Below, piece by piece: positions 1-64,000 of a stretch of DNA of 64,000 nt (position 1 is the first letter of the stretch; each line of letters opens with the position of its first letter). The stretch lies in assembly GCF_008728635.1 (NCBI RefSeq), contig NZ_CP044285.1, positions 3,286,001-3,350,000 on the forward strand, given 5' to 3'. The notes beneath the pieces were generated by a model. That model had not been told where the DNA came from. It ran no database searches and was given only the letters and a program-made list of their open reading frames with translations. The stretch is from Hymenobacter baengnokdamensis (GTDB lineage Bacteria > Bacteroidota > Bacteroidia > Cytophagales > Hymenobacteraceae). A program made the position numbers and the translations under genes.

Positions 1-729
1 GTACCCAAAGACCGCGACCAGGCTTTTTTCCGGATTTCGGATGGCTTGGTGCCCTGGGCGATGACGCGCAGGTTTGCCGTGCGGCACTTCGTGACCTTCA
101 AGCGAAAATTTCACGATATCCCGGCCCTCACCGGCCAGGGCCGCTACGTCGACCAGCGGGCGCTTAACCTGCTCAGCCGCCGCGATTTTATGGCAGGAGC
201 CCACTACGTACAAGCCCGGCTGCCCGACTCTACCCTGGCCAGGGCCGTGCGCTGCCTGCCCCCGGCCGTGTATCAGCTCGAAGGCCCGCGCCTGCTGGGC
301 GACCTGCAGGCCCGCCGCGATAACCTGCCCGGCGTTGCCAAAAAATACTACGAGCTGAAGGCCCGGCGCCCCGTGGTGGCCGGTACCGAGCAGCCCGACC
401 ATTTTGTGGTGGCCCGCACCCCCGACTCCACCACCGTGCGCGTGTACAACGCCAGCCTGGGGGCCGACTCGCTGTTCTACCAGCGCACGTTTTACGCCCG
501 CGAAACCAAGCGCCTGACGCTGGAAGGCTTGGGCGGCAATGATAGGTTTGAGCTGAGTGGCCACGGCCTGAAAATCGTTATCCACGCCGGAGCGGGCCAG
601 GATGTGCTGCGCGCCACTTCCCGCCGCCGCCTGCGCTACGAGCCCGACTCGAACGGGACGCTCAACAAACCTGAGCCCACGAAAAAAAACGAGCGCTTCG
701 AAAACTACGACCGGCTCAAGGATGAATAA
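1..729 (+). CDS. C-terminal part of a surface-antigen-associated (metallophosphatase/BamA-like) protein, 5' truncated
   Basis: The frame is open from the first base, so the true start lies upstream of the window. The visible 242 residues begin VPKDRDQAFFRISDG and continue with an arginine-rich segment, LSRRDFM, and a late LEGLGGNDRFEL motif. This resembles the region between the N-terminal phosphoesterase-like part and the C-terminal beta-barrel in large Bacteroidota surface-antigen proteins; that is from memory of the family. The reading frame stops after ENYDRLKDE, about where relatives enter the barrel, and no barrel follows. It may be a barrel-less variant or a truncated gene. The following gene is on the opposite strand. 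Confidence 0.5.
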   Translation, partial: VPKDRDQAFFRISDGLVPWAMTRRFAVRHFVTFKRKFHDIPALTGQGRYVDQRALNLLSRRDFMAGAHYVQARLPDSTLARAVRCLPPAVYQLEGPRLLGDLQARRDNLPGVAKKYYELKARRPVVAGTEQPDHFVVARTPDSTTVRVYNASLGADSLFYQRTFYARETKRLTLEGLGGNDRFELSGHGLKIVIHAGAGQDVLRATSRRRLRYEPDSNGTLNKPEPTKKNERFENYDRLKDE

Positions 730-801
730 CTTTTACTGGTTAATACCTACTGATAAGTGGAAGAGCATTAATCAGTAACCAGTAGAAAATTAACCAATTA
801 A

Positions 802-1929
802 CTACACTTCCGCCAGCATTTCCAGCACCAGGTGCTCGGTGGGCGATAGCTCGTCGCGGTCGTGCGGGTCGGCATCGTGGCGGCGCAGGTACTCGATGAG
901 CCGGCCCGACTTAAACAGCTCGGTTACCTGCGGATGAATATAGTATTTCGAGCATACTGTGGGCGTATTGCCCAGGTTGGCGGCTACTTCTTTGGTGGCC
1001 TGCCGGATGGCTTTGTCGGGGGCCAGCTCCGCGTCACTGTTCAGCACGCTTTCCAGGCACTGCACCATTTTCACGGTGCCGCCCCAGGTGCGAAAGTCCT
1101 TGGCCGACAGCGCAATTCCGGTGTGCCGGTGCAAGTAGTCATTTACGTGCCCCGACTCCAGCGGGTGGCGCTGGCCATCGGCTCCGTAGAACTGAAACAA
1201 GTGCTGGCCCGGAATCTCCTTGCACTTGCGCACCAGCTGCGCCAGCTTGCGGTCGTGAATGGTTACGTCATGGGCCACCCCTTTTTTGCCCACGAACGAA
1301 AAGCGCACGTCGGCGCCCTCAATCGTGGCGTGCTTGTCGAGCAGCGTGGTGAGGCCGTAGCTCTTGTTTTTCTTGGCATACTCCTCATTGCCAACCCGTA
1401 TAAACGACTGGTCCATGAGCAGGAGCGCCAGCGCCACTACTTTATCGCGGTCGAGCCCCGGCCGGGCCAGGTCTTTGCGCAGCTGGCGGCGCAGCTCGCC
1501 CAGCTTCTGGCCAAAAGCCAGCAGCCGCGAAAACTTCGTCAGGGAGCGGGCCGCCTCCCAGGCGGGGTGGTAGCGGTATTGCTTGCGGCCCGCTTCGTCG
1601 TGGCCCGTCACCTGCAGGTGCCAGGTAGCGCTGGGCGCAATCCAGACATCAGTCCACGCCGGCGGAATCACGAAGCTGCGGATGCGGTCCAGTATTTTTT
1701 CATCCGCTATTAGCTCGCCTTTCGCGTTGAGATAGATAAAGTTGCCATCGCCGTCAGTGGTGCGCCGCAGGCCCGGGCCGGCATCGGTGGCATAGCGCAG
1801 GCCGGCTAGCTCGGCCTGGCGGGCCGGGTCTTTATAAAGCTCATGCGCGGCCAGCTCGGGCAGGGGCGGCAACTGCTTTTTACGGGTTTTAGCACGCAGA
1901 GGCGCTGGGTGGGTGGGAGGCGTAGACAT
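802..1929 (-). CDS. DNA topoisomerase IB (eukaryotic/poxvirus type)
   Basis: This 375-residue protein should relax supercoils by nicking one DNA strand through a 3'-phosphotyrosine. An N-terminal DNA-binding domain covers roughly residues 30-120 and the catalytic domain the rest. The core signatures are visible: DFRTWGGT near residue 278 supplies a catalytic Arg, and SKYYIHP at 327-333 holds the nucleophilic Tyr. The length matches bacterial type IB enzymes. The N-terminus is basic and proline-rich. It is a single gene, transcribed away from the App1-like gene next to it, with which it shares an 88-bp divergent gap. Its cellular role in bacteria that also have topoisomerase IA and gyrase is usually unclear. 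Confidence 0.93.
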   Translation of the reverse strand: MSTPPTHPAPLRAKTRKKQLPPLPELAAHELYKDPARQAELAGLRYATDAGPGLRRTTDGDGNFIYLNAKGELIADEKILDRIRSFVIPPAWTDVWIAPSATWHLQVTGHDEAGRKQYRYHPAWEAARSLTKFSRLLAFGQKLGELRRQLRKDLARPGLDRDKVVALALLLMDQSFIRVGNEEYAKKNKSYGLTTLLDKHATIEGADVRFSFVGKKGVAHDVTIHDRKLAQLVRKCKEIPGQHLFQFYGADGQRHPLESGHVNDYLHRHTGIALSAKDFRTWGGTVKMVQCLESVLNSDAELAPDKAIRQATKEVAANLGNTPTVCSKYYIHPQVTELFKSGRLIEYLRRHDADPHDRDELSPTEHLVLEMLAEV

Positions 1930-1985
1930 AAAAGCGCAGGGTATCGCTGCGTTCTACGCAAGCTGGGCAAGAAGGGCGACGAGGG

Positions 1986-2013
1986 CTTGAATACTTCGCT
2001 CGCCGTAGGTTTG
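1986..2013 (+). promoter_or_regulatory. Bacteroidota-type promoter for the App1-like gene
   Basis: A perfect TAnnTTTG box (TAGGTTTG, 2006-2013) has a TTG at 1986-1988, 17 bases upstream, as a -33 element. The box ends only 4 bases before the ATG at 2018, so the transcript would start at or next to the start codon. Confidence 0.55.
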
Positions 2014-2017
2014 CCAG

Positions 2018-3151
2018 ATGAATTTAGGCCAGTGGCTTGCGGATGCTTTCGAATGGACCGATGCGGGCATGACGCGCGTGGCCGCCCGGCTGGGCCGATT
2101 GCGCCCCCTGCACCTCGATGTGTACCGCAGCTACGGCACGCCGCACCGCTTTTATGTGAAGGGGCGCCTGCTGGCTGACCGCGGCCTCACGCCCCAGACC
2201 GAGGCCGACTCGCCGTGGCGCAACTTCCAGGCCATGTACCGGCGCTTCAACAGCCGCGAGATACCGGGGGCAGAGGTAGTTATTTCACTACCCCAGCATC
2301 TTGACTTACCGGTAGTTACCGGCCCCACGGGCTATTTTACCTTACGCCTCGACCCGCCGGCCCTGCCCGCTTCGGTCAACTACCTCTGGTACCCGGTAAC
2401 GGTGCGGCTGACGAAGCTCCCGACCCGGTTTCGGGGCCTGCTGGGCCAGGTAGAAGGCGTGGCCCAGGTACTCATTCCGCCGCCCACGGCCGAGTTTGGC
2501 GTTATCTCCGACCTCGACGATACGGTTATCGTGACGCGGGCCACCCATATTCTGCGCATGCTGCGCACGGTACTGCTGCGCAATGCCCACTCGCACGAGA
2601 CGCTGGCCGGCGTGGCGGCTTTTTACCAGGCCCTGCTGCATGGGCAGAGCGGCCGGCCCGACAACCCCTTCTTTTACGTCAGCTCCTCGCCCTGGAACCT
2701 CTACGACGTACTCGACGATTTTTTGCGCCTGCAGGGCGTGCCGCCCGGCCCCCTGCTGCTGCGCGAAACCCTGCTCGGCCGCACGCCCGGCTCGGAAGGG
2801 AAAAACCCCGATGCCTCGCCGCACCACGGCCATAAGCTCAAGGAAATCAACCAGGTACTGGACACCTACCCGGACCTGCCTTTTATTCTGCTCGGCGACA
2901 GCGGGCAGCAGGACCCCGTAATTTATGCAGAGGTGGTGCGCACGTATCCCGGCCGCATTCGGGTTATCTATATCCGCGACGTGGGCGTGCCGGCCCGGGC
3001 CAGGCACATCGGCCCGCTGGCCGCCGCCTTGCGCCGCGATACGGGCGTTGAGCTGCTGCTGGTGCCCGACTACCTCACGGCCGCCACGCACGCGGCAGCG
3101 CACGGCTTTATTACGGCAGAGGCGCTGGCCGGTATGAAGAGCCCGGAATAA
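2018..3151 (+). CDS. App1 family phosphatidate phosphatase (DUF2183)
   Basis: A 377-residue protein with the App1 catalytic domain in its C-terminal half. The haloacid-dehalogenase type motif DLDDT lies at 165-169, followed by a conserved SSSPWNLYD stretch near 225 and an LLGDSGQQDP motif near 290. Yeast App1 is a Mg2+-dependent phosphatidate phosphatase; bacterial relatives share the domain but their substrates are little tested. No signal peptide or membrane segment is seen, so it is probably cytoplasmic. ATG 2018 is chosen because a strong promoter box lies just upstream. The transglycosylase gene follows on the same strand. Confidence 0.88.
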   Translation: MNLGQWLADAFEWTDAGMTRVAARLGRLRPLHLDVYRSYGTPHRFYVKGRLLADRGLTPQTEADSPWRNFQAMYRRFNSREIPGAEVVISLPQHLDLPVVTGPTGYFTLRLDPPALPASVNYLWYPVTVRLTKLPTRFRGLLGQVEGVAQVLIPPPTAEFGVISDLDDTVIVTRATHILRMLRTVLLRNAHSHETLAGVAAFYQALLHGQSGRPDNPFFYVSSSPWNLYDVLDDFLRLQGVPPGPLLLRETLLGRTPGSEGKNPDASPHHGHKLKEINQVLDTYPDLPFILLGDSGQQDPVIYAEVVRTYPGRIRVIYIRDVGVPARARHIGPLAAALRRDTGVELLLVPDYLTAATHAAAHGFITAEALAGMKSPE

Positions 3152-3250
3152 GCGAAGAAGTGTCGGCCGATGACTGCCGGGCGCGCGGCCAGTTGCCGCA
3201 CTTTGGACCGGCCGCTGGCCATTTCCTTTCTCCTTCCGGGTTCTGGCTTC

Positions 3251-3258
3251 TACTTTTG
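3251..3258 (+). promoter_or_regulatory. TAnnTTTG promoter box before the transglycosylase gene
   Basis: TACTTTTG is a perfect -7 box. It ends 4 bases before GTG 3263. This argues for the GTG start over the earlier ATG at 3170 and suggests a transcript with almost no leader. The -33 region is weak. Confidence 0.45.
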
Positions 3259-3262
3259 CCCC

Positions 3263-4024
3263 GTGGCGCACGCTATCGAATCTATTCTGCCACCCTGGCG
3301 CACGGTAGTGCGCGTGGGGCTGCAAGCCCTGACCGCAATCTTTCTGCTGACGGTGGCCTGGGTGCTGCTTTACCGCTGGATGGCCCCGCCGGCCACCTGG
3401 CTTATGCTCGACCGCCGTGCCCACGCGCCGGTCGGGCTGGGCTATTACGGCATTCAGCCCGACCCGCGCCACGTGCGCTACGACTTCACCTCGCTCGATG
3501 AAGTGGCTCCCAGCGTGCCGCTGGCCGTGGTGGCCTCCGAAGACCAGCGCTTTCTCATTCACCACGGCTTCGACGTCGATGGCATGTGGAAGGCGGCGCA
3601 GTACAACTGGCACCGCGCCAGCGGCCAGCCCGTGCGGGGCGGCTCCACCATCTCGCAGCAGGTGGCCAAAAATGTGTTTCTGTGGCAGGGCCGCTCCTAC
3701 GTGCGCAAGGCGGCCGAGGCCTACTTTACGGTGCTTATCGAGCTGCTCTGGAGCAAGCGCCGCATCATGGAAATGTATTTGAGCGTGGCCGAGATGGGCG
3801 ACTGCACCTTCGGCGTGGAAGCCGCCAGCCAGCGCTACTTTCACAAGTCGGCCCGCGACCTCAACGCGCCCGAGGCGGCCCTGCTGGCCGGCGTGCTGCC
3901 CAATCCGCTGCGCTTCCGGGCCGGCCAGCCGGGCCCGCAGGCGCGGGCCAAGCAGCTGCACGTGCTGCACAACATGCGCGCGCTGGGCGGCACCGCCTAC
4001 GTAGCTACCTTGCTGAACCGCTAG
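3263..4024 (+). CDS. mtgA: Monofunctional biosynthetic peptidoglycan transglycosylase
   Basis: A GT51 glycosyltransferase that polymerises lipid II into glycan strands at the outer face of the inner membrane. From GTG 3263 it has 253 residues, close to the usual length of MtgA. One N-terminal membrane helix (LTAIFLLTVAWVLLYRW) is followed by the GT51 domain with VASEDQRFLIHHGFD, containing the catalytic Glu, then GGSTISQQVAKN and the second motif around KRRIMEMYLS. There is no transpeptidase domain. An in-frame ATG at 3170 would add 31 residues without recognisable homology. It follows the App1-like gene on the same strand. Confidence 0.9.
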   Translation: MAHAIESILPPWRTVVRVGLQALTAIFLLTVAWVLLYRWMAPPATWLMLDRRAHAPVGLGYYGIQPDPRHVRYDFTSLDEVAPSVPLAVVASEDQRFLIHHGFDVDGMWKAAQYNWHRASGQPVRGGSTISQQVAKNVFLWQGRSYVRKAAEAYFTVLIELLWSKRRIMEMYLSVAEMGDCTFGVEAASQRYFHKSARDLNAPEAALLAGVLPNPLRFRAGQPGPQARAKQLHVLHNMRALGGTAYVATLLNR

Positions 4025-4034
4025 CCGGTATTAG

Positions 4035-4050
4035 ATAGAAAATTTTCTAT
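4035..4050. promoter_or_regulatory. 16-bp perfect AT-rich palindrome at a start codon
   Basis: ATAGAAAATTTTCTAT is a perfect palindrome that ends on the base before ATG 4051. It is AT-rich in a G+C-rich background. It could be an operator or an accessible translation start; nothing proves either. Confidence 0.35.
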
Positions 4051-4467
4051 ATGCTTACCCTCCTAGCCCTTAGCTGCGCCCTGGCCGCGCCGCCCACGCC
4101 GCGCCAGGCTATCGCCCAGGTGCTCACCGCCCAGACGGCCGCCTGGAACCGGGGCGACATCCCCGGCTTTATGGCCGGCTACTGGCATTCCGATTCGCTC
4201 GTCTTTATCGGCAAAAAAGGCCTTACCTACGGCTGGCAGCCTACCTTGACCAACTACCGCCGCAGCTACCCCGACGCCCGGCAGATGGGGCAGCTCGACT
4301 TCAGCCAGCTGCGCATTACGCCGCTCGGCCCGGAAGTGGCGCAGGTAATCGGGCACTGGCACCTGGCCCGGCCCGGCGTAGCGGCCGGCGATGCGCAGGG
4401 CCAGTTTCTGCTGATTTTCCGGAAGCTAAACGGCCAGTGGGTCATTGTGGCCGACCATACCAGCTAA
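4051..4467 (+). CDS. DUF4440/SnoaL-like (NTF2 fold) secreted protein
   Basis: A 138-residue protein with a short N-terminal signal (MLTLLALSCALAAPP) followed by an NTF2-like cone-fold domain. Family features seen are the helix RQAIAQVLTAQTAAWNRGD, the DSLVFIGKKG strand, and the C-terminal LLIFRKLNGQWVIVADHTS. Members of DUF4440 are often small export-prone proteins or enzymes without assigned substrates. It starts 26 bp after the transglycosylase stop and may be co-transcribed with it. No catalytic residues can be assigned, so the function is unknown. Confidence 0.8.
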   Translation: MLTLLALSCALAAPPTPRQAIAQVLTAQTAAWNRGDIPGFMAGYWHSDSLVFIGKKGLTYGWQPTLTNYRRSYPDARQMGQLDFSQLRITPLGPEVAQVIGHWHLARPGVAAGDAQGQFLLIFRKLNGQWVIVADHTS

Positions 4468-4656
4468 GCCAGACAAATTATTCATTTGTAGTAATATATT
4501 AATAAATAATAATTTTACCTTACTTGCACCATGCAGCTGGCCCGGCGCGCTCCCCCATATCCCCTGCCGGTTGCACAAAATCCTGCCTGTTAAGCAAATA
4601 CACAAATTAAATCCAGCTATTTATTCGGCACGCCTAACATATTTTCGGGTATGCCG

Positions 4657-4664
4657 TATCTTTG
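4657..4664 (+). promoter_or_regulatory. TAnnTTTG promoter box for a 45-residue peptide gene
   Basis: TATCTTTG is a perfect -7 box, 32 bases before ATG 4697. The 4468-4650 region upstream is unusually AT-rich and otherwise empty. Confidence 0.55.
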
Positions 4665-4696
4665 TCGCACCATTCAACTACTTAGCCCCGGTTCTC

Positions 4697-4834
4697 ATGA
4701 AAAAGACTACTGCTCTGCCTTCGCTGCTGCTGCTATTGGGCAGCCTGGGCTCGCTCCGTTACCTGAGTGCGCAGCTGGCCAAGCTTAACCTGACGTTCGA
4801 CCTGCGCGGCGAGGAAGACCATTACTACCTCTAG
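4697..4834 (+). CDS. Small 45-residue hydrophobic peptide, unknown
   Basis: The peptide starts MKKTTALPSLLLLLGSLGSL and ends DHYYL. A positively charged start and a leucine-rich run of about 15 residues look like a signal or single membrane helix, followed by a polar tail. Support for a real gene is its context: a perfect TATCTTTG promoter box 32 bases upstream and a strong terminator 31 bases after the stop, making a mini transcription unit of about 220 bases. I do not recognise a family. It could be a membrane peptide or a small secreted factor. Confidence 0.55.
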   Translation: MKKTTALPSLLLLLGSLGSLRYLSAQLAKLNLTFDLRGEEDHYYL

Positions 4835-4864
4835 CCGAGCGGGTTTACCACTTTTTTGCGCTGC

Positions 4865-4890
4865 AAAGCCCCGCCCCCGCGGGGCTTTTT
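4865..4890 (+). terminator. Rho-independent terminator after the small peptide gene
   Basis: A 10-bp stem AAAGCCCCGC (4865-4874) pairs with GCGGGGCTTT (4879-4888) around a CCCC loop, ending in TTTTT. Confidence 0.85.
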
Positions 4891-4991
4891 GCGTAAGAAG
4901 CGCACCGCCGTGCCGACCTTCGCGGCCCGGTTATCCCATTTTTCACGCCGGGCCGGCTTTGGCGAGCCGGCCGCTTTATCCTTTTTTACCC

Positions 4992-5627
4992 GTGACCCTC
5001 GACACCAATCAGCAGCAGGTCAGCTACATCATTGGCCGCGACCTGGCCCGAAACTTTGCCCAGCAGGGCCTGGAGCTGGACATCGACACCCTGGCCGCCG
5101 CCCTCAAGGAAGGCCTGCAGGGCCTGCCCAGCCGCCTAACCCAGGAGCAGATGCAAACCGCTATGCAGCAGCTGCAAGAGCAGCTGGGCGGGGGCGAAGA
5201 AGACGCGGACGACAACACCCAAAACCCTAACTCCATGAGCAACAAAGCCGAAGGCGAAGCCTTCCTTGCCGAAAACAAGACCAAGCCGGGCATCGTAACG
5301 CTACCCAGCGGCCTGCAGTACGAAGTATTGACCGAGGGCACCGGCAAAAAGCCCACCCTGCGCTCGTCGGTAACGACGCACTACCACGGCACGCTCATCA
5401 ACGGCAACGTGTTCGACAGCAGCTACCAGCGGGGCCAGCCGGCTACGTTTCCGGTAAATGGCGTCATCGCCGGCTGGACCGAGGCCCTGCAGCTGATGCC
5501 CGAAGGCTCGAAGTACCGGCTCTACATTCCCTCCGACCTGGCTTACGGCAAGCGGGGCGCGGGGCGCGACATCGGCCCCGACTCGGCCCTGATTTTCGAC
5601 GTTGAGCTGCTGAAAGTAAACAACTGA
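4992..5627 (+). CDS. FKBP-type peptidyl-prolyl cis-trans isomerase (FklB/Mip class)
   Basis: A 211-residue enzyme that speeds proline isomerisation in protein folding. The N-terminal part (1-90) is a helical dimerisation domain of the FkpA/Mip type (VSYIIGRDLARNF, then a glutamine-rich helix and an acidic linker GGGEEDADD). The FKBP domain is about 110-211, with GTLINGNVFDSSY, VIAGWTEALQLMPEG and IPSDLAYGKRGAG. No signal peptide is evident, so it may be cytoplasmic, unlike most Mip proteins. GTG 4992 is preferred because similarity begins there (TLDTNQQQ); an in-frame TTG at 4959 is the alternative. A second open frame continues in the same phase after the stop. Confidence 0.9.
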   Translation: MTLDTNQQQVSYIIGRDLARNFAQQGLELDIDTLAAALKEGLQGLPSRLTQEQMQTAMQQLQEQLGGGEEDADDNTQNPNSMSNKAEGEAFLAENKTKPGIVTLPSGLQYEVLTEGTGKKPTLRSSVTTHYHGTLINGNVFDSSYQRGQPATFPVNGVIAGWTEALQLMPEGSKYRLYIPSDLAYGKRGAGRDIGPDSALIFDVELLKVNN

Positions 5628-5708
5628 GGCGAGGCGTCGGCCGGGGCGCTGACGGCGTCTACTACGCTTCCGGGCCCGGCTTCGACCGCGGCCTCCGCCC
5701 CGGTCTGG

Positions 5709-6356
5709 GTGCGAAGCAGTACCGCCGTGCCCATTGGCCCGGTATCGGCTACAGCCCCGCCGGCTATTCGGCCACCGGCCACTATCGGGCCGGTGGCCGA
5801 ACCAGCCGCTGAAACAGCAGCTACGCTGCCCGCGTCGGCCGCTGAGCCGCCGGCCCCGACCGTGCAAAGCCCCGACGGCCGCCTGGTGCTAACGGCCACT
5901 TCGCTTACCGTGCTGGGGCAGGTTTTTGGGTTGCGCGAGCTGGAGCGAGCCGAGGTGCAGCCGGTGCGCTGGCTGCTGTGGTACCTGCTGGGAGGGCTGG
6001 GCCTGACCATTATTCTACTCTTATTTTTAAACAACTGGCTGCACACGCTACCTACCATGGCTGGCCTGCTGGCCACCGCCCTGATGCTGCTTTACGGCCA
6101 CCGGGGCACCAACCGGCTGCGACTCTGGCTGCTGGGCCGCGAGGCCGCGCACTTTGCCCTACCCGGCGACCTGGCTACCTGGCAGCGCCTGGTAAGTGAG
6201 CTAAACCGCCGCGTGAGCCGGGCCCACGACCAGGCGGCGGCCGAAACCGCCGCGCTGCTGGCCGCCCTGGAAGCGGAGCGGACAGCGGCCGAAGCGCCTG
6301 AGCCCGCGGCCGACGCCTACTTTCCCGACCCAGCCATTCCCAACGCGCCTGCGTAA
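5709..6356 (+). CDS. Hypothetical membrane protein with alanine/proline-rich N-terminus
   Basis: A 215-residue protein of no recognised family. The first 60 residues are rich in Ala, Pro and Thr. A short strand-rich part (GRLVLTATSLTVLGQVF) is followed by two membrane helices, LLWYLLGGLGLTIILLLFL and MAGLLATALMLLYG. The rest is an amphipathic, alanine/glutamate-rich C-terminal helix ending in a polar tail. The central part recalls small PH-like/DUF6232 proteins, but this is weak. The start is uncertain: GTG 5709 and GTG 5727 are both possible, and the frame is open back to the FKBP stop at 5627. Co-transcription with the FKBP gene is likely. Confidence 0.6.
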   Translation: MRSSTAVPIGPVSATAPPAIRPPATIGPVAEPAAETAATLPASAAEPPAPTVQSPDGRLVLTATSLTVLGQVFGLRELERAEVQPVRWLLWYLLGGLGLTIILLLFLNNWLHTLPTMAGLLATALMLLYGHRGTNRLRLWLLGREAAHFALPGDLATWQRLVSELNRRVSRAHDQAAAETAALLAALEAERTAAEAPEPAADAYFPDPAIPNAPA

Positions 6357-6438
6357 AGCCCGTTGCCCCCTCTGTTATTTTTACTGCGCCGCCGGCCTTA
6401 CCTGCTGCTACCTGACCAAGTAATTACTTTAGTAACAA

Positions 6439-8391
6439 ATGAGTTCTAAACACTCGCACACCGCCATCTCCGGGGCAGGGTTGCTTATCGCGCTGGGCAT
6501 TATCTACGGCGATATCGGGACGTCGCCGCTCTACGTGATGTCGTCCATCCTCAAAAGTGGCCGCGTACCCGACCTCATCGACCCGCTGCTGGTGCTCGGG
6601 GGCATCTCGTGCGTTATCTGGACGCTCACGCTCCAGACCACTGTCAAGTACGTGCTGCTGACCCTCAATGCCGATAACAACGGCGAGGGCGGCATTTTTT
6701 CGCTCTACGCCCTGGTGCGGCGGCGTGGGGCCTGGCTCTCGGCGGTGGCTATTATTGGCGGCTCGGCCCTGCTGGCCGATGGGGTTATTACGCCGCCCAT
6801 CTCGGTGGCGTCGGCGGTGGAGGGCCTGCGGGCGATTTACCCAACCATCCCGACAGTGCCTATCGTGGTGGGGATTATTGCGGGGCTTTTTTTACTGCAA
6901 AGCCTGGGCACTCAGATAGTTGGCAAAGCATTCGGGCCGATTATGTTTTTGTGGTTCACGATGCTGGGCGTACTCGGCACCGTCTGGATTGCGCATAACC
7001 CGACTATTCTGCGGGCCATTAACCCCTACTATGCCTACCAGCTGCTGGTGCATTATCCCAGTGGCTTCTGGCTGCTGGGCTCGGTATTTCTGTGCACTAC
7101 CGGGGCTGAGGCGCTGTACTCCGACCTGGGCCACTGCGGCAAAGGCAACATCCGCATCAGCTGGACTTTTGTGAAGATTACCCTCTTGCTCAACTACCTG
7201 GGCCAGGGCGCGTGGCTGCTTGCTCACCAGGGCCAGCAGCTTAACGGCCAGAACCCGTTTTATGCCCTTATGCCGTCGTGGTTTCTGCTCTTCGGTATCG
7301 GGCTGGCCACGGTGGCGGCCGTTATCGCTTCGCAGGCACTTATTACCGGCTCGTTTACGCTGGTAGCCGAGGCTATCCGCCTCAACATGTGGCCTAAGGT
7401 GCGCCTCAACTACCCTACCGACGTCAAGGGCCAGCTTTTCGTGCCCAGCATGAACCGGCTGCTGCTCATTGGCTGCATCGGCGTGGTGCTGTTTTTCCGC
7501 GAAAGCTCGAATATGGAAGCGGCCTATGGCCTGGCTATTACCCTTACCATGCTCATGACCACCGTGCTGCTAACGGTGTGGCTACGCAAAATCAAGCGGG
7601 TAGCCTTCCCGCTGGTGGCGCTTTTCGTGGGGGTCTACGGCATCATTGAAGGCTCGTTTATGGTAGCTAACCTCCTCAAGTTCCCGCACGGCGGCTGGGT
7701 GTCGCTGGCTATCGGCTCGGCCCTGATGGCGGTGATGTACGTCTGGCTGAAAGCTTTTTACATCAAGCGCCGCCTCACCGACTTCGTGAAGATGGAGCCC
7801 TACATCGAGCCGCTCAAGCAGCTCAGCAACGACGAGTCCATCTCGAAGTACGCCACCCACCTCGTGTTTCTGACCTCGGCCGAGCGGGCCAGCGAGATTG
7901 AGCAGAAAATCATTTATTCTATCTTCCAGAAACGCCCCAAGCGTGCTGATATCTATTGGTTTATCCATGTCGATACCACCGATGAGCCCTATACCATGGA
8001 GTATAAGGTAACCGAGCTGGCCCCCGACGACGTGTTTCGCATCAACTTCCGGCTGGGCTTCCGGGTGCAGCAGCGCATCAACCTGTTCTTCCGCAAGGTG
8101 GTCGAAGACCTGGTGCGCAACAAGGAAGTGGATATTACCTCGCGCTACGCCTCGCTCAGCAAGCAGCACGTCACGGGCGACTTCCGCTTCGTGGTGCTGG
8201 AGAAATACCTGTCTATCGAAAACGACTTTCCGACCCAGGAGAAGCTCGTGATGCAGGCCTACTTCTACATCAAGCAGTTTATTTCGGGCGAGGCCCAGTA
8301 CTTCGGCCTCGATACCTCGTCGGTGAAGATGGAAAAGGTGCCGCTGGTAATCGCCCCAGTGCGGGAAGTGGCGCTAACGCGAGTGAAGTAG
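6439..8391 (+). CDS. kup: Kup family low-affinity potassium transporter
   Basis: A 650-residue inner-membrane K+/H+ symporter. The N-terminal signature GIIYGDIGTSPLYV is textbook for Kup/HAK, followed by about twelve membrane helices (roughly 15-430) including NNGEGGIFSLYAL and GALLADGVITPPISV-like segments, here SALLADGVITPPISVASAVEG. Residues 450-650 form the cytosolic C-terminal domain. The full length fits bacterial Kup. A near-consensus TACTTTAG box ends 8 bases before ATG 6439. A long hairpin follows the gene, so it is probably transcribed alone. Confidence 0.96.
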   Translation: MSSKHSHTAISGAGLLIALGIIYGDIGTSPLYVMSSILKSGRVPDLIDPLLVLGGISCVIWTLTLQTTVKYVLLTLNADNNGEGGIFSLYALVRRRGAWLSAVAIIGGSALLADGVITPPISVASAVEGLRAIYPTIPTVPIVVGIIAGLFLLQSLGTQIVGKAFGPIMFLWFTMLGVLGTVWIAHNPTILRAINPYYAYQLLVHYPSGFWLLGSVFLCTTGAEALYSDLGHCGKGNIRISWTFVKITLLLNYLGQGAWLLAHQGQQLNGQNPFYALMPSWFLLFGIGLATVAAVIASQALITGSFTLVAEAIRLNMWPKVRLNYPTDVKGQLFVPSMNRLLLIGCIGVVLFFRESSNMEAAYGLAITLTMLMTTVLLTVWLRKIKRVAFPLVALFVGVYGIIEGSFMVANLLKFPHGGWVSLAIGSALMAVMYVWLKAFYIKRRLTDFVKMEPYIEPLKQLSNDESISKYATHLVFLTSAERASEIEQKIIYSIFQKRPKRADIYWFIHVDTTDEPYTMEYKVTELAPDDVFRINFRLGFRVQQRINLFFRKVVEDLVRNKEVDITSRYASLSKQHVTGDFRFVVLEKYLSIENDFPTQEKLVMQAYFYIKQFISGEAQYFGLDTSSVKMEKVPLVIAPVREVALTRVK

Positions 8392-8414
8392 CCGAGCTTA
8401 TGAGTAGCTGACTA

Positions 8415-8483
8415 AGAGCAGCCTGCCGGCCAAAAGCGAAGCAAAACTTCTTCTCTTTGGCCGGCAAGCTGCTCTTGCTTTTT
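8415..8483. terminator. Terminator downstream of kup
   Basis: AGAGCAGC and TGCCGGCCAAA (8415-8434) pair with TTTGGCCGGCA and GCTGCTCT (8456-8475), followed by a short T run to 8483. It may serve both kup and the minus-strand transporter gene beyond it. Confidence 0.75.
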
Positions 8484-8561
8484 CATAAAGGAAACCGGCT
8501 ATCGTAGGCAATAAAGCTAAAATACTATATGCAGCCAACCTACTTATCAGCGGAAGCCATC

Positions 8562-9578
8562 CTACCCCAGGCGGGCCGCTACAATGAGGCCAACCCCCAA
8601 CACGTAGGCTATGGCCATTGCCCAAAGCCAGCGATAGGCCGGGGCGGGAGCATCTTTGAATTCGTGCCACGCAAACAGCCCCCACAGCACGGCCACAATG
8701 GTAGCGCCCTGGCTAAGGCCAAACGAGACGGCGTTGCCCGCTTTGGTAGAAGCCAGCAGCAGGGCGGCCATCCCCGCGCCCCACAGCACCCCGCTACCAA
8801 TGCCGATGCCGTGCTGACGGGCCGCCACCTCACTGTAGCGCACCTGGGCCGCTTCCGGGGTATCAGCAAAATGGCGCAACACCTGCTCTACCACCGGGTT
8901 GCTGAGGGCCAGGCCCAGCCCAAATAGCGCCAGCGCCGTGTAGGGCGTCAGCGCTCCGGCCTTGGGGTGGGCAAAATCCTTAGCCAGCGGCGAGGTAACC
9001 ATGCGGAAAAAGAAACCGTTGGCGACCCCCGCCGCGCCCGCAATCAGCAAGCCTTGCTGGCTGTTGCCGGACTTGCCGCCCTGGTCTTTATCGCCGGCCT
9101 TTTTGGCATAGGCAACGGCGCTGCAGGCAATAGAAACCAACACTAATGCGCCGCCCGCCGCCAGCAGCCACACGTTGCCCTGGGGCTCGGCTACGTAATT
9201 TACTACCAGCCCCAGGGCCAGCGCAATACCGCTGCCCACGGGCATCGCAATGGCCAGCCCGGCGGCCTGAATCGCGGCCACCAGCAACTGATTGCCCAGG
9301 TTGAACACCAGGCCCGCCGCCAGCACCAGGCCCAGCCCGCTCCCTGCCGCCTGCCGCACATCAGCCACGAACGGCCGGCCCTGGCTGCCAAAGCTGCCCA
9401 GCGTACTCACCAGCACCGCGGTAAGCAGCAGAATGCCCAATACGTAGTCGCGGTAAAAAAGCGTGATGGGTACTTTAGCATCCGCCACCAGCTTTTGCCC
9501 GTTCGACCACGAGCCCCAGCACAGCATAGCCAGCAGGCACACGCCAATGGCTACGCCGGTTTGTTGAATGAGAAACAT
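8562..9578 (-). CDS. GRP/ureide-permease-like transporter of the drug/metabolite superfamily
   Basis: A 338-residue inner-membrane protein with about ten hydrophobic helices. It starts MFLIQQTGVAIGVCLLAML and continues CWGSWSNGQKL, a signature shared by the glucose/ribose porter (GRP) and ureide permease branch. A hydrophilic loop with many Lys and Gly (residues 155-180) lies between the two five-helix halves. Likely substrates are sugars or nitrogen-rich metabolites, but the sequence does not decide. ATG 9578 is chosen because the preceding in-frame residues (to 9674) lack hydrophobic character. It is not linked to the xylan locus. Confidence 0.75.
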   Translation of the reverse strand: MFLIQQTGVAIGVCLLAMLCWGSWSNGQKLVADAKVPITLFYRDYVLGILLLTAVLVSTLGSFGSQGRPFVADVRQAAGSGLGLVLAAGLVFNLGNQLLVAAIQAAGLAIAMPVGSGIALALGLVVNYVAEPQGNVWLLAAGGALVLVSIACSAVAYAKKAGDKDQGGKSGNSQQGLLIAGAAGVANGFFFRMVTSPLAKDFAHPKAGALTPYTALALFGLGLALSNPVVEQVLRHFADTPEAAQVRYSEVAARQHGIGIGSGVLWGAGMAALLLASTKAGNAVSFGLSQGATIVAVLWGLFAWHEFKDAPAPAYRWLWAMAIAYVLGVGLIVAARLG

Positions 9579-9754
9579 AGAGCAGACACGAAGAGAGCTA
9601 AATGGGTCAGGTAACCACTTTGTCCTTTGTACGTGTCTGGCCTGGGTCTGTTCAGGCAGAGCAAGGGTCTCCAACCAGGCTCAAACCAGCCACCAACCCC
9701 TAAGCTGAACCGCTAAACGCATGTTATTCTTTGCCAGATACAGGCCAGAAAACT

Positions 9755-9806
9755 CCTGAAATGAAAGCAGCCCCGGCCAGTCGGTCGGGGCTGCTTTCAT
9801 TTCAGG
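9755..9806. terminator. Perfect 21-bp hairpin between two minus-strand genes
   Basis: Arms at 9755-9775 and 9786-9806 are perfectly complementary with a 10-base loop. The stem carries AAAGCAGCCCCG/CGGGGCTGCTTT, like other terminators here. It ends the M61 gene and separates it from the transporter gene. Confidence 0.75.
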
Positions 9807-9818
9807 GGTAATGCCCTC

Positions 9819-11686
9819 CTACTTACCCAGCCACTTAGCCAGCAGGCGCTGCTGGTCGGGCGTAGCATTGGCGGCCGGCTGAATCTGGTAGCTGCGGTCG
9901 GGGTCGGGCTGCAGGGTCAGGCTCAGGTCGTGGGTAATAGCTCCGTGCCTGGCTTGCACCTTGAGGGCCGTGCCGGGAGCCGAGGCAAAGAGCGCCTGCT
10001 TCACAGCTTCGTCGGTAGGAGCCGCGCCATTCAGCTGCAAAATCTCATCATTCACGTTGAGGCCGCCGTTCCAGGCGGTGCCATCGCGCTTCACGGAAGT
10101 TACGATGTAGTGGCCGTTGCGATTGGCAATAGCGGCTCCGAGGCTGCCGTTGGTAGTGGCGGGCGCGCTCGTAAAGCTCAGGCCCACGTAGCCGAGGGCG
10201 GTAGCATAGTCGAGGGTACGGGCGCCGTACACGTAGTTCTGGAAGAAGTCGTCGAAGCGCTTGCCAGCCACCTCGGCCACGGCATCCTGGTACTCCTGGT
10301 CGGTGAAGCCGCGCTTCAGGCCCTTGTAGTACTTGTCGTAAAGCAGGCGAAACACGTCGTCGAGGTGCTTCTGGCCGTTGCTGGCTTTGACAATCATCAA
10401 ATCGAGCATCATGCCTACCATCTCCCCCTTGTCGTAGTAGCTGATTTCGGAGTTGCGCGAGTTTTCATCGGGCCGGTAGGCCCGAATCCAAGCATCGAAG
10501 CTCGACATGGCCACCGGCTGCAGCTTGTTGCCGGGCTGGTTTTCGACGCCCCCCAGCACGGTAGCAAGCTGGTCGTAGTACTGCTGAGCGGTATAGAAGC
10601 CGGCCCGCTGGGCTATCTGGTTGGCCATATATTCGGTCTGGCCTTCGCTTACCCACAGCATATGGGTATAGTTCTCGTGGTCGTAGTCGAACGGCCCCAG
10701 CGCCACGGGCCGGATGCGCTTCACGTTCCAGAGGTGGAAATACTCGTGGGCCACCAGACGCAGGAAGTTCTTGTAGCCCGCATCGCTGCCGTAGGTGCCG
10801 GGCCGCGCGCCCAGCGTGGTCGAGTACAGGTGCTCGAGGCCCCCGCCGCCGGCTTCGAGGTGGTGCACAATGAAGAGGTAGTGGTCGAGGGGATTCTGAC
10901 CCACCACCCGCTGTGCCTCCTCGGTAATCTTCTTCATATCGGCCAGAAACTGCGCCTCATTGGGCAGCGTAAACGGCCCGTACATGGCCATTTGGTGCGG
11001 CGTGTTATTAGCCGTGAAATTCAACACCTTCTGGTTGCCGATTTCGATGGGCGAGTCGGCCAGCTCGTCGTAGCTGGCCGACTGATACACGAACTTCTGC
11101 ATGCCAGGCACCGGCCGCAGGGCCGTGCTCACGGTGGCCCAGCCCGCGGCGGGCTGCACCGTTACCTGGCTCGGCATATTCTTGCTGGCGGCCGGGTACA
11201 TAAAGATGCTGCTGCCCAGGGCAAAGCCGTGGTCGGCATCAATAAAGCTGGTGCGCACGCTGATTTCGTAGGCGTACACCCCATAGCTCACCTGGAAAGT
11301 AGCCTGCCCGGCGTGGTGTACCCGCCAGGTATTCTTATCGAGCTTTTCCACCGCCAGTTGCTGCCCCCGGCCGTTTGGGCCTTGAGGCGCTCGACGTGCT
11401 TCGCAAACTCGCGCACCAGGTACGAGCCCGGCGCCCACACCGGCATCTTGAGGTCGGTATAATCCTGGCCGAAACCCTGCAAGTCCATCCGCACCTCAAA
11501 GTAGTGCGTTTGCGGAGCCGGCATAGCCAGCGTGTAGCGCAGGGTGCCGGCGCTGGCCGGCGCGGCAGTGGCGGCCGGGCTGGGCTTTGACCTGGGTTTA
11601 ACTTTAGGTTGGGCGGCGGCGGGCACGGCCGCCAGCAGGCCGGCCACGGCGGCCAGGCGGCAAAAGGCAGAAGTTGATGCGAACAT
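9819..11686 (-). pseudogene. M61 family glycyl aminopeptidase-like metallopeptidase with PDZ domain, frameshifted
   Basis: The protein is split over two frames. The 5' part (ATG 11686) encodes a signal peptide, MFASTSAFCRLAAVAGLLAA, and the M61 N-terminal domain up to REFAKHVERLKAQ. The rest continues in the -1 frame from NGRGQQLAVEKLDKNTWRV and holds the zinc site HEYFH, the third ligand in SEGQTEYMA, and a PDZ domain (IVTSVKRDGTAWNGGLNVND). Adding one A to the AAA run (T run 11374-11376 on the plus strand) restores a continuous 622-residue protein. Everything else is intact, so this is either a recent mutation or a sequencing error. If functional it would be a periplasmic peptidase. A hairpin terminator follows. 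Confidence 0.85.
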
Positions 11687-11802
11687 GCCCACAAAGTAAG
11701 AGCTTAAACCGGGCCGGCCACCCAATCTTTTCCCTGGCCAGTGCTAACCTGCTCCACAAGGTGGCCGTTAAGCGCACGTAATTCCTGGTCTGTTATCTGA
11801 AA

Positions 11803-12708
11803 ATGCGTAGTATCTGGTTGATTTTTGGCTTCTTACTGGTAATGCTGCTGGGGCTGCGCTTCTACCGGCACCCGCCGGCCGGCCGCCCGGCTGCACCTGG
11901 CCCGGCTCCTGCTTCGGCGGCCTTGCTGGTAGCCGAGCACGCCGCAGTCCGGCCGGGCGGCCAGCCGGGAAACTTGCCGGTCGCGGCCAGCCAGCGCGAT
12001 AGCCTGGTGCGCTTTGCGCTCCGGCAGCTGGGTACGCCTTACGTGTATGCGGGTACCAGCCCAGCTACGGGTTTCGACTGCTCAGGCTTCGTGCGCTACG
12101 TGTTTGGCCGGTTTGGGGTGGATATGCCGCACTCCACGGCCCTGCTCCTCGACGTGGGCCGGCCGGTACCCCGCGCCCAGGCGCAACCCGGCGATATCGT
12201 CGTTTTCACAGGTACGGCGGCCGGCAGCACCACGCCTGGCCACGCGGGCATCATTATTTCGGCACCGGGCGAAACCCCGCTGCGATTTGTGCACGCCTCG
12301 TCGGCCCGGCGCGAATCGGGCGTCAAAATAAGCCAGGTAGAAGGCAGCGGCTACGAGCAGCGGTTTATGCAGGTGCGCCGGGTGCTCGACAACAGTACGG
12401 CTAGCGCAGCAGTAGGCAATCGGATTAATAGCTCCCGCACCGCGCCGGCAAACATTGCGGCCCGGCCCGCCACGGCTGTAGTCCCGCTCTCCCCGCTGCC
12501 GGCCCGGGCGGTGGCCGTACCAGCTACTCCGCTGCCTAAGGTGATGCTGCGGCCCGTGCAGCATCGGATTGCCGCTGGTCATTCGCGCGCACATCGGGTC
12601 AACGCAACCGGCAAAAAGGCGCCGGGCCGGCATTCAGCGGTCAAAGCAAAGCCAGCTAAAAAACCTGCCAGGCGGCGTACTACGCTCCGCCATTTTGTGA
12701 AAAAGTAA
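11803..12708 (+). CDS. NlpC/P60 family (C40) peptidoglycan hydrolase, membrane anchored
   Basis: A 301-residue cysteine peptidase that cuts peptide stems of peptidoglycan. An N-terminal membrane helix (MRSIWLIFGFLLVMLLGLRF) anchors it, then the C40 domain covers about 65-195. The catalytic Cys is C93 in FDCSGF and the catalytic His is H147 in PGHAGI; FVHAS follows. The C-terminal 100 residues are disordered, very rich in Ala, Pro, Arg and Lys, and end KKPARRRTTLRHFVKK, which could bind anionic wall polymers. It is a single gene divergent from the M61 gene. A REP-like palindrome lies 85 bp downstream. Confidence 0.92.
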   Translation: MRSIWLIFGFLLVMLLGLRFYRHPPAGRPAAPGPAPASAALLVAEHAAVRPGGQPGNLPVAASQRDSLVRFALRQLGTPYVYAGTSPATGFDCSGFVRYVFGRFGVDMPHSTALLLDVGRPVPRAQAQPGDIVVFTGTAAGSTTPGHAGIIISAPGETPLRFVHASSARRESGVKISQVEGSGYEQRFMQVRRVLDNSTASAAVGNRINSSRTAPANIAARPATAVVPLSPLPARAVAVPATPLPKVMLRPVQHRIAAGHSRAHRVNATGKKAPGRHSAVKAKPAKKPARRRTTLRHFVKK

Positions 12709-13575
12709 CTGTAGCAAGTCTGCACCCGACTGGTGGTACCACTGTACATAGCTCAGCCTAGCGAGGTTTCGGAATCAGGATAAGGCTGGTCAAGTAGCGC
12801 GGGCTTTTAGTCCGCGAGTGCTCGGCATAGCAACGTGCGGACTAAAAGCCCGCGCTACCGTACAGCGCCTCCGAACCGCGCTAAAAAGCAGCTAAAGCTT
12901 GTTTTTACCAGGGCAGCACGGCCCGGCACTGCCTAAAAAAACGATGCCCGGCTAACCCACAGCGGAACGCTTACGCGTGCCATCGGGCCAACCGGGCATC
13001 TAATCCTTCAAATCTTACCGAGCGAGAGCGCTGGGGTACAGCGCCGCCGTCTCACAGTAAGACCTGTCCAACGAAAGGGGGCCGCAACACTGCAGCGCCC
13101 TCCGCCGAGCTGTGTATTTAGGCGAGTACGGCGGTGAGGCGTACTACATTGGACAGGCTCGGCAGGATTTGGTTGGGACTACTAGACATTTTGTACCTCC
13201 TTTCTTTATGGTTCCACATAACCCCGAACGCGTTTCCCAGCAACTTAGGGCCACTTGTACGGGGCCGTAGCACTCGCTACTGCGTGTTAAAGTTAATTAC
13301 GGGGGTGGAGGTTCCAAGTTTTCCCAGATATTTTAGGGCTGCGGGGCCAGTATTTTTAGCAGCTACCTGAAAGTCAAGCGCATTAATTTCGCTCATGCTG
13401 CTGTTGTTCGCCCCCAGCCTGCGGTGCCGACGGCAAGTGCCGGCAGCGGCAGACCCCGGCGAGAATAGCTGCTTTCAAAAATCTGGCTGTATACTTGCCA
13501 TAGCTGGCTCAACGCGATTTTTACCGTAGCTTTCCACCCTAATCCACCCTTCAGCATTTCTTCACGTTCTTTACG
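12709..13575. other. Gene-free 867-bp region with several stem-loops
   Basis: No credible gene is seen. It holds a REP-like pair (12794-12858). A 9-bp hairpin GATGCCCGG/CCGGGCATC follows (12943-12951 with 12992-13000). Then comes a larger nested fold: CCTGTCCAA (13063-13071) pairs with TTGGACAGG (13149-13157), enclosing CCGCCG (13102-13107) with CGGCGG (13129-13134). The last 400 bases are less G+C-rich than their surroundings. It could be a non-coding RNA or the remains of a mobile element. Confidence 0.5.
12794..12858. repeat. REP-like inverted pair, copy A
   Basis: Arms at 12794-12815 and 12837-12858 are perfect 22-bp inverted repeats. Each unit starts GTAG at its outer foot and ends AGTCCGC, as in copies B and C. 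Each arm can fold by itself (GCGG with CCGC). Confidence 0.7.
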
Positions 13576-14019
13576 ATGCGCAACTCACTCTTCCTCCTGC
13601 TGGCACTGTGGCTGGGCGCGGCCTGCGCGCCGGCCCGCGCCCAGACCCTCTCGCCCCTGGGTATCTGGACCAACTCCGAGAAGAAAGCCACTTTTGAGAT
13701 ATATAAGTGCGGCGATAAACTCTGCGGCAAAATCGTGACCCTCACTATTCCCAACGACCCGGCTACCGGCAAGCCCAAACTCGATGTGTCAAACCCTGAC
13801 CCTAAGCTGCGTAGCCGCCCCAAGCTGGGACTGGTATTTATGGAAGGCTTTGTGTACGACGATGGCAACAAGTGGGACAATGGCAAAATTTACGACCCCG
13901 AAAGCGGTAAAACCTATTCCTGTTACATGAAGATGGAGTCGGCCAACCAGATGGAGGTGAAAGGCTACATTGGCTTCTCGCTCATTGGCCGGTCGCAGAC
14001 CTGGACCAGGGTCAAGTAG
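13576..14019 (+). CDS. DUF2147 domain-containing exported protein
   Basis: A 147-residue protein with a signal peptide (MRNSLFLLLALWLGAACAPARA) followed by DUF2147. Visible family features are GIWTNSEKKATFEIYKCG, a CGKIVTLTIPNDP stretch, and the C-terminal GRSQTWTR. DUF2147 proteins form a small beta-barrel related to lipocalin-like folds; ligands are unknown. A Cys in the signal (GAAC) could also be a lipobox, but the following residues favour cleavage at ARA. A terminator with eight Ts follows 30 bp after the stop. The 5' side is the gene-free region, so it probably has its own promoter. Confidence 0.85.
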   Translation: MRNSLFLLLALWLGAACAPARAQTLSPLGIWTNSEKKATFEIYKCGDKLCGKIVTLTIPNDPATGKPKLDVSNPDPKLRSRPKLGLVFMEGFVYDDGNKWDNGKIYDPESGKTYSCYMKMESANQMEVKGYIGFSLIGRSQTWTRVK

Positions 14020-14049
14020 CCAGGAGCCGCGGCGGCGGCCCGTCAGGCA

Positions 14050-14083
14050 GCGTCTCTTCTGCAAAGAAGGGGCGCTTTTTTTT
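14050..14083 (+). terminator. Terminator after the DUF2147 gene
   Basis: GCGTCTCTTC (14050-14059) pairs with GAAGGGGCGC (14066-14075) using two G-T wobbles, followed by eight Ts. Confidence 0.85.
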
Positions 14084-14174
14084 GCTCGTTTGCCGCGGCC
14101 AGCCAGCGGCCTAGTTTGAAACTATTTGCCGCAGGACCTGTTTCTGCCCTGTTGCGGTTATCCCGAATTTAGCA

Positions 14175-14810
14175 GTGCTAGAGTTTATTCAACAGCTTTT
14201 CCAGCGGCGCAATGGCGCGGCAGTAGCCGGGTGGGAGCCCGCCGGCGAACCCACGCCCGCGCAGGCCCGGCGCCATTCGGCCTGGGTGGCGGAACAGGTG
14301 TACCGCAACTGGCTGGGCCCGTATTTTAAGGCGTACCACCTGCGCAAAAGCGGCATTGGCAGCCGGCGCGGGCTGCGTGTAGAGCTGCTGCACGAGGAGG
14401 GCCGCCAGGGGGCGCTGTTTTTTTACGACCACACCATGGGGCCGGGCAACTTTGAGCACCTCTACCAGCTGCTGGGCGAGCGGGTAACGGCCCTGGGCTA
14501 TCACCGCGCCTGCCACGACCACCGCCTGCGTCGCCACCAACAGCTGCGCGAGCTTACCGTGAAGCAGCTTTTTAAGCCCAACCCTACCGACTGCACCGAA
14601 AGCGGGCGCTGTAACCAGCGCTATGGCCTTATCACGCTCGACTTAGTGGGGGTAAACGACAGGCCGCTCTTTATTCGCCTCATTACCAATCCGGTGCGTG
14701 AGCTGCACTTTACGTCGGCCTGCTCATTCGACGCGCTGCTGCAGGCTGTGCTTGACGAGCCCGCCGCCGATGCGGCGATAGCGCAGAAAATAGAAGAATA
14801 TTATAGTTAG
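14175..14810 (+). CDS. Hypothetical protein, 211 residues
   Basis: I do not recognise a family. The GTG at 14175 gives a start VLEFIQQLFQRR, with no signal peptide or membrane helix, so it is probably cytoplasmic. The protein is rich in Arg, His and aromatic residues. A central HTMGPGNFEHLYQLLGERV segment, two close Cys (DCTESGRCNQRYG) and a C-terminal amphipathic helix stand out. The Cys pair could bind metal, together with the histidines of YHRACHDHRLRRH. It ends only 6 bp from the convergent M1 peptidase gene. Confidence 0.6.
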   Translation: MLEFIQQLFQRRNGAAVAGWEPAGEPTPAQARRHSAWVAEQVYRNWLGPYFKAYHLRKSGIGSRRGLRVELLHEEGRQGALFFYDHTMGPGNFEHLYQLLGERVTALGYHRACHDHRLRRHQQLRELTVKQLFKPNPTDCTESGRCNQRYGLITLDLVGVNDRPLFIRLITNPVRELHFTSACSFDALLQAVLDEPAADAAIAQKIEEYYS

Positions 14811-14816
14811 GATTTT

Positions 14817-16850
14817 CTATTGTTTGACAAATTTCCCCTGCCCTACCCGTTCGCCCGTGGGGCTGAGCAGGCGCAGCAGGTAGAGGCCGGGGGCCAGGGC
14901 TTGGGTAGCTACTTCGGCCTGGGCAGCTTGCACGGGCTGGCGTAGAACGGCGCGCCCCGTCGCATCACAGATTTCGACCGTGGCTGGCGAGGCCAGGCCG
15001 CTGATAGTCAGGGCGTCGTGGCACGGGTTAGGAAACAGGGTAAGCTCGGGCACGCCGGTCGCGCGGGCAGCCAGTACCAGGCTATTGTCGTGCTGCACGG
15101 TGCCGGGGTACATCAGCAGCCAGCCGTTGGGGTCTACCGCTACATCGGTCACGATGTTATCGACGGGCGCCACGAATCCCTGGCCGGCCTGCGTCTGGTT
15201 GAAGCGCACGAGGCGGGTGCTGCCGTCCTGAAAGGTAAGCTGATAGTCTACCTCCGTACGAAAAAAGCCGGGCGAGGCCCCGGCCGTAGCGCCCTCATTC
15301 ACTTGCAGAAAAAGCGACCGGCCGACCTGATTCCAGCGCACAGTAAAAATGGGGTAGCCATTGCCCCGGTACCACTGGTTGAAGAAGTAGTCGAGCGGCT
15401 GCCCTAGCTCGGCCTCAAACAGCTGCTGCAGGTCGGCGGTGCGGGCCGTGCGGCCGCTAAACTGCTGCTGATACGTGCGCAGCACCCGAAAGAAGCGGGT
15501 ATCGTCGTGGCAGAGGTAGCGCAGCATGTGTATCACGGAAGCCCCTTTCTTATACGTAAGGTCGTGGTCGAAAATGCGACTTACATTGGTAGTGTCGGGC
15601 ACGCGCACGCTGCCGAGCAGGCTACGATAGGCGTAGCTGTGCGCCTGGTTCATCCAGCCGCGCGGGTCGTAGTATTGCTGCTCGTACAGGTACTCGGCGT
15701 AGGAGGCAAAGCCCTCGTTGAGCCAGATGTCTTCCCAGGAAGCGCAGGTGACGTTGTCGCCAAACCACTGGTGGAAAAGCTCGTGGGCCGTCAGGGTAAA
15801 ATCGTCCCCCATCTCGCTCTGCGTGGTCATGGTCTGGTGCTCCATGCCACCCCCGATGGGGGCAAACGAGAGCCCGTACTTCTCATCGGCAAAGTAGTAG
15901 GTACCCACCAGCGACGAGAAGTATTCAATGGTGTGCGGCAGCACATCGAGCGCCGTTTTATTGGCAGCCACTGTGGGCTGGTCGTAGAGGTAGCTCACCA
16001 CCGGCATGCTGCGCCCTCCCGGCAGGCTGGCAGAGGTGACGTACTCCACGTAGGGAGCCACGGCCACCGAAATCAGGTAATAGTCGATGGGATGGCGGGT
16101 ACTCCACTCGTAGCGCACACGGCCGCCGGGCAGCAGCACCGTGCGGCGCAGCACGCCATTGGAGCCCACCTTGTTGGGCAGCGTAGTCGTGACCGACACG
16201 GCCGACGAGTCGGCTTTATCCGTAAGCACCTGCTTGCAGGGAAACCACTCGTGAGCCGAAAACGGCTCCGACAAGCTCCAGGTAACGTTGTAGCTGCCTC
16301 CGTTGATGGTCGCCGTATTGAAAGCATTGCCGATGGCGCTGGTGTTGCCGTTGGGTGCCGTGCCGTGGTAATAGATGCGGGCATCGAGCAGGCTGCCGGC
16401 CGGGGCGGGCCGGGCCAGCGCGGCGGTGGCCGCCTGCCCCTGGCGCAGCACGCCCGGCGAGCGCTGGCCGCCGGCCAGCACCGAGTCGATAACCAGCGTT
16501 GCCGTGCCGGGCGGTGAGCCCGCCGGGGCCTGGTACAGCTCAAAGGCCAGCGAATCGAGGGGCTGCGCGCCTACCAGCACCCGCAGCAGCGCCGAGCCGG
16601 CAATATTGCGCGAAGTGTTGTCGAGCGTCAGGTCGAGCTTGTACCACTTCACATCGTAGCGGTCCATTTTTTGGCGGTGGCGCACCGATACGCCCGCCAC
16701 GGCAGCCAGGCCCTGCCCCTGGCGCAGGCGCGCCTGCCGGCAAGCCTGGGCGGCGTCGGGTGCGGCGCCAGGGGCCTGGGCACCCGCCCGCCCGGCGGCC
16801 AGCAGCCCCAGGCAACTTACCAGCAGGGTTAAATATATTATTTTTTGCAT
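14817..16850 (-). CDS. M1 family metallopeptidase with type IX secretion C-terminal sorting domain
   Basis: A 677-residue exported zinc aminopeptidase. A signal peptide covers about 1-24. The M1 N-terminal beta domain follows, then the catalytic domain with GGMEHQ at 334-339 (variant of the GAMEN exopeptidase motif), HELFH at 356-360 and the third zinc ligand E379 in NEGFASY. A catalytic Tyr is likely in the segment after 420. The last 75 residues (LTLFPNPCHDALTISG to GQGKFVKQ) are a type A sorting domain, so the enzyme is delivered to the cell surface or medium by the T9SS. The start ATG 16850 precedes a normal signal. Confidence 0.93.
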   Translation of the reverse strand: MQKIIYLTLLVSCLGLLAAGRAGAQAPGAAPDAAQACRQARLRQGQGLAAVAGVSVRHRQKMDRYDVKWYKLDLTLDNTSRNIAGSALLRVLVGAQPLDSLAFELYQAPAGSPPGTATLVIDSVLAGGQRSPGVLRQGQAATAALARPAPAGSLLDARIYYHGTAPNGNTSAIGNAFNTATINGGSYNVTWSLSEPFSAHEWFPCKQVLTDKADSSAVSVTTTLPNKVGSNGVLRRTVLLPGGRVRYEWSTRHPIDYYLISVAVAPYVEYVTSASLPGGRSMPVVSYLYDQPTVAANKTALDVLPHTIEYFSSLVGTYYFADEKYGLSFAPIGGGMEHQTMTTQSEMGDDFTLTAHELFHQWFGDNVTCASWEDIWLNEGFASYAEYLYEQQYYDPRGWMNQAHSYAYRSLLGSVRVPDTTNVSRIFDHDLTYKKGASVIHMLRYLCHDDTRFFRVLRTYQQQFSGRTARTADLQQLFEAELGQPLDYFFNQWYRGNGYPIFTVRWNQVGRSLFLQVNEGATAGASPGFFRTEVDYQLTFQDGSTRLVRFNQTQAGQGFVAPVDNIVTDVAVDPNGWLLMYPGTVQHDNSLVLAARATGVPELTLFPNPCHDALTISGLASPATVEICDATGRAVLRQPVQAAQAEVATQALAPGLYLLRLLSPTGERVGQGKFVKQ

Positions 16851-17015
16851 ATTAACACAGTTTGCGGGCTTCTAACCATTGCGCCGGGCTGATTACCGAA
16901 GGTAGTGCACCTTGCCCAACTCCTGACTTGACCTTACCTTAGAGGACCGGCCTGGGTTCGCCCAGGTGTTATTCATCAGTATTACTTGCTACTACCCCGC
17001 CAGCTTGCTTGCGCT

Positions 17016-19349
17016 ATGAGGAGATTTTACTATGCTTTATTGGCAGAATGGGCCTGTAAGGCGGCGCTGTCGCGTTGGGTTACGTGCGGGCTGGCCTGCC
17101 TGCTGCTGGTACTTGGCAATGCCCCGGTGGCCAGGGCCACGCACATTGTGGGCGGCGAGATGGACCTGCAATACCTGACCGGCAACACGTATCAGCTAAC
17201 GCTGAATCTGTACTTCGACGCGGTGAATGGCAGTCCGGCTGCCCTCGATGGCAGCCTGGCCGCCGGTATTTTCGACAAGGCTACCAATCGGCTGGTGGCC
17301 ACGGTGCAGCTGCCGCTCATCAACGATACGTTTGTCAAGTACAGTAACCCGGCCTGCGCGGTGGGCTCCCTCAGCACCAAAGCCCTGACGTACCGCAACA
17401 CGGTAGAGCTGCCGCCGGATAAGTTTTCGAGTGCGCAAGGCTATTACGCCTCGGTAGAGCGCTGCTGCCGCAACAAAACTATCGGTAATATAGTGGCGCC
17501 CGAAAATGCGGCCCAGACCTTCTACCTGGAGTTTCCGGCCGTGGTGCGCAACGGGCAGGCATTTCGCGACTCTACGCCGCGCGTGTTTCCCCCGCTGGCC
17601 GACTATGCCTGCCTGGGAGAAGATTTTACCTACGACTTTGCCGGCCAGGATGCCGACGGCGACTCGCTGGTGTATGACATGGTGACGCCCCTCAATGGAC
17701 ACGCCGACTCGTCCAATCCCAACCCCGGCAGCAACGCGCCGCCCGCCTTTTACGGGGCGCCTTATGCCGAGATTACCTGGATGCCGGGGCGCAGCGCGGC
17801 CAATCAGATTCCAGGCTCGCCCGCTCTTAAAATCGGGCCCCTCACCGGGCGGCTTACGGTGCGGCCCTCGGCTACGGGCCTGTTTGTGTTTGGGGTCCGC
17901 TGCCAGGAATACCGCAAGGGCGTGAAAATCGGGGAAACGCGCCGCGACTTTCAGCTGCAGGTGCTGGTATGCCCCAAAAACACGGCCCCCAGCCTGGTGC
18001 TGCTGCCTAACCCCACCGGCAATACCCCCTACCGGGCGGGCCGCGATACGCTGCGTATCGTGCCGGGCGGCCCCCACTGCGTGCGCCTGCGCTTTACCGA
18101 CCCCGACCCCAACTCCCAACTGACCCTGAGCTTGTTGCCCCTTGGCTATACCGGGCCGCTGCCGTCGTTTACAACGGCCATCACCGGAATGGTGCACACG
18201 GCCGGGCAGCCCGATACGCTGATAGCCTCGCTGTGCTTTTCGGACTGCACCGATACCCAGGGCAAGGTGGGCCACCTCGACGTGCTGGTGGCCGACAACG
18301 GCTGCTCACTGCCCAAGCACGATACGGTCCACGTGGCCTTTATCGGAGTGCCACCCCCTAACGGTCCGCCCACGCTCAGCAGCACAGCCGGGCCAGGCCT
18401 GCCGCTGCACGTGCGGCCGGGCCAGACGCTGGCCTTCGACCTTATCGCCACCGACCCCGACGGCGACCCTATTCAGTTTACGCTGGGTGGCAGCGCGGGC
18501 TTTGCGCCCGATGTGCTGGGCGCCACCATTGCGCCCCAGGCGCAAGCCGGCCAGGTGCGCCGCGCCCGCTTTACGTGGCCCGTCGATTGCCGGGCCATTA
18601 CCAGCCCGGCTGGGCAGACCCAGCAGCTGGTATTTACCGCCAGCTCGACCACGCCCTGCGGCACCCGGCAGCTGGCCCCCACGCTCCAGATTCCGGTTGT
18701 TGTGGACTACGGCAATGTGCCGCCCGTGCTTACCACTACCCTGCCCCAACCCGCCACGCCTACCGATACAGTGGTTATCCGCCTGCCGCTAGGCCAGCCT
18801 TACTCGGCTACGCTTACGGGCACCGACGCCAACGGCGACGTGCTTAAGATGAGTGCCGCGGGCCGGGGATTCGACCTGGCCGCGGCGGGTATGTACTTTA
18901 CTACGGAGGCCCGGCCGGCCGGCCAGGCCGGGGCTACCTTCACCTGGCTGCCCGCCTGCGACGGCGTTGCCGTGGTAAATGGCAAGCCAATGCCGCTTAC
19001 CGTTACATTTCAGCTGCAGGAGGTTACCTGCCGCCCCCAGCCCCAGGCCCGCAGCGTCCGCTTCGAGGTGCTGAACCCCGACACGGCTGCCTTTACCCCA
19101 CCCAATATTATTCTGCCAACCGGCCACAACCTGGCCAACCAGGTATTTACTATGAGTACGCTGCCGGCTGATTTTTGCGATAACCGCTTTGCAGGCATTA
19201 AGATATTCTCGCGCTGGGGCCGGTTGGTATACGAATCGGGCGACCGCAACTTCCGCTGGACCGGCGAGAACATGGCCGGCGTATACTATTACCTGTTGAC
19301 CTTTACTACCGGCCGCCGGTATAAAGGCTGGGTCGAAGTAGTGCAATAA
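17016..19349 (+). CDS. Large secreted protein with gliding-motility-associated C-terminal domain
   Basis: A 777-residue protein. A membrane-type signal (WVTCGLACLLLVLGNAPVARA) is followed by THIVGGEMDLQYL, the usual start of a Cytophagales family of surface proteins. The body repeats Ig/cadherin-like segments marked by DADGDSLVYDM, TDPDGDPIQF and TDANGDVLKM, which look like Ca2+-binding loops. The final 80 residues (NRFAGIKIFSRWGRLVYES to YKGWVEVVQ) are the CHU_C/type B sorting domain that directs T9SS export. Start ATG 17016 is chosen so that the signal is not preceded by extra residues; ATG 16986 is possible. Probably an adhesin or surface scaffold. Confidence 0.85.
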   Translation: MRRFYYALLAEWACKAALSRWVTCGLACLLLVLGNAPVARATHIVGGEMDLQYLTGNTYQLTLNLYFDAVNGSPAALDGSLAAGIFDKATNRLVATVQLPLINDTFVKYSNPACAVGSLSTKALTYRNTVELPPDKFSSAQGYYASVERCCRNKTIGNIVAPENAAQTFYLEFPAVVRNGQAFRDSTPRVFPPLADYACLGEDFTYDFAGQDADGDSLVYDMVTPLNGHADSSNPNPGSNAPPAFYGAPYAEITWMPGRSAANQIPGSPALKIGPLTGRLTVRPSATGLFVFGVRCQEYRKGVKIGETRRDFQLQVLVCPKNTAPSLVLLPNPTGNTPYRAGRDTLRIVPGGPHCVRLRFTDPDPNSQLTLSLLPLGYTGPLPSFTTAITGMVHTAGQPDTLIASLCFSDCTDTQGKVGHLDVLVADNGCSLPKHDTVHVAFIGVPPPNGPPTLSSTAGPGLPLHVRPGQTLAFDLIATDPDGDPIQFTLGGSAGFAPDVLGATIAPQAQAGQVRRARFTWPVDCRAITSPAGQTQQLVFTASSTTPCGTRQLAPTLQIPVVVDYGNVPPVLTTTLPQPATPTDTVVIRLPLGQPYSATLTGTDANGDVLKMSAAGRGFDLAAAGMYFTTEARPAGQAGATFTWLPACDGVAVVNGKPMPLTVTFQLQEVTCRPQPQARSVRFEVLNPDTAAFTPPNIILPTGHNLANQVFTMSTLPADFCDNRFAGIKIFSRWGRLVYESGDRNFRWTGENMAGVYYYLLTFTTGRRYKGWVEVVQ

Positions 19350-19350
19350 A

Positions 19351-19605
19351 GACCACTGATTAGCTCGGATTGGAGCGGATTGCACGGATTTTGTGGACGG
19401 CGCGGCGCTTCGCTTGGTAGACTTTTGGCTTTGTGAAGTGGTGCCGCTCCGGGTTCCTGGACAAGTGCGGAAATCGACCCGTTGAGGCCGGACATTCCCT
19501 GACCCGGAGTTGCTTGCGCACTGTACAGCGAGGTCTTACCAAGCGGAGCGCCGCGCCGTCCACAAAATCCGTGCAATCCGCTCCAATCCGAGCTAATCAG
19601 TGGTC
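19351..19605. repeat. 255-bp palindromic element filling a convergent gene junction
   Basis: Arms at 19351-19422 and 19533-19605 are nearly perfect inverted repeats of about 72 bp, differing only near the inner end. They start GACCACTGATTAGC and include CGGATTGGAGCGGATT. The central 110 bp is unrelated to the arms. The left end is 1 base after one stop codon, and the right end touches the other. No open frame exists inside. Confidence 0.85.
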
Positions 19606-20262
19606 TCAGTAGAGGAATAAGAACATCCCGAACAGTCCTACCCAGAGCACGTCAATAAAGTGCCAGTAAGTGAGCAAAGCCCGCAGCTGGCGCAGGTGAT
19701 ATGGATTGCGGATAAACACCAGCGTACGCACTGCGTCGCGGCTGGCATGCAGGGTTTTGAGTAGCTGCGCCAGCAGAAAAAGCAGGCCGGCCAGTATGTG
19801 GGCCACGTGCAGCCCCGAGATAACGTACACAAAGGTGCCGCTGCGCTCGCCCGTAAACAGCACGCCCTGCTGAACCAGCTCGCGCCAGCCCAGCACCTGC
19901 AGGCCGCTGAAAATACTGCCCAGCAGCAGCGTAGCCCCCAGGCAGCGGGCCAGGCCGGGCAGGTCGTCGGCCCGATACAGACGGGGCGCCTGCGCCAGCG
20001 TGTAAGACGACACCAGCAACACCACCGTGCTCAGGGAAAAGTAGCGCGGAAATGCGTGAATGCCCCGGGGCACCGTGCTCTGGGCCCGTGAGGCAACGTA
20101 CATCGCCACCAGCGTTACGAAGAGCATCGTAATGCCCAGCAGCGCCAGGTAGAGCAGCATTAGCAGCGGCGGCACGCGCTCGATGCGGCTGAAAGCTGAG
20201 TGCCCGGCCCGCTGGTGGCCGGTGCCGGAAGGAATATTACGGTCGTCGCGGGGGGCTTGCAC
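19606..20262 (-). CDS. Heme-copper oxidase subunit III-like protein, standalone
   Basis: A 218-residue inner-membrane protein with five helices, matching the short form of subunit III. Visible marks are LLMLLYLALLGITMLFVTLV, GTFVYVISGLHVAHILAGL with the conserved His, and the final YWHFIDVLWVGLFGMFLFLY. Subunit III helps assemble and stabilise cytochrome oxidase. No subunit I or II gene is near, so it is either an orphan paralogue or assembles with subunits coded elsewhere. GTG 20262 is preferred to ATG 20307, because the longer start would run into the upstream terminator. Confidence 0.85.
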   Translation of the reverse strand: MQAPRDDRNIPSGTGHQRAGHSAFSRIERVPPLLMLLYLALLGITMLFVTLVAMYVASRAQSTVPRGIHAFPRYFSLSTVVLLVSSYTLAQAPRLYRADDLPGLARCLGATLLLGSIFSGLQVLGWRELVQQGVLFTGERSGTFVYVISGLHVAHILAGLLFLLAQLLKTLHASRDAVRTLVFIRNPYHLRQLRALLTYWHFIDVLWVGLFGMFLFLY

Positions 20263-20279
20263 AAAAGCTAAGTTAACGC

Positions 20280-20322
20280 ACAAAAAACTCCCTCCTGTAA
20301 TAGACAAAGGGAGTTTTTTGTT
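20280..20322 (-). terminator. Terminator between two minus-strand genes
   Basis: ACAAAAAACTCCC (from 20280) pairs with GGGAGTTTTTTGT (to 20321). It ends the small two-gene unit to its right before the oxidase gene. Confidence 0.75.
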
Positions 20323-20339
20323 CTGCTTTGCGCGTAGTT

Positions 20340-20690
20340 CTACTTAAAAAACGACCCAATCTTGCCCAGTACCGCGCTCAGCGTGATTTTGGGGCCGTTG
20401 CGGTCAGCCAGGCCGAAGAGGACGTAGGTTTTGCCGCCCACGCGCAGGTCGAGCACTAGGCCCAGGCGGCGCGCCAGCTGATGAAGCTGCTGCAAGGGGT
20501 CGGGGCCGGGCTTTTTGGGCGCTTTGGGCGCGCCGGGCGGCTGCGGCGGACCCGCCGTGATGAGGTCGAGCACCTGCTGGCTGGGCACGTTGAGAATAAG
20601 GTAGGAGCCGGAAGCCGCCAGCTGAATATCGTGCCCGCCCGGCCAGGTAAGCACCAGCCGGGCTTCTACCTCCAGGGCCCGGCTAAACAC
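20340..20690 (-). CDS. Hypothetical protein, second gene of a coupled pair
   Basis: A 116-residue soluble protein with GTG start overlapping the end of the preceding gene by 8 bases, which suggests translational coupling. It reads as a beta-rich N-terminal half (EARLVLTWPGGHDIQLAAS), a proline-rich linker (GPPQPPGAPKAPKKPGPDP) and an alpha/beta C-terminal half with LHQLARRLGLVLDLRVGGKT. I do not recognise a family. The shared theme with its partner is a short strand pattern, so the two may form a complex. Confidence 0.55.
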   Translation of the reverse strand: MFSRALEVEARLVLTWPGGHDIQLAASGSYLILNVPSQQVLDLITAGPPQPPGAPKAPKKPGPDPLQQLHQLARRLGLVLDLRVGGKTYVLFGLADRNGPKITLSAVLGKIGSFFK

Positions 20691-20931
20691 GCGGCACGTT
20701 GGGGTCGGGAGCGGGCGACACGAGCGGGGCGGCGGCCGGCGCCTCGCCTTTGGTGCGAATACGCAGCGAGCCGTTGAGCTTCCAGGTGGCCGGCTGCCCG
20801 GCGGGGTTTAGCTGGTTGGGTACTTGCAGCTCGACCTGGTCAAAAGCCAGGTTGAGCTCCACCCCACCCGAAAGCTTGGTGAGCAGCGAAGCGGCCGTAT
20901 CGGCCCAGGAAGCGGAGGATTGGTCAGGCAT
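20683..20931 (-). CDS. Hypothetical protein, first gene of a coupled pair
   Basis: An 82-residue protein starting MPDQSSASWADTAASLLTKL. It has a predicted N-terminal helix, then strands (VELNLAFDQVELQVPN, WKLNGSLRIRT), and a proline-rich tail. No family is recognised. ATG 20931 is chosen; in-frame codons further upstream have no support. Its last 8 bases overlap the next gene. Confidence 0.5.
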   Translation of the reverse strand: MPDQSSASWADTAASLLTKLSGGVELNLAFDQVELQVPNQLNPAGQPATWKLNGSLRIRTKGEAPAAAPLVSPAPDPNVPRV

Positions 20932-21044
20932 AAAAAAGAGATGAGCAGGTAAATGGGGCGAAAGCACGCTGCAAAGCACGGCTATTCATTTCTAAAAACC
21001 CAAACGCAACCGCCGGGCCAGGGTTGCCGTTGCCCGAGAGCGCG

Positions 21045-21052
21045 TATTTTTG
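21045..21052 (+). promoter_or_regulatory. TAnnTTTG promoter box for a small membrane protein
   Basis: TATTTTTG is a perfect -7 box; TTG at 21024-21026 lies 18 bases upstream as the -33 element. The start codon is 40 bases downstream. Confidence 0.55.
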
Positions 21053-21091
21053 TCTCAATCTTTTGCTTTGTCTGCTTTTTCTTACCCGCTT

Positions 21092-21328
21092 ATGAAATTC
21101 TTCGCCTGGTTCGCCGTCGTCACCATTCTGTTTGTGCTCATCGCCCGCTTTAAGCCCCAATCGCCGGCCGAGCCCATTATCCCCACCGAGGCCAAGGAAG
21201 CCCAGGGCCAGCCCGGCACCGACGACAATGCCCCGCCCGCCCGCACCGAAGAGCAGGGCAAAGCCGATGCTCAGAAAGCCGGCAGCACCTACGTGCTACC
21301 CGGCGTGCGGCCGGCCAGCGCGGCGTAA
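21092..21328 (+). CDS. Small single-helix membrane protein, unknown
   Basis: A 78-residue protein: an N-terminal membrane helix (KFFAWFAVVTILFVLIARF) followed by a long polar segment rich in Pro, Glu, Ala and Gln, ending GVRPASAA. The topology suggests an inner-membrane anchor with a disordered tail. No family is recognised. ATG 21092 is chosen because a consensus promoter lies 40 bases upstream and the helix starts at once. It is followed by an inverted-repeat element and then ligA. Confidence 0.6.
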   Translation: MKFFAWFAVVTILFVLIARFKPQSPAEPIIPTEAKEAQGQPGTDDNAPPARTEEQGKADAQKAGSTYVLPGVRPASAA

Positions 21329-21354
21329 CGCGGCCACGGAAGTTACCTTATCAA

Positions 21355-23503
<2,149 letters not shown>

Positions 23504-23511
23504 TAGCGCGG

Positions 23512-23653
23512 GGGGCCGCAAGGTAAAAAGAGGTTTCGCAAAGTACCTGCGATGGTTTTTAATCCAGTGAGCGGTTTCGGAATTAATTAAAAATCAATTC
23601 CGAAACCGCTCTGAATCCAAACCTTGCGAAACCTCTTTTTACCTTGCGGCCCC
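23512..23653. repeat. 142-bp palindromic element at a convergent junction
   Basis: Outer arms at 23512-23541 and 23624-23653 are perfect 30-bp inverted repeats (begin GGGGCCGCAAGGTAAAAAGA). An inner imperfect stem pairs GAGCGGTTTCGGAATT (from 23569) with AATTCCGAAACCGCTC (to 23611). It occupies nearly all of the gap between ligA and the lactonase gene and could end transcription from both sides. Confidence 0.8.
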
Positions 23654-23659
23654 TCACCC

Positions 23660-24865
23660 TCACTTGGTAAAATCGGGCAGTACTTCCAAAAACATGGGCG
23701 AAGGCAGGCTTACCGATTCGCCGGTGGGCGAAAGCTTGCCCGACTTGGCATCGATGCGGTAGGTGAAGATGTTATCCGAATTCTGATTGGCAACCAGTAG
23801 TATTCGGCCGCTGGGGTCGAGGGCAAAGTTGCGGGGCGTCTGGCCCTGGGTGCTGATGTGCTGCACCAGCGTCAGGCGGCCCGTAACCGGCTCAATCGCA
23901 AAGACTGCCAAGCTGTTATCCCCCCGGTTAGACGTATAGAGAAAGCGCCCGTCGGGACTGACGTGCACATCGGCCCCCGAATTTTCTCCCTTGAAGCCGG
24001 CCGGCAGCGTCGAGAGCGTCTGCAATTCGGTAAACGTGCCGGTGGTATCATAATCCAGCGCCGTTACGGTCGAGTTCAGCTCATTTTCGAGGTAGGCGAA
24101 GTGGCCATTGGGATGAAACGTGAGGTGGCGCGGCCCCGCGCCCGGCCGGGCCAAAAACGCCGGCTTGGCCTGGGGCCGCAGCTGGCCAGTAGTTGCGTTA
24201 AACCGGTAGGCATATACCTTATCCGTACCCAGGTCCACGGCAAAGGCGTAGCGATTGACCGGGTCTGTGATAAAACAGTGCGCGTGCGCGTGGTCCTGGT
24301 TTTTGTGCGGTCCCAGCGGCGGCTGATGCTGGTCGTTAGCCGAGGCGGGAGCCAGCTTCCCATCGGCTTGCAGTGGCAACACGCTCACACTTCCCCCGCC
24401 ATAATTGGCTACCAGCACTTCCTTACCCGTGTGGTCGAGGCTGATGTAGCACGGCCCCGCCCCGCGCGAGGGCTGCTGGTTGAGCAGGGCCAAGGCGCCG
24501 GTCTGGGCATCGACGGCAAAGGCACTAACGCCACCAGTATTGGCCTGGCCCCGGAAGGTGCCGCTTTCACTCACCGCGTACAAATGGCGGTGCGTGGCAT
24601 CCATCGTCAGGTAAGTCGGGTGGTCGCCGCCGCGCTGCACGCTTACTGGCGTCAGCGCGCCCGTGGCCGGATGCAGGCGATAGAGATAAATGCTGGCCGC
24701 CTGGTCGCCGCCCACATTCGTACCCACGTATACGAGGCTGCCGATAGTAGACGACTCGCCGGAGGTAGTGTCGCGCATGGTGCGGGCGCAGCTGCCCAGC
24801 ACAGCAACGGCCAGGAAGGCCGCCAGCGGGCGCCCCCAAAGGTGAAAAGCAGTAGTTTTAGTCAT
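23660..24865 (-). CDS. Lactonase family (6-phosphogluconolactonase-like, seven-bladed propeller) lipoprotein
   Basis: A 401-residue protein. The signal ends in a lipobox (AVAVLGSC), so it is a lipoprotein. The rest is a YbhE/Pgl-type beta-propeller, with repeats such as PTYLTMDATHRHLYAVSE, GPCYISLDHTGKEVLVANYGGGSV and GADVHVSPDGRFLYTSNRGDNSLAVF. Pgl hydrolyses 6-phosphogluconolactone, but an exported version must act on an unphosphorylated sugar lactone or another substrate. It lies 150 bp downstream of the xylan locus and is separated by a probable terminator, with a near-consensus CATCTTTG box of its own, so it is probably not part of that operon. Confidence 0.85.
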   Translation of the reverse strand: MTKTTAFHLWGRPLAAFLAVAVLGSCARTMRDTTSGESSTIGSLVYVGTNVGGDQAASIYLYRLHPATGALTPVSVQRGGDHPTYLTMDATHRHLYAVSESGTFRGQANTGGVSAFAVDAQTGALALLNQQPSRGAGPCYISLDHTGKEVLVANYGGGSVSVLPLQADGKLAPASANDQHQPPLGPHKNQDHAHAHCFITDPVNRYAFAVDLGTDKVYAYRFNATTGQLRPQAKPAFLARPGAGPRHLTFHPNGHFAYLENELNSTVTALDYDTTGTFTELQTLSTLPAGFKGENSGADVHVSPDGRFLYTSNRGDNSLAVFAIEPVTGRLTLVQHISTQGQTPRNFALDPSGRILLVANQNSDNIFTYRIDAKSGKLSPTGESVSLPSPMFLEVLPDFTK

Positions 24866-24924
24866 AGCGCTGAATGACGGAGAATAGCGCACAAAGATGC
24901 TTATCCTCCCCTATATATCTGCGC

Positions 24925-24972
24925 AAAAAAGCAGTCAGGCCAGCTTTCCCCGGTTGCTGAGCTGGCTGGTCT
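24925..24972 (-). terminator. Probable terminator of the xylan operon
   Basis: On the minus strand a GCCAGCT/AGCTGGC stem with an extended imperfect base precedes a run of six Ts (24925-24930), starting 44 bases past the GH115 stop. The spacing between stem and T run is long, so efficiency is uncertain. Confidence 0.5.
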
Positions 24973-25015
24973 GGCGATGTAAGCTCGGCAGTATTCGCAG
25001 TTAACCAGCAATACT

Positions 25016-27631
25016 TTACCGACTACCCAAACTGCCTTTCGTAGCTGGCACCGCCACGTTCTGGGGTGGGCCAAGGTAGCTGGCGGGCACGGCACCGGGG
25101 CTCACCACCAGCTTTTCGAGCACCACGCCGGGGTCGACGCGCCAGAACCTGAGGACGTGCGGGCCGGCCGCCGCCACGTGGTGCTGCGAGGTTTTAAGGA
25201 TGATATTACTGGCCACGGCCTGCTCCCAGGGCTTGTTGCCGTTGTCGGGGCTGAGGCCGGTGTGCAGGTTGACGAGCTGCGGCGCTTCGTCGTCAATCGA
25301 CACGGCGTAGCGCAGGCCGGTGGTATTGGTAAAATCGAGGGTCGGGGCCAGGTAGGCGCTCACTGCTACCGGGCCGGCCTGGGAGAGCGTAATGCGGTAA
25401 TCGAGATGCGGGGTGTTGCCGCCCGGCGTGGCCGTGGGCGCGGCCGTGGTGGGGATGCTCGTTACGGCTCCCGCCGTGCGGCCCAGGTCGGGCAGGCGCT
25501 GCCAGCTTACGCCCCCGCCATTCACGGCCTGCGTGAAGTACTCGGCTTCAATCGACACGTAGTCAGCTTTTTCGGGTGTTACGGCGTTGGTCGTCGGCGC
25601 CGGCGCCGTGCCGGCGGCCAGCGTCACCACTTCGGGCATCGTATCGACGGGCGGCTGCTGCCAGTAGGTGTAGCCGATGTGGGTCTGGTCCATCATATGG
25701 TTCCACTTGCCCCCGGCCAGGGTATTGTAGCGCCGCGAGATTTCGGCGTCTTTGGCAAACAGCGCCCGGGCTTTTTCGGCCAGCGCATTGGTGTTGGGCT
25801 GCTTGGTTTTTGCCGCTTCGCGGTTCAGGGCCACGGTGTAGTACAGCTCGTTGAGGTTGGCGCAGGCCAGCACCGGGTGCAGCACCAGCTCGAAGTAGGC
25901 ATCGCGGGCCGCGGCCGGCAGCTTTTGGTTGATGGCCTCCGCACGGGTAGCAAGGGTAGTGTAATCGGCTACTACCGTGGCCCATTCGCCGGTAGCCAGG
26001 CTGTAGGTAGTGGCATCGAGCAGCTCGGGCTTGCGGCGGGCATTGTACTTGGCATACCTGGCGAGGATATCGGCAATTTCGGCGGCGTATTGGGGGCCAA
26101 ACTGCTGGGCCGCCCAGCGCTGGGTGTAGGCCGCTACCCCGTCGGCCGGAATGGCTTTCGGGTTCCAGGCCAGGTCGAGGAAGAATGAGATTGGCAGCTC
26201 CATCGGCTTGAGGTCGCCCACGTTCACAATCCAGATGCGGTCGGCGCCGTAGTCCTTAGCCAGGCTCATCTGCTCCCGGATGCGCGGCAGCGGGTTGGTA
26301 TTGAGCCATTTGTAATTACGCGGCCCACCCACGTAATCAAAATGGTAGTAGATGCCGTAGCCGCCGCGCCGGGGCGGGGCGGCTAGCTTGGGCAGCTTGC
26401 GAATATTCCCCCAGTTGTCGTCGCAGAGCAGCAGCGTCACGTCGTCGGGCACGCGCATGCCCTTGTCGTAGTAGTCCTGTACTTCCTTATAGAGCGCCCA
26501 CACCTGGGGCGTCTGGCCGGCGGGCCGGCCAGTAGTCCGGGCGATGATTTTGCGCTGGTCGGCCACTATTTTTTCGAGCAGCGCAATGTTGCTGCCTTCG
26601 CTCATGGGCTCGTCGCCGTCGCCGCGCATCCCAATGGTAACCAGGCTTTCGTGCCGGCCCATGTTGCGGATTCCCTGCCGCCAGAACTCACGCAGCGTGC
26701 TGTCGTTGGTCTGGTAGTTCCAGGCGCCGTGGCCGTAGCGCTTCCACTCCTGCTGGGCGCGCAGCATAGGCTCGTGGTGCGAAGTGCCCATCACAATCCC
26801 GTATTCATCGGCCAGCTGCGGGTCGGCCTTGTCATCGTCGTTGAAGGCATTGCCCCACATGGCGGGCCACAGGTAATTGCCTTTCAAACGCAGAATCAGC
26901 TCGAACACATGCTCATACGCCTGGTGATTGATGCCGCCAAACTTTGCCTTCGCCCAACCCGCAAAGGCCGGCGCTTCGTCATTGATAAAAATTCCCCGGT
27001 ACTTCACCTGCGGCGTGCCCAGCGTGTGGCGGCCGGCGGCCACGTACAGGCTTTTTTGCGGCGGCACGGGCACATCGGCCCACCAGTACCAGGGCGAAAC
27101 GCCCATCTGCTGCGATAAATCGTACAGACCATATATAGTACCCCGCTTATCGCTGCCGGCCACCACCAGCGCCTGACGCACGCCGGGGAGCGGGTTGGCC
27201 ACGGGCTGCACCACGAAGGTTTCCCAGCGCCCGGCCAGGCTTTTCACGTCGAGCTTACCGGCTTTTACCAGCTTATCTATCAAGGCGCTATGCCCAATTG
27301 TGCCAATAAGCACTACCGGCTGCCGGCCCTGCGGCGGGCTGGTGCGCAGGGCCGGCTTTTGGCCGGTCACGCGCCCGAGGTCGGCCTGCACATCGCGGGC
27401 GGCGCGCAGCACGCCGGGCCACTCGCCGGGGCTGGCGTAGAGCGTGGCGGCCCGGCCATTGGCAAAGAGCGGAAAGCTGCCCGCGCTTTCGGTAGCCGAG
27501 ATATAGCTGGTGCCAACAGGCAGCGCCGCCGGCTGCGCCACGGCCAGCACCGGCAGGAGCAGCAGCGCCAGCGCACCGCGAAGGTGAGTGATGATAGCAC
27601 GCATACTATTACTATTCAATAAGTTATCCAT
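25016..27631 (-). CDS. GH115 xylan alpha-1,2-glucuronidase
   Basis: An 871-residue exported enzyme that removes (4-O-methyl)glucuronic acid from internal xylose residues of long xylan. A signal peptide (HLRGALALLLLPVLAVAQ) leads into the GH115 N-terminal domain, then the barrel with KYRGIFINDEAPAF, the strongly conserved LKGNYLWPAMWGNAFNDDD, and GTSHHEPMLRAQQEW. The C-terminal third has the helical domain and a carbohydrate-binding-like jelly roll. ATG 27631 directly follows the GH10 stop codon (zero spacing), implying coupling; ATG 27604 is the alternative, nearer the signal. It is the last gene of the locus. It complements the GH67 enzyme, which needs terminal substitution. Confidence 0.93.
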   Translation of the reverse strand: MDNLLNSNSMRAIITHLRGALALLLLPVLAVAQPAALPVGTSYISATESAGSFPLFANGRAATLYASPGEWPGVLRAARDVQADLGRVTGQKPALRTSPPQGRQPVVLIGTIGHSALIDKLVKAGKLDVKSLAGRWETFVVQPVANPLPGVRQALVVAGSDKRGTIYGLYDLSQQMGVSPWYWWADVPVPPQKSLYVAAGRHTLGTPQVKYRGIFINDEAPAFAGWAKAKFGGINHQAYEHVFELILRLKGNYLWPAMWGNAFNDDDKADPQLADEYGIVMGTSHHEPMLRAQQEWKRYGHGAWNYQTNDSTLREFWRQGIRNMGRHESLVTIGMRGDGDEPMSEGSNIALLEKIVADQRKIIARTTGRPAGQTPQVWALYKEVQDYYDKGMRVPDDVTLLLCDDNWGNIRKLPKLAAPPRRGGYGIYYHFDYVGGPRNYKWLNTNPLPRIREQMSLAKDYGADRIWIVNVGDLKPMELPISFFLDLAWNPKAIPADGVAAYTQRWAAQQFGPQYAAEIADILARYAKYNARRKPELLDATTYSLATGEWATVVADYTTLATRAEAINQKLPAAARDAYFELVLHPVLACANLNELYYTVALNREAAKTKQPNTNALAEKARALFAKDAEISRRYNTLAGGKWNHMMDQTHIGYTYWQQPPVDTMPEVVTLAAGTAPAPTTNAVTPEKADYVSIEAEYFTQAVNGGGVSWQRLPDLGRTAGAVTSIPTTAAPTATPGGNTPHLDYRITLSQAGPVAVSAYLAPTLDFTNTTGLRYAVSIDDEAPQLVNLHTGLSPDNGNKPWEQAVASNIILKTSQHHVAAAGPHVLRFWRVDPGVVLEKLVVSPGAVPASYLGPPQNVAVPATKGSLGSR

Positions 27632-28723
27632 CTAAAAGTTAACCACTTCGTAGTACGCCGGCTTGGGCTTGAAATTCTCATCGAACAGCAGCGGGTGGTT
27701 TTTGCGGCCGGCCACGGGGTAGCTATCGAGCCAGGTGTAGTGGTCGGAGATATTCCAGAAGGTTACGCCGGTCAGGTACTTTACCTCGTCACGGAACACC
27801 TTGAAAAACAGCTTGTACTGAGCCGTTTGCTTTTGCTGCATCTCGGGCGTGTAGGCGTCCGACTCGCCGGGGCGCCGGGCGCGGCGGTCCTTTTCCCAGG
27901 GGTACACCGACACGTCGAGCTCGGTAATCTGCACCTTCAGCCCCAGCGAAGCGAAGCGCTCGATGGTGGCGCGCAGGTCTTTTTCGGTGGGCTCGACCAG
28001 CGACCAGTGCCCCTGTAGCCCTACCGCATCGATGGGCACCTTGGCCTGCTTTAATTTCTTGAGCAGCTGGTAGATGCGCTCGCGCTTGCCGGGGCGCTCG
28101 GTGTTGTAGTCGTTGTAAAACAGCACCGCTTGAGGGTCGGCAGCGTGGGCGTAGCGGAAGGCTTCGGCAATAAAATCCTCGCCGCAGATTTTATACCAGT
28201 CCGAGTTGCGCAGGAGCTGCGTGCTGTCGTCAGCAACCGCTTCGTTGACCACATCCCAGGCATAAATCTTACCTTTGTAGCGCTTTACCACGGTATCGAT
28301 GTGGTCGTGCAAGCGCCTGAGCAGCAATTCTTTGCTCACCGGGCTGCCGTCCGCGTTTTTAAACAGCCACCTGGGCGTTTGCTCGTGCCAGCAGAGGTTG
28401 TGGCCGCGCACGCGCAGCTGGTGGGCCTGGGCAAAGTCCACGATGGCATCGGCCGGCCCCCAGTTGTAGCGGTTTTCTTCGGGGTGAATGGGGCCCATCT
28501 TCATATCGTTCTCCGGCGTCAGGCTGTTGAACTGCCGGAGAATGAGCGCCACCTCGGCCGGGTTTTTCAAGGCCTGCGGCGACACGGCCACGCCGATGGG
28601 GAAATAGGCCTGGTAGTAATCTTTGAGGCCCTTTTCGGCGGGCGGGCGCTGGCTGCTGCTAAGGCCGACGGCGCCGGTAAACAGCACACTGGCCAGGGCC
28701 AGCCGATACATATTGTTTTTCAT
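27632..28723 (-). CDS. GH10 endo-1,4-beta-xylanase
   Basis: A 363-residue exported xylanase that cuts the xylan backbone with retention. A signal (MYRLALASVLFTGAVG) is followed by a single GH10 barrel. Visible marks are FNSLTPENDMKMGP, RVRGHNLCWHEQTPRW, the acid/base Glu in WDVVNEAV and the nucleophile Glu in VQITELDVS. There is no attached binding module or sorting domain. It is probably periplasmic or surface attached, and would trim imported oligosaccharides. ATG 28723 is chosen over upstream in-frame codons because the signal peptide begins there. It is directly coupled to the GH115 gene. Confidence 0.96.
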   Translation of the reverse strand: MKNNMYRLALASVLFTGAVGLSSSQRPPAEKGLKDYYQAYFPIGVAVSPQALKNPAEVALILRQFNSLTPENDMKMGPIHPEENRYNWGPADAIVDFAQAHQLRVRGHNLCWHEQTPRWLFKNADGSPVSKELLLRRLHDHIDTVVKRYKGKIYAWDVVNEAVADDSTQLLRNSDWYKICGEDFIAEAFRYAHAADPQAVLFYNDYNTERPGKRERIYQLLKKLKQAKVPIDAVGLQGHWSLVEPTEKDLRATIERFASLGLKVQITELDVSVYPWEKDRRARRPGESDAYTPEMQQKQTAQYKLFFKVFRDEVKYLTGVTFWNISDHYTWLDSYPVAGRKNHPLLFDENFKPKPAYYEVVNF

Positions 28724-28801
28724 ATTCTTCAAAAAAGCGTACACTCCGTGCGGAAACGCCACTTTGCGCGTCTCCCTATTCTTTACCAGGCCAGTTAAAG
28801 C

Positions 28802-30394
28802 TTACTTCACTTCCAGCACCACCACCGATTTGGGTGGCATTTCCACGGCCAGCTTATCGCCGCGCTTCCTGGCGCCGCTAAACGTCGCTAACCTGATGTT
28901 GTCGGGCTGGTCAAACGTGTTGTAGTCGCTGACTTTCGCCGAGGTCAATATCCTGCCCGTCACGGTTTTCCAGCTCATGCCGGGCAGCGCCATCTCCATT
29001 CGGAAGCTATGGCTGGGGTCGAGGTTGACGAGCGACACGTGCACCACGCCGTTCTTATCTTTCGAGGCGGAGGCGTTCAGGGCCGGAATTCTCTCGCCAT
29101 TCAGCAGGTAGTCGGGGCTGCTGAATTGCAGGGGCAGCAGCTGCGCATCCTGGTGCACCTGGTAGAGGTCGAAGACGTGATAAGTGGGCGTGAGCAGCAT
29201 CCGCTCTTTATCCGTTAAAATCAAGGCCTGCAGCACGTTCACGGCCTGGGCGAGGTTGGCCCCGCGCACCCGGTCGGCGTGATTATTAAAGATATTGAGG
29301 GTGGTGCCGGCCACCAGCGCATCGCGCAGGGTGTTTTGCTGATACAGAAAGCCGGGGTTGGTGCCGGGCTCTACGTCGGTCCACACGCCCCACTCATCCA
29401 CGAGCAGCGCCACCTTTTTCTGGGGGTCGTACTTGTCCATAATGGCCGCGTGCCTGGTCACTACCGCGTCCATTTTCAGGCAGTTGCGCACCGTGCTGAA
29501 ATATTGCGCCTCGTCGAAGCCGGTGGCGGGGCCCTTCTTGGACCAGTTGCCGGTGGGCAGCGTGTACTGGTGCAGCGTAATGGCCCACATCTGGTTGAGC
29601 GGAATGCGCTTCATGCACGTTTCCGTCCAGTTGGCATCGTCGCCGTTGGCCCCGCTTACCACGTGGCGCAGCGGCGGCGAGCCGGGGTAGTTGTGGGCGA
29701 AGGTGGCGTAGCGCTTGTACACATCCGAGTAGTACTCGGGCGTCATGTTGCCGCCGCAGCCCCAGCTTTCGTTGCCAATACCCCAGAGCGTGACGCCGTA
29801 GGGCTTGGGGTGGCCGTTTTGGGCGCGCTCGCGGGTCAGGGGCGTATCGGCGCTGGAGTTGAGGTACTCCATCCAGCTGGCCATCTCCTGCACCGTGCCG
29901 CTGCCAACGTTGGCCGCCAGGTAGGGCTCGCAGCCGATGAGGCCGCACAGCTCCAGAAACTCGTGGGTGCCGAAGCTGTTGTCCTCCACCGCGTCGCCCC
30001 ACCACACGTTGAGGCGCGGGGGCCGCTGGGCGGTGGGCCCAATGCCATCGCGCCAGTGGTAGGCGTCGGCGTAGCAGCCGCCGGGCCAGCGCATATTGGG
30101 AACGTGGATTTTGCGCAGGGCCTCCACTACGTCCAGGCGCAGGCGGCCCTGCCGGGGCACGTTCAGGCCGGGCTCAACCCAGAAGCCGCCGTAGATGCAG
30201 CGCCCGAGGTGCTCGGCAAATTGCCCGTATATATCTTTGCTAATAAACACTTTAGCATCGCCAGCCTGCACCATTACGGGCACCGTGGCCTGGGCCAGGG
30301 CGGGCGCTACGGGGGCCATGACAGCGGCGGCCAGCGCAAAGGCCAGCCAGTGCCGACGGCCAGCCGGCCGTCGGAAAAGGGTTGGAAACAACAT
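28802..30394 (-). CDS. GH51 alpha-L-arabinofuranosidase
   Basis: A 530-residue exported enzyme that removes arabinose side chains from arabinoxylan. A signal peptide (about 1-35) is followed by the GH51 start GQFAEHLGRCIYGGFWVEPG, the RWPGGCYADAYHWRDGIGP motif, the acid/base Glu in GIGNESWGCGG and the nucleophile Glu in LLVDEWGVW. The C-terminal domain is a beta sandwich. The length fits the family. No arabinose catabolic genes are in the window, so released arabinose must be handled elsewhere or the enzyme mainly clears the backbone. A hairpin lies between this gene and transketolase. Confidence 0.95.
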   Translation of the reverse strand: MLFPTLFRRPAGRRHWLAFALAAAVMAPVAPALAQATVPVMVQAGDAKVFISKDIYGQFAEHLGRCIYGGFWVEPGLNVPRQGRLRLDVVEALRKIHVPNMRWPGGCYADAYHWRDGIGPTAQRPPRLNVWWGDAVEDNSFGTHEFLELCGLIGCEPYLAANVGSGTVQEMASWMEYLNSSADTPLTRERAQNGHPKPYGVTLWGIGNESWGCGGNMTPEYYSDVYKRYATFAHNYPGSPPLRHVVSGANGDDANWTETCMKRIPLNQMWAITLHQYTLPTGNWSKKGPATGFDEAQYFSTVRNCLKMDAVVTRHAAIMDKYDPQKKVALLVDEWGVWTDVEPGTNPGFLYQQNTLRDALVAGTTLNIFNNHADRVRGANLAQAVNVLQALILTDKERMLLTPTYHVFDLYQVHQDAQLLPLQFSSPDYLLNGERIPALNASASKDKNGVVHVSLVNLDPSHSFRMEMALPGMSWKTVTGRILTSAKVSDYNTFDQPDNIRLATFSGARKRGDKLAVEMPPKSVVVLEVK

Positions 30395-30405
30395 GAGCGA
30401 TTAGG

Positions 30406-30479
30406 TGCGGGTGGTCGGTTATCGAAATGCAGGACTAACAGCAGCGCAGAGCCCGGCAGCCGATAACCGACCGCCCGCA
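30406..30479. repeat. Stem-loop between transketolase and GH51 genes
   Basis: Arms at 30406-30424 and 30461-30479 match over 19 bp with one mismatch (TGCGGGTGGTCGGTTATCG). It starts 10 bases after the tkt stop. No T run follows on the minus strand, so it is more likely a stabiliser or a pause site than a terminator. Confidence 0.65.
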
Positions 30480-30488
30480 ACTCCTCGC

Positions 30489-32561
30489 TTAGTTGCCCTT
30501 GGCTACTACTTGCTTCTCGTCTTCCTGCTCGGGGTGGCCGGCGAGCACGTCTTTGGCCCGCTTCACGACGTTTTCGACGGTGAAGCCAAACTTCTCGAAC
30601 AGCTCCTCAGCCGGGGCCGACGCGCCGAAGCGGTTCATGGCAATGACGGCGCCTTCGTCGGTGGCATACTTGTGCCAGCCGATGGGCGTGCCAGCCTCAA
30701 TAGTTACGCGCTTGCGCAGCGTGGGCGGCAGCACCTTTTCGCGGTAGGCTTTATCCTGGTGCTCAAACAGCTCCCAGCTGGGCATACTCACTACGCGGGT
30801 AGCGGTGCCTTCCTGCTCCAGCACCTGCTGGGCCTCCATGGCCAGCTTTACTTCCGAGCCGGTGGCAATGAGAATAAGCTGGGGCTGACCACCCTTCGCC
30901 TCGCTCAGAATGTAGGCGCCCTTGGCCACGCCTTCGCGGGCCGAGCCCAGCTTGGACTGGTCAAGAATCGGCAATTTCTGGCGCGAGAAGATGAGCACGA
31001 CCGGCGACTTGGGCGTGGTCATGGCAATGCGCCAGGCCTCGGTGCTTTCGTTGGCATCGGCGGGGCGCAGCACCACAATGTTGGGCACCGTGCGCAGCGC
31101 GGTTACGTGCTCAACGGGCTGGTGGGTGGGGCCGTCTTCGCCCAGGCCAATGCTGTCGTGGGTAAACACGAACGTGGCCGTGCTCTCGGCCAGGGCCGTG
31201 AGGCGAATGGCTCCGCGCATATAGTCGCTGAACGTCAGGAACGTACCGCCATACGTGCGTAGGCCGCCGTGGTGGGCAATGCCGTTCATCGCCGCGCCCA
31301 TGGCGTGCTCACGCACGCCAAACCACACGTTGCTGCGCTCGGGGTGCAGGTACTGAAACGAGTCGTCGCCCGACTTATCCATCTCGTTCGACGAGGCCAA
31401 ATCGGCCGAGCCGCCGAACATGAACGGCACCGATTTCTTGATAACGTCCAGGGCCTTGCCCGATGCCTGGCGGGTGGCCAGCTCGCCGTCGGCGGGCGTG
31501 TACACGGGCAGGTCCTTGTCCCAGCCTTCGGGCAGCTGGCCGGCGAAGGAAATCTTAAACATATCCGCTTCGGCCCCAAATGCTTTGGCGTAGGCGGCGA
31601 AGTCGGCTTCCCACTGCTTTTGCAGCTCGGCACCTTTCAGGCCGGGCTGGCGCAGGTGCTCATAGACCTCGGCGGGTACCTGAAACGACTGCTCGGGGTC
31701 AAAGCCGTAGAACTTCTTGGTAGCCTTCACGTTGTCGGCGCCCAGCGGCGAGCCGTGCGACTTGCTAGTACCCGCCAGCGGCGAGCCGAAGCCGATAATC
31801 GTGCGTACGGCGATAATCGAAGGCCGGTCTTTCACCGACTGCGCCACCCGGATGGCGTTCTCAATCTCATCGAGGCTGTTGCCGTCCTGCACGTGCTGGG
31901 TGTGCCAGTAGTAGGCATCGAAGCGCTGCATGGCATTTTCAGTGTAGGCGAAGCTGGTGGGGCCATCGAGCGATATCTTATTATCGTCGTAGAGGTAAAT
32001 CATCTTGCCCAGCTGCAAGTGGCCGGCCAGCGAGGCCGCCTCCGAGGCAATGCCTTCCATCAGGTCGCCGTCGCTCACCAGCACGTAGGTGTAGTGGTCC
32101 TGCACCGGCGCGTGGCCCTCTTTGTTGTACAGGGCGCCGAGGTGCGCCTCGGCCATCGCCATGCCCAGGCCGTTGGCGAAGCCCTGGCCGAGCGGGCCGG
32201 TGGTCACCTCCACGCCGGGCGTGATGTGCGACTCGGGGTGGCCGGGCGTGCGCGAGTCCATCTGGCGGAACTGCTTCAGGTCGTCCAGCGACAAATCGTA
32301 GCCGTAGAGGTGCAACAGACTGTAGAGCAGCGCCGAGCCGTGGCCGGCCGACAGCACGAAACGGTCGCGGTTGGGCCACTTGGGGTCTTGCGGGTTGAAG
32401 CGCAGGAAGCGCGACCACAGCACGTAGGCCATGGGGGCGGCGCCCAGCGGCAGGCCGGGGTGGCCCGAGTTGGCCTTCTGCACCATGTCGACAGACAGCA
32501 GGCGGATGGTGTTGACGCTCAGTTCGTCAATCGAAACGTTGTTGGGATTAGGGTTGCTCAT
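30489..32561 (-). CDS. tkt: Transketolase
   Basis: A 690-residue TPP enzyme of the non-oxidative pentose phosphate pathway, which takes xylulose 5-phosphate from the xylose branch into central metabolism. Marks are [17 protein letters not shown], the TPP/Mg2+ motif [18 protein letters not shown] to YLYDDNKIS, the His-containing [19 protein letters not shown] and the C-terminal domain after 560. ATG 32561 starts [10 protein letters not shown]; longer in-frame starts would translate the REP-like element. It is placed inside the xylan operon, but stem-loops lie on both sides. Whether another tkt copy exists elsewhere cannot be seen. Confidence 0.96.
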
Positions 32562-32646
32562 GGGGAAAGCGAAAAAGATTGGTGGCGCAAAGGAACGCGG
32601 CGCAGACTGCCCGAGCCGTGTTCCCCTACATATTTTTCGCATGGCA

Positions 32647-32713
32647 GTAGCGTGGACGCTGGGAGTCCGCGCGTAGGTCGTTCCCACGCGCGGACTCCCA
32701 GCGTCCACGCTAC
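32647..32713. repeat. REP-like inverted pair, copy B, inside the xylan operon
   Basis: Perfect 28-bp arms at 32647-32674 and 32686-32713, with GTAG at both outer feet and AGTCCGCGCGT toward the loop. It lies 5 bases beyond the xylA stop and 86 bases before the tkt start. Confidence 0.8.
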
Positions 32714-32717
32714 CTGG

Positions 32718-34034
32718 TTAGATGTACTGGTTGATGAGGCTTTCGAGCCACTCCTGCTTGCCGCTGCGGGGCGTGGGCTCGCCGTGCTCGTGCGCGATTT
32801 TGCGCAGGTCTTCCAGCGTGAGGCGGCCCTGGGCGAAATCGGCCCCGTGGCCCGTATCAAACGAGGCGTAGCGCTCGGTGCGAAACTTCCGGTAGCCGGA
32901 CTTGGTCAGGATATTATCGGCCGTTACCAGGGCGCGGGCAAACGTGTCCATGCCCGAGATGTGGGCCACGAAAATATCCTCCAGGTCGGTCGAGTTGCGG
33001 CGGGTTTTGGCGTCGAAGTTGATGCCGCCGTGCCGGAAGCCGCCGTGCTCCAGGATGATGAGCATGCTCTCGGTCAGCTCGTTGAGGTTGTTCGGGAACT
33101 GGTCGGTGTCCCAGCCGTTCTGGTAGTCGCCCCGGTTGGCATCCATCGAGCCCAGCATATCAGCATCGGCGGCTACTTGCAGCTCGTGCTGGAAGGTGTG
33201 GCCGGCCAGCGTGGCGTGGTTCACTTCCAGGTTGAGCATAAAGTCTTTATCCAGGCCGTGCTCCTTCAAAAAGCCGATAACGGTGGCCGCGTCGAAGTCA
33301 TACTGGTGCTTGGTGGGCTCGGCCGGCTTGGGCTCGATAAAGAACTTGCCTTTAAAGCCCTGCTTACGGGCGTAGTCGCGTGCCATCGTCAGGAACTTAG
33401 CCATGTTGGCCTGCTCGCGCTTCATATCGGTGTTGAGCAGGGTCATGTAGCCCTCGCGGCCACCCCAGAACACGTAGTTTTCGCCGCCCAGCGCGATGGT
33501 CGCGTCGATGGCATTCTTCACCTGGGTGCCGGCGTGGGCCACCACCGCAAAGTCGGGGTTGGTGCTGGCGCCGTTCATGTAGCGCGGGTTCGAGAACACG
33601 TTGGCCGTGCCCCACAGCAGCTTCACGCCGGTCTCCTGCTGGTGCTGCCGGGCATAGTCCACGATGGTGCTCAGGTTGCTTTCGTACTCGCGCAGCGAGC
33701 TGCCCTCCTCCACCAGGTCAATGTCGTGAAAGCAATAGTAAGGCGTGCCGAGCTTGGTAAAGAACTCAAACGCCGCGTCCATCTTGTCTTTGGCGCGGCC
33801 GATAATTTCGGGGTGCGCGTCCCAGGCAAACTTCTTGGTGCCGGGGCCAAACGGGTCGCCGCCCGTGCCCACGAAGGTGTGCCAGTAGGCCGTAGCGAAG
33901 CGCAGATGCTCCTTCATGGTTTTGCCGGCCACCACGCGGCTTTCGTCGTACCACTTAAAGGCCAGGTGGTTGTCAGAGTCGCGGCCTTCGTACTTTATCT
34001 TGTCAATGCCTTTAAAAAATTCCTGGTTAGCCAT
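32718..34034 (-). CDS. xylA: Xylose isomerase
   Basis: A 438-residue enzyme converting D-xylose to D-xylulose. Visible features are [13 protein letters not shown] with the active-site His, [18 protein letters not shown], the metal-binding [16 protein letters not shown] and [15 protein letters not shown], and [17 protein letters not shown]. The length and sequence fit the class II long form common in Bacteroidota. ATG 34034 (MANQEFFKG) is chosen; codons further upstream run into the xylulokinase gene. It lies between xylB (43 bp upstream) and a REP-like pair with tkt. Confidence 0.97.
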
Positions 34035-34077
34035 GAGCTGAAGGATGTTAGGGTAGTTGGAAAGTTGATAATTTGGT

Positions 34078-35583
34078 TTACGCCAGCAGCAATTCCGCCG
34101 GCCTGGTTTCGCGGGCCAGCAGCGTCTGCCAGTCCGAGTACGTCTGCTGGTACTGCGCCTGCAGGGCGGGCGTGGGCTCGACGGTGCTGATGCGCACCAA
34201 GCCAGTGAATGCTTCGGCTGCACTGGCATAAATGCCGGCCCCGATGCCCGCGCCGCGCGCCGCGCCCTGCGCCGCGTCGGTGTCGTAGAGCTCCAGCGTC
34301 AGGTTGCCGCAGTTCACGAAAGCCTCGCGGAAAACCGGGCTCAGAAACATGTTGGCGTGGCCGGCGCGCACTTTCTGCACCTGCACGCCCGAGGCGCGCA
34401 TGATGTCCATGCCGTAGTTCAGGGCGTACACGATACCCTCCTGGGCGGCGCGTAATATATGATTTTTACTATGTATATTAAATTGCAGGCCGTGCAGCCC
34501 GGCGGCGGCCGGCCGGTTTTCGAGAATGCGCTCGGCCCCGTTGCCGAAGGGCAAAAAAAGCAGGCCCGCCGCCCCTACCGGAGCCTGGGCGGCCAGCGCA
34601 TTCAGCTGCTCGTAGGGCAGGTCGCCCACGAGTTTGCGCAGCCAGCTATTGAGAATACCCGTGCCGTTGAGGCACATCAGCACGCCGTTTTTGGGCTGCT
34701 CGCGGGTGCTGTTGACGTGCACAAACGAGTTGACGCGCGAGCGCGGGTCAGCAGTGGTGGTTTCGTTGATGCCGTACACCACGCCGCTGGTGCCGCCGGT
34801 GGCGGCTACTTCGCCCGCGTTCAATACATTGAGCGAGAAGGCATTATTGGGCTGGTCGCCGGCGCGGTAGCTGATAGGCGTGCCCGCCGCCAGGCCCAGC
34901 GCCCGGGCGGCCTCGGCGGTGAGCCGGCCCTGCACGGCAAAGGTATCGACCACCTCGGGCAGCAGGTCGGCGCTGATGCCGTAATAGTCGAGCAGCTCCT
35001 GGGCAATAGCCTGCCGCTTGAAATTCCAGAATATGCCTTCCGACAAGCCCGAAACCGTGGTTTGCAGCTGGCCCGTGAGTTGGTAGGCGAGGTAATCGCC
35101 GGGCAGCTGAATCTTATGGATTCGGGCGTAAATCTCCGGCTCGTTCTCGCGCACCCACTTCAGCTTGGAAGCCGTGAAGTTGCCGGGCGAATTCAGGAAG
35201 TTTGCCAGGCAGAACTCCTCTCCCAGCCCGGCAAAAGCCTGGTTGCCGATTTCCACGGCGCGGCTGTCGCACCAGATAATGGCGGGGCGCAAAACGCGGC
35301 CGGCCTGGTCGAGCAGCACCAGCCCGTGCATCTGGTAGGTGATGCCGATACCGGCCAGCAGCGTGGCATCGAAGCCGTAGGCGGCCCTGAGCTGATGGGT
35401 GGCATTGATAACTTCCTGCCACCAGCGCTCGGGGCGCTGCTCGGCCCAGCCGGGCTGGGGCACGGCGATTTCCATCTCGGTGTGGGGCGAGGTCACGGCC
35501 GCCACGCACCGGCCGGTAGCGATGTCGAGCAGCGAAGCTTTGATGGAAGAGCTACCGATATCGTAGCCGAGGAGGTATTTCAT
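34078..35583 (-). CDS. xylB: Xylulokinase (FGGY family)
   Basis: A 501-residue kinase making xylulose 5-phosphate. The N-terminal phosphate-binding stretch is [17 protein letters not shown], then [23 protein letters not shown] with the substrate-binding Asp, and the C-terminal ATP-binding [11 protein letters not shown] and [14 protein letters not shown]. The length is right for XylB. FGGY kinases can be confused with gluconate or ribulose kinases, but its position directly before xylA settles the role. ATG 35583 (MKYLLGYD) is chosen. A long xylan operon is read through it. Confidence 0.94.
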
Positions 35584-35659
35584 AAGGCAGAGCAACAGCC
35601 GGGGCCGCGCCGGAATGGCTAGCGCGAAAGCGGGGATAACTGGTATAAAACGGGCTAAC

Positions 35660-37627
35660 TCAAAAATCGTCGGTGCGGAAGGTGGAAGCCGGCAAGCCCT
35701 CTTTATTGTACAGATTGGCTCCTTCCGGATTGTCGGCCCAGGCGTAGCGCACGGCTACCGGAGCGGCTACCTGGTCGCTCCAGACGACCACTTTATCACC
35801 TACCACCCGCGCCTGGGCCGGCACAAACTTATGGTCGGCGCCGGCTATGGTGAAGCCCGCCAGCGGACCACCGCCTTTGGCTATCATACCACTGCCAACG
35901 CTGGAAAAGCTCAGGGTAACCTTGTTACCCTTGGCCCGCATGGCCTGATAAAGCGGACCGGAAGCCACGACTTTAGCATCGCCGTAGGCCACCTTCTCGG
36001 CCGCTAGCGCCAGGCGATGGCCCACGGTCTGCTTGTCGAGGGGATGAATATCGTTCCACTCGCCCACGTCCGAAATGACGGCCAGGCCGGTGTGGGGCAA
36101 GGCCAGCAGGCGGCGCTGCGCATCGCGTACCAGGGCCTGGTTGCTTTCGCCGGGCTCCTTTTTGGCGGCGTTGATATTGGCCAGCTGCACGAGCAAAAAC
36201 GGCAAGTCGGGCCGCCCGAAGTGAGCGCGCCAATCGTTGACGAGGCTCGTGGTCAGGGCCTGGTAGTCGGCCGGGTGGCCGGTATTCGATTCGCCCTGGT
36301 ACCACAGCACGCCCCTGATGGCATAGGGGAGCACGGGGGCCACCAGGCCGTTGTAGAGCCCGCCCGGCTGGTACTGAAAGGTAGTGGTGCCGGGGGTAGG
36401 CGGCACGGCCGCGCCCAGCTTGTACTGCCAGGGCCCGCGCAAATCGAGCACCTGGCCGCCGGCCGTGAGCTGGTATTTTTTATCGGGGGTGAAGCCACCG
36501 CGCCCCCCGTTGCTGATGAGGCGCACCATCACTACGTTTTTGCCCGGCTTAAGCACGCCGGGCCCAAAATCATATTTGCGGGGCGGATAGCGGTAGGCGG
36601 TGGTGCCCACCAGCTGCCCATTAATATAGGTGGAGTCGGCGTCGACGAGGGTACCCAGCTCCAGGCGGGCCGCTTTGCCCGTCATGCTGGCCGGCACCTC
36701 TATTTCCTTACGAAACCAGAGTACGCCATTGACCGGGCCGAGCGGGGTCTGGTCGGCCCACTCGCCGGGCACGGTCATCGTAGCCCAGCCGCTGGCGTCG
36801 TAGCCGGGGCTGTACCACTTTGGCTGGCCCGGTGCTTCGCCCTGGTCGGCCTGGTGCAGGCGCTGGTACCAGGCCCCGACGGCCGCGCCTTCGCGCTGCC
36901 TGGTGCCAGCTACCAGGGCGCTATCCTGGTAGGGCGCGCTTTGCTGCGCATACCTGGGAAACTGCTTGAGTGCGTCGGCGCTAAGCCAGGCTTCGGCCGG
37001 CGAGCCACCCACGGCGTTCTTTATCAGCCCCACGGGCACCTGGTAGCGGGCGTTGATTTCCTTGGCGAAGAAATAGCCCACGGCCGAGAAGTTGAGCACG
37101 GTTTCGGGGGTGGCGGCCACCCAGCTGCCGCCCGTCACATCGGCCCTGGGGCCGGTGAAGGCATAGCGCATGGGCACGTCGAACTGCCGGATGCGCGGGT
37201 TGGCGGCCTGGGCAATTACCTCGGGGTATTTGTCGCGCACGCGGCGCATGGGCAGCTCCATGTTCGACTGGCCCGAGCAGAGCCAGACGTCGCCCACCAG
37301 CACGTCTTGCAGCGTGAGGCGGTTGCTGGCCGTGATAGCAAGCGTGTAGGGGCCGCCGGCTTTCATAGCTGGCAGCAGCACGTGCCATTGGCCATCGGCG
37401 CTAGTGGTGGCGCGGTAGGTTTTGCCCTGAAAAGTCACGGCCACCGGCTCGCCCGCTTTGGCCCAGCCCCAGATGCGCACCGGCGTCTCGCGCTGCAGCA
37501 CCATGCCGCTGCTTACCAGGCGCGGCAGGCGCACCTGGGCGTGGGCGACCGGGGCGGCCAGCAGGCAGCCGCTCAGCCAGGCCAGCCAGCCGGGCCGGAG
37601 CATTCCAGCAGAAAGAATACGGGTCAT
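35660..37627 (-). CDS. Sialate O-acetylesterase-type SGNH esterase, likely acetylxylan esterase
   Basis: A 655-residue exported esterase. After a signal peptide (cut near VAHAQ) comes the N-terminal beta domain with VLQRETPVRIWGWA, then the SGNH core: the nucleophile Ser in LCSGQSNMELPM, a RGVLWYQGESNTGH block, and the Asp/His pair in EWNDIHPLDKQTVGHRLAL. A jelly-roll insertion of the glycosidase sugar-binding type (VPGEWADQTPLGPVNGVLWF) splits the core. The family is named for sialate esterases, but in xylan loci such enzymes remove acetyl groups from xylose. That role is inferred from context. It sits 10 bp after the GH35-like gene. Confidence 0.88.
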   Translation of the reverse strand: MTRILSAGMLRPGWLAWLSGCLLAAPVAHAQVRLPRLVSSGMVLQRETPVRIWGWAKAGEPVAVTFQGKTYRATTSADGQWHVLLPAMKAGGPYTLAITASNRLTLQDVLVGDVWLCSGQSNMELPMRRVRDKYPEVIAQAANPRIRQFDVPMRYAFTGPRADVTGGSWVAATPETVLNFSAVGYFFAKEINARYQVPVGLIKNAVGGSPAEAWLSADALKQFPRYAQQSAPYQDSALVAGTRQREGAAVGAWYQRLHQADQGEAPGQPKWYSPGYDASGWATMTVPGEWADQTPLGPVNGVLWFRKEIEVPASMTGKAARLELGTLVDADSTYINGQLVGTTAYRYPPRKYDFGPGVLKPGKNVVMVRLISNGGRGGFTPDKKYQLTAGGQVLDLRGPWQYKLGAAVPPTPGTTTFQYQPGGLYNGLVAPVLPYAIRGVLWYQGESNTGHPADYQALTTSLVNDWRAHFGRPDLPFLLVQLANINAAKKEPGESNQALVRDAQRRLLALPHTGLAVISDVGEWNDIHPLDKQTVGHRLALAAEKVAYGDAKVVASGPLYQAMRAKGNKVTLSFSSVGSGMIAKGGGPLAGFTIAGADHKFVPAQARVVGDKVVVWSDQVAAPVAVRYAWADNPEGANLYNKEGLPASTFRTDDF

Positions 37628-37637
37628 GCGCCGGGTC

Positions 37638-39254
37638 TTAATAGGTGTAGATTTTTACGTGTTGAATCATATACTCATTGCCGGGCACGCGCACGTGGCG
37701 GCCCTGGTGGTCCTCGTCGCCGTTCAGGCGGCGGCCGGGCACCCACTTCTCGCCTTCAAAGCGGCCTTCCTCCACGCTCAGGTAGCCGGCGCGCTTACCG
37801 CTGGCAAGGGGCTCGCAGGTGAGTACGAGGCCGGTCCCGACCAGGTAAAACTCGTCGGGGCCTACCGCGATGAGCAGGCCGCCGCCCGGCGTCCAGTCGG
37901 GCTTTTTGGCACCCAGCGACCAGCCCAGCGTGTACTCATGCCGGGCCGAGAAGCGGTAGTTGCCCAGCGTGGCGGTGCGGGCGGCCGAGTCTTTCTGCAC
38001 CAGAAAGCCGCGCACCTGCCCGGCGGGCTGGTGCCGCGCCAGCAAAAAGCTTACCTGCTGCAGCAGCTCATAGGCTTTGCCGATGGGCGCGCCCTTGAGC
38101 GTATCGCTACCCTCAATAGCGAAAGGCGAGAACGACAGGCAGTTGTAGTTGCCAAAGGCAAAAAACGCCTTGGCCGCCACCCCGTCCTCAAAGCGGATTT
38201 CGGGGATAAAAAGCGGGTTGCCGCCGCGCGTGTACAGGTCGCACCAGTGCTTAAAATCGGGGTTGTAGAAGTCGGGAGCCAAGATATCGATGGCCGGGGC
38301 AGCGGCCTGCCACACGTCCATGAGGTGGGGCAGCGGGCCGGCGCTGGGGTACTTGCCCGGCGGCACGCCCGGCCGGTTGAGGGCCGCATTCACGTACATG
38401 GGCAAGGGGTAGGCGGCTTTGCCGGCGACGGCTACGGCGTTGGTATACACGGCGTAGTGCCAGGCCATAAAAATCTCGTCGGTGGCCGGGCTTTTGCCAA
38501 ACACCTCTTCCCAGGTGCCGGTAGTTTTGGCGCCCTGCCGCTGCCAGATGGCCGCAAGCTCGGGCTTTAAGCTGTTGCGCTCGCGCTGCATATAGGCAAG
38601 CAGCGGGGCGGGCACGGGCTGCCGGAACGCTGCATTGGCGCGGGCATCGTAGCTGCGGGCGGTGGGCAGCATGCCAATCTCATTCTCGACCTGCACGGTT
38701 AGCACGGTATGCTGCTGGTCGTCGGTAGCTTTCAGGTGCTGCATCAACTGCCCGAAGGCCCGGCGGTCGGCCTCCAGGTTGCGGGGCTCGAAGGGCGTCA
38801 GGATTTCCTGCGGCACCCCGTTGTCACTTTCCGCGCGCGGGAAACGCCTGGTATCGGTTTTTACCCAGGCGGGCGCGTAGCACGACATGCTGTTTTTCCA
38901 GGCCCCGAACCAGAGAAGTACCAGCTTCAGGTGGTACTGGCGGGCATCGCGCAGCAGGCCATCAACCAGCGTAAAATCGAACTTGCCCTCGGCCGGCTCC
39001 AGCAGCTCCCAGTAGACCGGCGCAATCACCGTGTTCAGGTGCATGGCCTTCAGGCGGGGCCACACGGGCTGCATATAGGCTGTGCTCGAAGCCGCGGAGT
39101 TGCCCAGCTCGCCGCCCAGCACGAAATACGGCTTGCCATCGACCAGCAGCTGCGTACCCGAACCGGTTTTCACGAGCCGGGGCAGGCCGCTTTGGGCCTG
39201 CGCGCTCAGCACGCCCCACCAAAGCAGGCAAACCAGAAAGAACTTGCTTGTCAA
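37638..39254 (-). CDS. GH35-like glycoside hydrolase with DUF5597 C-terminal domain
   Basis: A 538-residue exported protein. The signal (MTSKFFLVCLLWWGVLSAQAQ) is followed by a GH35-type barrel (30-360) starting LLVDGKPYFVLGGELGN, with the acid/base Glu in LTVQVENEIG and the probable nucleophile Glu in PLFIPEIRFED. The C-terminal 150 residues match DUF5597, a beta domain. The family is annotated as beta-galactosidase, and galactosyl caps do occur on complex xylans; the true substrate is open. Gene order, between susD and the acetylesterase, supports a side-chain role. Confidence 0.82.
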   Translation of the reverse strand: MTSKFFLVCLLWWGVLSAQAQSGLPRLVKTGSGTQLLVDGKPYFVLGGELGNSAASSTAYMQPVWPRLKAMHLNTVIAPVYWELLEPAEGKFDFTLVDGLLRDARQYHLKLVLLWFGAWKNSMSCYAPAWVKTDTRRFPRAESDNGVPQEILTPFEPRNLEADRRAFGQLMQHLKATDDQQHTVLTVQVENEIGMLPTARSYDARANAAFRQPVPAPLLAYMQRERNSLKPELAAIWQRQGAKTTGTWEEVFGKSPATDEIFMAWHYAVYTNAVAVAGKAAYPLPMYVNAALNRPGVPPGKYPSAGPLPHLMDVWQAAAPAIDILAPDFYNPDFKHWCDLYTRGGNPLFIPEIRFEDGVAAKAFFAFGNYNCLSFSPFAIEGSDTLKGAPIGKAYELLQQVSFLLARHQPAGQVRGFLVQKDSAARTATLGNYRFSARHEYTLGWSLGAKKPDWTPGGGLLIAVGPDEFYLVGTGLVLTCEPLASGKRAGYLSVEEGRFEGEKWVPGRRLNGDEDHQGRHVRVPGNEYMIQHVKIYTY

Positions 39255-39305
39255 AATATTCAGCCGGCTAAGTAGTCGATAAAGCTGGGCGGGCCAGCGA
39301 AAAGG

Positions 39306-39332
39306 GCGGCCGGACCGCGGTGGTCCGGCCGC
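39306..39332 (-). promoter_or_regulatory. Strong stem-loop just after susD
   Basis: GCGGCCGGACC (39306-39316) and GGTCCGGCCGC (39322-39332) form a perfect 11-bp G+C stem with a 5-base loop, 12 bases after the susD stop on the minus strand and followed by CCCTTTT. It may act as partial terminator or 3' stabiliser separating susCD from downstream enzymes. Confidence 0.65.
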
Positions 39333-39344
39333 TGCTTAATCGCG

Positions 39345-41105
39345 TTAGTAACCCGGATTCTGGGTGATTTTGCCGCTGGTACGGTCAACCTCAGTTTGCG
39401 GAATGGGCCGCAGCACGTGGAAGTCCTTAATGTTGATAGCGGCGTTGGAGCCATACACGCCGCCTTTGGTAAAGCCGGTGGTAACGGCCGTCAGCGGGGG
39501 CGAATAGCTGGTATTGCGCTCCCGCACCAGCAGCTGGCCGGTGCGCTTGAGGTCGTACCAGCGCGTGAACTCCCCGCACAGCTCGCGGGTGCGCTCGTTG
39601 AGGATGAAGTCGAGGGTTACCTGAGCGGCGGTGATGTCCATCGCCGCCTTTTTGCCGCTGGCAGCGGCGCGCTCCCGCACCACGTTGAGGTACGTGGCGG
39701 CCTGGGCTGCATTCCCCAGGTAGTAATACGCCTCGGCCGCTATCAGGTACGTTTCGGCCAGGCGGTAGATGATGTTGGGCCGGGTCGAAAAGCCGTTGAC
39801 AGAGGTACGGCTGCGCGAGTCAAACTTGTTGAGGGTCGGGAAGTACTCGGTGGTGTACTGGCTGGGAGTTATTACCACGTACGGCACGGGCTGGCGGGCG
39901 GCAATCTGGGCCAGCTTGGCGGCCGATAATTCCCGGCCGGGGTACCAGGCGGCGGTGTCGCCGGCTACTGCCTTGGTGCTGCCGGCGTTGCCGCCGGGCG
40001 AGTTTACCAGGTACACCGTCGTAAACCACTTGTTGTAGCGCGCGTCGGTGGTGCGCAGCTGCGCGCCCGACTCCAGGGCGTTGCCATTGGCATCGCGCAG
40101 GATGTAGGAATCTTCCAGATAGTGCGTGACGCAGTGCCGGGCAAACGGCCGGCCGTTGTTAACGTCGCGCACCATGTTGGGCAGCTTGTCGTAGCGGCTG
40201 CGGTACTGGAAGCCCAGCACGTTTTCCCCGCCAAACGTGAAGCCGTCGATGCGATTAAAGGTTGCGTCGCCGCTGAACTGCACGTTCATGATAACCTCCT
40301 TGCCATTCTCGTTGCCTTCGGCAAACACGGTGGCGGGGTCCGTTTCCAGGCCCAGGCCGTAGCGGCCCTGGTTGTCAATCAGCTCCTTGGCATACTTGGC
40401 GGCATTGGTGTAGTCGTCGCTTTGCTTGGCCGAGGAGGTAGCGCGGGTCAGGTACACTTTGGCCAGCAGGTGCAGGGCCGTGGCGCGCGTTACGCGGCCG
40501 GGCTGGGCAGGCTTGTCGGCAATGGTGCCCAGGGCATCGGTCAGGTCCTTGATAATCTGGGTGTACACATCGGCCAGCGGGGCCCGCGTGATGTCCTTGG
40601 TGGGCGAGTCCACGAAGCTCAGCATCAGGGGCACGTCGCCGAAATCCTGCACCAGCACGAAGTAGTACTGCGCCCGCAGCAGCTTGGTTTCGGCCACCAG
40701 CTGCGTAATGCGGGCCGGCGTCAGCCCCTGCACCGTGGCCGAGTACTGCAACACGCCGTTGGCGGTGTTGATGGCCGAGTAGCACGTGCTCCAGATAAAG
40801 GAGTGCGAGCCATCGTTGACCGGGGTCAGGGCCGAGGGGTCGTAGTCGCTCAGGCCACTGCTGGCCGTGATGCCGTTGGTCCACTGGTCGGTGCCGGCCT
40901 CGGTGGTAAAGGTCGAGGCATCGTTGCCATAAACCTGGCGCAGGGCCGAGTATACGCCCGTTACGCCCGCCTCTACCCCCTGCGAGGTGCTCAGGAAGGA
41001 GGGCGTCAGGATGGAGGTCGGGTTTTCGTCCAGAATGTCCTTTTTGCAGCCGCCGGAGGCCAGCAGCAAGGACGCTCCAATGCTTACTAATACTATCTTT
41101 TTCAT
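39345..41105 (-). CDS. SusD/RagB-like outer-membrane glycan-binding lipoprotein
   Basis: A 586-residue surface lipoprotein forming the lid of the SusCD importer. The lipobox is in LLLASGGCKKD. The usual SusD order follows: DENPTSILTPSFLSTSQGVEAGVTGVYSALRQVYG, the TPR helices (RAQYYFVLVQDFGDVPLML), and the C-terminal RLAETYLIAAEAYYYLGNAAQA with NERTRELCGEFTRWYDLKRTG. The start is ATG 41105. It follows susC by 56 bp, as is typical, and is followed by a strong stem-loop. The ligand is inferred to be xylo-oligosaccharides from the enzymes around it. Confidence 0.96.
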   Translation of the reverse strand: MKKIVLVSIGASLLLASGGCKKDILDENPTSILTPSFLSTSQGVEAGVTGVYSALRQVYGNDASTFTTEAGTDQWTNGITASSGLSDYDPSALTPVNDGSHSFIWSTCYSAINTANGVLQYSATVQGLTPARITQLVAETKLLRAQYYFVLVQDFGDVPLMLSFVDSPTKDITRAPLADVYTQIIKDLTDALGTIADKPAQPGRVTRATALHLLAKVYLTRATSSAKQSDDYTNAAKYAKELIDNQGRYGLGLETDPATVFAEGNENGKEVIMNVQFSGDATFNRIDGFTFGGENVLGFQYRSRYDKLPNMVRDVNNGRPFARHCVTHYLEDSYILRDANGNALESGAQLRTTDARYNKWFTTVYLVNSPGGNAGSTKAVAGDTAAWYPGRELSAAKLAQIAARQPVPYVVITPSQYTTEYFPTLNKFDSRSRTSVNGFSTRPNIIYRLAETYLIAAEAYYYLGNAAQAATYLNVVRERAAASGKKAAMDITAAQVTLDFILNERTRELCGEFTRWYDLKRTGQLLVRERNTSYSPPLTAVTTGFTKGGVYGSNAAINIKDFHVLRPIPQTEVDRTSGKITQNPGY

Positions 41106-41161
41106 ATATAGATGGCGCGGGGCGCCGGAAAAACGAGTGGGTGAGAAAAGGGGCCGGCAGA

Positions 41162-44100
41162 TTAGAAGCCCAGGTTGACGCCGACAATAAAGGCGCGCGT
41201 CACGGGGTAGTTGGCCCCAACGCCGGCCAGGCCGGCCGAGCTGCTGTTGGGGTTGCCGCCCGTAAACTCGATACCGCCCGCCGTACCCACGTTTGCGGCG
41301 TTGAAGCGGCTGGAGTACGAGAGCGCGTCGGGGTCGATGGCCTTGTTGTCCTTAAAGAAAGGGTCTCGGGCCCAGATGAGCGGGTTCTGAACCTGCACGT
41401 AGATGCGGGCGCTGCTCATGAAGGCCGACTTGGCCCAGGCCGCCGGGATGGTATAGCCCAGGTCGATGCTCCGGACTTTAATAAACGTGCCGTCGCGGTA
41501 AGCCAGGGTCTGGCCGTAGGTAGGCCATTCGTTGGCGCGGGCCGACTGGTCGGGCTCGGGGTAGGTATTGCTGGGGTTGGTGGGGGTCCAGTAATCGAGG
41601 TTTACCTGGTTGCGGCGGCCGGTGTTGGTGGTGAAGTAGGCGGGCCCGAACAGCGTCGGGTCAACCACGGTGGCTCCTACGCGGGTGAGCGCCACGGCCG
41701 TGAGGTCGAAGCCCTTGAAGCGGAAGCGGTTGGTGAGGCCGGCCTCAAACTTGGGCTGGCGCGAGCCGATAACCACGCGGTCGCTGGCGTTGATAACGCC
41801 GTCGCCGTTGGTGTCCTGAATCTTAATCTGGCCGGGCTTCGAGTTGTACTTCTTGGCCTGGTCGGCCTCGGAGGTCTGCCAGATACCCAGGTTTTTGTAG
41901 TCGTAGATAACGTAGAGCGGCTGGCCGATAAAGCGCTGGTTGCCCACGTCGCTCAGCTCGTTGCCGTTGGCATCGGTGCCCAGGCCCAGCGACAAAATCT
42001 TTTCCCGGTTCAGGGTGAAGTTCCAGTCGGTGTTCCATTCAAAGCCATCCGGGTTTTTGGGCCGAATATTCACCGTCGTCAGCGAGATTTCGAGGCCCCG
42101 GTTCTGGGTCTGGCCGGCATTGCGAATGAAAGAGGTGTAACCGCTGGCGGCGGGCAGGGCATCGGGCAGCAGCAGGTCGCTGGTGCGCTGCTGGTACACC
42201 TCTACGCTACCCGTGATGCGGTTTTGCAGAAAGCCGAAATCGAGGCCGAAGTTGGTGGTAGTAGTGTATTCCCAGCCCAGGTTCGGGTTCGGGATGCCAG
42301 TAGGCACTACGCCGATGGCGCCGGTCGAGCCGTAGTTGTAGTAGCCCGACCCAATGCCGGCCGACAGCAGGCCCAGCGTCTGGTAGGGGTTCACGGCGGT
42401 GCTGCCCACGCGGCCCAGGCTGGCGCGCAGCTTCAGGGTGCTGAGCCAGTCTTTACCCTGCATAAAGCTTTCATTGGCAATGTTCCAGGCGAGGGCCCCC
42501 GAGGGAAACGCCTTGTACTTGTTGCCCGGCGCCAGGCGCGACGAGCCATCGGCGCGCACGGTCACGGTGGCCGAGTAGCGGTTGTCGTAGGCGTAGTTCA
42601 GGCGGGCCATGTAGGAGAGAATGTCCCACTGCTGCGCGGTGCTGGTGGTCGAAACGGGCGTGCCGGCGCCCATGTTGTTGTCGAGCTGGTAGTTGGTGGG
42701 CAGGTTGCGCACCGAGGCATAGAAGCCATCGTAGTTGTACTGCTGGGCGCTGTAGAGGCCGGTAAAGCCAATCGTATGCTTGCCAAAGGTGTTGTTATAG
42801 AGCAGCAGGTTTTCGGCCAGCAGGTTGAAAGCCAGGTTGGTAGAGCGCTGAGCGGTGCTGGGTCCGCCGCCGTTCTGGGGGGTATTGGAGGCGTAGAACT
42901 GGCCATTGTTTTCCGAGCGCGCATCCAGCCCCAGGTTCAGGCGGTAGTCCAGCCCTTTCAGGATATTCACCTGGCCGTAGAGGCTGTTGAAGGTACGCAG
43001 GCGGCGGTTCTGGTCTTTGTGCGCGTCTTGGGTATAAAGCGTCAGCGGGTTAGCACCCGCCGTATCCGTGTTCGGAAACAGCACGGGCAGGCCGTTAGCA
43101 TCATAGGCCGAAGCCAGCGGACTGGTCGTCAGAATCTGGTAGAGGATGTTGATGTCCGGGTCGTCGGCCACGGTGTAGGTATTGAGCGAGTTCACGCCCA
43201 CCTTGATGCGCTTGCCAATCTGCTGGTCGAGCGTTGCCCGCAGCGAGTAGCGCTGAAAGCGCTGCACCGGCACAATGCCCGACTCGTCGTAGTAGCCCAG
43301 CGAAGCCGAGTACTGCGTCTGGTCGGTGCCGCCGCTCACGCCCAGCACGTGGTTCTGGATGTGGCCGTTCTGGAAAAGCAGGCTCTGGTAGTCGGTTGTT
43401 TTGCCGGCCGCGTAGTTGGCCCGCTCGTCGGTAGTCAGAAAGCTGGGGTTCGACGGGTCGAAGTTCGGGTTCTGGGCCTTGTAGGCTTCGAGCTTGTAGT
43501 TGTAGTACTGCTGACCGTTTTGCAGGTCGTAGCGGCCATAGAGCTTTTTCAGACCCGCGTAGCCGCTGTAGGTGGCGCGGGGCGCGCCGCTTTTGCCGTG
43601 CCGGGTCGTGATGAGGATAATGCCGTTAGCCCCGCGCGAGCCATAGATGGCGGTCGCGCTGGCATCCTTGAGCACTTCGAGCGAGGTAATGTCGTCGGGG
43701 TTCAGGTCGTTGAGGCTGCCATCGTAGGGCACCCCGTCAACCACCAGCAGCGGGTCGTTGGAGCCCGAGATGGAGCGGTTGCCCCGGATGCGGATAACCG
43801 GCGACTGCCCCGGCGTGGTGCTGGAGCTGGAAACGGTGATACCGGCGGCGCGGCCCTGCAGGGCCTGGCCCACGTTGGCCACCGGCACGTCGCGCAGCTG
43901 CTCGTCGCTCACCGTCGAGATGGCGCCCGTTACCTGGCTTTTCTTCTGGGTGCCGTAGCCCACAATCTGCACCTCATTCAGGGCCTGGGTTTCGGGTACC
44001 AGCTGCTGGCTCAGGCTGGTGCGCTTGCCCACGGCAATCTCCAGCTTGGTGAAACCCACCGAGCTGAATACCAGGATGCTGTTATCGTCGGGCACGGTCA

Positions 44101-44347
44101 CGTTGTAGTTGCCGTTTACGTCGGTGGTAGCCCCGGTGGTAGTGCCTTTTACCACTACCGTCACACCGGGCAGGCCTTCGCCGTTGTCGGAAGTGATTTT
44201 GCCGGTAACGGTGTGGGCACCAGCTACCTGGGCATAGGCTACCTGTGGTGCCAGCGGAGCGAGGCTGCCGCTGAGCAGCAGCATGGGCACCAGGCGCGAC
44301 CATTTCCAGCCCTTCGGTGGGCAAGAAGTGCGTATGCGTGTGTTCAT
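41162..44347 (-). CDS. SusC/RagA-type TonB-dependent outer-membrane transporter
   Basis: A 1061-residue TonB-dependent receptor that imports oligosaccharides with SusD. After the signal (about 1-40) comes a carboxypeptidase-like domain (VTGKITSDNGEGLPGVTVVV), the TonB box region near VGKRTSLSQQL, the plug with GYGTQKKSQVTGAISTVSDE and PLLVVDGVPYDGS, and a 22-strand barrel ending in a terminal Phe (GVNLGF). The SusC signature GSRGANGIILITTRHGKSG is clear. The longest non-coding gap in the operon (135 bp) lies before it, so a second promoter is possible, though I found no good box there. Confidence 0.97.
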   Translation of the reverse strand: MNTRIRTSCPPKGWKWSRLVPMLLLSGSLAPLAPQVAYAQVAGAHTVTGKITSDNGEGLPGVTVVVKGTTTGATTDVNGNYNVTVPDDNSILVFSSVGFTKLEIAVGKRTSLSQQLVPETQALNEVQIVGYGTQKKSQVTGAISTVSDEQLRDVPVANVGQALQGRAAGITVSSSSTTPGQSPVIRIRGNRSISGSNDPLLVVDGVPYDGSLNDLNPDDITSLEVLKDASATAIYGSRGANGIILITTRHGKSGAPRATYSGYAGLKKLYGRYDLQNGQQYYNYKLEAYKAQNPNFDPSNPSFLTTDERANYAAGKTTDYQSLLFQNGHIQNHVLGVSGGTDQTQYSASLGYYDESGIVPVQRFQRYSLRATLDQQIGKRIKVGVNSLNTYTVADDPDINILYQILTTSPLASAYDANGLPVLFPNTDTAGANPLTLYTQDAHKDQNRRLRTFNSLYGQVNILKGLDYRLNLGLDARSENNGQFYASNTPQNGGGPSTAQRSTNLAFNLLAENLLLYNNTFGKHTIGFTGLYSAQQYNYDGFYASVRNLPTNYQLDNNMGAGTPVSTTSTAQQWDILSYMARLNYAYDNRYSATVTVRADGSSRLAPGNKYKAFPSGALAWNIANESFMQGKDWLSTLKLRASLGRVGSTAVNPYQTLGLLSAGIGSGYYNYGSTGAIGVVPTGIPNPNLGWEYTTTTNFGLDFGFLQNRITGSVEVYQQRTSDLLLPDALPAASGYTSFIRNAGQTQNRGLEISLTTVNIRPKNPDGFEWNTDWNFTLNREKILSLGLGTDANGNELSDVGNQRFIGQPLYVIYDYKNLGIWQTSEADQAKKYNSKPGQIKIQDTNGDGVINASDRVVIGSRQPKFEAGLTNRFRFKGFDLTAVALTRVGATVVDPTLFGPAYFTTNTGRRNQVNLDYWTPTNPSNTYPEPDQSARANEWPTYGQTLAYRDGTFIKVRSIDLGYTIPAAWAKSAFMSSARIYVQVQNPLIWARDPFFKDNKAIDPDALSYSSRFNAANVGTAGGIEFTGGNPNSSSAGLAGVGANYPVTRAFIVGVNLGF

Positions 44348-44482
44348 GGGCGGGAAAAATGAAAAGTGAAAAGTTTATTTTGTAGCTGGCGGCCGGTGCT
44401 TGCTCGTTGTCAGCGGCCAAGCGTTTTCTGCCTCAATGCTTTGCTTAGCAGGCACTAGCACCTAAAAAACCGGCGCTGACTG

Positions 44483-45319
44483 TTAGAATCCGATGGAATT
44501 GCCACCGTCCACGGGCAGCGACACGCCCGTGATGTAGCGCGCGCCCTCCGAGGCCAGAAACACGGCGGCGTGGCCGATATCGGCGGGGCGGCCAAACTCG
44601 CCCATCGGCGTGCGGCGCATGGCGCGGTCGCGGCGGTCGGGGTCCGAGTTCATGGCGGTGCGGCTCATCTCGGTTTCGATAAAGCCGGGCGCGATGGCAT
44701 TCACGCGCACGTTGTGGCAGGAAAACTCGGAGGCCAGCACTTTCACCATGCCCTCCACCGCCGACTTGGACGCCGCGTAGGCCACCACGCGGTCGATACC
44801 GTAGTAGGCGGCCATCGACGAAATCATGAGAATGGTGCCGCTGCGCCGGGCTACCATGCGCCGGGCCGCCGCCCGCGTGAGCGAGAACACGGCGTTGAGG
44901 TTGGTCTGGATAATGCGGTCGAACTCCTCATCGGTGACCTCTAGCGCCGGCTTTTTCATGTTAATGCCCGCGTTGTTGACCAGAATATCGAGCGGGCCAT
45001 ACCCGGCCTCTACCTGCGCCACGAGGTCGTCGAGCGAACTCAGGTTACATATATCATTTACTATATATTCAGCCCCCTTTCCCAGCTCGGCGGCCGACTC
45101 CCGCAGCACCGCCTCGCGGCGGCCGGTAATGACGACAGTAGCCCCGGCCTGCACCATGCACCGGGCTATTTCGAGGCCGATGCCGCTGCCGCCGCCCGTG
45201 ATGAGCGCCACCCGACCGGCCAGTGAAAACACGTTGGGCTGGGGCGCGGGCGTGGCAGTCGGGACCGGGCTGGCGGCCGAAGCCGGATGGCCGTTCGCAG
45301 ATAGTATCGAAGTATTCAT
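44483..45319 (-). CDS. uxuB: SDR oxidoreductase, probable D-mannonate oxidoreductase (fructuronate reductase, YjmF type)
   Basis: A 278-residue classical short-chain dehydrogenase. The cofactor motif is GGGSGIGLE near residue 43, NNAGIN follows, and the Ser-Tyr-Lys catalytic set is in ISSMAAYYGIDRVVAYAASKS. The C-terminal VSLPVDGGNS is typical. The first 30 residues are a Pro/Ala-rich extension. Its role is inferred from position between mannonate dehydratase and alpha-glucuronidase: it would reduce fructuronate to mannonate. Bacillus UxuB (YjmF) is also an SDR, unlike the polyol-dehydrogenase UxuB of E. coli. Gluconate 5-dehydrogenase-like activity is the main alternative. Confidence 0.72.
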   Translation of the reverse strand: MNTSILSANGHPASAASPVPTATPAPQPNVFSLAGRVALITGGGSGIGLEIARCMVQAGATVVITGRREAVLRESAAELGKGAEYIVNDICNLSSLDDLVAQVEAGYGPLDILVNNAGINMKKPALEVTDEEFDRIIQTNLNAVFSLTRAAARRMVARRSGTILMISSMAAYYGIDRVVAYAASKSAVEGMVKVLASEFSCHNVRVNAIAPGFIETEMSRTAMNSDPDRRDRAMRRTPMGEFGRPADIGHAAVFLASEGARYITGVSLPVDGGNSIGF

Positions 45320-45351
45320 GAGCAGGATAATGACGAGCTGAATAGGCGGAA

Positions 45352-47472
45352 TTATTTGAGCTGGTAGAGCTGAACGAGCTGCTTGATGTCGGCCAGTGAG
45401 CGGGTAGGCGGGGCCAACGGGGCCGGAATCGGCTGCCGGGCCAGGGTCTGGAAGTAGAGCACGCAGGCATCGCGCCACCACAGAGCTTCCCTGCGCTGGA
45501 TTTGGAGGCGGGTCGCCACGTCGGCGTACAGCGCCGGGTCGAGGGCGGGCCGGGCGGCGGCCCACTGCTGCTGCATCCACCGCACGGAGTCGGCCCCGGT
45601 GTAGTAGCGGGTGCACAGCTCGTTCCAGAGCGTGCGGCCGGTGCTGAGCGGCTGCCGCCACGCCACATGGTGAAACCAGAGCAGGTAGTTGAGCGGGCAG
45701 GTGCGGGGGTTGCCCCACTGCTGCTGCACCTCGGGCTTGTAGAGCGCCAGGGCGTTGCTGCCGGTGGCCGTGCGGTCGAAGCCCAGGCCGCTGGAATCGG
45801 CCTTGTGGTAGTACACGGCCGTCCAGTCGGGGCGGCCGGCCTGGGCCAGCCACGGCTGCGGGCCGTAGTGCAGGCTCTCGCCCATAATGTGGTGCAGCCC
45901 CAGCGGCGTGGTGTAGCGCACGTAGATGCTGCGCGACTGCCCCAGCACGCGGGTAATGGTGCGCACGGCGGCCGGCTCGGTGGTCAGGGTCATGCGGGTC
46001 CACTCCTGGGCAATGGCCTGCGCGCTGAGCGTGTGGTCCCAGGCCAGGCGGCCGAAGGCGTACCAGTTGGCCTGCCCCACGGGGTGGCCGGTCCAGTTGC
46101 GGTCGGCCCCGATATTGGCCACGCCCGCAATGCCGCTGAGCGCGTGCTGGTCCAGGCTGCCATCCACTACCCTGGCCACCGTCGAGCCTTTGCCCTGGGC
46201 GTAGGTATCGGCTTCGAGGCATTCTTTGATGAGCGGGGCCAGGTACACCAGGTGGGTCGCAAAGCCTAAATATTCCTGAGTCAGCTGCACTTCGAGCAGC
46301 AGCGGCGTGCGCGGCATGGCCCCAAACAGCGGGTGAAACGGCTCGCGGGCCTGGAAGTCAATCGGCCCGTTTTTTACCTGCACCAGCACCTTGGGGTCAA
46401 ACTTGCCGTCGAGGGGCTGAAACTCCTCGTAGGCTTCCTTAAACCGGTCGCCGTTGCTGTTGGCTTTATACACGAAGGCGCGCCACATCACCACGCCGTC
46501 GTGGCGGCCCAGGGCGTGGGCCAGCATGTTGGCCCCGTCGGCGTGGGTGCGGTGGTAGTCCTGCGGACCAGGCTCGCCCTCCGAGTTGGCTTTCACCAGG
46601 AAGCCGCCAAAGTCGGGGATAGCCTGGTAAATCTCGTCACTCTTGGCGGACCACCACTGCTGCACGGCGGGGTCGAGCGGGTCAGCCGTGGGCAGCCCCC
46701 CAATAACTTTGGGCGCGGCCCATAGCACCGAGAGGTACACCCGGATACCATAAGGCCGCATCACCCCGGCCAGGGCCGCCACTTTGGCCAGATAGTCGGC
46801 CGAGAGGTAGCGGGCGCTGGCATTCACATTGTTGAGCACTACCCCATTAATGCCAATCGACGCATTAGCGCGGGCGTAGTCGGTATAGCGCGGGTCGAGC
46901 CGCTCGGGCAGCTCATACCACTTCCAGATAGACGAGCCGGCGTAGCCGCGCTCCACGGTACCGTTGGGGTTATCCCAGTGGTTGAGCAGCCGAAAACCAA
47001 TGCGCGGATTGCTGGCGATGCTAAGCCCGGCCAGTGGCTGGCGGGTCTGCACCTGCCGCAATAGCGCAAAAGCCCCATATAGCACGGCCGCGTCGGTACG
47101 CCCCGTAATAACCAGGTTATTTTTCTCCGAAAAAATACGGTAGCCTTCGGGCTTCAAGGACTGGCCGTTGGCGCGGGCCGCTTTATCGACGCGCAGCACA
47201 ATGCCGCCCGTGCGGGTGCCCGGCGCCGCCAGTATGGGCACGGCCTGGCCCAGCAGGCTGCTTAGCCCGCGCTGCAATTCGGTGCTGGCGGCCCGCAACA
47301 CCGGCGAAGCACCGGGGCTGGCAATAAACTGCGCGGCCCGCTGGTACTGCTGGCGCGTCGGCGCGTCGGCAATCCGGTCGTACTTCAGCCACAGCCGGTA
47401 GCCATCGTCGGCCCGGCTGGGAGCCACGGCCGAAACGAGCAGCAAAAGCAGGAACACGCTGCGGAGCAACAT
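45352..47472 (-). CDS. GH67 alpha-glucuronidase
   Basis: A 706-residue exported enzyme that removes (4-O-methyl)glucuronic acid from the non-reducing terminal xylose of short xylo-oligosaccharides. A signal (MLLRSVFLLLLLVSAVAPSRA) leads to an N-terminal alpha/beta domain, then the barrel, with RLLNHWDNPNGTVERGYAG, FLVKANSEGEPGPQDY, and LLEVQLTQEYLGFATHLV, all GH67 signatures that include catalytic acids. A C-terminal helical domain (after 480) contains HHIMGESLHYGPQPW. Acts downstream of the GH10 xylanase. It lies 40 bp after uxuA. Confidence 0.96.
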   Translation of the reverse strand: MLLRSVFLLLLLVSAVAPSRADDGYRLWLKYDRIADAPTRQQYQRAAQFIASPGASPVLRAASTELQRGLSSLLGQAVPILAAPGTRTGGIVLRVDKAARANGQSLKPEGYRIFSEKNNLVITGRTDAAVLYGAFALLRQVQTRQPLAGLSIASNPRIGFRLLNHWDNPNGTVERGYAGSSIWKWYELPERLDPRYTDYARANASIGINGVVLNNVNASARYLSADYLAKVAALAGVMRPYGIRVYLSVLWAAPKVIGGLPTADPLDPAVQQWWSAKSDEIYQAIPDFGGFLVKANSEGEPGPQDYHRTHADGANMLAHALGRHDGVVMWRAFVYKANSNGDRFKEAYEEFQPLDGKFDPKVLVQVKNGPIDFQAREPFHPLFGAMPRTPLLLEVQLTQEYLGFATHLVYLAPLIKECLEADTYAQGKGSTVARVVDGSLDQHALSGIAGVANIGADRNWTGHPVGQANWYAFGRLAWDHTLSAQAIAQEWTRMTLTTEPAAVRTITRVLGQSRSIYVRYTTPLGLHHIMGESLHYGPQPWLAQAGRPDWTAVYYHKADSSGLGFDRTATGSNALALYKPEVQQQWGNPRTCPLNYLLWFHHVAWRQPLSTGRTLWNELCTRYYTGADSVRWMQQQWAAARPALDPALYADVATRLQIQRREALWWRDACVLYFQTLARQPIPAPLAPPTRSLADIKQLVQLYQLK

Positions 47473-47512
47473 GGCGGGCGGGTGGGAAAAGAGGAGGAAA
47501 AGCAGGCAGTTT

Positions 47513-48736
47513 TTAGCGAGCCGCAGCAGCGGCCGGGGCAGCCTCTTCGGCCGCCGTCAACGTGCGGCGCAGGCCATATTCGAGGCCGCGCAGCTCGGCC
47601 AGGCCGCGCAGGCGGCCAATGGCCGAGTAGCCGGGATAGGTTTTCTTGGGGAGGTCGTCGAGCAGCTGGTGGCCATGGTCGGGCCGCATGGGCAGGGCGG
47701 TTTTTTCTTCGCCCGCCGCCTCGCGGCGCAGCTCTTCGCGCACCAGCGCCTGCACCACTGCGTACATATCCACGTCGCCGGCCAGGTGGTCGGCCTCGTG
47801 GAAATTGCGCGGGTTGGCCTCACGCCTGGTGCTGCGCAGGTGTACAAAGTGAATGCGCGAGCTGAAGCGCCCGGCCATGCCGGCCAGGTCGTTGTCGGGC
47901 CGCACGCCCAGCGAGCCCGTGCAGAACGTCAGCCCGTTGGCGTGCACCTCACAGGCCGCCAGCAGGCTGGCCAGGTCGGCCTCGGTGCTTACCACGCGGG
48001 GCAAGCCCAGCAGCGGAAAAGGCGGGTCATCGGGATGAATGCAGAGGCCAATACCCACTTCTTCGGCCACCGGCGCCACCTGCCGAATGAAATAGTGCAG
48101 GTTGGCCGTAAGGGCCGCCGCACCAATCGTCTGATACTCATCTAGCAAGCTTTGGAAGCCTTTCAGCTCAAAGGCCTCCTCTGAGCCCGGCAAGCCCAGC
48201 AGGGTGGTGTTGGTGAGCTGGGCCACGGCCTCGGCGCTCATGGCGGCAAACTGCCGGCGGGCGACCTCGGCCACGGCGGGCTCGTAGTCGGCCTCCGCGC
48301 CGGGGCGCTTCAAAATGCACAAGTCAAACACGGCAAAGTCCTGCCAGACGAAGCGTAGCGCCCGCGAGCCATCGGGCATTTCGTAGCGCAAATCGGTGCG
48401 CGACCAGTCGAGCACTGGCATGAAGTTGTAGCACACCGTGCGGAGGCCGCAGGCGGCCAGATTACGCAGCGACTGCTGATAGTTTGCTATATACTGTTCG
48501 CGGCTGGGCCGGCCTTTCTTAATGTCCTCATGCACCGGCAGGCTTTCTACTACGGCCCAATGCAGGGGCGAATGCGTAGCGTTGGCGGCCTCAATAAGCT
48601 GCTGCCGGGCCCGGATGTCGGCCACCGGCCACACGGCCCCTACCGGCAGCTGGTGCAGGGCCGTCACGACCCCGGCGCAGCCGGCCTGGCGGATATCGAA
48701 AAGCGAAACCGGGTCGTTCGGCCCGAACCAGCGCAT
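47513..48736 (-). CDS. uxuA: Mannonate dehydratase
   Basis: A 407-residue Fe2+/Mn2+ enzyme making 2-keto-3-deoxygluconate (KDG) from D-mannonate, the third step of glucuronate catabolism. Visible marks are [19 protein letters not shown] at the start, [40 protein letters not shown] with metal ligands, [18 protein letters not shown] with the ligand Cys, [12 protein letters not shown] and [15 protein letters not shown] near the C-terminus. It is the first gene of the xylan locus, divergent from the LacI-type regulator, with 321 bp between. ATG 48736 is chosen for family fit. Glucuronate isomerase is not in the window. Confidence 0.96.
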
Positions 48737-48849
48737 AGTGTGCAGCACGACAGCTCTATAAGAAAAGTACAAATTCAAGCTTACCACAACAACCCGGAAT
48801 ACCTATCTCCGGCATCGTCGCAACCTGTAAGCCCCAGTGGAAACTGAGC

Positions 48850-48857
48850 CAAATGTA
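48850..48857 (-). promoter_or_regulatory. Candidate promoter of the xylan/glucuronate operon
   Basis: On the minus strand TACATTTG is a perfect TAnnTTTG box, with TTTAG about 19 bases upstream as -33. Between the two lies GGTAACGCTGCC (48860-48871), matching the half-site GGTAACGTTTCC of the 34-bp palindrome at 10 of 12 bases. The leader to uxuA would be about 110 bases. Confidence 0.55.
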
Positions 48858-48920
48858 AAGGCAGCGTTACCATTTGCTAAAGCCTAAAAACCTCAATATC
48901 AGCGAAAATATTCATAAAAA

Positions 48921-48954
48921 CTATCGGTAACGTTTCCGGAAACGTTACCGATAG
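48921..48954. promoter_or_regulatory. Perfect 34-bp palindrome, probable LacI-family operator
   Basis: Each half reads CTATCGGTAACGTTTCC toward a central CG, the centre type used by LacI-family dimers. The palindrome is twice the usual operator width. It lies 2 bases upstream of a TATTTG box for the regulator gene and 185 bases upstream of the uxuA start. Confidence 0.8.
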
Positions 48955-48956
48955 GT

Positions 48957-48964
48957 GATATTTG
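48957..48964 (+). promoter_or_regulatory. Candidate promoter box of the regulator gene
   Basis: GATATTTG differs from TAnnTTTG at one base and lies 2 bases after the palindrome, so a repressor there would cover the -33 region. This predicts autoregulation. Confidence 0.4.
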
Positions 48965-49057
48965 CAAAATATTTTTTTACCTCACCACTTTCGGCTGGCT
49001 GGTTCGTAGCTTCAGGGCCACCTTCGCATTATCCACCTTCTCTCCCACCCTTGCCTC

Positions 49058-50236
49058 ATGGTTAAATGTGTTAAGTGCAGCCTTGCCGACGACGTGATGA
49101 AAGCGGGCTTTGTGCGGGGTCGCCAGCGCTTTTTCTGTAAAGCCTGCGAGTACCATTTCACGGCTGAAAAGCCACCGGGCGGCCCTAACCGCAAGCGCCA
49201 CCAGGCTACTATTGCCGACGTGGCCCGGCAGGTAGGCGTGGCACCCTCCACGGTGTCGCGGGCGCTCAACGGGCATTCCGATATCAGCCCGCTCACGCGC
49301 CAGGCCATTCTGGAGGCGGCCCAGCAGCTCGACTACCAGCCCAACCTCCTGGCCCAAAGCCTGAAAAACCAGGCTACCCATACCATCGGGGTGCTCATCC
49401 CCGACCTGGAGCGGCCATTTTTTGCTACGGCCGTGAGCGGTATTCAGCAGGTGGCAACCAAGGCCGGCTACCGGGTCATGATTTGCCAGTCGAAGGAGTC
49501 GTACGAGGCCGAAGTCAGCAACGTGCAGGCCCTGATAGCCAGCCGGGTCGATGGCCTGCTGATTTGTCACTCGCGCGAAACCGAGAACTTCGACCACGTA
49601 AAAGACCCGGCCCGGCGCGGTATTCCGGTGGTGCATTTCGACCGGGTGTGCAACGAAGTGAACAGCGCCAAAGTCATTCTCGACGACCGCCTCGGGGCCT
49701 TTACCATTACCGAGCACCTGATTGAGCAGGGCTGCCGCCGTATCGCCATTCTGGCCGGGCCGGCGTCGCTGCTCATCAGCCGGCAGCGGCAGGCGGGCTA
49801 CCTGAGCGCACTCCGCAAACACGGCCTGCCCACCGCTGAGGAGCTATGCGCGCACATCGATTTTCGGCCCGCTTCGGCCGTAGCGGCCCTCGATACCTGG
49901 CTGGCGCTGCCCAAGCCGCCCGACGCCATCTTCGCCATCAACTACACCAACGCCTTCGATTTGCTGCTGGCACTTAAGCAGCGCGGCATCCGGGTGCCCG
50001 AGGATATGGCCATCGTGGGCTTCGGCGACGAGTTTCTGGCCAGCCTCATTGAGCCCGGCCTGACTACGGTCAATTTGCACCCCTTCCGCATCGGTCAGCA
50101 GGCGGCCAGCCTCTTCCTGGAGCAAATGGCGCAGAAAGAAGATTTCCAACCGCGTACCTGCGTGGTATCCAGCGAGCTGATTATCCGGCAGTCGTCACTG
50201 AAGGGCAAGGGTGAGAAACTGAAAGTGCTGGTGTGA
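49058..50236 (+). CDS. LacI-family transcriptional regulator with N-terminal zinc ribbon
   Basis: A 392-residue regulator, likely a repressor of the divergent xylan/glucuronate operon. Residues 1-35 form a four-cysteine zinc ribbon (C4, C7, C27, C30; CVKC, then RGRQRFFCKAC), of the kind at the start of IS1-type InsA and other transposase proteins. A basic linker follows, then the LacI helix-turn-helix at about 50-71 (TIADVARQVGVAPSTVSRAL) and hinge (YQPNLLAQSLK). Residues 105-375 are a periplasmic-binding-type effector domain (IGVLIPDLERPFFATAVSGI). Typical LacI proteins are about 340 residues and start at the helix-turn-helix. The inducer could be glucuronate, fructuronate or mannonate. ATG 49058 precedes the ribbon directly. 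Confidence 0.93.
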   Translation: MVKCVKCSLADDVMKAGFVRGRQRFFCKACEYHFTAEKPPGGPNRKRHQATIADVARQVGVAPSTVSRALNGHSDISPLTRQAILEAAQQLDYQPNLLAQSLKNQATHTIGVLIPDLERPFFATAVSGIQQVATKAGYRVMICQSKESYEAEVSNVQALIASRVDGLLICHSRETENFDHVKDPARRGIPVVHFDRVCNEVNSAKVILDDRLGAFTITEHLIEQGCRRIAILAGPASLLISRQRQAGYLSALRKHGLPTAEELCAHIDFRPASAVAALDTWLALPKPPDAIFAINYTNAFDLLLALKQRGIRVPEDMAIVGFGDEFLASLIEPGLTTVNLHPFRIGQQAASLFLEQMAQKEDFQPRTCVVSSELIIRQSSLKGKGEKLKVLV

Positions 50237-50252
50237 GCGAATAATATAACCA

Positions 50253-50425
50253 AAACAGAACGTCATACTGAATGCAGTGAAGCAACTCTACTACCCCGTT
50301 AGCATTCCTAACCTACTGGCGTGGCAGAGCTGCTTCACTGCATTCAGGAGCTTCTAAAAAGCTGTTTGGGTTAGCGCTGATGGCGCGGGGCTCTGCCCCG
50401 TGCCATCGGTGATGACGTTCTGTTT
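50253..50425. repeat. Composite palindromic element with GTCAT(A)CTGA arms and a nested hairpin
   Basis: AAACAGAACGTCAT (50253-50266) matches ATGACGTTCTGTTT (50412-50425), and CTGAATGCAGTGAAGCA (50268-50284) matches its complement at 50331-50347. The right arm is interrupted by 64 bp (50348-50411) that contain their own hairpin, GATGGCGCGGGG with CCCCGTGCCATC. It fills the convergent gap after the regulator. Confidence 0.75.
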
Positions 50426-50449
50426 GAATTCAGCTTCTAAGGCTAATTC

Positions 50450-51391
50450 TTAAAAGCTCTGCACCATATTGTTGTGCAGCGTCCGGGGCGACCAATACCC
50501 ACTGGCAATAATGCGCCGGATGGTAAACAGCGGGTCCTGCTGGTCGCGCTTCTCGGCCAGCGAGAAGGCCGCCACGAAGCCGCGTTTCTTCAGCTCGGGG
50601 AAGGCCTGGGTGTTCCAGAGGCCGAAGGGATAGGCGAAGTACTTGATTTTCTTGCCCGTGATGTCTTCGAGCGTCTTGGTCGGCTTGTCGATTTGGGTTA
50701 CCCAGTCCTGGCCCTGGTATTTTTTCACGTTGTGGTGGTCCCAGGTGTGCGAGCCGATTTGGTTGCCCTCATCCGAAAGCTGCTTCACCTGCGCCTTGCT
50801 CATGTAGTGCGGGCGGCCGAGGCTCACCGTCATCACGAAATACACGCCCTTGTAGCCGTACTGCGCCAGGGTGGGCCGGGCAATGGTAAACTGGTCGAGG
50901 TCGGTATCGTCGAAGGTCAGCATCACCGGCTTGCTGGGCAGCTTGGCGCCGGTGGTGAGGTAGGCATACAGCTGGTCGGGCTGAATGGTATGGTAGCCCG
51001 AGTCGGCCAGCATCTTAATCTGGGCCTTGAACTGCGCGATGGGAATAATGTAATCCTTCGCCCCTTTCGAGTCGCGCGGCGTCCAGTCGCGAATCTGGTG
51101 GTAGCACAAAATGGGAATCTGCGGGCGGGCGTAGATGGCCGCCGCGTCGCTGGCCTTGGCGGCCGGAATGGTGCTGGGGTCGGGCCCCGGCTTGGCATTG
51201 GCTTCCTCGGCGGCCACGGCGGCAGCGCCCGACGTGGGGGCGGCCTCGTCGATTTTGGCCGAGTCAGTTTTGCCGGCCGCTTCGGCCGTGGAGGGGGTTT
51301 TGGCCTCGCCGGTAGTGGCCGTTTTGGAGTCGCAGGCGGCTAAGCTCAGGGTAGCGGCCAGGGTGGCAGCCACAGGAAACAGGATTTTCAA
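50450..51391 (-). CDS. Polysaccharide deacetylase (NodB domain) lipoprotein
   Basis: A 313-residue exported lipoprotein (lipobox in LAATLSLAAC) that would remove acetyl groups from a surface polysaccharide or peptidoglycan. A low-complexity Ala/Thr/Lys/Glu linker (about 25-75) is followed by the NodB domain (from about 85), with PILCYHQIRDW, the metal Asp in MLTFDDTDLDQF, and the HxxxH motif in GSHTWDHHN. TTG 51391 gives the start MKILFPVAA, a normal lipoprotein signal; ATG 51466 adds 25 residues that overlap the dapA promoter. It is divergent from dapA. Its relation to the xylan locus is probably only positional. Confidence 0.86.
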   Translation of the reverse strand: MKILFPVAATLAATLSLAACDSKTATTGEAKTPSTAEAAGKTDSAKIDEAAPTSGAAAVAAEEANAKPGPDPSTIPAAKASDAAAIYARPQIPILCYHQIRDWTPRDSKGAKDYIIPIAQFKAQIKMLADSGYHTIQPDQLYAYLTTGAKLPSKPVMLTFDDTDLDQFTIARPTLAQYGYKGVYFVMTVSLGRPHYMSKAQVKQLSDEGNQIGSHTWDHHNVKKYQGQDWVTQIDKPTKTLEDITGKKIKYFAYPFGLWNTQAFPELKKRGFVAAFSLAEKRDQQDPLFTIRRIIASGYWSPRTLHNNMVQSF

Positions 51392-51438
51392 GGAAACTAA
51401 AAAAATGCCGGGCAGCAAGCCACGGCGGGCGGAAGTCG

Positions 51439-51446
51439 TACTTTTG
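51439..51446 (+). promoter_or_regulatory. TAnnTTTG promoter box of dapA
   Basis: TACTTTTG is a perfect -7 box, 25 bases before ATG 51472. Confidence 0.6.
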
Positions 51447-51471
51447 CACAAAGCAACAACTCCCACCGCGG

Positions 51472-52335
51472 ATGAACAAACTACATGGCACCGGCGTGGC
51501 CCTGGTAACGCCTTTTACTGCTACCGGCGCAGTCGATTATGCCGCCTGGCTACGCCTGCTCGACTTTGCGATTACGGGCGGCGTAGACTACCTGGTTATC
51601 AACGGTACCACGGGCGAGTCGCCCACCGTTACGGCTTCCGAAAAGATTGAGCTGCTGGCCAGGGCCCGCCAGCACGTAGCCGGCCGCGTGCCGCTGGTGT
51701 ACGGCATCGGTGGCAACGACACGGCGGCCGTGGAGGGGCAGCTGCGCAGCACCGACCTGACCGGCGTGGCCGCTATCCTCTCGGCCAGCCCGGCGTATAA
51801 CAAGCCCAGCCAGGCCGGCCTGGTGGCGCACTACCAGCGCCTGGCCGATGCCTCGCCCCTGCCCCTGCTGCTCTACAACGTGCCCGGCCGCACGGCCTCC
51901 AACATTTCGGCCGATACGACGCTGAAGCTGGCACAGCACCCCAATATCATCGGCATCAAGGAAGCCAGCGGCAACGTAGAGCAGTGCCTGGCCATTCTGG
52001 CCGGCAAGCCCGCCGACTTTCTGTTTCTGAGTGGCGACGATATGCTCACGGTGCCGCTTATCGCCTGCGGCAGCCAGGGCATTATTTCGGTACTGGCCAA
52101 TGCCTTCCCCCAAAAATTCAGCGACATGACCCGCGCCGCGCTGGCCGGCGACTACGCCCGCGCCAATGAGCTGCTGCACTATTTCGTGCCCCTCAACCCG
52201 CTCATGTACGAGGAGAGTAACCCCGTAGGCGTGAAGGCCGCCCTGGCCCTGCAAGGCGTGTGCGAAGCCGCCGTGCGCCTGCCGCTGGTGCCCGCCAGCG
52301 ACGGGCTGACGGCCCGGATTAAAGCTCTGTTGTAA
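51472..52335 (+). CDS. dapA: 4-hydroxy-tetrahydrodipicolinate synthase
   Basis: A 287-residue class I aldolase condensing pyruvate with aspartate semialdehyde for lysine and diaminopimelate. The Schiff-base Lys is K163 in IIGIKEASGN; NGTTGES is at 44-50 and the Tyr of YNVPGRT at 136. The length is right. Other N-acetylneuraminate lyase family members share the fold, but the GTTGES and YNVPGRT motifs favour DapA. It is followed 13 bp later by a 2OG-Fe(II) oxygenase gene on the same strand. A perfect promoter box lies 25 bases upstream. Confidence 0.95.
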   Translation: MNKLHGTGVALVTPFTATGAVDYAAWLRLLDFAITGGVDYLVINGTTGESPTVTASEKIELLARARQHVAGRVPLVYGIGGNDTAAVEGQLRSTDLTGVAAILSASPAYNKPSQAGLVAHYQRLADASPLPLLLYNVPGRTASNISADTTLKLAQHPNIIGIKEASGNVEQCLAILAGKPADFLFLSGDDMLTVPLIACGSQGIISVLANAFPQKFSDMTRAALAGDYARANELLHYFVPLNPLMYEESNPVGVKAALALQGVCEAAVRLPLVPASDGLTARIKALL

Positions 52336-52337
52336 GC

Positions 52338-52345
52338 TATACTTG
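52338..52345 (+). promoter_or_regulatory. TATACTTG box at the start of the oxygenase gene
   Basis: One mismatch from TAnnTTTG, ending 3 bases before GTG 52349. It resembles the tight box-to-start spacing of the App1 and transglycosylase genes. Confidence 0.3.
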
Positions 52346-52348
52346 CCT

Positions 52349-52903
52349 GTGCGCCTTACCAAAGTAACCGATTCCATCTTTACGGTTGAAGATTTTCTCA
52401 CCCGCGCCGAGTGCTTGCAGTACGTCGTGCGCAGTGAGGAAATCGGCTACGAACTGGCCAAAGTGAACACGGCCAGCGGCAGCAAAGTCAAAACCGATGT
52501 GCGCAACAACAGCCGAGCCTTTTATAAGAGCGAGGAGCTGGCGCAGGAGTTGTGGACGAAAATCCAGCCGTTCGTCCCGGCACAGCTGGGCAATAGCTCG
52601 GCCTGCGGCCTCAACGAGCTATTTCGCTTTTACCGCTACCAGCGCGGACACAAGTTTAAGGGCCATTTCGACGAGAGCTACATTCGCAACGACCACGAGG
52701 CCAGCTACTTCACCTTCATGGTGTACCTAAACGACAATTTTCAGGGCGGCGATACCACGTTCCGCGGGGTGCGCATCCAGCCCCGGCAGGGCATGGCGCT
52801 GCTTTTTCTGCACAGCCTCTACCACGAGGGCAGCGAGGTGACGCAGGGCGTCAAGTACGTGCTGCGCTCGGATGTGATGTATCGGCTAGCAGAGCCTGCT
52901 TAA
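52349..52903 (+). CDS. 2OG-Fe(II) oxygenase (prolyl 4-hydroxylase-like)
   Basis: A 184-residue non-heme iron dioxygenase. The iron triad is visible: HFD in KGHFDESYIRND and the distal His in LFLHSLYHEGSEV; the 2-oxoglutarate-binding Arg is in VKYVLRSDVMY. The N-terminal jelly-roll starts IFTVEDFLTRAECLQYV. No signal peptide is seen. P4H-like bacterial enzymes hydroxylate proteins such as elongation factors or free substrates; the target here is unknown. GTG 52349 or TTG 52343 could be the start. It follows dapA by 13 bp and may share its transcript. Confidence 0.87.
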   Translation: MRLTKVTDSIFTVEDFLTRAECLQYVVRSEEIGYELAKVNTASGSKVKTDVRNNSRAFYKSEELAQELWTKIQPFVPAQLGNSSACGLNELFRFYRYQRGHKFKGHFDESYIRNDHEASYFTFMVYLNDNFQGGDTTFRGVRIQPRQGMALLFLHSLYHEGSEVTQGVKYVLRSDVMYRLAEPA

Positions 52904-52907
52904 CCCG

Positions 52908-53207
52908 TTATTCCGCCCCAGTAATTTTTCGGTTTCCCCGAGCTTGACCATATATGGGATGATTTCCCATGATGCCATAGCCACTGGCTGGCTCGTAGAA
53001 TCCTGCTTCCTGGCCCGCCACCCGGCCATCCCACTCAACATATTTGATTGCCGTCCCCAGTTTAAAATACTGGCGCACTGCTATTTCATCAAAATAGCAA
53101 TCGAAGTATACCCAGTCGAGCCCCTGCTGATAAGGGTCGCCGCGATAGGTTTGAGTTATGCCTAATCGGCACAAGTGGCTTTCTAGCTTTTGCAGACCTT
53201 CGCTCAT
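52908..53207 (-). CDS. Hypothetical protein with low-G+C codons
   Basis: A 99-residue soluble protein starting MSEGLQKLESHLCRLG. The middle part (DWVYFDCYFDEIAVRQYF) is aromatic-rich and acidic, and the end is GYGIMGNHPIYGQARGN. It has no signal or membrane helix. I do not recognise a family; the composition recalls small immunity-like proteins, which is only a guess. The gene is clearly lower in G+C than its neighbours. It is convergent with the oxygenase gene (4-bp gap) and 14 bp after lutA. Confidence 0.55.
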   Translation of the reverse strand: MSEGLQKLESHLCRLGITQTYRGDPYQQGLDWVYFDCYFDEIAVRQYFKLGTAIKYVEWDGRVAGQEAGFYEPASGYGIMGNHPIYGQARGNRKITGAE

Positions 53208-53221
53208 TATAATGCAAGTAA

Positions 53222-53965
53222 TTACCACCCGCTGGCCAGCACGTCGGCAATGTGCATGGTCTTGATAGCCAGCTTCTCACGGCGGATGTACGCCTCCAGG
53301 TGCATGAGGCAGCTTACGTCGGTGCTCACGATGTAGTCGGCCCCGGTGGCCAGCGCGTGCTCGACTTTCTGCTGGGCCATGGCCACCGAAATAGCCTCAA
53401 ACTTCACCGCGAAGGTGCCGCCGAAGCCGCAGCAGGTGGTAGTTTCGGCCATTTCGATGCGGCGCAGGCCAGCCACGCCGTCGAGCAGCCGGCGCGGGGC
53501 TTCCCGAATGCCACACTCGCGCAGCGCCGAGCAGGAGTCGTGATAGGTGTAGGTGCCAGCCAGGGCCGCGCCTGAAATATCGTGCATTTCTAATATTTCC
53601 GCCAGGAACTCGGTTAGCTCGTAGGTGCGCCGCTGTACTCCCTGACAGCGGGCCACGTCGGCGGTGTCGGCAAACAAGTGCGAGTAGGCGTTGCGCACCA
53701 TGCCTACGCACGAGGCCGAGGGACTGACCACATAGCGCGGCTCGTTCGAATTTGGAGTGAAATCGGAGAGAAACTTCTCGGCAATATTGCGGCTCTCGGC
53801 CTTATAGCCGGCATTATAGGCAGGCTGGCCACAGCAGGTCTGGGCCGGGTTGTAGTGCACCTGGCAGCCGGCTTTTTCCAGCACCTTCACCATGTTGAGG
53901 GCGGTGTGCGGGTAAAGCTGGTCAACAAAGCAGGGGATGAAGATATCGACTTGGGGCGTGGGCAT
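53222..53965 (-). CDS. lutA: (Fe-S)-binding LutA/YkgE-like protein
   Basis: A 247-residue protein of the heterodisulfide reductase CCG family, similar to LutA of the L-lactate oxidation complex. Two CCG domains show AQTCCGQPAYNAG near 40 and ETTTCCGFGGTFAVKF near 190, which would ligate iron-sulfur clusters, with SPSASCVGMVRN between. It starts PQVDIFIPCFVDQLYPHTA. LutB and LutC are not next to it in this window, so it may work with partners elsewhere. A 13-bp palindrome lies 32 bp before the start. Flanked by two low-G+C hypothetical genes. Confidence 0.88.
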   Translation of the reverse strand: MPTPQVDIFIPCFVDQLYPHTALNMVKVLEKAGCQVHYNPAQTCCGQPAYNAGYKAESRNIAEKFLSDFTPNSNEPRYVVSPSASCVGMVRNAYSHLFADTADVARCQGVQRRTYELTEFLAEILEMHDISGAALAGTYTYHDSCSALRECGIREAPRRLLDGVAGLRRIEMAETTTCCGFGGTFAVKFEAISVAMAQQKVEHALATGADYIVSTDVSCLMHLEAYIRREKLAIKTMHIADVLASGW

Positions 53966-53996
53966 TGGCGGATAGAGTAACTGGCAAATTTTTTAC

Positions 53997-54009
53997 GCAA
54001 CTAAGTTGC
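53997..54009. promoter_or_regulatory. 13-bp palindrome upstream of lutA
   Basis: GCAACTAAGTTGC is a palindrome with a central A, ending 32 bases before the lutA start. The half CTAAGTTG recurs at 54028-54035. A regulator site is possible. Confidence 0.3.
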
Positions 54010-54027
54010 AATAGGAGTAAAAAGTAG

Positions 54028-54348
54028 CTAAGTTGAATAATCTATCTCTACTTTCCACGGAGCATTATTCTTAAAGCCAGGCGAATAAGGGCGTTTTAGC
54101 ACCTTCGGCCCAAACCGATATTGCAAGAAAAGTATCAATTGGTCACCGCTAAATTCAATTCGGTACTCAGTTTCGTCAGATTCTATCCGGTACTCCATTG
54201 TAGTCTCCAACTCTACTGCTATACACGCCAGCTCTATCCAGAGGGTAAGTTTCGTAGCCTGCGGATTGTAAAACTCTATGCCAATAATCGGCTTCTTGCT
54301 TTCTTCTACAGCCGTTTTGTCCAACCTTTTAGACATCCAATTCAACAT
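54028..54348 (-). CDS. Hypothetical protein with low-G+C codons
   Basis: A 106-residue protein, start ATG 54348, overlapping the end of the HMG-CoA lyase gene by 7 bases. It is charged and soluble: KKPIIGIEFYNPQATKLTLWIE, then ETTMEYRIESDETEYRIEF, ending WKVEIDYST, a strand-rich pattern. I do not recognise a family. Codon use is more A+T-rich than neighbours, so it looks acquired. The overlap suggests co-translation with the lyase gene. Confidence 0.55.
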   Translation of the reverse strand: MLNWMSKRLDKTAVEESKKPIIGIEFYNPQATKLTLWIELACIAVELETTMEYRIESDETEYRIEFSGDQLILFLQYRFGPKVLKRPYSPGFKNNAPWKVEIDYST

Positions 54349-55220
54349 AGATCAAAAGGCATATTAAAAACATATTTAGCTGCTAGTTGCGCATCTGAGA
54401 ACTTATTCAAGTTCAACCCCAGCTCCTCCCCTTTCCCTGCCAAGAACGCCACCAGATTCTCGGTCGCCATATTCCCCGTGAGCACATCGGCGGCCATCGG
54501 GCAACCGCCGATGCCGCACAGGGCGCCGTCGAAGCGGCGGCAGCCGGCCTGGTAGGCCGCCTGCACTTTTTCGAGCCAGGTAGTGGGCGTGGTGTGCAGG
54601 TGGGCGCCGAATTCTATCTGCGGAAAAGCCGGAATCAGCTCGGCAAATAAGGGCGTAATCAAGTCCGGCGTGCTCGCCCCGATGGTATCGGACAGGGCCA
54701 CGATGCGCACGCCCAGCACGGCCAACTGCTGCGTGAACTCGGCCACCACGGCCGGGCTGTACGGGTCGCCGTAGGGGTTGCCAAAGCCCATCGAGAGGTA
54801 CACAATCAGCGTTTTGCCCCGGCGCTCGCAGAGCTCGTGCATGGCGGCCACGTCGGCCAGGGCCTCGGCGATGGTCTGGTTGGTATTGCGGCGCTGGAAG
54901 GTTTCGCTCACCGAGAGCGGGAAGCCTAGGTAGCTAATTTCGGGGTGACTGGCGGCCTGCTCGGCCCCGCGCCGATTGGCCACGATGGCCAGCAGCCTGG
55001 TTTTGGTGCGGCTGAGGTCGAGGCCGGCCAGCACCTCGGCCGTATCGCGCAGCTGCGGAATAGCCTTGGGCGACACGAACGAGCCAAAATCGAGCACGTC
55101 GAAGCCCACGGCCAGCAGCTGCTGGAGGTAAGCCGTTTTGGTGGCGGTGGGGATGAACTCGTGCAGGCCCTGCATGGCATCGCGCGGGCACTCGGTAAGA
55201 ACGACAGGGTGGGTGAGCAT
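54342..55220 (-). CDS. mvaB: Hydroxymethylglutaryl-CoA lyase
   Basis: A 292-residue TIM-barrel enzyme that splits HMG-CoA into acetyl-CoA and acetoacetate in leucine and ketone metabolism. It starts VVLTECPRDAMQGLHEFIPT; further marks are VLDFGSFVSPKAIPQLRD, the VYLSMGFGNPYGDPYSP segment, IVALSDTIGAS, HLHTTPT with metal-binding His, and the signature Cys in CGIGGCPMAADVLTGN near the C-terminus. It is divergent from the M23 gene. ATG 55220 is chosen; upstream in-frame codons lie in the REP-like element. Confidence 0.9.
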   Translation of the reverse strand: MLTHPVVLTECPRDAMQGLHEFIPTATKTAYLQQLLAVGFDVLDFGSFVSPKAIPQLRDTAEVLAGLDLSRTKTRLLAIVANRRGAEQAASHPEISYLGFPLSVSETFQRRNTNQTIAEALADVAAMHELCERRGKTLIVYLSMGFGNPYGDPYSPAVVAEFTQQLAVLGVRIVALSDTIGASTPDLITPLFAELIPAFPQIEFGAHLHTTPTTWLEKVQAAYQAGCRRFDGALCGIGGCPMAADVLTGNMATENLVAFLAGKGEELGLNLNKFSDAQLAAKYVFNMPFDLC

Positions 55221-55240
55221 AGTAAAGCGAAGGTAAAGCG

Positions 55241-55320
55241 CAGTAGCGTGGACTCTGCGAGTCCGCGCGTAGTAGCATCCGGGTGCTACCACGCGCGGAC
55301 TCGCAGAGTCCACGCTACTG
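55241..55320. repeat. REP-like inverted pair, copy C
   Basis: Perfect 30-bp arms at 55241-55270 and 55291-55320. Each arm is itself a hairpin (GGACTC-TGC-GAGTCC) preceded by GTAG, and the loop holds another, GTAGCA-TCCGGG-TGCTAC. It lies in the divergent gap between mvaB and the M23 gene. Confidence 0.85.
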
Positions 55321-55358
55321 CGGCCGAACTTGCCCAGCTAGCCGGGCGTTTGCCCGGT

Positions 55359-56705
55359 ATGCTTTTTTCGTTTTTTCCAGCCCCGGGCCGGCGGCAGCTT
55401 GGGGGCTTTTTGGGGCTGATGCTGGCCCTGCTGGCCTCGTGCAGCAAACCCCAGACCCTGGCCGCGCTTTTCCAGAAAACCACGCCGCACGACGACTATG
55501 CCCGCGCCCTCGACCGCGCCGGCCTGCACGAAGCCGCCCTGGGCCGGCAGTGGCAGCAGGCCGCCGCCCAGGCCCTGCGCGATTCGCTGGTAGTACCGCT
55601 GCCCATGCTCGAAACGGGCTATTTCCGCCCCGAGCAGCCCACGGCCGCCAGCTACCGCTACGCCGTGCGGGCCGGTGAGCTGGTGCACGTGCGCCTCACG
55701 CTGGCGCCCGGCCCGGTGCTGTCCCCGCGCCTCTTCGTTGATGCGTTTGCCCTGGCACCGGGCCACGCGCCCGAGCTGCTACAATGGGCCAGCGCCGATA
55801 CTACCGTCGCCGGCTCCTTCGACTTCAGCTACCAGGCCACCGACGACGGCCAGCACCTGCTGCGCGTGCAGCCCGAGCTGCTGGCGGCCGGCCGCTACAC
55901 GCTGCGCCTGTGGCGCGGGCCGGGTCTGGGGCTATTTCCGGTACGGGGGCGCACCGACCAGGCCATCGGCAGCTTCTGGGGCAGCGAGCGCGATGGCGGC
56001 ACCCGCCGCCACGAGGGCGTCGATATTTTTGCCCCGCGCGGCACGCCGGCCGTGGCCGCTACCGATGGCACCATCATGCGCACCGGCGAAACCCCGCTGG
56101 GTGGCCGCGTGCTGTGGCTGGCCGATGCGGCGCACGGCCAGCACCTCTACTACGCCCACCTCGACCGGCAGCTGGTGCAGCCCGGCCAGCGCGTGCGGGC
56201 CGGCGACACGCTGGGCCTGGTGGGCAACACCGGCAATGCCCGCACCACGGCGCCACACCTGCACTTCGGCATCTACCGGGCGGGCGGGGCCATTGACCCC
56301 TGGCCCTTTCTGCACCGCGCCGACCCGGTGCCCGTTGCCCATACCGGCCCGGCGGGGTTCGGCCCCGACCGCCGGGGCGAGTGGGTGCGCCCGCGCCCGG
56401 CGCAAGCTACCCGGCTGCTGCCCGCCACGCTGCCCCTGCTAGTGCTGGGCCAGCGCGCCGAGTATCTGCGCGTAGAGCTGCCCACCGGCCAGCGCCGCTA
56501 CGTGGCCGCCCATGCGGTGGCCCCGGCGCAGCCGCTCCGGCGGCTGTCACTGCCCATTGCCCACGAAATACAAACGGCACCGCAGGCCGGCGCCCCAGCC
56601 CTGGCCGCCTGGCCTTCGCACACGGCCGCCGCCGTGCTAGGCCAAAGCCACGGCTATGCGCTGCTGCGCAACGCGGCCGGTCAGCAGGGCTGGGCCCGCC
56701 TATAG
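55359..56705 (+). CDS. M23 family metallopeptidase lipoprotein (LytM domain)
   Basis: A 448-residue lipoprotein (lipobox ALLASC, residues about 20-25) that would act on peptidoglycan cross-links or regulate amidases. The M23 core at about 205-320 has HEGVDIFAPRGTPAVAATDG with His and Asp zinc ligands and the catalytic HLHFGIYRAGGAIDP. An N-terminal beta domain (70-190) and a C-terminal SH3-like tail (from about 355) flank it. All zinc ligands are present, so activity is expected. ATG 55359 fits the signal. A terminator follows the gene. Confidence 0.92.
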   Translation: MLFSFFPAPGRRQLGGFLGLMLALLASCSKPQTLAALFQKTTPHDDYARALDRAGLHEAALGRQWQQAAAQALRDSLVVPLPMLETGYFRPEQPTAASYRYAVRAGELVHVRLTLAPGPVLSPRLFVDAFALAPGHAPELLQWASADTTVAGSFDFSYQATDDGQHLLRVQPELLAAGRYTLRLWRGPGLGLFPVRGRTDQAIGSFWGSERDGGTRRHEGVDIFAPRGTPAVAATDGTIMRTGETPLGGRVLWLADAAHGQHLYYAHLDRQLVQPGQRVRAGDTLGLVGNTGNARTTAPHLHFGIYRAGGAIDPWPFLHRADPVPVAHTGPAGFGPDRRGEWVRPRPAQATRLLPATLPLLVLGQRAEYLRVELPTGQRRYVAAHAVAPAQPLRRLSLPIAHEIQTAPQAGAPALAAWPSHTAAAVLGQSHGYALLRNAAGQQGWARL

Positions 56706-56727
56706 GGTTACAGCCCGTTGGTTAATT

Positions 56728-56770
56728 AAAAGCGCGTCAGGCCTCCCACTGGTTGGCCTGACGCGCTTTT
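56728..56770. terminator. Bidirectional terminator after the M23 gene
   Basis: AAAAGCGCGTCAGGCC (56728-56743) pairs perfectly with GGCCTGACGCGCTTTT (56755-56770). A and T runs at both ends let it work for the convergent lipoprotein gene as well. Confidence 0.85.
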
Positions 56771-56834
56771 ACAGGGGACTAGTTAACTTATCGATTAACT
56801 GATGTTACGCAGCGGCATCGCCCTGCGCAAAATA

Positions 56835-57437
56835 TCAAAGATTAAGCAGCAGTGTTTTGTTGAACTGCTTTGAATAGGCCAGCCGGGTTTCGCCGGTGCC
56901 ATTGGGATAATCGAAGCCGATGGCGTGGGGGTCGCTGCGGAGGCTGGTCCAGGCCTGGGTATCTACTTCGGCGGGCTGGGTAGCGGTGGCCGGCACGGCC
57001 GGCTGCACAAAGTGGCTGGCGGCAAAGAAATCGTTCATGCCACGCAGAATGCTGATTTCCTTGTCGCGCACCGAGGCCGACTGGTTGTCGCGCAGGGTAC
57101 GGTCGCTGATGAGCGCGGTGGCGGGCAGCACTTCGTGGCGCAGGGTATCGCCCGCGCTGCTCAGCACAAACAAATGCAGGCGGCTGCTGAGAATGCGCGG
57201 CCCGCGCATTTGCAGCACGAAGGTATCGGGCGTTTTAGGGTTGGAGAAAGGATGCGTAGCCCGCACCGTATTGAGGACCGTAGCCCCGCCCACGCGCTCG
57301 CCGCGGCCGGTAGGCGGCGTAAACTCGGCGTGCGGGTCTTTAGACGACGTAGCGGTTTCGCGCTCGGTATTAACGCAGGAAGTGGCGGCGAGCAGAATAG
57401 CGGCAACAGCGCCGAGCTTGCAGAAAGAGGTAGTCAT
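56835..57437 (-). CDS. Hypothetical lipoprotein, 200 residues
   Basis: A lipoprotein with signal MTTSFCKLGAVAAILLAATSC (lipobox AATSC), then a charged, disordered linker with KDPHAEFTPPTGRGERVGG. The domain from about 60 has strands DTFVLQMRGPRILSSRLHLFVLSS and DTLRHEVLPAT, and a C-terminal GTGETRLAYSKQFNKTLLLNL. No family recognised. It may be a surface or periplasmic protein. It is followed (91 bp before it on the minus strand) by an outer-membrane-type gene that could belong to the same unit. Confidence 0.7.
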   Translation of the reverse strand: MTTSFCKLGAVAAILLAATSCVNTERETATSSKDPHAEFTPPTGRGERVGGATVLNTVRATHPFSNPKTPDTFVLQMRGPRILSSRLHLFVLSSAGDTLRHEVLPATALISDRTLRDNQSASVRDKEISILRGMNDFFAASHFVQPAVPATATQPAEVDTQAWTSLRSDPHAIGFDYPNGTGETRLAYSKQFNKTLLLNL

Positions 57438-57528
57438 ATAGCAGGGTAAGCAACCCGGCAGAAAAGCCGGTGGGTGCCAAGATAGCGCCCAGGGTGTTGC
57501 CGTGTACGCAAGGTGTGCAAAGCAGGGT

Positions 57529-58224
57529 TCAGAACCAGCCTATCTCCAGGCCCAGCTGCCAGCGGGGCGGCTCGGGCAGGGTGGTGCCGGCGAGGGCATT
57601 GCTGAGGCGGTAGCGGCCCACCAGCGCCAGCGAGTTGCTGCCTACACGCGCGCCTACCCCACCCTGCCAGCGGGCCAAGTAAGGCGGCTCGTGGGCTACT
57701 ATTTCGAGCCGGCCACCGCCGGGCGCGGGGCCTTCGGTAGCGTAGGTAGTGGCAAAGGCCCAGCCGCCGTAAGCGAGCAGGTCGACGTAGCGGCCCACGG
57801 TGTTGCCGCGCCGGCGGCTGGGATTGAGGCGCAGGCTGCCCTCGCTTTGCAGCTGGTGGTAGCTGAAGAGCTGGCTGTCGAACCCCGAGCCGAAAGGCAG
57901 CGGCCGGGCCGCGCCGGGGTCCAGGCCGTAGCGCAGGTAGGCGTAGCGCAGGTCAGTATTGAAGGCCAGGAAGGAGCTCAGGCGCCGCTTAAGCCGGCCG
58001 CCCAGCTGCAATTCGGACGAGGCAAAGCCGTACTTCAGGCCGAGCGCGCTGGAGCCCGCCGCCAGGGTGCTCCCCACGTACAGATGCGCGAAATAACGGC
58101 GGTTGGGGCCCGTTCGGCTCGGAATAGTATCGTTGGCTACGTCGGTTTGCAGCAGCACCTGCTGAGCCCAGGCCACCGGGGCAACCGCGAGCAAAACCAG
58201 TACCAGTAGTCTATCTTTCAACAT
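57529..58224 (-). CDS. Probable outer-membrane beta-barrel protein
   Basis: A 231-residue protein with a signal (MLKDRLLVLVLLAVAPVAWAQ) and alternating strands ending in an aromatic residue (LGLEIGWF), the mark of outer-membrane barrels. Repeating strands such as YFAHLYVGSTLAAGSSALGLKYGF and FLAFNTDLRYAYLRYGLD fit about eight strands. No catalytic motif is seen. No family is assigned; it may be structural or a small porin. ATG 58224 is preferred over 58239. Confidence 0.65.
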   Translation of the reverse strand: MLKDRLLVLVLLAVAPVAWAQQVLLQTDVANDTIPSRTGPNRRYFAHLYVGSTLAAGSSALGLKYGFASSELQLGGRLKRRLSSFLAFNTDLRYAYLRYGLDPGAARPLPFGSGFDSQLFSYHQLQSEGSLRLNPSRRRGNTVGRYVDLLAYGGWAFATTYATEGPAPGGGRLEIVAHEPPYLARWQGGVGARVGSNSLALVGRYRLSNALAGTTLPEPPRWQLGLEIGWF

Positions 58225-58312
58225 GTTATCCTGTGCCACTGACTATTGACGTCGAACTGCCTGTTTAACTGAATTTGCCGGTACGCCTACGCGACCGCGC
58301 TCTCTACATAGC

Positions 58313-60181
58313 TTATTCATGATATTCGCCAGTATAGCCCTGGTAATAAACCCGGAGCACATTGCCGCCGCGCGTGAGGCGGCGCGGCACCTGCACTACC
58401 AGGCGCTGAGTGGTAGCGCGTACTTCGTAGCGGTGCAGCACGCCCCGGGCATTGGCCAGGTGCCAGTAGAGGTGGGGTGGGTAGGCTGGGTAAGCGGCCA
58501 GCGCGGGCGCGGTATCGGCCGGCGCGGGCTGCTCTTTGCCGACCGGCGCCACATTCGGAGCCGTGGGGGTGGGCGAGCCGGCGGGCCGGGCCGGGGCGGG
58601 CGGGCTTAGCCAGTCGGTAGTGCCAGGGGTCAGCTCGTCGGCTTCGGCTACCAGGGGCAGTGGGCGGGCGGCGGGCACGGTGGCGGCGGGCCGCAGCACC
58701 ACCGCTACCAGCGAATCGTGCACCACGAAGTCGAAGGTGGGCGCTACCGCCGGCAGCGGACCGTTGAGCCGGGCCAGCAGGCGGCTGGCTTCGGGCCGGC
58801 CGTAGCCGTGGGCATAGTCATAATACGGAAATAATTCGCCGGCCTCGCGCACCTGCCGAAACAGCTGCATAGCCGTGAGCCTGCCGCCGCTGGCCTGCTG
58901 GGCGCAGGCTGCCAGCCCTGCCACCAGCGGCGCCGAAAAAGACGTGCCCTCGACGCGCTCGAAGCCACCCGCCGCACTGGCCGTGAGCACAATCCCAAAC
59001 GCTGACACGTCGGGCTTGAGGCGGCTGTCGGCGCTGGGGCCCACCGAGCTGAAGGCCAGGTGCAGGCCCGTGGCCGGGTCGAGCCCCCCCACGCCCAGTA
59101 CCGAGTCGGCATCGGCGGGCGTGCCGATGCGCACCCAGTCGTCGTCGCCGTCGTTGCCGGCGGCGCTCACTACCAGTATTCCCTTGCGGGCCGCCAGCGT
59201 GGCCGCCCGCCCAATGAGCGAGTGCCGGCCATCCATCTGCTCGGGAAAGTAGCGCTGCTCGGTATAAGCCAAGGAGGAGCTGATGATGTCCGCACCCTGC
59301 TGGTCGGCCCACTCCACGGCCCGGAGCCAAGCCTCTTCTTCGGTAAAGCGCTCGCTGGCCAGGCTTTCAGTGCGGGCCAGCAGGTAGATAGCCGCCGGGG
59401 CCAGGCCCAGCGCCGGGCCGGGGTGCAGGCTATCGGGGGCGGGCAAGCGGCCGGCCAGGCAGCCCAGCACCTCGGTACCGTGCGCGCCGCCCCGAAATAC
59501 GTCGGGCTGGTTTTTCAGGAAGTCGTAGGTAGCCGCAATGCGCCGCTCGTGCCGCAGCGCCCGGAACGCCGGGTGCCTGTCCGTGCCGCGAAACCCGACG
59601 TCAAGCACCGCAATGCGCACCCCCTGCCCCAGCAGGCCCGCCCGCTTGAGGTCGACCCGGCCCAGGGCCGCCGTTTGCTGCCGGGCCAGCTGGTAGTCGG
59701 CGGGCGAAATGGCCGACTGGGCAGCATATAATGATTTTTTATTATATAGTGAATTTATAATTTTTTCCCTCCCCAACCGGGCTGGCCGCAGCCGCCCGCT
59801 TACCGGCCAGGCTACTACGGCCGCCACGCCGGGGAGCCGGCGCAGCGCGGCAGCCTGGGCGGGCGTGGCGCGGCACGCCACGGCATTAAACCAGCGGCTG
59901 ACGACGGTTAGCGTATCGACGCGGGCGCGCACGGCGGCCACGTAGTCGGGCCGCACGGGGCGGTCGGTAAACTCGGCGGCGGGCAGGCCCTGCCGCTGCC
60001 GCCGCGCCTGCGCGGCGGCGCTGAAGTAGCAGGCCGGGTCGAATGGCACGCCGTCTTTGTTGCTGAAACGGACCCAGTACCGGGTAGCCGCCGGGCTGCC
60101 CGGCGCTACCGGCCGCGCCCGGCCCTGCGCCAGCCCAGCCAGCAGTCCAATACCGATACTCAGAAGTGCAACTATGCGCAT
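58313..60181 (-). CDS. S8 family subtilisin-like serine peptidase
   Basis: A 622-residue exported protease. The signal (MRIVALLSIGIGLLAGLAQG) is followed by a proregion to about 160 and the S8 domain: Asp in IAVLDVGFRGTDRHPA, His in GGAHGTEVLGCLAG, the oxyanion Asn in VVSAAGNDGDDD, and Ser in VEGTSFSAPLVAGL. A C-terminal Pro/Ala-rich stretch leads into a beta domain (VLHRYEVRATTQRLVVQVP). No T9SS sorting domain is visible, unlike many family members. A perfect promoter box lies 32 bp upstream of ATG 60181. Confidence 0.93.
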   Translation of the reverse strand: MRIVALLSIGIGLLAGLAQGRARPVAPGSPAATRYWVRFSNKDGVPFDPACYFSAAAQARRQRQGLPAAEFTDRPVRPDYVAAVRARVDTLTVVSRWFNAVACRATPAQAAALRRLPGVAAVVAWPVSGRLRPARLGREKIINSLYNKKSLYAAQSAISPADYQLARQQTAALGRVDLKRAGLLGQGVRIAVLDVGFRGTDRHPAFRALRHERRIAATYDFLKNQPDVFRGGAHGTEVLGCLAGRLPAPDSLHPGPALGLAPAAIYLLARTESLASERFTEEEAWLRAVEWADQQGADIISSSLAYTEQRYFPEQMDGRHSLIGRAATLAARKGILVVSAAGNDGDDDWVRIGTPADADSVLGVGGLDPATGLHLAFSSVGPSADSRLKPDVSAFGIVLTASAAGGFERVEGTSFSAPLVAGLAACAQQASGGRLTAMQLFRQVREAGELFPYYDYAHGYGRPEASRLLARLNGPLPAVAPTFDFVVHDSLVAVVLRPAATVPAARPLPLVAEADELTPGTTDWLSPPAPARPAGSPTPTAPNVAPVGKEQPAPADTAPALAAYPAYPPHLYWHLANARGVLHRYEVRATTQRLVVQVPRRLTRGGNVLRVYYQGYTGEYHE

Positions 60182-60212
60182 ACTATACAAAAGCCCCTGC
60201 CCGGCTACTGCG

Positions 60213-60220
60213 CAAAAGTA
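60213..60220 (-). promoter_or_regulatory. TAnnTTTG promoter box of the S8 peptidase gene
   Basis: TACTTTTG on the minus strand is a perfect -7 box, 31 bases before the start ATG 60181. Confidence 0.6.
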
Positions 60221-60337
60221 CCCCGCCGCCGGGCTCCGGCCAGCCCGGCCGGGCAACCTGCGCTTTCACTGGTTCGTTTAGCGCGGGTGCCCTGGTTAGC
60301 GCCGGGACGTTTCTACCGCCTTACGTGCTTTAACCTT

Positions 60338-61150
60338 ATGCATTTTTTCACGAAGCAGGCCGGGCCGGTGGCTTCGGTGCTGCTGGCCGCCGCCCTGCTG
60401 GCGCTGCCCGGCTGCAATAAAAAAGAAATCGCCGCCCTTCAGCAGCAAAACGCCGAGCTGACGAAGTCGCGCGACCAGCTTCAGCTGGAAAAAAGCGCGC
60501 TGCAGCAGGCTAAGGACCGCACCGAGGCCAGCCTCAACAGCAGCCTGCTGAATAAAAGCAGCCAGGTAAACCAGCTTAACCAGACGCTCGGGATTACGGA
60601 GCAGGACCTGGCCGGCAAAAATGCCCGCGTAGCGGAGCTGCAGCGGGTACTTGACGAAAAGGAGGCCGCCACCAACGCCCTGCGCAAAAAGGTGTCGGAC
60701 GCGCTGCTGGGCTTTAACTCCAACGACTTGCAGGTGAACGTGAAGAACGGCAAGGTGTACGTGTCGCTTTCCGAGCAGCTGCTGTTTAAATCGGGCTCGA
60801 CCCGCGTGGACCCGGCCGGGCAGGACGCCCTTATTAAGCTGGCTAATGCCCTCACGGGCAACAAGGACGTGAATATTCTGGTTGAAGGCCACACCGATAA
60901 TGTGCCCATTAAAGGCGTGGTAAACGGCGCCAAGGACAACTGGGACCTGAGCGTGCTGCGGGCCACCGAAATCACGCGCCTGCTCACGGCTGCCGGCATC
61001 GACCCCACGCAGATAACACCTTCGGGCCGGGGCCAGTATCTGCCCGTAGCGGCCAACGACACGCCTCAGAATAAAGCCATTAACCGCCGCACCGATATTA
61101 TCCTGACGCCGAAGCTCGACGAGCTGTTCTCCATTCTTGACACCCAGTAG
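60338..61150 (+). CDS. OmpA family lipoprotein with coiled coil
   Basis: A 270-residue lipoprotein (lipobox LALPGC). Residues 25-130 form a long coiled coil rich in Gln, Glu, Lys and Leu, and 150-265 the OmpA C-terminal peptidoglycan-binding domain with LLFKSGSTRVDPAGQDALIKLA, VEGHTDNVPIKG, and NRRTDIILTP. The tandem arrangement ties the outer membrane to the wall. It is divergent from the S8 gene. ATG 60338 is chosen for the compact lipoprotein signal. A bidirectional terminator follows. Confidence 0.9.
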   Translation: MHFFTKQAGPVASVLLAAALLALPGCNKKEIAALQQQNAELTKSRDQLQLEKSALQQAKDRTEASLNSSLLNKSSQVNQLNQTLGITEQDLAGKNARVAELQRVLDEKEAATNALRKKVSDALLGFNSNDLQVNVKNGKVYVSLSEQLLFKSGSTRVDPAGQDALIKLANALTGNKDVNILVEGHTDNVPIKGVVNGAKDNWDLSVLRATEITRLLTAAGIDPTQITPSGRGQYLPVAANDTPQNKAINRRTDIILTPKLDELFSILDTQ

Positions 61151-61165
61151 CCTGCCTTGAAAAAA

Positions 61166-61220
61166 GGTAAAAGAGAAGGGGTAAAAGATGGTCTGCCATC
61201 TTTACCCCTTCTCTTTTACC
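61166..61220. terminator. Bidirectional terminator between the OmpA and M28 genes
   Basis: A stem of about 25 bp, GGTAAAAGAGAAGGGGTAAA and onward to GATGG, pairs with CCATCTTTACCCC to TTTTACC, with one bulge. Confidence 0.8.
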
Positions 61221-61231
61221 GCCTCCCGGCG

Positions 61232-62632
61232 CTACAACCCGTACTTACCCAGCAGATAAATCAGGGTGGCCATGGCTGCTCCGCCCAGCTCCAGCTCGCG
61301 CTTGTTTACCTGCTCAAAGGTGTCGTTGGCCGTGTGGTGCAGGTCGAAATAGCGCTGCGAGTCGCACTTGTAGCCAAAGAGCGCGGTCGGATGCACTTTC
61401 TCGCTCAGCGGCTCGATATCGGTGCCCGAATGGCCGGGCAGCAGCTCATCGGCCAGGTAGGGCCGCAGCAGCGGCTTCCAGGCGGCTACTTTGCGAAATA
61501 CCGCCGGCGTGGCTTCCACGGTGAAGCCGCGGGGGGTGAAGCCTCCGCCATCGCTCTCAATGGCCGCCAGGTGGGTTTCGTGGTTTTGCCGGGCCTGGTC
61601 GGCGTACTTCTCACCGCCGCGGGTGCCGTTCTCCTCATTCATGAAAAGGACCGCCCGCACGGTGCGCTCGGGGCGCAGGCCGGCGGCTTTGAGCAGCCGC
61701 AGAGCCTCCATGCTTTGCACCACGCCGGTGCCGTCATCGTGAGCCCCCTGGGCGAGGTCCCAGGAGTCGAGGTGGCCGCCCACGGTAATTACCTGCTCGG
61801 GGTATGTCGAGCCGCGCACTTCCCCTATCACGTTGTAGCTTTTTTCGTCGGGCAGCATCTGGCAGCTCATTTCCAGCTCAAACTGTAAGCCAGGGTCGGC
61901 GGCCAGCAGCTGGCTGAGCTGGTCGGCGGCCACCGTGCTGAGGGCCGCGCCGGGCACTTTGGTGGGCGTATCGCCGTAGCTGGTAGTGCCCGTGTGCGGA
62001 TAGTTATCGTGGGCGGCGGTGAGCGAGCGCACGAGCGCACCCACCGCGCCGCGCCGGCCCGCCTCGGCCGGACCGCTGCGCCGCTGGTCGCCGGCCGCGC
62101 CGTAGGCCGCGCCCGGCTCAATGAGCGCATCGTCGAAGGGCCGGTTGAAGAAGATGAATTTACCCTTCACCGCCGCATCGGGCAGGGCTTTCAACTCGGC
62201 CAGGCTCTTCACCTCCACTACCCCGGCCCGCAGGGGCTTGTTATTAGGGGTAGACACCGAATTACCCAGCGCGCATACGGCCACGCTGATGCTCTTGCCT
62301 TTATTGCCGATAATCTGGCCCTTTTCTTTAGCCCCGCGCACCCAGTGCGGCACCAGGCATTCCTGCAAGTACACTTTATCGAAGCAGCCGGCTTTTTCCA
62401 TCGTCAGCTTGCCCCACTCCACAGCCAGGGCGGCCTGCGGCGACCCGGCAAGGCGCCCGCCTATTTTCTGGCACAGGTAGCGCAGGTTGTCGTAGCTCTG
62501 GCCGCGTAGCAGGGCCTCGTCGTAGATTTTGCGAATAGCAAGTGAGTCGGTTTTAGCGGCGGTTTGGGCCGAAGCAGGGGCCACGCTGCCGGCCAGCAGG
62601 CCGACAAAAAGCAGAGAGGAAAGAGCGCGCAT
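61232..62632 (-). CDS. M28 family zinc aminopeptidase
   Basis: A 466-residue exported peptidase. The signal (about 1-22) is followed by a cap and PA-like insert domain (KGKFIFFNRPFDDALIEPGAA) and the M28 core with TVGGHLDSWDLAQGAHDDGTG (zinc His and Asp), LFMNEENGTRGG (catalytic and ligand Glu), IESDGGG and the last His in YFDLHHTANDT. The metal ligands are all present. Peptides imported into the periplasm are the likely substrates. A perfect promoter box lies 35 bp upstream. Confidence 0.92.
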   Translation of the reverse strand: MRALSSLLFVGLLAGSVAPASAQTAAKTDSLAIRKIYDEALLRGQSYDNLRYLCQKIGGRLAGSPQAALAVEWGKLTMEKAGCFDKVYLQECLVPHWVRGAKEKGQIIGNKGKSISVAVCALGNSVSTPNNKPLRAGVVEVKSLAELKALPDAAVKGKFIFFNRPFDDALIEPGAAYGAAGDQRRSGPAEAGRRGAVGALVRSLTAAHDNYPHTGTTSYGDTPTKVPGAALSTVAADQLSQLLAADPGLQFELEMSCQMLPDEKSYNVIGEVRGSTYPEQVITVGGHLDSWDLAQGAHDDGTGVVQSMEALRLLKAAGLRPERTVRAVLFMNEENGTRGGEKYADQARQNHETHLAAIESDGGGFTPRGFTVEATPAVFRKVAAWKPLLRPYLADELLPGHSGTDIEPLSEKVHPTALFGYKCDSQRYFDLHHTANDTFEQVNKRELELGGAAMATLIYLLGKYGL

Positions 62633-62667
62633 AAGCAAAAGAAAGGGCGGCAAGCCCCGAAGTCAGC

Positions 62668-62675
62668 CAAAAGTA
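62668..62675 (-). promoter_or_regulatory. TAnnTTTG promoter box of the M28 gene
   Basis: TACTTTTG on the minus strand is a perfect -7 box, 35 bases before ATG 62632. Confidence 0.6.
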
Positions 62676-62769
62676 CCAGCCCGCGGCGACTTGCCGCCTC
62701 CGGCAGGCATTCAGCCCCGCGGCGCAGGCGCACTTTAGCCCGGAAAAACTGTCGGAATCGCGCGAAGCG

Positions 62770-63330
62770 CTACCGCATACCGCCTCCTCCTGCCCCGCCC
62801 GCCGGCGGGGCGGCTCCGTAGCGACTTACCACCAGCCTGGCCGGCTGCCCCGGCCGCCGCGTCACTTTAAAAAGGTAGTTATACTCCTCCTCCCTAATCT
62901 CGGCGAGCGGCGTAGTAGCGCCCAGCGCGGCCAGCAGCGGCAGCAGGGTATTGGAGTGGCCTACCACCACCACGGTTTTGCCCGCGTACTGCTGCCCGAG
63001 GCGGGTGGCCAGCGCCGCCGGGTCTTTGGCAGTGTACACTTCGGGTGTAAGGCCCGTGGCCCGCGCTAGCGGGGCCAGCGTGGCGCGGGTGCGGCGGGTG
63101 TCGGTGGTGAAGAGGGCGGCCGGGTGGCGGCCTTCCAGGCGCCGGGCCAGCAGCTGCGCCCGCGCCTCACCGGCGGCGGTTAGCGGTGGGTCGGCGAGGC
63201 CCGGCGTGAGGTCCTTTTCGGCGTGGCGCACGAGGTAGATGGTGGTAACGGGCGGCCGGGCCGCCACGCTGGCACAGGTGGCCAGTACCAAGACTACACT
63301 AAAAAGCAGCTGCCGCAGGCCGGTTTTCAT
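62770..63330 (-). CDS. Histidine phosphatase family protein, exported
   Basis: A 186-residue phosphatase of the SixA/phosphoglycerate-mutase superfamily. The signal (TGLRQLLFSVVLVLATCASVAA) is followed by the RHG-type motif LVRHAEKD with the catalytic His, TTDTRRTRATLAPLA, and the second His in VVVVGHSNTLLPLLAAL. The exported location points to a phosphatase on extracytoplasmic substrates. The C-terminal tail is Gly-rich. ATG 63330 starts MKTGLRQL; upstream residues lack support. Confidence 0.88.
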   Translation of the reverse strand: MKTGLRQLLFSVVLVLATCASVAARPPVTTIYLVRHAEKDLTPGLADPPLTAAGEARAQLLARRLEGRHPAALFTTDTRRTRATLAPLARATGLTPEVYTAKDPAALATRLGQQYAGKTVVVVGHSNTLLPLLAALGATTPLAEIREEEYNYLFKVTRRPGQPARLVVSRYGAAPPAGGAGGGGMR

Positions 63331-63511
63331 GGGGTAAGGCAAGGAGTTTCGGCAAAAAAGATTACCTGCCAAAGGTAGCTGCCAGGCAAGCGGGACCCTA
63401 AAGGCCACCTGCTTTCAAGAATTTCTATTCTTTTTTCGAGGCAAGCGAACTACTCAGGAACCTGAACCCAGCGACTGATAAGCTTCAGCCGGAAATATTT
63501 TTTCGATTATT

Positions 63512-63552
63512 TCTTCATCTTCATCCAACAGACAGCTAATCTTCATCTTCAT
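63512..63552. repeat. 13-bp direct repeat upstream of a response-regulator gene
   Basis: TCTTCATCTTCAT occurs at 63512-63524 and 63540-63552, 28 bases apart. They lie 56-84 bases before the start codon in an A+T-rich gap (63331-63607) that is otherwise empty. Confidence 0.35.
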
Positions 63553-63607
63553 TTAACGGCCACTGTCCGTATGTTGTACTATTATTCCTCTTTTCCCTCC
63601 CTGCTCC

Positions 63608-64000
63608 ATGCACGTTTTGCTCGTTGAAGACGAAAAAAGCCTCCACCAGGAGGTACGCCAGTTTCTGACCCAGGCCCAGTACCTGGTCGATTCGGCCTAC
63701 ACCTACGCAGAGGCCTCGGAGAAGCTGTTTGTAAACTCCTACGACTTTGTGCTCCTCGACCTGGGCCTGCCCGGCGGCGACGGCCTCGATTTGCTGCGCG
63801 ATGCCCGCCAGAGCGAGAAACAGGAGGCTTCGTTTATTATCCTGACCGCGCGCGGCGCGCTCGACGACCGCATCAAGGGCCTCGACCTGGGGGCCGATGA
63901 CTACCTACCCAAGCCGTTTTCGCTGCTTGAGCTCACGAGCCGGATGCAGGCCATCACGCGCCGCAAGTTTGGGTTGAAGCGGCCCGAAATCGTTTTTGGC
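63608..64000 (+). CDS. OmpR-type response regulator, 3' truncated by window end
   Basis: The first 131 residues are visible. The receiver domain (1-115) has the acidic pair E7-D8 in LVEDE, the phosphoacceptor D51 in VLLDLGLPGGDG, T80 in ILTARG and K102 in YLPKPF. Then the linker begins (ITRRKFGLKRPEIVFG), as in OmpR/PhoB family proteins, whose winged-helix DNA-binding domain would follow. A histidine kinase gene is the expected next neighbour outside the window. ATG 63608 starts MHVLLVEDEKS. A 13-bp direct repeat lies upstream and could be its own binding site. Confidence 0.92.
   Translation, partial: MHVLLVEDEKSLHQEVRQFLTQAQYLVDSAYTYAEASEKLFVNSYDFVLLDLGLPGGDGLDLLRDARQSEKQEASFIILTARGALDDRIKGLDLGADDYLPKPFSLLELTSRMQAITRRKFGLKRPEIVFG

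Follow-up and report, generated by a model that had tools for sequence, protein, structure and literature searches.

LacI proteins are textbook repressors, and the specificity of the family is described as that of one helix-turn-helix (HTH) reading a palindrome of 16–22 nt. The locus described here, located in a 64,000-nucleotide stretch of the Hymenobacter baengnokdamensis genome that was analysed as a whole (the window), raises the question of what a transposase-type zinc ribbon does when it is placed in front of such an HTH. The initial annotation of the gene proposed that the ribbon extends operator recognition; we evaluate this proposal from the protein, its putative operator, and its relatives in other genomes.

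Ribbon and repressor

The repressor gene and its predicted parts are:
49058..50236, plus strand: ribbon-LacI repressor gene, a complete ORF of 392 aa with an ATG start
49067..49165, plus strand: zinc ribbon, residues 4–36, CX2CX19CX2C (NF050000, 29.0 bits; AlphaFold2 strands)
49166..49207, plus strand: basic linker between ribbon and HTH, residues 37–50, probably flexible (pLDDT <50 at residues 38–47)
49208..49345, plus strand: LacI helix-turn-helix domain, residues 51–96 (PF00356, 58.3 bits, cutoff 27)
49376..50197, plus strand: effector-binding domain of the periplasmic-binding-protein type, residues ~107–380 (PF13377, 119.6 bits; PF00532; Foldseek)

The CxxC pairs (C4, C7 and C27, C30) and the RGRQRFFCKAC stretch described in the initial annotation are both present in the ORF, and its placement of the LacI HTH at about residue 50 agrees with the Pfam match. 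By its HTH and effector-binding domain the repressor is a member of the LacI/GalR family, and the best Foldseek matches of the whole repressor are RbsR, CcpA, and PurR. AlphaFold2 models the whole protein (mean pLDDT 85.5) as a three-stranded ribbon (strands at residues 13–19, 22–27, and 32–35; block pLDDT 83–92 for residues 1–30), followed by a low-confidence tether at residues 38–47 and then the HTH; the hinge helix (residues 97–103) is predicted with pLDDT <50, having been modelled without DNA. The isolated ribbon adopts the same fold as in the whole protein (mean pLDDT 80.3), and in these models it is an independently folding unit on a low-confidence tether. From the fourth cysteine to the HTH this tether spans 18–22 residues in 18 aligned family members.

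The ribbon matches NF050000, the NCBIfam model of the IS1/IS1595 N-terminal zinc-binding domain, at residues 4–36 with a score just above the cutoff of 28 bits, rising to 34.3 bits when the first 49 residues are searched alone; PF03811 (Pfam Zn_ribbon_InsA) matches the same stretch with 12.7 bits, below its gathering score of 26.1. NF050000 also detects the ribbon in each of the 18 aligned family members (E ≤ 0.01), in keeping with the original assignment to the IS1 type, and C4, C7, G17, R20, G21, Q23, R24, C27, and C30 are invariant among them. Zinc binding by the ribbon is putative, based on the four invariant cysteines. Profile searches detect no catalytic transposase domain in the repressor, the remainder after the ribbon being LacI. 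The ribbon may derive from an IS element, rather than both descending from a common ancestor.

A translation start after residue 45 would leave the ribbon untranslated. Such a late start is ruled out by the methionine positions: 100/102 of the distinct ribbon genes have a Met no more than six residues before the first cysteine; the interval between the fourth cysteine and the HTH contains an ATG in 9/102 ribbon genes and any of ATG, GTG, or TTG in 27/102. The ribbon codons show purifying selection, with a pN/pS of 0.256 at a pS that has already reached 0.72 (pairwise mean for 67 Hymenobacter-type genes, with no correction for the tree). Conservation and pN/pS together rule out cysteines that are ribbon-like by chance.

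Nor is the ribbon an oddity of one genome, as shown by its presence in the genus and in other Bacteroidota. Full-length matches (best E below 1e-140) are found in 79 of 120 Hymenobacter genomes, own genome included, and the ribbon is kept in close orthologues, though the gene is missing from 41/120 genomes. The fusion also occurs in other Cytophagales, where the initial annotation suggested looking for it (Siphonobacter, Flectobacillus, and Cytophagales assemblies), in Chitinophaga terrae and Saprospiraceae assemblies, and in many genomes of the family holding Spirosoma, Siphonobacter, and Flectobacillus (membership inferred from named records, some of which are labelled Spirosomataceae). With up to four candidates scored per genome, an even sample of the class contains 6/395 genomes with a match from model position 1–2 (E ≤ 1e-90), and the phylum sample returns the same 6/395 (E ≤ 1e-110); an additional class-sample match (G120) begins at position 7 and contains internal stops. 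Plasmid searches matched 476 records, and among the 15 matches listed one begins at residue 1. No ribbon-LacI was seen outside Bacteroidota in the genomes covered. We consider the fusion to be old and selected. No description of it was found in the literature searched, with subscription journals and preprints outside the scope of that search.

Stand-alone proteins of ~140 aa with the same ribbon and an IS1-like HTH (by eye) occur in several genomes of the order (L324, L326, L329, and L330). They have no visible catalytic part and look like domesticated InsA-type proteins.

The putative operator and its neighbourhood

Divergent from the repressor gene is a cluster that includes the following genes:
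47513..48739, minus strand: mannonate dehydratase UxuA, divergent presumed target (PF03786, 407 bits)
45352..47472, minus strand: GH67 alpha-glucuronidase, presumed regulon (PF07488, PF07477, PF03648)
44483..45328, minus strand: short-chain dehydrogenase, presumed regulon (PF13561, PF00106)
41162..44347, minus strand: TonB-dependent receptor, presumed regulon, which we take to be of the SusC type (PF07715, PF13715)
39345..41105, minus strand: SusD-type lipoprotein, presumed regulon (PF07980, PF14322)
34078..35595, minus strand: xylulokinase-type FGGY kinase, presumed regulon (PF00370; XylB 325 bits, below the cutoff of 380)
32718..34229, minus strand: xylose isomerase, presumed regulon (TIGR02630, 675 bits, cutoff 533)

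Because the xylose isomerase match starts only near residue 69 of the ORF as listed, translation probably begins further in. On the same strand, the cluster also encodes a DUF5597 protein, a SASA-domain esterase, a transketolase, an arabinofuranosidase, and a GH10 xylanase (Pfam, NCBIfam). By gene content this is a cluster for glucuronoxylan utilization (glucuronate and xylose), and the inducer is thus likely a xylan-derived sugar or a uronate. Behind the repressor gene, positions 50253–50425 hold a MITE-like stretch whose inverted ends match perfectly over 14 nt (AAACAGAACGTCAT) and enclose a 35-nt inverted repeat; it has partial matches at five other places in the genome.

A perfect palindrome lies between the repressor gene and uxuA, with its dyad 120 bp upstream of the repressor ATG and the layout CTATCG-N22-CGATAG:
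48921..48954, no strand: perfect 34-bp palindromic putative operator, halves CTATCGGTAACGTTTCC and GGAAACGTTACCGATAG (genome scan, E 4.9e-10)
48921..48926, no strand: outer arm CTATCG, proposed ribbon contact (arm-ribbon coupling)
48949..48954, no strand: outer arm CGATAG, proposed ribbon contact (arm-ribbon coupling)
48927..48948, no strand: inner LacI core, halves GTAACGTTTCC and GGAAACGTTAC, with a central C-G (armless cores before ribbonless relatives)

Scans of the genome with a pattern allowing up to three mismatches and with a model of 44 distinct sites found this as the only full site, and the next matches to the model are partial (E 0.19 and weaker); a large regulon was therefore not found by whole-genome scans in the organism itself. 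Elsewhere, each ribbon locus listed has a site that matches 23–32 of 32 letters and lies 61–176 bp upstream of the start.

The operators of 59 ribbon loci with distinct flanks were aligned (L073, with too little upstream DNA, was omitted). Folded about the dyad, conservation forms blocks at positions 1–9 and 12–17 with a dip at positions 10–11; position 10 varies yet is symmetric in 42/59 sites, against 18.7 expected. About the two inner AACGTT boxes there is little or no excess of symmetry, the largest value being 35 vs 32.5 expected (61 sites). The central C-G carries 1.75 bits, and the core fits the LacI pattern, while conservation as a whole extends over 34 bp, with arms of consensus (C/A)TA(T/C)CG centred ~14–15 bp from the dyad. 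The ribbon-LacI operator appears to be new: a 34-bp composite site with outer arms.

Outer arms and ribbon across genomes

The 700 bp before each HTH were scanned for (C/A)TA(T/C)CG on both sides of an exact 22-bp spacing, excluding L073 (little upstream DNA), L005 (no match), and duplicates by protein and upstream DNA. Both arms score at least 5/6 in 93/101 ribbon genes vs 17/93 ribbonless relatives, and both are perfect in 80/101 vs 0/93, counts that include many close relatives and few independent changes. In resampled upstream DNA (92 of the 93 ribbonless regions re-extracted), arms of at least 5/6 appear in 8–9% and perfect arms in at most 0.1%; the 17 ribbonless cases, which lie at scattered positions, are thus roughly double what resampling gives. 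Among 21 further genes, with the site defined as the best consensus match and the best arm score per upstream region also computed, a site with arms precedes 6/7 ribbon genes vs 0/14 ribbonless ones.

The misses number 8/101 ribbon genes in the main scan and 1/7 in the 21-gene set. Clear exceptions are L122, L123, L194/L221, and L269, which have no site in front, and L309, which has one arm; in L022, L135, L288, and L291 a site is present with one arm at 4/6 or less. Each genome containing L122, L123, L194/L221, or L269 has a further ribbon LacI gene, and in G116 and G359 a site was seen upstream of that gene. L123 lies on a Hymenobacter tibetensis plasmid (NZ_CP094673.1), is annotated only as a substrate-binding domain-containing protein, and is one of three ribbon LacI genes in its genome.

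At the level of genomes, operator matches (E ≤ 1e-4) occur in 79 of the 120 Hymenobacter genomes, including 77 of the 79 that have a ribbon LacI; the two exceptions among the latter are G078, where the site has diverged, and G094, where the gene is at a contig end. Matches without a ribbon LacI occur in 2/41 genomes (G071 and G072) and are inner cores with one good arm, located before a gene resembling a symporter by eye. Second operators lie 14–30 kb from the repressor gene on the same contig, before a xylulokinase-type gene (one kinase was domain-scanned, the others recognised by their first residues). Among the places listed, taken from matches to a model that includes the arms, both arms are perfect in 18/18.

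Gene by gene, arms and ribbon are coupled. The arms are nearly always present with the ribbon and missing without it, which suggests that the ribbon probably reads them. Of the proposal that the ribbon extends operator recognition, the longer site and its association with the ribbon hold up, with contact between ribbon and DNA being the part that we infer.

Natural changes in the ribbon were examined in two unrooted trees built from the LacI part only, with L004 omitted from both and 12 distant ribbonless rows omitted from the second. The 50-row tree needs two changes of ribbon label and the 59-row tree four, three of them forced by well-supported branches. The Spirosoma-type relatives, mostly ribbonless, group with Siphonobacter-type ribbon genes; because the tree is unrooted, the direction of change, gain or loss, is unproven. 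In the Spirosoma-type comparison a 34-bp site (at least 23/32 letters) precedes 29/30 ribbon genes vs 0/29 ribbonless genes, where L266 and L291 count as ribbon genes (both align from model position 1, and the ribbon of L291 was seen) and the ribbonless L261 is a more distant LacI. Ribbonless Spirosoma-type genes instead have two separate GGGAAYRTTCCC boxes, spaced ~19–22 bp or about two helical turns, in 20/29 (L234–L262) and 11/14 (L292–L302) cases.

Individual loci follow the same division. L233, from a Spirosoma-genus genome that kept the ribbon, has the site CTACCGGGAACGTTCCC-GGTAACGTATCCGATAG; its alignment was counted as having one TAA, although the ribbon and the HTH share a single reading frame. 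Both arms are also found at L311, a ribbon gene that the tree groups with ribbonless ones. In the genome of L300, two genes ~8 kb apart differ in the same way: the ribbonless one has two boxes, and the one with the ribbon has both arms. The ribbonless L303–L305, L108, and L116–L120 have cores like AACGTTTCC-GGAAACGTT but not the two arms. L116–L120, which are ribbonless Hymenobacter relatives, also have AACGTT-like boxes arrayed at 12-bp intervals, e.g., AACGTTACCGGTAACGTTACCGG.

Arms and core are also decoupled. The sites of the divergent ribbon proteins L306–L308 and L310 (identity to the nearer query 42–48%) retain the arms although the core has changed, as in CTATCTACATCCTTTCC-GCAATGGTTACCGATAG of L307, with one mismatch in the left arm; both arms are not kept in L309 (38% identical). 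In L078 the core retains 11/20 letters vs 12/12 arm letters. Eight distinct Siphonobacter-type sites have 2.0 bits at positions 12, 13, 15, 16, and 17 and at core positions 1 and 4, with 0.08 at position 6. The Siphonobacter gene adjoins SusC/SusD-like genes and L222 adjoins others (identified by eye); the arms are therefore not tied to a single promoter.

Proposed mechanism and known systems

The best explanation of these sequence patterns, and one we hold to be quite probable, is that a single dimer reads the arms of the 34-bp operator with two tethered ribbons. One repressor dimer would occupy one operator, its two HTHs and hinge helices reading the central 18–22-bp core like other LacI proteins. 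A tether of ~20 residues places the IS1/IS1595-type ribbon in front of the HTH, from where each ribbon would reach outward and read one 6-bp arm. By LacI geometry, the edge of the HTH is ~6 bp from the arm, a distance that 18–22 residues span easily. With two tethered ribbons on the arms, the operator would be extended from ~20 to 34 bp. The protein presumably represses rather than activates, and an inducing sugar would free the dimer and thereby open uxuA with its downstream cluster and, in the other direction, the repressor gene.

That one dimer fills each site is uncertain because two overlapping 12-bp boxes could be present instead. Two LacI dimers might sit on overlapping GGNAAC-GTTTCC boxes 12 bp apart, the arms reflecting the flank preferences of the outer HTHs and the ribbon having another role; ribbonless relatives do use similar boxes singly or paired, several Siphonobacter-type sites have one strong box and one that is worn, and a degree of association is seen in 2/12 box-pair tests (mutual information 0.25 and 0.20). 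However, the sites are clearly more symmetric than expected around the common centre, with little or no such excess around the box centres (at most 35 vs 32.5), and the ribbonless L104, L089, and L226 have abutting double boxes with no arms beside them. Dimers spaced by 12 bp would, moreover, collide according to the known geometry of LacI. We regard this arrangement as unlikely; an operator made of two independent LacI boxes is disfavoured by the little or no box symmetry excess and is kept as a rival.

Alternatively, the arms could merely accompany the ribbon gene, being either promoter elements or the binding site of a different protein. TAnnTTTG, presumably the -7-like motif of Bacteroidota, is found by the arm on the gene side in 9/93 sites (shuffled mean 2.5) and on the other side in 11/93 (shuffled mean 5.1), usually at a constant offset on each side, but most sites lack it, and the case for promoter elements is weak with the motif in a minority of sites. 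The arms are, furthermore, symmetric, with fixed 22-bp spacing around a LacI core; they are found at other promoters too, and ribbonless relatives, among them the paralogue ~8 kb away (L300), lack them. This reading is very improbable. We give equally little credence to a ribbon that tunes the repressor without DNA contact, by sensing metal or redox state or by mediating protein contacts. Four-Cys ribbons are capable of such roles, and no site could be recognised upstream of a few ribbon genes, but the coupling of arms to ribbon would be left unexplained.

A further reading, which we consider rather likely, is that the transposase-type ribbon has become a portable operator-extension module for LacI: the dimer would read four DNA elements over 34 bp, the LacI core word would diverge along with the HTH as the 6-bp word of the ribbon stays constant, and loss of the ribbon would see the operator rewritten as two separate boxes. 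A second, transposon-type reader would thus be attached to LacI, with operator arms that mirror the presence or absence of the domain, and this would constitute a naturally evolved two-module repressor code. It makes testable whether an IS1-type ribbon reads DNA alone and which word it reads, how a repressor-operator pair evolves upon gain or loss of a domain, and whether ribbons grafted onto other LacI repressors lengthen their operators.

Among known systems, the IS1/IS1595 transposase ribbon (InsA, NF050000) has in common with ribbon-LacI the CxxC...RGxQRxxCKxC signature and the order of ribbon then HTH; ribbon-LacI differs in lacking a transposase domain and in that its HTH and the rest are LacI. 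Searches of the PDB by sequence returned no significant solved relative of the ribbon. Its first PDB match by profile (E 0.019) and by fold (E 0.23) is the DNA-bound Dof structure 8xuf; both matches are too weak to claim kinship, and the spacing is 19 rather than 21. The plant Dof domain (CDF1, PDB 8xuf; CDF2) nonetheless provides a known example of a single four-Cys zinc domain that recognises a short DNA word, with a 4–5-bp motif and a shared RxFCKAC. As described in PMC9477738, Dof binds [T/A]AAAG, needs its four cysteines, and uses residues of CKxCxRYW, in a CX2CX21CX2C pattern vs CX2CX19CX2C in the ribbon. The Dof word AAAG (CTTT) also differs from the proposed ribbon word CTATCG.

The Bacteroides LacI regulators of uronate genes, UxuR, UxaR, and KdgR, by their description in PMC4052901 share a uronate-type regulon with ribbon-LacI. 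The same paper gives motifs of 16–22 nt, mostly even and with a central CG, for 1303 LacI regulators; longer motifs could have been missed because the search it describes was restricted to 14–24 bp. With the LacI/GalR repressors, such as PurR, CcpA, RbsR, and the GntR of E. coli, ribbon-LacI shares the HTH and effector domain, an even palindromic core with a central CG, a site beside its own gene, and a local sugar regulon, but unlike them it has an added N-terminal ribbon and a putative 34-bp operator with outer arms.
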